From an uncultured Asticcacaulis sp. (GTDB lineage: Bacteria > Pseudomonadota > Alphaproteobacteria > Caulobacterales > Caulobacteraceae), in NCBI GenBank assembly GCA_946482045.1, contig CAMLPZ010000142.1, forward strand, positions 1-10,730: a DNA stretch of 10,730 nt, in the 5' to 3' direction. The translations under genes were made by a program, and so were the position numbers. Of this stretch, positions 1 through 10,730 are shown one piece after another. The notes beneath the pieces were generated by a model. The model was not told the DNA's origin, made no database searches, and worked only from the letters and a program-made list of their open reading frames with translations. Within the stretch, counting starts at the first letter, position 1; every line of letters starts with the position of its first letter.

Positions 1-2
1 AG

Positions 3-56
3 ACTGGAAATCTTCGAGCCGTTCAAATTCTGCTCGGTCACACGAAACTCGAGAGG
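3..56 (+). pseudogene. C-terminal remnant of a tyrosine recombinase (phage-type integrase)
   Basis: Reading from base 3, the frame encodes TGNLRAVQILLGHTKLERT. This closely resembles the C-terminal catalytic core of a common proteobacterial phage-type integrase family, in which TGNLRAVQ-LLGHTKLEST is followed by VRYLG with the nucleophilic tyrosine. The conserved active-site histidine of LLGH is present. The tyrosine segment is absent, because the match stops after LER and a different sequence follows. The gene begins left of the window, so the state of the rest of the integrase cannot be judged. The frame continues without a stop into the S41 peptidase, so the two form an in-frame chimera. 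The right boundary given here is approximate. The family match is from memory of the motif, not from a search. Confidence 0.6.
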
Positions 57-86
57 ACGACAACACTGGCCCGCGACTACGAACGT

Positions 87-1301
87 TTGTCGTGGCTGAC
101 GGCCGGTGTCAGGTGCGGACACTCCTACGCTAACTTCTTTAATCAGTCCAAGGCGGTCGCCGCCGACCTGTTCGCGCCGGCCAACAAGCTGCCGTTTCAT
201 TTTATCTGGGTAGGTGACCGGATGGTCGTTACCGCCAACCCTGCCATGGCTGGCGGACTTGAGCGGGGAGCGGAAATCCTCGCCATCGATGGTGTCCCCG
301 CAGCGGAGATACAAACGTTTTTGATGCCTTATCTCAGGGCCGACGGCAGCAATGACGCGAGACGTCGCAAGCTACTCGATGTCGAGTCCAAGAACGGGAT
401 TGAAACGTTTGATGTCCTCTATCCTCTGCTTTTTCCGGTGAGGGACAGGTTTGATCTGAGTGTCAGGCCGCCGGAAGGCAAGAACATAAGAAGCGTCACC
501 GTCACTGCCATCGATTTGGCAGCGCGTCAGGCGCAAGCCGCCGCCAGCTCCGACCCCAGCGCTCCGGAGTACTGGGAGCTTGATTTTCCGGCGCCGCGCG
601 TTGCCAGGATTACCATGCCCGGCTGGGCGCTCTATAATGAAACCTGGGACTGGCGTGGACGTATCGACGGATTTTTCGAAGAGATCGCCCGCGGGCAAAC
701 CACTGGCCTGATCATCGACATACGTGACAACGAAGGTGGATTCGACTGCGGCAACGCGATCATCGCCCATTTGATCGACCAAGAGCTACCTTTGTCGGAC
801 CTCTATGAACGCTGGGTGCGTTTCCGCAGTACGCCTGAGGACCTGCGGCCGTTCCTGGACACTTGGGACCGGTCGTTCGACACGCTTGGCGAAGGCGCGA
901 CGGACCTGGGCAACGGTTTTTTCCGGCTGGCCCCGCCAGATGGTGAAAGCGTCATCAAGCCCAAGTCCGGCCGCTTCCGGGGTAAGGTCATCGTTCTCAG
1001 CAGCCCTGAGAACAGCTCCGCCACCTTCCAGTTCATCAGCCTGATCAAACGGCATCGCCTTGGCCGCATCTACGGCCAGCCCACGGGCGGCAATCAGCGC
1101 GGCATCAACGGCGGCGCGTTCTTCTTCCTGCGTTTGCCCAACAGCGGACTTGAGGTTGATTTGCCTTTGATCGGCACCTTCCCGAAGACAGAGCAACCCG
1201 ATGCCGGCATCCTGCCCGACATCGAGGTCGCCGTCCGTATCGAAGATATCGGAAGGAATATCGATGGAGTGCTCGCCCGGGCACTTGCTGATCTGGTTTA
1301 A
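87..1301 (+). CDS. S41-family (tail-specific/tricorn-like) serine peptidase, 5'-truncated and fused to an integrase remnant
   Basis: This is a probable exported serine endopeptidase of family S41. Numbering from the TTG at 87, an RCGHSY segment (residues 9-14) is followed by a PDZ-like stretch (about 49-80). The S41 core begins with LIIDIRDNEGG (208-218), continues with VIVLSSPENSSA containing the likely nucleophile Ser310 or Ser311, and then QPTGGNQRGINGG (331-343). It ends with the usual PDAGILPDI. Family members normally start with a signal peptide and a helical N-terminal domain before the CGH segment. Both are missing here, and no good start codon or ribosome binding site is visible. The frame stays open back to base 3 and encodes an integrase C-terminus, so the actual start may lie outside the window or the gene may be a broken copy. 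Peptidase identity is well supported; whether it is functional is doubtful. Confidence 0.8.
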   Translation: MSWLTAGVRCGHSYANFFNQSKAVAADLFAPANKLPFHFIWVGDRMVVTANPAMAGGLERGAEILAIDGVPAAEIQTFLMPYLRADGSNDARRRKLLDVESKNGIETFDVLYPLLFPVRDRFDLSVRPPEGKNIRSVTVTAIDLAARQAQAAASSDPSAPEYWELDFPAPRVARITMPGWALYNETWDWRGRIDGFFEEIARGQTTGLIIDIRDNEGGFDCGNAIIAHLIDQELPLSDLYERWVRFRSTPEDLRPFLDTWDRSFDTLGEGATDLGNGFFRLAPPDGESVIKPKSGRFRGKVIVLSSPENSSATFQFISLIKRHRLGRIYGQPTGGNQRGINGGAFFFLRLPNSGLEVDLPLIGTFPKTEQPDAGILPDIEVAVRIEDIGRNIDGVLARALADLV

Positions 1302-1322
1302 GAGATCAGGGAAGGCGTTCTA

Positions 1323-1369
1323 CCGCCAATTCCGGAAATAGAACTGGCAAAATGGCGGATACAGTTTTT
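1323..1369 (+). terminator. Possible weak terminator after the S41 gene
   Basis: CCGCCA (1323-1328) and TGGCGG (1353-1358) are inverted repeats, and a run of five T lies at 1365-1369. The stem is only 6 bp with a 24-base loop, so this is a weak candidate for ending S41 transcription ahead of the next gene. Confidence 0.25.
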
Positions 1370-1382
1370 CTGCCCGATAGTG

Positions 1383-1401
1383 GAAGTGCCATCTGCACTT
1401 C
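1383..1401. repeat. Perfect 7-bp inverted repeat touching the -35 of the barrel-gene promoter
   Basis: GAAGTGC (1383-1389), loop CATCT, then GCACTTC (1395-1401). The right arm overlaps the first bases of the TCATC -35 candidate at 1400-1404. The position suits an operator next to a promoter. It may also be a chance palindrome, since the other three candidate promoters in the window have no copy of it. Confidence 0.4.
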
Positions 1402-1427
1402 ATCAAAATTCCGGACTTGCACGTAAG
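1400..1427 (+). promoter_or_regulatory. Candidate ECF-sigma promoter for the beta-barrel gene
   Basis: TCATC (1400-1404), 17 bases, then CGTAAG (1422-1427). Transcription would begin near 1433, leaving a leader of about 29 bases before the ATG at 1462. The same TCATC-N17-CGTAAG occurs before the HupE operon. The spacer here, AAAATTCCGGACTTGCA, matches 13 of 17 positions of the DUF4331 promoter spacer. Assigning it to the ECF sigma factor encoded at 4791 is an inference from the shared pattern. Confidence 0.65.
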
Positions 1428-1461
1428 AGAGGTTGTACCACAATCTCGGACAGGCTGTTCC

Positions 1462-2298
1462 ATGAAAATGCTCACGAAAACGCTCGCATCGGTATCCGTC
1501 GCCGGTGTCATTGCCCTTCCTACCGTGGCGATGGCGCAAGAATGGTCCGGGCTGTATGCCGGCGCTAGTTTCGGCAGTTCAAAGTCGGGCGAAGATAACG
1601 AAACCCTGGTGTTCGACACCAACCTCGACGGCGAATACGCTGATACCGTCCGCACGGCGGGCGGCGCGGATGCATTCTCACCGGGCTTCTGCGACGGAGC
1701 AGCAATCGGCCGGACGCTGGGCGAAGGCTGTTCAGGCGACAAGGAGGATGGGGGTTTTGGCGTCCGCGTGGGTTATGACTGGCAAAGCAATAATTTTGTC
1801 TACGGCCTGGTCGCCGATGTCTCAGGCGTCGACATCCGCGACAGCGTCAGCGGGTTTTCAACGACACCCGCGGCGTACACGCTTATCCGTCAGGTCGATA
1901 CGCTGGCGTCGGTGCGCGCGCGTTTGGGCTATGTGGTCAATGACTGGCTAATCTACGCCACGGCAGGCTATGCGTGGGCGGAGATCGACCGCACTTTCGC
2001 GACAACGAATGCGTTGAACAGCTTTGCGGCGACCGACGGCGACGATGGCAGCGGTGCGCAATATGGTCTCGGATTCGAAAAGCGCATCAACGACCGCTGG
2101 AAGGTCGGCGTCGAATATCTGCATACCACGCTGGATGATGAGGCGCCGATCGTCCGTGCTGGTCCCAGCGCCAATACCTTCGCATCGAACCCCTTCCTGA
2201 TCGCCAACACCTCGGGGACAGATATCCGTCGCAGCGAGGACGAGATCAAGATCGATACCATCCACCTGACCCTCACCTACCGGTTCTGGGGCATGTGA
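1462..2298 (+). CDS. Exported outer-membrane beta-barrel protein (porin/Omp25-like family)
   Basis: This is a 278-aa predicted outer-membrane barrel. Residues 1-26 form a classic signal peptide, MKMLTKTL plus a hydrophobic core ending in PTVAMA, with cleavage before QEWSGLYAG. The WSGLYAGASFG opening, the alternating aromatic/Gly strands (for example RVGYDWQ, ARLGYVV, ATAGYAW, YGLGFEKR, VGVEYLH) and the terminal strand TLTYRFWGM fit the eight-stranded OMP_b-brl/Omp25-Omp31 type. A longer reading from TTG at 1417 is unlikely, because it would start inside the candidate promoter and place 15 residues before an intact signal peptide. No strong ribosome binding site precedes the ATG. A hairpin follows the stop codon. 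The ECF-type promoter upstream suggests that it is a stress-induced envelope protein. No specific role can be assigned. Confidence 0.85.
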   Translation: MKMLTKTLASVSVAGVIALPTVAMAQEWSGLYAGASFGSSKSGEDNETLVFDTNLDGEYADTVRTAGGADAFSPGFCDGAAIGRTLGEGCSGDKEDGGFGVRVGYDWQSNNFVYGLVADVSGVDIRDSVSGFSTTPAAYTLIRQVDTLASVRARLGYVVNDWLIYATAGYAWAEIDRTFATTNALNSFAATDGDDGSGAQYGLGFEKRINDRWKVGVEYLHTTLDDEAPIVRAGPSANTFASNPFLIANTSGTDIRRSEDEIKIDTIHLTLTYRFWGM

Positions 2299-2310
2299 TC
2301 GGTGGATAAA

Positions 2311-2335
2311 CGCGTGGTCAGGGTATGACCACGCG
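2311..2335 (+). terminator. 10-bp perfect hairpin after the barrel gene
   Basis: CGCGTGGTCA (2311-2320), loop GGGTA, then TGACCACGCG (2326-2335), beginning 13 bases after the stop codon. On the plus strand no T-run follows. Three T's follow only on the minus strand. It probably ends or stabilises the barrel-gene transcript, and an operator role ahead of the receptor gene at 2403 is also possible. Confidence 0.5.
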
Positions 2336-2402
2336 GCATTCTCGAGGTTCATCCCCTCATAAATGCAAGTGACGGGGTTTACACACAGGGCGGGCAACCA
2401 GA

Positions 2403-4448
2403 ATGACAAAGACGCGTTTGACGGGAACGGTTGCGGCCGCAACCCTCCTATGTGGCATGGCGTGTCAGGCTGCCGCGGCAGAGTATGCCCCGGCAATTGA
2501 AGCCACTCAGGACATCTATGTGTTCGGCAAGCGCCGGAACGATATCGGCATTGCCACGTCCGCCAGCGAAGGCACGGTTTCATTTGCCAAATTCGCGGAT
2601 CGGCCGCTGACCCGGCCGGGCGAACTAGTCGAGGTGATACCTGGCATGGCCGCCACCCAGCACTCAGGGAACACCAAGGCCAATCAGTACTTTCTGCGCG
2701 GTTTTAACTTGGATCACGGCACGGACTTCACCGTGTCGCTGGACGGTGTACCGCTTAACCTACGAAGCCACGGCCATGGCCAGGGCTATCTCGACCTCAA
2801 CGGCATCATCCCCGAGGTCGTCGAGACTATCAAGTATCGCAAAGGCCCCTACTATGCCGACCTGGGGGACTTTTCAAATGCCGGCGGCGCCGCATTTGAA
2901 ACCTTTCGCAATGGTACCCCTTCTTACGTCCAGACGACGATCGGCGAAAATGGCTATGGCCGCCTGCTGGGCGTCAAAGGTTTGGGTGACCGCAGCTTCG
3001 TCGCTATCGAGCTTGGCAGCTATCGCGGGCCTTATGATAACGCCGACAATCAGCGCAAGGTCAGCGTAATCGGTCGTTTCGCGCTCACTGGCCTAGGTCT
3101 GGACAACTGGTCCCTGACCGGCATGGTCTATGACGCTCATACCAATGCCAACGATCAGATCCCGCAACGCGCCGTCGACCAAGGCTTCATAACCCGTCTG
3201 GGAGCGATCGACACCAGCGACTATGGCGAAACCTCGCGCTATATCGCTTCGCTTCAAAGGCAGGGCGAAGACGGCCTGGATGCCACCCTATATGCCCAGC
3301 GCTATACCCTTGCCCTATTCTCGAACTTCACCTATTTCCTGCGCGATCCCGTCCACGGCGACCAGTTCAAACAAGCCGACGAGCGTTGGATTTATGGTGG
3401 ATCGGTCGTGAAAACCTGGAACGATCCTATACTGGGTTGGACGATCCGCACAGGCGCAGAAACGCGTTACGACGACGTCGGCACGGTCGGGCTCTATTTC
3501 ACCGAAAAGCGCCAGATCCTCTCCATTGTGCGCGAAGATCGGGTGAAGCAATATTCAGCCGCAGTCTACGCTGATGCGACGCGTGCCTTTGGTCCCTTGC
3601 GCATTACCGGCGGGCTTAGGCTTGATACAATCGGTGGCAAGGTTCGTTCAGGTGATCTCCGCAACAGCGGCCAGGCCAGCGACACGCTGCTAAGCCCCAA
3701 ATTCACTGCGGCCTGGCGGGTTTCAAAAGCTCTGGAGCTCTATGCCGACGCCGGTGCAGGCTTTCACTCAAATGATCTTCGCGGCGGCACGATTTCGGTT
3801 ATTCCCGGCACAGACGACCCGGCCGATAAGGTCCCGCTGTTCGCGCCATCTTCAGGCGCCGAACTTGGCGCGCGCTGGTCGCGCAATGGCCTGACGGCGA
3901 CCGCAGCATTGTGGGCCCTGCATCTCGATTCCGAGCTTATTTACATCGGTGACGGGGGCGATACCGCAAGTACCGACGGCACGAACCGCGCAGGTGTGGA
4001 ATTCCTGCTCGACTACAGTCCCCGGCCTGGGCTCGACTTTAACATCTCAGCTGCAGCTTCTCACGCGCGCTATGAGGGCAGTCCATCTGATGGCGATCGC
4101 ATTCCAAACGCGCTTGAATATGTCGTAACTGGCGGCATGACCGCACGCCTCAGTCCGCGCCTCGGCATGACCCTCACCGCTCGCCTCCTGGGACCGGCGC
4201 CGCTGATCGAAGACAATTCGGCGCGATCGGACACGACAATCTTGGTAAATGGCCTGCTCGACCATGACTTCGACCGGTTCCAGGTGAAGCTCGAAGTCCT
4301 TAACCTGTTCGACACCAAAGGAGATGAAATCCGCTACTACTATACCTCGCGCCTACCCGGCGAACCGGCGGAAGGGGTGGATGACTACCACTTCCATGCC
4401 TTTGAGCCCCGAACGGTTCGCCTGTCACTCCGCATTCCGTTGACGTAA
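2403..4448 (+). CDS. TonB-dependent outer-membrane receptor
   Basis: This 681-aa receptor should import a scarce substrate across the outer membrane using TonB-ExbBD energy. Residues 1-26 are a signal peptide ending in AAAA, cleaved before EYAP. A short mature N-terminus carries a TonB-box-like DIYVFGK (37-43). The plug follows at about 66-170, with RPGELVEVIPGMAATQHSG, NQYFLRGFNLDHGTDF and YRKGPYYADLGDFSNAGG. The rest is the beta-barrel, ending in RTVRLSLRIPLT without the usual terminal Phe. The plug loop SHGHGQGYLDLN (122-133) is typical of a subfamily I recognise from sphingomonads and caulobacters, and its His pair could bind metal (inference). The length is usual for the family, and no extra N-terminal signalling (FecA-like) domain is present. 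No ECF-type promoter like the other four was found upstream. The substrate is unknown; nickel or cobalt is suggested only by the neighbours. Confidence 0.93.
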   Translation: MTKTRLTGTVAAATLLCGMACQAAAAEYAPAIEATQDIYVFGKRRNDIGIATSASEGTVSFAKFADRPLTRPGELVEVIPGMAATQHSGNTKANQYFLRGFNLDHGTDFTVSLDGVPLNLRSHGHGQGYLDLNGIIPEVVETIKYRKGPYYADLGDFSNAGGAAFETFRNGTPSYVQTTIGENGYGRLLGVKGLGDRSFVAIELGSYRGPYDNADNQRKVSVIGRFALTGLGLDNWSLTGMVYDAHTNANDQIPQRAVDQGFITRLGAIDTSDYGETSRYIASLQRQGEDGLDATLYAQRYTLALFSNFTYFLRDPVHGDQFKQADERWIYGGSVVKTWNDPILGWTIRTGAETRYDDVGTVGLYFTEKRQILSIVREDRVKQYSAAVYADATRAFGPLRITGGLRLDTIGGKVRSGDLRNSGQASDTLLSPKFTAAWRVSKALELYADAGAGFHSNDLRGGTISVIPGTDDPADKVPLFAPSSGAELGARWSRNGLTATAALWALHLDSELIYIGDGGDTASTDGTNRAGVEFLLDYSPRPGLDFNISAAASHARYEGSPSDGDRIPNALEYVVTGGMTARLSPRLGMTLTARLLGPAPLIEDNSARSDTTILVNGLLDHDFDRFQVKLEVLNLFDTKGDEIRYYYTSRLPGEPAEGVDDYHFHAFEPRTVRLSLRIPLT

Positions 4449-4449
4449 A

Positions 4450-4469
4450 CGTCGTAGTATTTTGCGACG
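4450..4469 (+). terminator. Small hairpin after the receptor gene
   Basis: CGTCG (4450-4454) pairs with CGACG (4465-4469), directly after the receptor stop codon and five bases before the next candidate promoter. The stem is short and no T-run follows, so terminator function is weakly supported. Confidence 0.25.
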
Positions 4470-4473
4470 AAAG

Positions 4474-4501
4474 TGATCCTGAGCACAACAGCCTCCGTAT
4501 C
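4474..4501 (+). promoter_or_regulatory. Candidate autoregulatory ECF promoter for the sigma/anti-sigma operon
   Basis: TGATC (4474-4478), 17 bases, then CGTATC (4496-4501). This is the closest of the four to the TGATC-type -35 element known for Rhodobacter RpoE/ChrR-type sigma factors. It lies about 290 bases before the sigma ATG, so its transcript would carry a long structured leader. It could instead serve a small RNA. Autoregulation is usual for this sigma group but is inferred here. Confidence 0.5.
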
Positions 4502-4790
4502 TGTCACGCCCAATCTTCCGGAGGGGCGACACAGACGGTGAGTGGAATCGGTTGCCCCTTATCGATGCCACGGGCAGCAGTCCTGCCGCCCGTCTGTGTC
4601 ATTACCAGCACAGAGATGCGGACAGAGGTGTACCTCCTCCCGTGTCAGCGACAGTAAAGCGTTGATAAGTCGGCATGATTGCCGAAAGCGGAAGGCCAGT
4701 CAGTGTTGCAGCGCAGATCATTCAGTCCTGACACATTGAATCCTTACGCACTGGCAACAGAAATAGCGTTGGGAATTCGGGAGCTCCGGC

Positions 4791-5399
4791 ATGGTCGGTG
4801 TATTGCAGAAGATTTCGGCGCCACCGCAAAAGGCGAGACCGATCGTGAATGAACCGGTCAATCTGAATTTCTTGCTGGAGCGGATCGCTGAAGGCGACAG
4901 GGCGTCATTGAAGACGCTGTACAATCTGACCATGCCGCGCCTGTCGGCGATGCTGGTACGCATGGTGAGACGGCAGGAGGTCGCCGACGAATTGCTCCAG
5001 GACGTCTTTGTGACAGTTTGGAGCAAGGCGGACCAGTTCGACGTCCGCCGTGGCAGTGCCGAAGCCTGGCTTTTCTCGGTGGCACGGCGCAAGGCAATCG
5101 ACCGTCTGAGGATCAGCCGCCGCGAAGTGTTGGGTCTCGAAGAGGATATCGCGACACTTGAGCCTCAGTCCGATATCCACTTCCTGGGCACCGATGTTGA
5201 GACGACGCTCGCGGTCAAGCATTGCATTGCCAGTTTGACACCGGAAGTCAAAAAGGCGATGCAATTGTGTTATACTTTCGGTCTTACGCACGAGGAACTG
5301 GCCGAAGTGATGAAGGTGCCGGTAGGCACGGCTAAGAGTTGGGTGCGCAAGGGCGTGCTTCATCTGAAGGATTGCTTACAGAGTTATGGACGAGTCTGA
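4791..5399 (+). CDS. ECF (sigma-70 family, RpoE/ChrR-type) RNA polymerase sigma factor
   Basis: This 202-aa group IV sigma factor directs RNA polymerase to alternative promoters. Region 2 covers about residues 40-105, from LYNLTMPRLSAMLVRM through the -10 recognition segment ADELLQDVFVTVWSKA and WLFSVARRKAIDRLR. Region 4 covers about 142-195, with LTPEVKKAMQLCYTFGLTHEELAEVM followed by the helix-turn-helix VPVGTAKSWVRKGVLHLKDCL that reads the -35. There is no extra C-terminal domain, so it is not an ECF41-type protein. The ATG at 4791 has GGGAG seven bases upstream; an ATG at 4848 is a possible alternative. The last 14 bases overlap the start of the cupin anti-sigma gene, which indicates translational coupling, as in other sigma/anti-sigma pairs. 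The window holds four promoter-like sites that this factor may recognise. Confidence 0.93.
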   Translation: MVGVLQKISAPPQKARPIVNEPVNLNFLLERIAEGDRASLKTLYNLTMPRLSAMLVRMVRRQEVADELLQDVFVTVWSKADQFDVRRGSAEAWLFSVARRKAIDRLRISRREVLGLEEDIATLEPQSDIHFLGTDVETTLAVKHCIASLTPEVKKAMQLCYTFGLTHEELAEVMKVPVGTAKSWVRKGVLHLKDCLQSYGRV

Positions 5400-5931
5400 C
5401 GAGATCCTGGCGGCACAGTACGCCCTCGGCGTATTAGACACCGCCGGCATCGTCGAATGCGAGGACCGCGTCCTGGCCGATCCGAACTTTGCGGCGAAGG
5501 TGGCCTGGTTCGAGCAGGTCTTTTATGCCGCGCACGGCAGTTCCCAATCCAGCGATCGCGCCGATCAACTCTGGGACCGTATCGAACACGCCATCGACGA
5601 TAAGATCAAATCCCCTGACACCCGTACCGTACGCGTTGGCGAGATGGGCTGGGAGCCCTACGCTCCGCTCATTACGCGCAAGGTCGTGCACCTCGACCGA
5701 CACGCCGAAGTGCTTACCGCCTTCTATCGTCTGGAACCCGGCGCCGAGGTGATCAGCCACACCCATCTGCTGACCGAGGAATGCCTGGTCATCGAGGGTG
5801 AAATCGAATGCGACGGCATCATCGTTCGTGCCGGCGAAGTGCATTTGGCGCCGCCGGGATCACGCCACGTTTTGAAAAGTCCAAAGGGCGCGATGGTTTA
5901 TCTGCGCGGCGACCTCAACATCCAGCTTTAA
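5386..5931 (+). CDS. ChrR-like anti-sigma factor with C-terminal cupin domain
   Basis: This 181-aa protein is predicted to hold the sigma factor encoded just upstream inactive until a signal arrives. The N-terminal about 75 residues (LAAQYALGVLDTAG, then a helix ending AAKVAWFEQVF) resemble the sigma-binding helices of RskA/ChrR-type anti-sigma factors. They lack the zinc-binding His-x3-Cys-x2-Cys motif of classical ChrR; only one Cys (25) lies in this part. The C-terminal half is a cupin. His125, His127, Glu131 and His161 reproduce the ligand spacing known for R. sphaeroides ChrR (His141, His143, Glu147, His177). There is no membrane segment, so it is cytoplasmic. The start codon lies inside the sigma gene, with a 14-base overlap. 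It converges on the HupE operon with only 12 bases between the stop codons. Confidence 0.85.
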   Translation: MDESDEILAAQYALGVLDTAGIVECEDRVLADPNFAAKVAWFEQVFYAAHGSSQSSDRADQLWDRIEHAIDDKIKSPDTRTVRVGEMGWEPYAPLITRKVVHLDRHAEVLTAFYRLEPGAEVISHTHLLTEECLVIEGEIECDGIIVRAGEVHLAPPGSRHVLKSPKGAMVYLRGDLNIQL

Positions 5932-5943
5932 GCGGGACGTAGG

Positions 5944-6423
5944 CTATTCCATGTGGTCTGGCACATAGCCCGGTGTAGGGACGAACAACAGACCGATTTC
6001 CAGCGCGGCAATCGCGATCAGCCAGGTGCATACGACCTTAATGCCTATTCCCCATCCGCGCGCCACAATGAGCCGGCCGGGAATGAACAGCATGACCAAG
6101 GCCAGCGCCATAAGCCCCTCTGTATTGCCGGAGACATGCGTCACCGCCCCGGCCCACAGACCGGCATAGGCCGCGAGGACGAGATGTACCCAAGGTCGCT
6201 GCACAACCGGAATATGAACACTTGCCGTCAGGGCGATGACGCCAATGCAGATCATGGTGAAAACAAAGGCCTCGGGAACCGTTCCGAAAGGCACCAAGGT
6301 CACCAAGACCGCTATGCCAAGCGCCATGAGGCAGGCATTCCTTGCCACCCTCTCACCGGCGTAGCTAAGCGCCAGGCCGAGTGCGGCGGCCAGCAATGCG
6401 ACAGGCAGGACCGTGTCACGCAA
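5944..6423 (-). CDS. Small polytopic membrane protein, partner of HupE (unknown family)
   Basis: This 159-aa, strongly hydrophobic protein has about six predicted membrane helices (near 5-22, 30-48, 52-70, 76-95, 102-120 and 127-151) and no recognisable catalytic motif. His70 and His79 lie at helix ends, and HVS follows helix 4. The frame opens with TTG and overlaps the end of the HupE gene by 8 bases (6416-6423), so the two are almost certainly translated together. That gene order suggests a subunit or accessory protein of the HupE-type transporter (inference). I do not recognise the family. The TTG start lacks a clear ribosome binding site, as expected with coupling. The stop lies 12 bases from the convergent anti-sigma gene, leaving no room for a separate terminator. 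Confidence 0.75.
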   Translation of the reverse strand: MRDTVLPVALLAAALGLALSYAGERVARNACLMALGIAVLVTLVPFGTVPEAFVFTMICIGVIALTASVHIPVVQRPWVHLVLAAYAGLWAGAVTHVSGNTEGLMALALVMLFIPGRLIVARGWGIGIKVVCTWLIAIAALEIGLLFVPTPGYVPDHME

Positions 6424-7099
6424 AGGAAAACGCCTGGCTCAGGAAGAAACACCCTGCGACAGCGATTGCGGCACCCAACCCGCGCACGATCCATCGCCCT
6501 TTTTCAGAGTCGTTCAGCAAGCCAATCACGATACCACCCACGTGCAGCAAGCCGGTACTTAGCACGAAGCCAGTGCTGTAACCGATCGGATCGGCCGCAG
6601 ATGGCAATTCCTTTCCGTGCGCGTAGCCGTGAAAGGCGGCAAAGATGGCGACCAGGCTGCAAGCCAGCCAGACCGGCGCCTTAAAACCAGCTGTGACGAC
6701 CCCGCCCAGAACCAGGACCGACACGGCAATCCCCAGCTCGACAGGTGGCAGCGGCACATTCTGAATACCTAGGAACGCTCCCACCACCATCAGGACCGGA
6801 AAGATCACCGGAAGGGCGACGACGAGCGGACGGCCAAGCACCGCTCCCCACAATCCCACTGAGACCATCGCCAGCAGGTGATCCCATCCGGTCAGGGGAT
6901 GGAGAAAGCCGGATATGAGACCTCCGACCAAGCCGGTCCCGCTGTGTGCCAAGGCCGGGCTGGCAAACGCAGCGAGGGACAACAGCATGGCCAAGGCGGT
7001 CAAGAGGTGGCGCGGCTGAATATATTGCGGCGATGTCAGCCCAAAAGCCTGGTTGCGACGTATAGGGTCTGTGACACTTCGAAAGCGCGGCAATGACAT
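6416..7099 (-). CDS. HupE/UreJ-family membrane protein (putative nickel/cobalt transporter)
   Basis: This is a 227-aa integral membrane protein. A signal-like N-terminus ending FASPALA precedes a mature protein that starts HSGTG. The family signature follows as GFLHPLTGWDHLLAM, later FHGYAHGKE, and a Gly-rich helix containing TGLLHVGGI. These conserved His/Asp residues are the presumed metal ligands of HupE/UreJ proteins, which are linked to nickel or cobalt uptake. About six helices follow the signal. I chose the ATG at 7099, preceded by AGGA with eight bases of spacing. An in-frame ATG at 7123 (235 aa) falls at the predicted transcription start and has no room for a ribosome binding site. 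The extension before the signal sequence is still long, so an internal non-ATG start is possible. The gene forms an operon with the small membrane protein downstream and is divergent from DUF4198. Confidence 0.88.
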   Translation of the reverse strand: MSLPRFRSVTDPIRRNQAFGLTSPQYIQPRHLLTALAMLLSLAAFASPALAHSGTGLVGGLISGFLHPLTGWDHLLAMVSVGLWGAVLGRPLVVALPVIFPVLMVVGAFLGIQNVPLPPVELGIAVSVLVLGGVVTAGFKAPVWLACSLVAIFAAFHGYAHGKELPSAADPIGYSTGFVLSTGLLHVGGIVIGLLNDSEKGRWIVRGLGAAIAVAGCFFLSQAFSFA

Positions 7100-7127
7100 C
7101 CGGAGGTTCCTGTTGACGATCATAACT

Positions 7128-7155
7128 CTTACGAAGAAGGCTCATGAAGTGATGA
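7128..7155 (-). promoter_or_regulatory. Candidate ECF-sigma promoter for the HupE operon
   Basis: Read on the minus strand: TCATC (7155-7151), 17 bases, CGTAAG (7133-7128). Transcription would start near 7122, about 22 bases before the ATG at 7099. Both elements match the barrel-gene promoter exactly. The -35 lies over the start codon of the divergent DUF4198 gene, so transcription of one gene may interfere with the other. Confidence 0.55.
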
Positions 7156-7970
7156 CCGCGCGAGCGCTTTTTTCCATTGCTGCTGCCGTTCTCGGCATGG
7201 CCTGGGCGCCGTTTGCATCGGCACACGACTTCTGGATTCAACCGCAGAGCTTTCACCTCAAGCCCTCCGGCACCACGCTGATGAGCCTGCAGGTCGGCCA
7301 CGGCAAGGACCGGCAGAAATCGCTGATGAAACGCGACCGCGTGGTACGCTTCGAGTCGATCACGACCGCCGGGCGCCTCGATCGCAGGAACGAACTGCGG
7401 TTGGGGGACAAGGAGACCGACTCGGTGCTGTCGTTCAAGACTTCGGGCCTGAACGTCCTCGCCTTCGAAACAAACGGGACCTACAGCGAACTGCCGGCCA
7501 TCCGTTTCAATGATTACCTGAAAGCCGAAGGCCTTACGCCGGCCATCGACCAGCGGACCCGGACGAACGCGACAGGCAAACCGGGGCGAGAAACCTACAG
7601 CCGCCGGGCTAAAGCCCTGGTGCAGGTCGGCGCATACACCCCCGCTGATGATGCACTGGTCACAAAGCCGGTCGGCCTTACCCTTGAAATCGTTCCGGAG
7701 GCGAATCCATACGCGCCCTCTTATAAGGACAGGCTGCCGGTCCGCATCTACTACATGGGAAAGCCGCTGGCGGGTGCGACAGTGATGCTGAACAATCTCG
7801 ACTTCGATGGCCGGCCCATCAAGCGGGTCCTCAGTGATGCCAATGGAAGTGCGATTTTCGATATACCGCGCAATGGAACTTGGCAGCTGAATGTCATCTG
7901 GACGCGCCCGGTACGCCAGCCCAAGGCCGATTTTGAAACCGTCTTTTCCAGCCTGACGCTTGGATTCTGA
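7152..7970 (+). CDS. Periplasmic DUF4198-family protein
   Basis: This 272-aa exported protein of the DUF4198 family was at one time labelled NikM-like and linked to nickel/cobalt uptake loci. A signal peptide (residues 1-24, MTARALF plus a hydrophobic stretch ending FASA) is cleaved before HDFWIQPQSFHLKPSG, the conserved family opening with an N-terminal His that could bind metal. The remainder is predicted all-beta, with an Ig/transthyretin-like C-terminal part that includes LPVRIYYMGKPLAGATV and NGSAIFDIPRNGTWQLNVIW. I chose the ATG at 7152. A GTG one codon earlier (7149) is equally placed after AGAAGG (7134-7139), and longer readings would add a non-signal extension. The gene is divergent from HupE with a gap of about 50 bases, which fits a shared task. 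A bidirectional terminator follows. Its promoter could not be identified confidently. Confidence 0.85.
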   Translation: MTARALFSIAAAVLGMAWAPFASAHDFWIQPQSFHLKPSGTTLMSLQVGHGKDRQKSLMKRDRVVRFESITTAGRLDRRNELRLGDKETDSVLSFKTSGLNVLAFETNGTYSELPAIRFNDYLKAEGLTPAIDQRTRTNATGKPGRETYSRRAKALVQVGAYTPADDALVTKPVGLTLEIVPEANPYAPSYKDRLPVRIYYMGKPLAGATVMLNNLDFDGRPIKRVLSDANGSAIFDIPRNGTWQLNVIWTRPVRQPKADFETVFSSLTLGF

Positions 7971-7988
7971 ACGAGGATAAACAGTGAA

Positions 7989-8021
7989 AATGCCTGGCCG
8001 CAAAGCCGGCGGCCAGGCATT
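7989..8021. terminator. Bidirectional terminator between convergent genes
   Basis: A 13-bp perfect stem (AATGCCTGGCCGC at 7989-8001 pairs with GCGGCCAGGCATT at 8009-8021) has a 7-base loop. It sits between the DUF4198 stop (7970) and the lipoprotein stop (8040). On the minus strand the stem is followed by a short T-run (bases 7990-7987), and it should also end plus-strand transcripts. Confidence 0.85.
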
Positions 8022-8039
8022 GTCACGCGGCGGGCACTG

Positions 8040-8282
8040 TTAATTGAGCGGCGTTGGTTCCGCGGTCGCATCGACGGCGACCACGTCGCTTGCCGAGACC
8101 GAAGCCGGTTCGGAATTGGCATCCGCCTTGGCCGCGGCAGCAAAGCCTGCGCCATATTTGGCATTGGCCTCAGGCGCCGGCGGCGTGACGACGACGGTCT
8201 TGCCACCGCCATCGCCGCCACCGCATGCGGTCAGCCCCAAAACCATGGCGCCCAGGGCCGAAACAATGATCAATCTTTTCAT
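8040..8282 (-). CDS. Small lipoprotein (80 aa) in an operon with DUF4331
   Basis: This 80-aa precursor has a type II signal peptide: MKRL, a hydrophobic core and the lipobox LTAC, with lipidated Cys20. A Gly-rich linker (CGGGDGGG) follows, then a short low-complexity domain ending in EPTPLN. The residues after the Cys are Gly, not Asp, so outer-membrane sorting is likely. The segment KYGAGFAAAAKADANSEP could form an amphipathic helix. The ATG lies 11 bases after the DUF4331 stop codon, and its AGGAG ribosome binding site overlaps that TAA, so the two genes are cotranscribed and probably cooperate. No catalytic motif is seen and the family is not recognised. It might anchor or assist the exported DUF4331 protein at the membrane (inference). 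Confidence 0.8.
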   Translation of the reverse strand: MKRLIIVSALGAMVLGLTACGGGDGGGKTVVVTPPAPEANAKYGAGFAAAAKADANSEPASVSASDVVAVDATAEPTPLN

Positions 8283-8293
8283 ATTCGGGCTCC

Positions 8294-9895
8294 TTAGCGA
8301 TGTTCGCTGAGTGGCGCACCGGCCAACGGAGCGTTGAGGTACGGGAAGCTGCCTTGCAGGTCCGTCGCCTTAATTGGTGCACCATCGGTAAACGGCACAT
8401 TCCCGACGGGGGCCTGAGCCGGCGTGCAGACGCCGAGATTGGTCGGGACAGAGTTTATGGGAATAGGGTGGCAAAGCGCGCCCATGGCGACCCGCAGTGC
8501 GATATCTACGGTGTCGTCACCCGGACGGCGTCCGTTCGGGAAGCCTGCCAGATCATCGCCAGCAACGCCGAGATTGCTCTGCTGCGCGCGCGCGGTCACA
8601 GCGACCGCCGTGTTGAGGCGGATCATCTCGGACGGCGTCACCGTCTCGAGCTGGTTGAGCGACGGCACGCCCGTCAGGAAGGCTGCCACCAGATCGTTGC
8701 GCGGGAAATTGGTCGGCGCAAGGTTCGGGATGTTGGTGCCCAAGGTGGCATTGACGGCATCCTTGAAAAGCAGGTTGAGGATCGCCGGCAGGGTCGGATT
8801 GGTTACGTAGGACCCAAACTGAGCATCGTCCGAGGGTTTGGATGCGTTGAATTTGTCCTTGTCGGGCAGGCCAATAACCACTTCGTTCACGAGCGGCATG
8901 CCCAGGCGCGACACCTGGGTATAGGCGCCCCCCGAAGCCGAAGGGCGTGCATAGGTGGCGTTGGGCGCCAGCAGACGTGCCTGCGGCAGGCTGGCGGTCT
9001 GCCAGCCACCGATGACACCATTGCCGCTGCCCGTCAGGCAAGAGATGGGCACCTCGATAGCGATCGAGGTGACGTTTTTTTTGCCGACCAGTTCGTCATT
9101 GGCGCGGTTCTGCTTGACACCGCCGGGGAAGCCCCCGCCGTCACCGGCGCCGGGCGCGCTGTCGCCCTCCACCGGGACGAAGTTCACCAAGTCGAAGATC
9201 GAGCCAAGATTGACCGCGAAGGCTTCGGCGCGCTGGCCGACGAACACCTTGCCGGCTGTCGAACAGCCTGGCAGATTCACGTTGTAGATATATTGGTTGG
9301 CATAGGCGTTATAATCGGCAAACGTCTTCTTGCCGCTATAGTCGAACGGCTTGCTAAAGCTTGTTCCGCCGCCGCTGGCATTGGTTGCCAGGGCTTTAGA
9401 GCCGGAGCGGCGGTCACCGGTGATGACCGTCAGGGTGTAGCTTTCGGTCTCGCCCAAGGCTGCGTTGTTGCCAGCCGAAATGGCACCAGCGTGGCGCAGA
9501 GGAATAGCATTCGTGGCGCCGCCGACATTGAGCGTCACGCCCGTATTGCCCACCAGGGCATTGCTGAACTTGAACTGGAAGGTCAGATCTTCCTTGGCGT
9601 CGCCGGTATTATCGATATGAATTTCATAGACCGCGTCCGGGTCCATGGTGAAATAGTTTGGCCCGCCGCCTGGGTCCTGAAGAGGCATATAGTTGGCGAT
9701 GAAGGTCACAAAGCCATCCCGGCCGGGTTCGTAGCTACGGAACATGTAGAAATCAGTCGAGTCGACCTTTGGCGATTTCGTAATGCCGGGCGCTTCGCGG
9801 TGACTTGATGCCATCGCTGCCGGTGCAAGAGCCGCAAGGCTAAGGACGCTGACTGTGGTGAGTATGGCAAGATTGCCGCGCTTCAATTTCCTCAC
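8294..9895 (-). CDS. Exported DUF4331-domain protein
   Basis: This 533-aa exported protein belongs to the DUF4331 family, whose function is unknown. The signal peptide (1-29, MRKLKRGNL plus a hydrophobic core ending in AAMA) is cleaved before SSHREAP, the family's hallmark opening. Conserved blocks follow: KVDSTDFYMFRSYEPGR, FIANYMPLQDPGGGPNYF and DAVYEIHIDNTGDA near the N-terminus, and FPNGRRPGDDTVDIALRV and PFTDGAPIKATDLQGSFPYL near the end. Four Cys are present, in LPGCSTAG, ISCLTG, ALCHP and GVCTP, and may form disulfides. The start is GTG at 9895, fixed by an excellent AGGAGG five bases upstream (9906-9901). Length and end fit the family. It heads an operon with the 80-aa lipoprotein and has an ECF-type promoter about 50 bases upstream, so it is probably a major induced product of the local sigma factor. 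Confidence 0.92.
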   Translation of the reverse strand: MRKLKRGNLAILTTVSVLSLAALAPAAMASSHREAPGITKSPKVDSTDFYMFRSYEPGRDGFVTFIANYMPLQDPGGGPNYFTMDPDAVYEIHIDNTGDAKEDLTFQFKFSNALVGNTGVTLNVGGATNAIPLRHAGAISAGNNAALGETESYTLTVITGDRRSGSKALATNASGGGTSFSKPFDYSGKKTFADYNAYANQYIYNVNLPGCSTAGKVFVGQRAEAFAVNLGSIFDLVNFVPVEGDSAPGAGDGGGFPGGVKQNRANDELVGKKNVTSIAIEVPISCLTGSGNGVIGGWQTASLPQARLLAPNATYARPSASGGAYTQVSRLGMPLVNEVVIGLPDKDKFNASKPSDDAQFGSYVTNPTLPAILNLLFKDAVNATLGTNIPNLAPTNFPRNDLVAAFLTGVPSLNQLETVTPSEMIRLNTAVAVTARAQQSNLGVAGDDLAGFPNGRRPGDDTVDIALRVAMGALCHPIPINSVPTNLGVCTPAQAPVGNVPFTDGAPIKATDLQGSFPYLNAPLAGAPLSEHR

Positions 9896-9910
9896 GAAAC
9901 CCTCCTGGAC

Positions 9911-9944
9911 GTGACACGACCGCCTGAAGCGATCGACCTGTCAC
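9911..9944 (-). repeat. Inverted repeat in the DUF4331 leader
   Basis: GTGACA (9911-9916) and TGTCAC (9939-9944) are perfect 6-bp inverted repeats, 22 bases apart, between the candidate -10 and the ribosome binding site. They could form a leader hairpin or a binding site, but the short arms make chance plausible. Confidence 0.3.
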
Positions 9945-9945
9945 T

Positions 9946-9973
9946 CCTACGGGGAGGTCCGGGATTTTGATGT
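9946..9973 (-). promoter_or_regulatory. Candidate ECF-sigma promoter for the DUF4331-lipoprotein operon
   Basis: Read on the minus strand: ACATC (9973-9969), 17 bases, CGTAGG (9951-9946). The spacer AAAATCCCGGACCTCCC matches the spacer of the barrel-gene promoter at 13 of 17 positions, including AAAAT and CCGGAC. The start site would be near 9940, giving a leader of about 45 bases. Confidence 0.65.
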
Positions 9974-9997
9974 TTGGAAGCGAAAATAAATGCGCGG

Positions 9998-10726
9998 CTA
10001 GAAGATTGAAGCCATCACATCAGGCATAGGTGAAGGCGTCAGGATATCCGCCCAGCGCCATTGGCCTGATCCTACTGCCAGCACCACAGTGGTCTGGCGG
10101 TCAGGTATCAGAAACAGGACAGGTCCCTGGTTTTGTATTTGGAGGCATTCAGGCCGGGATGACACAACTGCCTTTACTAGCAGGGCGCGTAACAGCGCAG
10201 TACCGCCCGACTGCGTTCCCTCCGCCCACTGTCCGTCCCACAACATGACAGCATTGGCAACCGAGCGCCCTGAGGCTGGAATGGCGGCAATACCTTGCTG
10301 GACTTCAGGGCTTTGAGCAAAGGCTTCGGCCAGGTCCTGCGCCAGGTTACAGGCCGCCCCCGGCTCTCCCGCCGATATGAGTTGGAAGCTGCCAACCAGC
10401 GCCATATCGACTTCGCTTAAAGACGAGGAAGAAGACTCTTCCGGGTTAATCGCGCGTTCCAGACCCTCGTTCGCCGTTGGCAGGGCCCTGTGCTCACTTG
10501 ATTCAGGTTTGGAGCGGCTCTGTGCGACACGCCCCACCGGCTCCAGGGTTGAAACAAGTGAGGCGGTGACCATGACGCCCTGGTCGCCGGCAGACTTTTC
10601 GCCCGGACCGTTGAGTTGCAGACAAAGTGCAAGGCCAACGATGATATGGCCCGCTACAACGACCGCCCCAACGCCCACGCGTCGCTTGAGCTTGTGTAGC
10701 ACGATGCTGGAAGGCTCAAATTTCAT
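9998..10726 (-). CDS. Single-pass envelope protein with TonB-like topology (unknown family)
   Basis: This 242-aa protein is not recognised with certainty. A short basic N-terminus (about 1-17, HKLKRR) precedes one membrane helix (about 18-38, VGVGAVVVAGHIIVGLALCL). A Ser/Glu-rich linker (about 40-105, with a run of Ser at 98-102) leads to a compact C-terminal domain (about 110-230). That domain contains CNLAQDLAEAFAQSP, VANAVMLWDGQW and VLAVGSGQWRWADIL. Cys126 and Cys194 could form a disulfide. The layout of short cytoplasmic tail, single helix with a His, linker and periplasmic domain resembles TonB, but no TonB C-terminal motif is seen. The ATG overlaps a TAA (sequence TAATG at 10728-10724), suggesting coupling to a gene just outside the window, so the left part of its operon is unseen. 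The start is therefore well placed, although the frame remains open to the window edge. Confidence 0.75.
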   Translation of the reverse strand: MKFEPSSIVLHKLKRRVGVGAVVVAGHIIVGLALCLQLNGPGEKSAGDQGVMVTASLVSTLEPVGRVAQSRSKPESSEHRALPTANEGLERAINPEESSSSSLSEVDMALVGSFQLISAGEPGAACNLAQDLAEAFAQSPEVQQGIAAIPASGRSVANAVMLWDGQWAEGTQSGGTALLRALLVKAVVSSRPECLQIQNQGPVLFLIPDRQTTVVLAVGSGQWRWADILTPSPMPDVMASIF

Positions 10727-10730
10727 TAGA

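Follow-up and report, generated by a model that had tools for sequence, protein, structure and literature searches.

The window analysed here, a stretch of 10,730 nt, carries genes for an ECF sigma factor and a cupin-type anti-sigma factor amid genes for envelope proteins (Table 1). Four copies of a two-block motif, ATC-N17-CGTA, had been recorded by a first-pass annotation, which raises the question of whether they are promoters of one regulon and which sigma factor reads them. We consider it probable that the four sites are ECF-type -35/-10 elements which together make up a single small regulon, with the product of the sigma gene at 4791-5399 as its main reader.

Table 1. Genes, predicted promoters and leader in the window.
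Feature	Position	Strand	Detail
Predicted ECF promoter, beta-barrel gene	1400..1427	+	TCATC-N17-CGTAAG
Outer-membrane beta-barrel protein (OMP_b-brl)	1462..2298	+	PF13505, E 6e-18
TonB-dependent receptor	2403..4448	+	PF07715, E 8.7e-11
Predicted ECF (auto-regulatory) promoter, sigma gene	4474..4501	+	TGATC-N17-CGTATC
Long structured 5' leader, sigma gene	4507..4790	+	RNA fold z -3.5
ECF sigma factor	4791..5399	+	PF04542, PF08281
Anti-sigma factor, ChrR-type cupin	5386..5931	+	PF12973, E 4.4e-13
Small membrane-like protein	5944..6423	-	Overlaps HupE end; syntenic in L001-L003
HupE/UreJ-family permease, start ATG 7099	6416..7099	-	PF04955, E 6.8e-56
Predicted ECF promoter, HupE operon	7128..7155	-	TCATC-N17-CGTAAG
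Small lipoprotein-like gene, 3' of DUF4331	8040..8282	-	Syntenic in L001-L003
DUF4331 secreted protein	8294..9895	-	PF14224, E 1.1e-145
Predicted ECF promoter, DUF4331 + lipoprotein	9946..9973	-	ACATC-N17-CGTAGG

Predicted promoter sites in the window

All four sites were recovered letter for letter, with the positions and strands recorded earlier, and no further exact copy of ATC-N17-CGTA is present in the window. The chance expectation was a mean of 0.75 copies (sd 0.86), with four copies reached in 2 of 200 dinucleotide shuffles. In strain BE327 (G001), the one relative sampled for background, twenty 20-kb stretches contained 24 copies per 400 kb (0.64 per 10.73 kb), a rate at which at least four copies have a Poisson probability of 0.004. 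The bare count is thus moderately surprising, and the weight rests on placement and conservation. The earlier claim that the sites lie upstream of genes in the right orientation proved correct: gene calls leave 8.8% of the window uncovered, and all four sites fall there and are directed towards genes, the sole overlap being one of 4 bases between the HupE operon site and the start of the divergent DUF4198 gene. The distance from CGTA to the start codon is 36 bases for the beta-barrel gene (start assumed at ATG 1462), 291 for the sigma gene, 30 for HupE (ATG 7099 assumed) and 52 for DUF4331. The first-pass annotation mentions neither the overlap with DUF4198 nor the long distance at the sigma gene, and this distance counts against the promoter reading.

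On its own strand, the DUF4198 gene has no ATC-N17-CGTA upstream in the window, and no intact site precedes the TonB receptor gene there. The receptor gene of L001 has a perfect site upstream (at 2314); that of the window may be transcribed by read-through from the promoter of the beta-barrel gene. The small membrane-like protein, which has no Pfam match, and HupE are likely encoded in one operon.

When the window was scanned with a matrix built from 13 sites of relatives only, the four sites ranked 1-4, with scores of 15.0-17.9 against 10.8 for the next hit. With a matrix from L002, L003 and L114 alone, which are more distant, the top 8 hits took in only two of the four, which indicates weak definition outside the seven core bases. 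A sharper pattern, SATC-N17-CGTADG, was rejected: hits within the cluster amounted to 4/42 in G001 (cluster taken as the first 10.1 kb of contig C1), 0/47 in G002 and 1/43 in G003, and its rarity in the latter two clusters means that the letters following CGTA are not general.

Conservation of the sites in relatives

Conservation upstream of orthologues, which the first-pass annotation had proposed as a check, was found within the family. All three syntenic Asticcacaulis clusters (L001, L002 and L003) keep all four sites, and by eye the upstream DNA around them has drifted. Orthologues of the beta-barrel site are located at 841 (L001), 938 (L002), 6205 (L003) and 15262 (L114), those of the sigma-gene site at 4455, 4588, 9836 and 9472 in the same order; one of the four copies in L114, at 7144, was not matched to a gene. 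Upstream of HupE, a strict site was present at 6 of 7 loci (the window, L001-L003, L214 and L215) and was not seen in L212. In 19.9 kb of G017, three of four motif copies precede the sigma orthologue, the beta-barrel gene and a gene for a ferritin-like protein, which the window lacks; the orthologous sigma gene has different neighbours there, yet the motif accompanies it. The Roseobacteraceae have the motif upstream of the sigma gene in 5/5 loci and none near the DUF4331 start in the same number, despite the adjoining sigma and anti-sigma genes.

DUF4331 allowed a wider comparison. Some match to DUF4331 occurs in 40 Caulobacteraceae genomes; only the 16 full-length loci were counted. The form ATC-N17-CGT[ACT], permitted from the first scan, was found 25-110 bases from the start in 13 of them (a range fixed only after that scan), whereas each of the 19 other spacings tried gave 0-2 loci out of 16; strict CGTA was present in only 8. 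These loci include G001-G003, and among the 13 others the site occurs in 10. Beyond the Caulobacteraceae, two of three further alphaproteobacterial loci with full-length DUF4331 have the site (L116 and L117, in the latter preceding a TPR gene located ahead of DUF4331), and it is absent from L115. By chance, a pattern of seven fixed bases should turn up 0.6 to 1.3 times per window, and the count of four alone gives a P of about 0.004 to 0.01. Against coincidence stand the retention of sites with exactly 17 bases at orthologous positions and their placement outside gene calls. We regard chance as very improbable, and rejected it on the DUF4331 spacing control together with the orthologous conservation.

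Sigma factor and anti-sigma factor

In a profile search against solved structures only, the sigma factor gave SigK (4nqw, E 3.6e-32) as the best match and RpoE (2q1z, E 2.3e-24) as the second. The motif lies upstream of 34 of 49 homologous sigma genes, and its copy before the window gene is the usual sign of what is here predicted to be auto-regulation. None of 200 shuffles of the leader was equally stable, and its L001 counterpart has a z of -3.58. A search against Rfam gave no match at gathering scores. In the sigma tree, the window falls in a 7-row set (support 99/98) that contains no zinc-type row, and another set (100/94) comprises 19 zinc rows and one unlabelled row; support is weak at the deepest forks (56/41), and long branches were flagged. 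The letters before ATC (GCATC or TGATC) were discarded as a mark of sigma type, as the zinc-type loci L092-L097 carry other letters and L212 shows GCATCC before a sigma gene whose ChrR is above the cut-off.

The anti-sigma profile matches ChrR (3o14, E 1.2e-13). The zinc motif HxxxCxxC, which 19 of the 49 examined sigma loci have in their anti-sigma factor, is absent from the N-terminal domain of the window protein and of 7 aligned relatives. The cupin residues HxH...E...H are retained (H125, H127, E131 and H161), with the spacing published for ChrR, and H125, E131 and H161 are invariant across the 8 rows. Against the NCBIfam ChrR model TIGR02451, the protein scored 19.5 bits, below the cut-off of 124.5. 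Judged by its residues, it is not a standard ChrR.

Comparison with known systems

The locus resembles the ECF11 systems of Rhodobacter sphaeroides (RpoE-ChrR) and Shewanella oneidensis (RpoE2-ChrR), as described in PMC4336711 and PMC6852236, in the order of sigma and anti-sigma genes, in a cupin-like C-terminal anti-sigma domain with HxH...E...H and in having a copy of the motif before its own sigma gene. The earlier statement that TGATC-type -35 elements occur with RpoE/ChrR-like sigma factors agrees with the Shewanella RpoE2 sites (TGATC-N17-CGTAAT and similar; PMC4336711), and the same core and spacing occur in a related system whose transcription starts have been mapped (same source). The ECF11 pattern TGATC-N17-CGTA is matched in full at the window sigma gene, whereas at the other three sites the match is limited to ATC-N17-CGTA. 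The window differs from ECF11 in lacking HxxxCxxC in the anti-sigma N-terminal domain, in a sigma factor outside the clade of zinc-ChrR-linked sigmas (the deepest tree forks being weak) and in its targets, which are DUF4331, HupE and the beta-barrel gene, as against photolyase and fatty-acid genes in the Shewanella list (PMC4336711). SigF-type elements were rejected, as GTAACC-N16-CGAA, given in PMC3511200, does not match.

With 4nqw as the top match of the sigma profile among solved structures, SigK-RskA (ECF18/ECF19) is a further possible comparison. By eye, the anti-sigma N-terminus has a stretch (AAxYALGVL) that looks RskA-like; RskA was not among the 37 anti-sigma profile matches at E<=1, and RskA is not known to have a cupin domain. 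A literature search for the SigK promoter word found nothing.

Which sigma factor reads the sites

The promoters might instead be read mainly by another, zinc-ChrR-controlled ECF11-type sigma, with the local sigma as a target or minor partner; we consider this unlikely. Published ECF11 promoters share the core and spacing, the -35 of the window's sigma site (TGATCC) is the published ECF11 one, and all 19 sigma genes examined with an HxxxCxxC anti-sigma have ATC-N17-CGTA upstream. In G696 (L208), sites of the form TGATCC-N17-CGTA precede the TonB receptor gene and DUF4331, with a ChrR-like gene close by (118.5 bits, below the cut-off), and in G674 (L212) DUF4331 follows a sigma/ChrR pair with ChrR above it. 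The four genomes with a close sigma (G001, G002, G003 and G017) also encode a ChrR above the family cut-off, and since the sigma kind that goes with it has the same core upstream, we infer the reader of the promoters and allow for cross-talk. However, the remaining three window sites read CATC, not TGATC, the sites cluster around the local sigma gene, and in G017 they go with that gene in a different neighbourhood.

The situation differs in the 13 other DUF4331-bearing Caulobacteraceae. Their best match to the window sigma is at most 38% identical, 4 of the 13 have none at E<=1e-25, and only 2 (G768 and G696) have a match no more than 20 kb away from DUF4331, though some contigs are short. As 10 of the 13 keep the promoter though a close sigma is lacking, it is probably read there by another sigma factor.

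That the motif is a repressor or activator binding site rather than a promoter is very improbable. Six Verrucomicrobiota loci have the blocks reversed upstream of DUF4331 (TACG-N17-GGATGCA), which is unexpected for a promoter, but at the window, L001-L003 and the DUF4331 sites examined the blocks face the gene, mostly 30-90 bases from its start, and they are identical to the published ECF11 -35/-10 elements. The local-regulon reading of the first-pass annotation gains from site conservation, the motif at the sigma gene and the G017 link; control by the local sigma is supported, not proven, and cross-talk is possible.

Proposed mechanism and target functions

Under control by the local sigma, the cupin anti-sigma encoded directly behind it would hold the sigma factor in the resting state. 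A signal, probably sensed via the cupin metal site, would free it, and it would then transcribe its own gene pair, the beta-barrel gene (transcription possibly continuing into the TonB receptor gene), HupE with its partner, and DUF4331 with the lipoprotein gene.

The target genes may serve metal capture or handling in the envelope, as suggested by the presence of HupE and by what is published on DUF4198: the protein of Ideonella sakaiensis binds nickel with a Kd of 18 nM via its N-terminal histidine (PMC12537917). By eye, cleavage after ASA and ALA would leave a histidine at the N-terminus of both mature DUF4198 and mature HupE of the window. HupE/UreJ-2 proteins contain metal-binding domains (PMC12537917), whereas the window HupE belongs to the PF04955 family and not to HupE/UreJ-2, which has a metal-binding head. 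Neither DUF4331 nor 'sigma factor' is mentioned in the main text of PMC12537917.

Structure models of DUF4331, from alignments of 16 and 44 chosen rows, were poor at first (pLDDT 37.9) and reached 65.5 in the second; with the latter, Foldseek returned no match at E<=0.001 and a VIA search only middling matches. A literature search returned no mention of DUF4331, and none of 'HupE UreJ', 'TonB-dependent receptor' and 'sigma factor' together; most subscription journals lie outside this search, which is hence not proof of an unpublished system.

Implications

The type of switch is already known; the gene set under its control is not. Tentatively, the anti-sigma could be a cytoplasmic protein in which the ChrR cupin metal site persists while the sigma-binding domain no longer holds its structural zinc, and could act as a sensor of metal (or a metal-borne oxidant), running an undescribed envelope metal-capture module (HupE, a beta-barrel or TonB receptor, DUF4331 and a small lipoprotein) via ATC-N17-CGTA promoters. 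The sigma, anti-sigma and DUF4331 genes occur side by side from Alphaproteobacteria to Verrucomicrobiota, and some Caulobacteraceae might have swapped the controlling sigma for the zinc-ChrR type while keeping the promoter. The proposed regulon is testable and places DUF4331, the HupE partner and the small lipoprotein, all of them little understood, under one switch. It also provides a natural comparison of two cupin anti-sigma factors, with and without the zinc site, whose sigma factors have a promoter core in common within one genome (as in G002, G003 and G017).

Gene content and predicted promoter sites

The window looks like part of an Asticcacaulis-like member of the Caulobacteraceae, because its sigma protein shares 86% identity with the homologue in Asticcacaulis strain BE327, and because BE327, Asticcacaulis sp. 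AC460 and A. biprosthecium C19 have the genes in the same order from the beta-barrel gene onwards to the window edge. Family searches with the window-edge gene gave no match. In BE327, a bacteriophytochrome-type sensor kinase lies directly past the conserved cluster.

Features of the window and of related loci
Feature	Location	Coordinates	Remark
S41 peptidase gene	window
Outer-membrane beta-barrel gene	window
TonB-dependent receptor gene	window
Region of TonB-receptor site	window	2299-2402	CATC without CGTA
TonB-receptor site	L001	2314	intact
ECF sigma factor gene	window	4791-5399 (+)
Sigma gene leader	window	4507-4790	z -3.50
Sigma gene leader	L001	4487-4771	z -3.58
Block CATTGAATnnTTACG	window	4735-4760	near sigma start
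Cupin anti-sigma gene	window	5386-5931 (+)
Site before HupE	window	7155-7128 (-)
Small membrane-like protein gene	window		grouped with HupE
DUF4198 gene	window		strand opposite to HupE
Small lipoprotein-like gene	window		grouped with DUF4331
Sensor kinase gene	L001	11640-13889
TGATCC-N17-CGTA sites	L208	3634-12610	six

The four ATC-N17-CGTA sites reported in the first-pass annotation, preceding the beta-barrel, sigma, HupE and DUF4331 genes, were recovered at their places, with no further exact copy in the window. This count is moderately unusual, with 0.75 copies expected per window from shuffles, at least four copies in 2/200 shuffles and a background of 24 copies in 400 kb of one relative (20 stretches of BE327). 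By gene calls, 942 of 10,730 bases are non-genic and hold all four sites save a 4-base overlap; the site before HupE shares 4 bases with the start of DUF4198, a gene not itself under a site of this kind. The BE327 cluster (L001) carries six sites within its first 11 kb.

All four sites were kept at the orthologous genes of the syntenic Asticcacaulis clusters L001, L002 and L003, and by eye most of the DNA flanking them has drifted apart between the window and L002/L003; the conserved part is the seven core bases and their spacing. A matrix built from 13 sites of relatives ranked the window sites 1-4 with a 4-bit gap to the next, a result helped by L001 being a close relative. With a matrix from L002, L003 and L114 (a locus in genome G017) only, the sigma and beta-barrel sites came top and the other two fell outside the first eight. 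The TonB-receptor site, not intact in the window, is near-intact in L002 and L003 as TGCGTC-N17-CGTA (by eye).

The sigma leader is strongly structured in the window and L001; L002 and L003 have no long leader, since their site lies much nearer the sigma gene. By eye, an inverted repeat of the leader, GACACAGACGG/CCGTCTGTGTC, has a compensating change from A-U to G-C in L001; the repeat is unused in the minimum-energy fold of the window and used in that of L001. The block CATTGAATnnTTACG, which L001-L003 share and L114 has in similar form, is possibly a second promoter.

Classification of the sigma and anti-sigma factors

The anti-sigma protein matches the ChrR cupin (profile against 3o14, E 1.2e-13) and, in the alignment, has the residues H, H, E and H described as holding zinc there (PMC6852236, in extract). 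The HxxxCxxC motif of the ChrR sigma-binding domain is absent from it. A phylogeny of 49 sigma proteins, with weak deepest forks and several long branches flagged, placed the window protein outside the zinc-type clade, in a seven-member set that has support. Given the kept cupin residues, the absent HxxxCxxC and this placement, the system works like ECF11 (RpoE-ChrR) systems, yet is not classed as a member.

DUF4331 and HupE promoter motifs in other genomes

Among 390 Caulobacteraceae genomes, 40 had a DUF4331 match, full-length in 16, on which sites were counted. ATC-N17-CGT[ACT] stood 25-110 bases 5' of the DUF4331 start in 13 of the 16 loci (10/13 without the three from the genomes of L001-L003) and was missing from this interval in L151, L155 and L161; strict CGTA occurred in 8/16, and 19 alternative spacings gave 0-2 loci each. 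The core flanks were mostly GCATCC (G 9/13, C 11/13, C 10/13). Before HupE, the strict site was also present in L214 and L215 and was not found in L212.

Outside the Caulobacteraceae, conservation is mixed. Three other alphaproteobacterial loci have a full-length DUF4331: the site is present in L116 and L117 and absent from L115. In L117 it precedes a TPR gene, which in turn lies upstream of DUF4331. In five Roseobacteraceae loci (L012, L021, L028, L029, L036), TGCATC-N17-CGTA precedes the sigma gene in 5/5 and ATC-N17-CGTA precedes DUF4331 in 0/5, TGAAAC-N17-CGTC standing in its place (by eye). In Verrucomicrobiota, the two blocks are reversed (TACG-N17-GGATGCA) upstream of DUF4331 in 6/7 loci (L039, L046, L049, L057, L061, L065; with an intervening TPR gene in L049), and a similar GGATGC element precedes the sigma gene in the same six; the seventh, L053, has neither element in those forms.

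Probable assignment of the promoters to a sigma factor

The sigma gene's own upstream site is present in the window, L001, L002, L003 and L114. In G017, the genes around the sigma orthologue are different ones, for an Nramp transporter, two ferritin-like proteins and a beta-barrel, and three of four site copies stand before the sigma, beta-barrel and one ferritin-like gene, the fourth being assigned to no gene. This travelling of the motif with the sigma factor is the best sequence evidence for their pairing and, with the sites kept at orthologous genes, supports the earlier proposal that the local sigma factor controls its neighbours. A serious rival as reader of the promoters is a zinc-ChrR-linked ECF11-type sigma factor. 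Three findings speak against exclusive use by the local one: Shewanella ECF11 promoters (TGATC-N17-CGTAAT and similar; PMC4336711, in extract) have an identical core, the motif lies upstream of 34/49 homologous sigma genes, including 19/19 whose anti-sigma has HxxxCxxC, and ChrR scores above the family cut-off in each of G001, G002, G003 (source genomes of L001-L003) and G017.

In 13 other DUF4331-bearing Caulobacteraceae, searches with the local sigma factor brought up no close homologue (best 38% identity; 4/13 without a match at E<=1e-25), so that another ECF sigma factor probably uses the promoter there. ChrR is above the cut-off nearby in G674, and a ChrR-like gene lies nearby in G696, where (locus L208) sites surround it, some before a TonB receptor and DUF4331.

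Possible function of the proposed target genes

The leading guess for the target genes is a role in metal capture, because extracts of PMC12537917 describe nickel binding by Ideonella DUF4198 via its N-terminal histidine and metal-binding heads in HupE/UreJ-2 proteins, in Caulobacter the strongest induction within two iron- and Fur-controlled gene clusters is that of two DUF4198 genes (PMC3751524, in extract), and histidine would come first after the predicted signal cleavage in HupE and DUF4198 of the window (by eye). An oxidative signal would be the alternative, owing to the kinship with ChrR. The circuit is of a known kind; its proposed target set is new.
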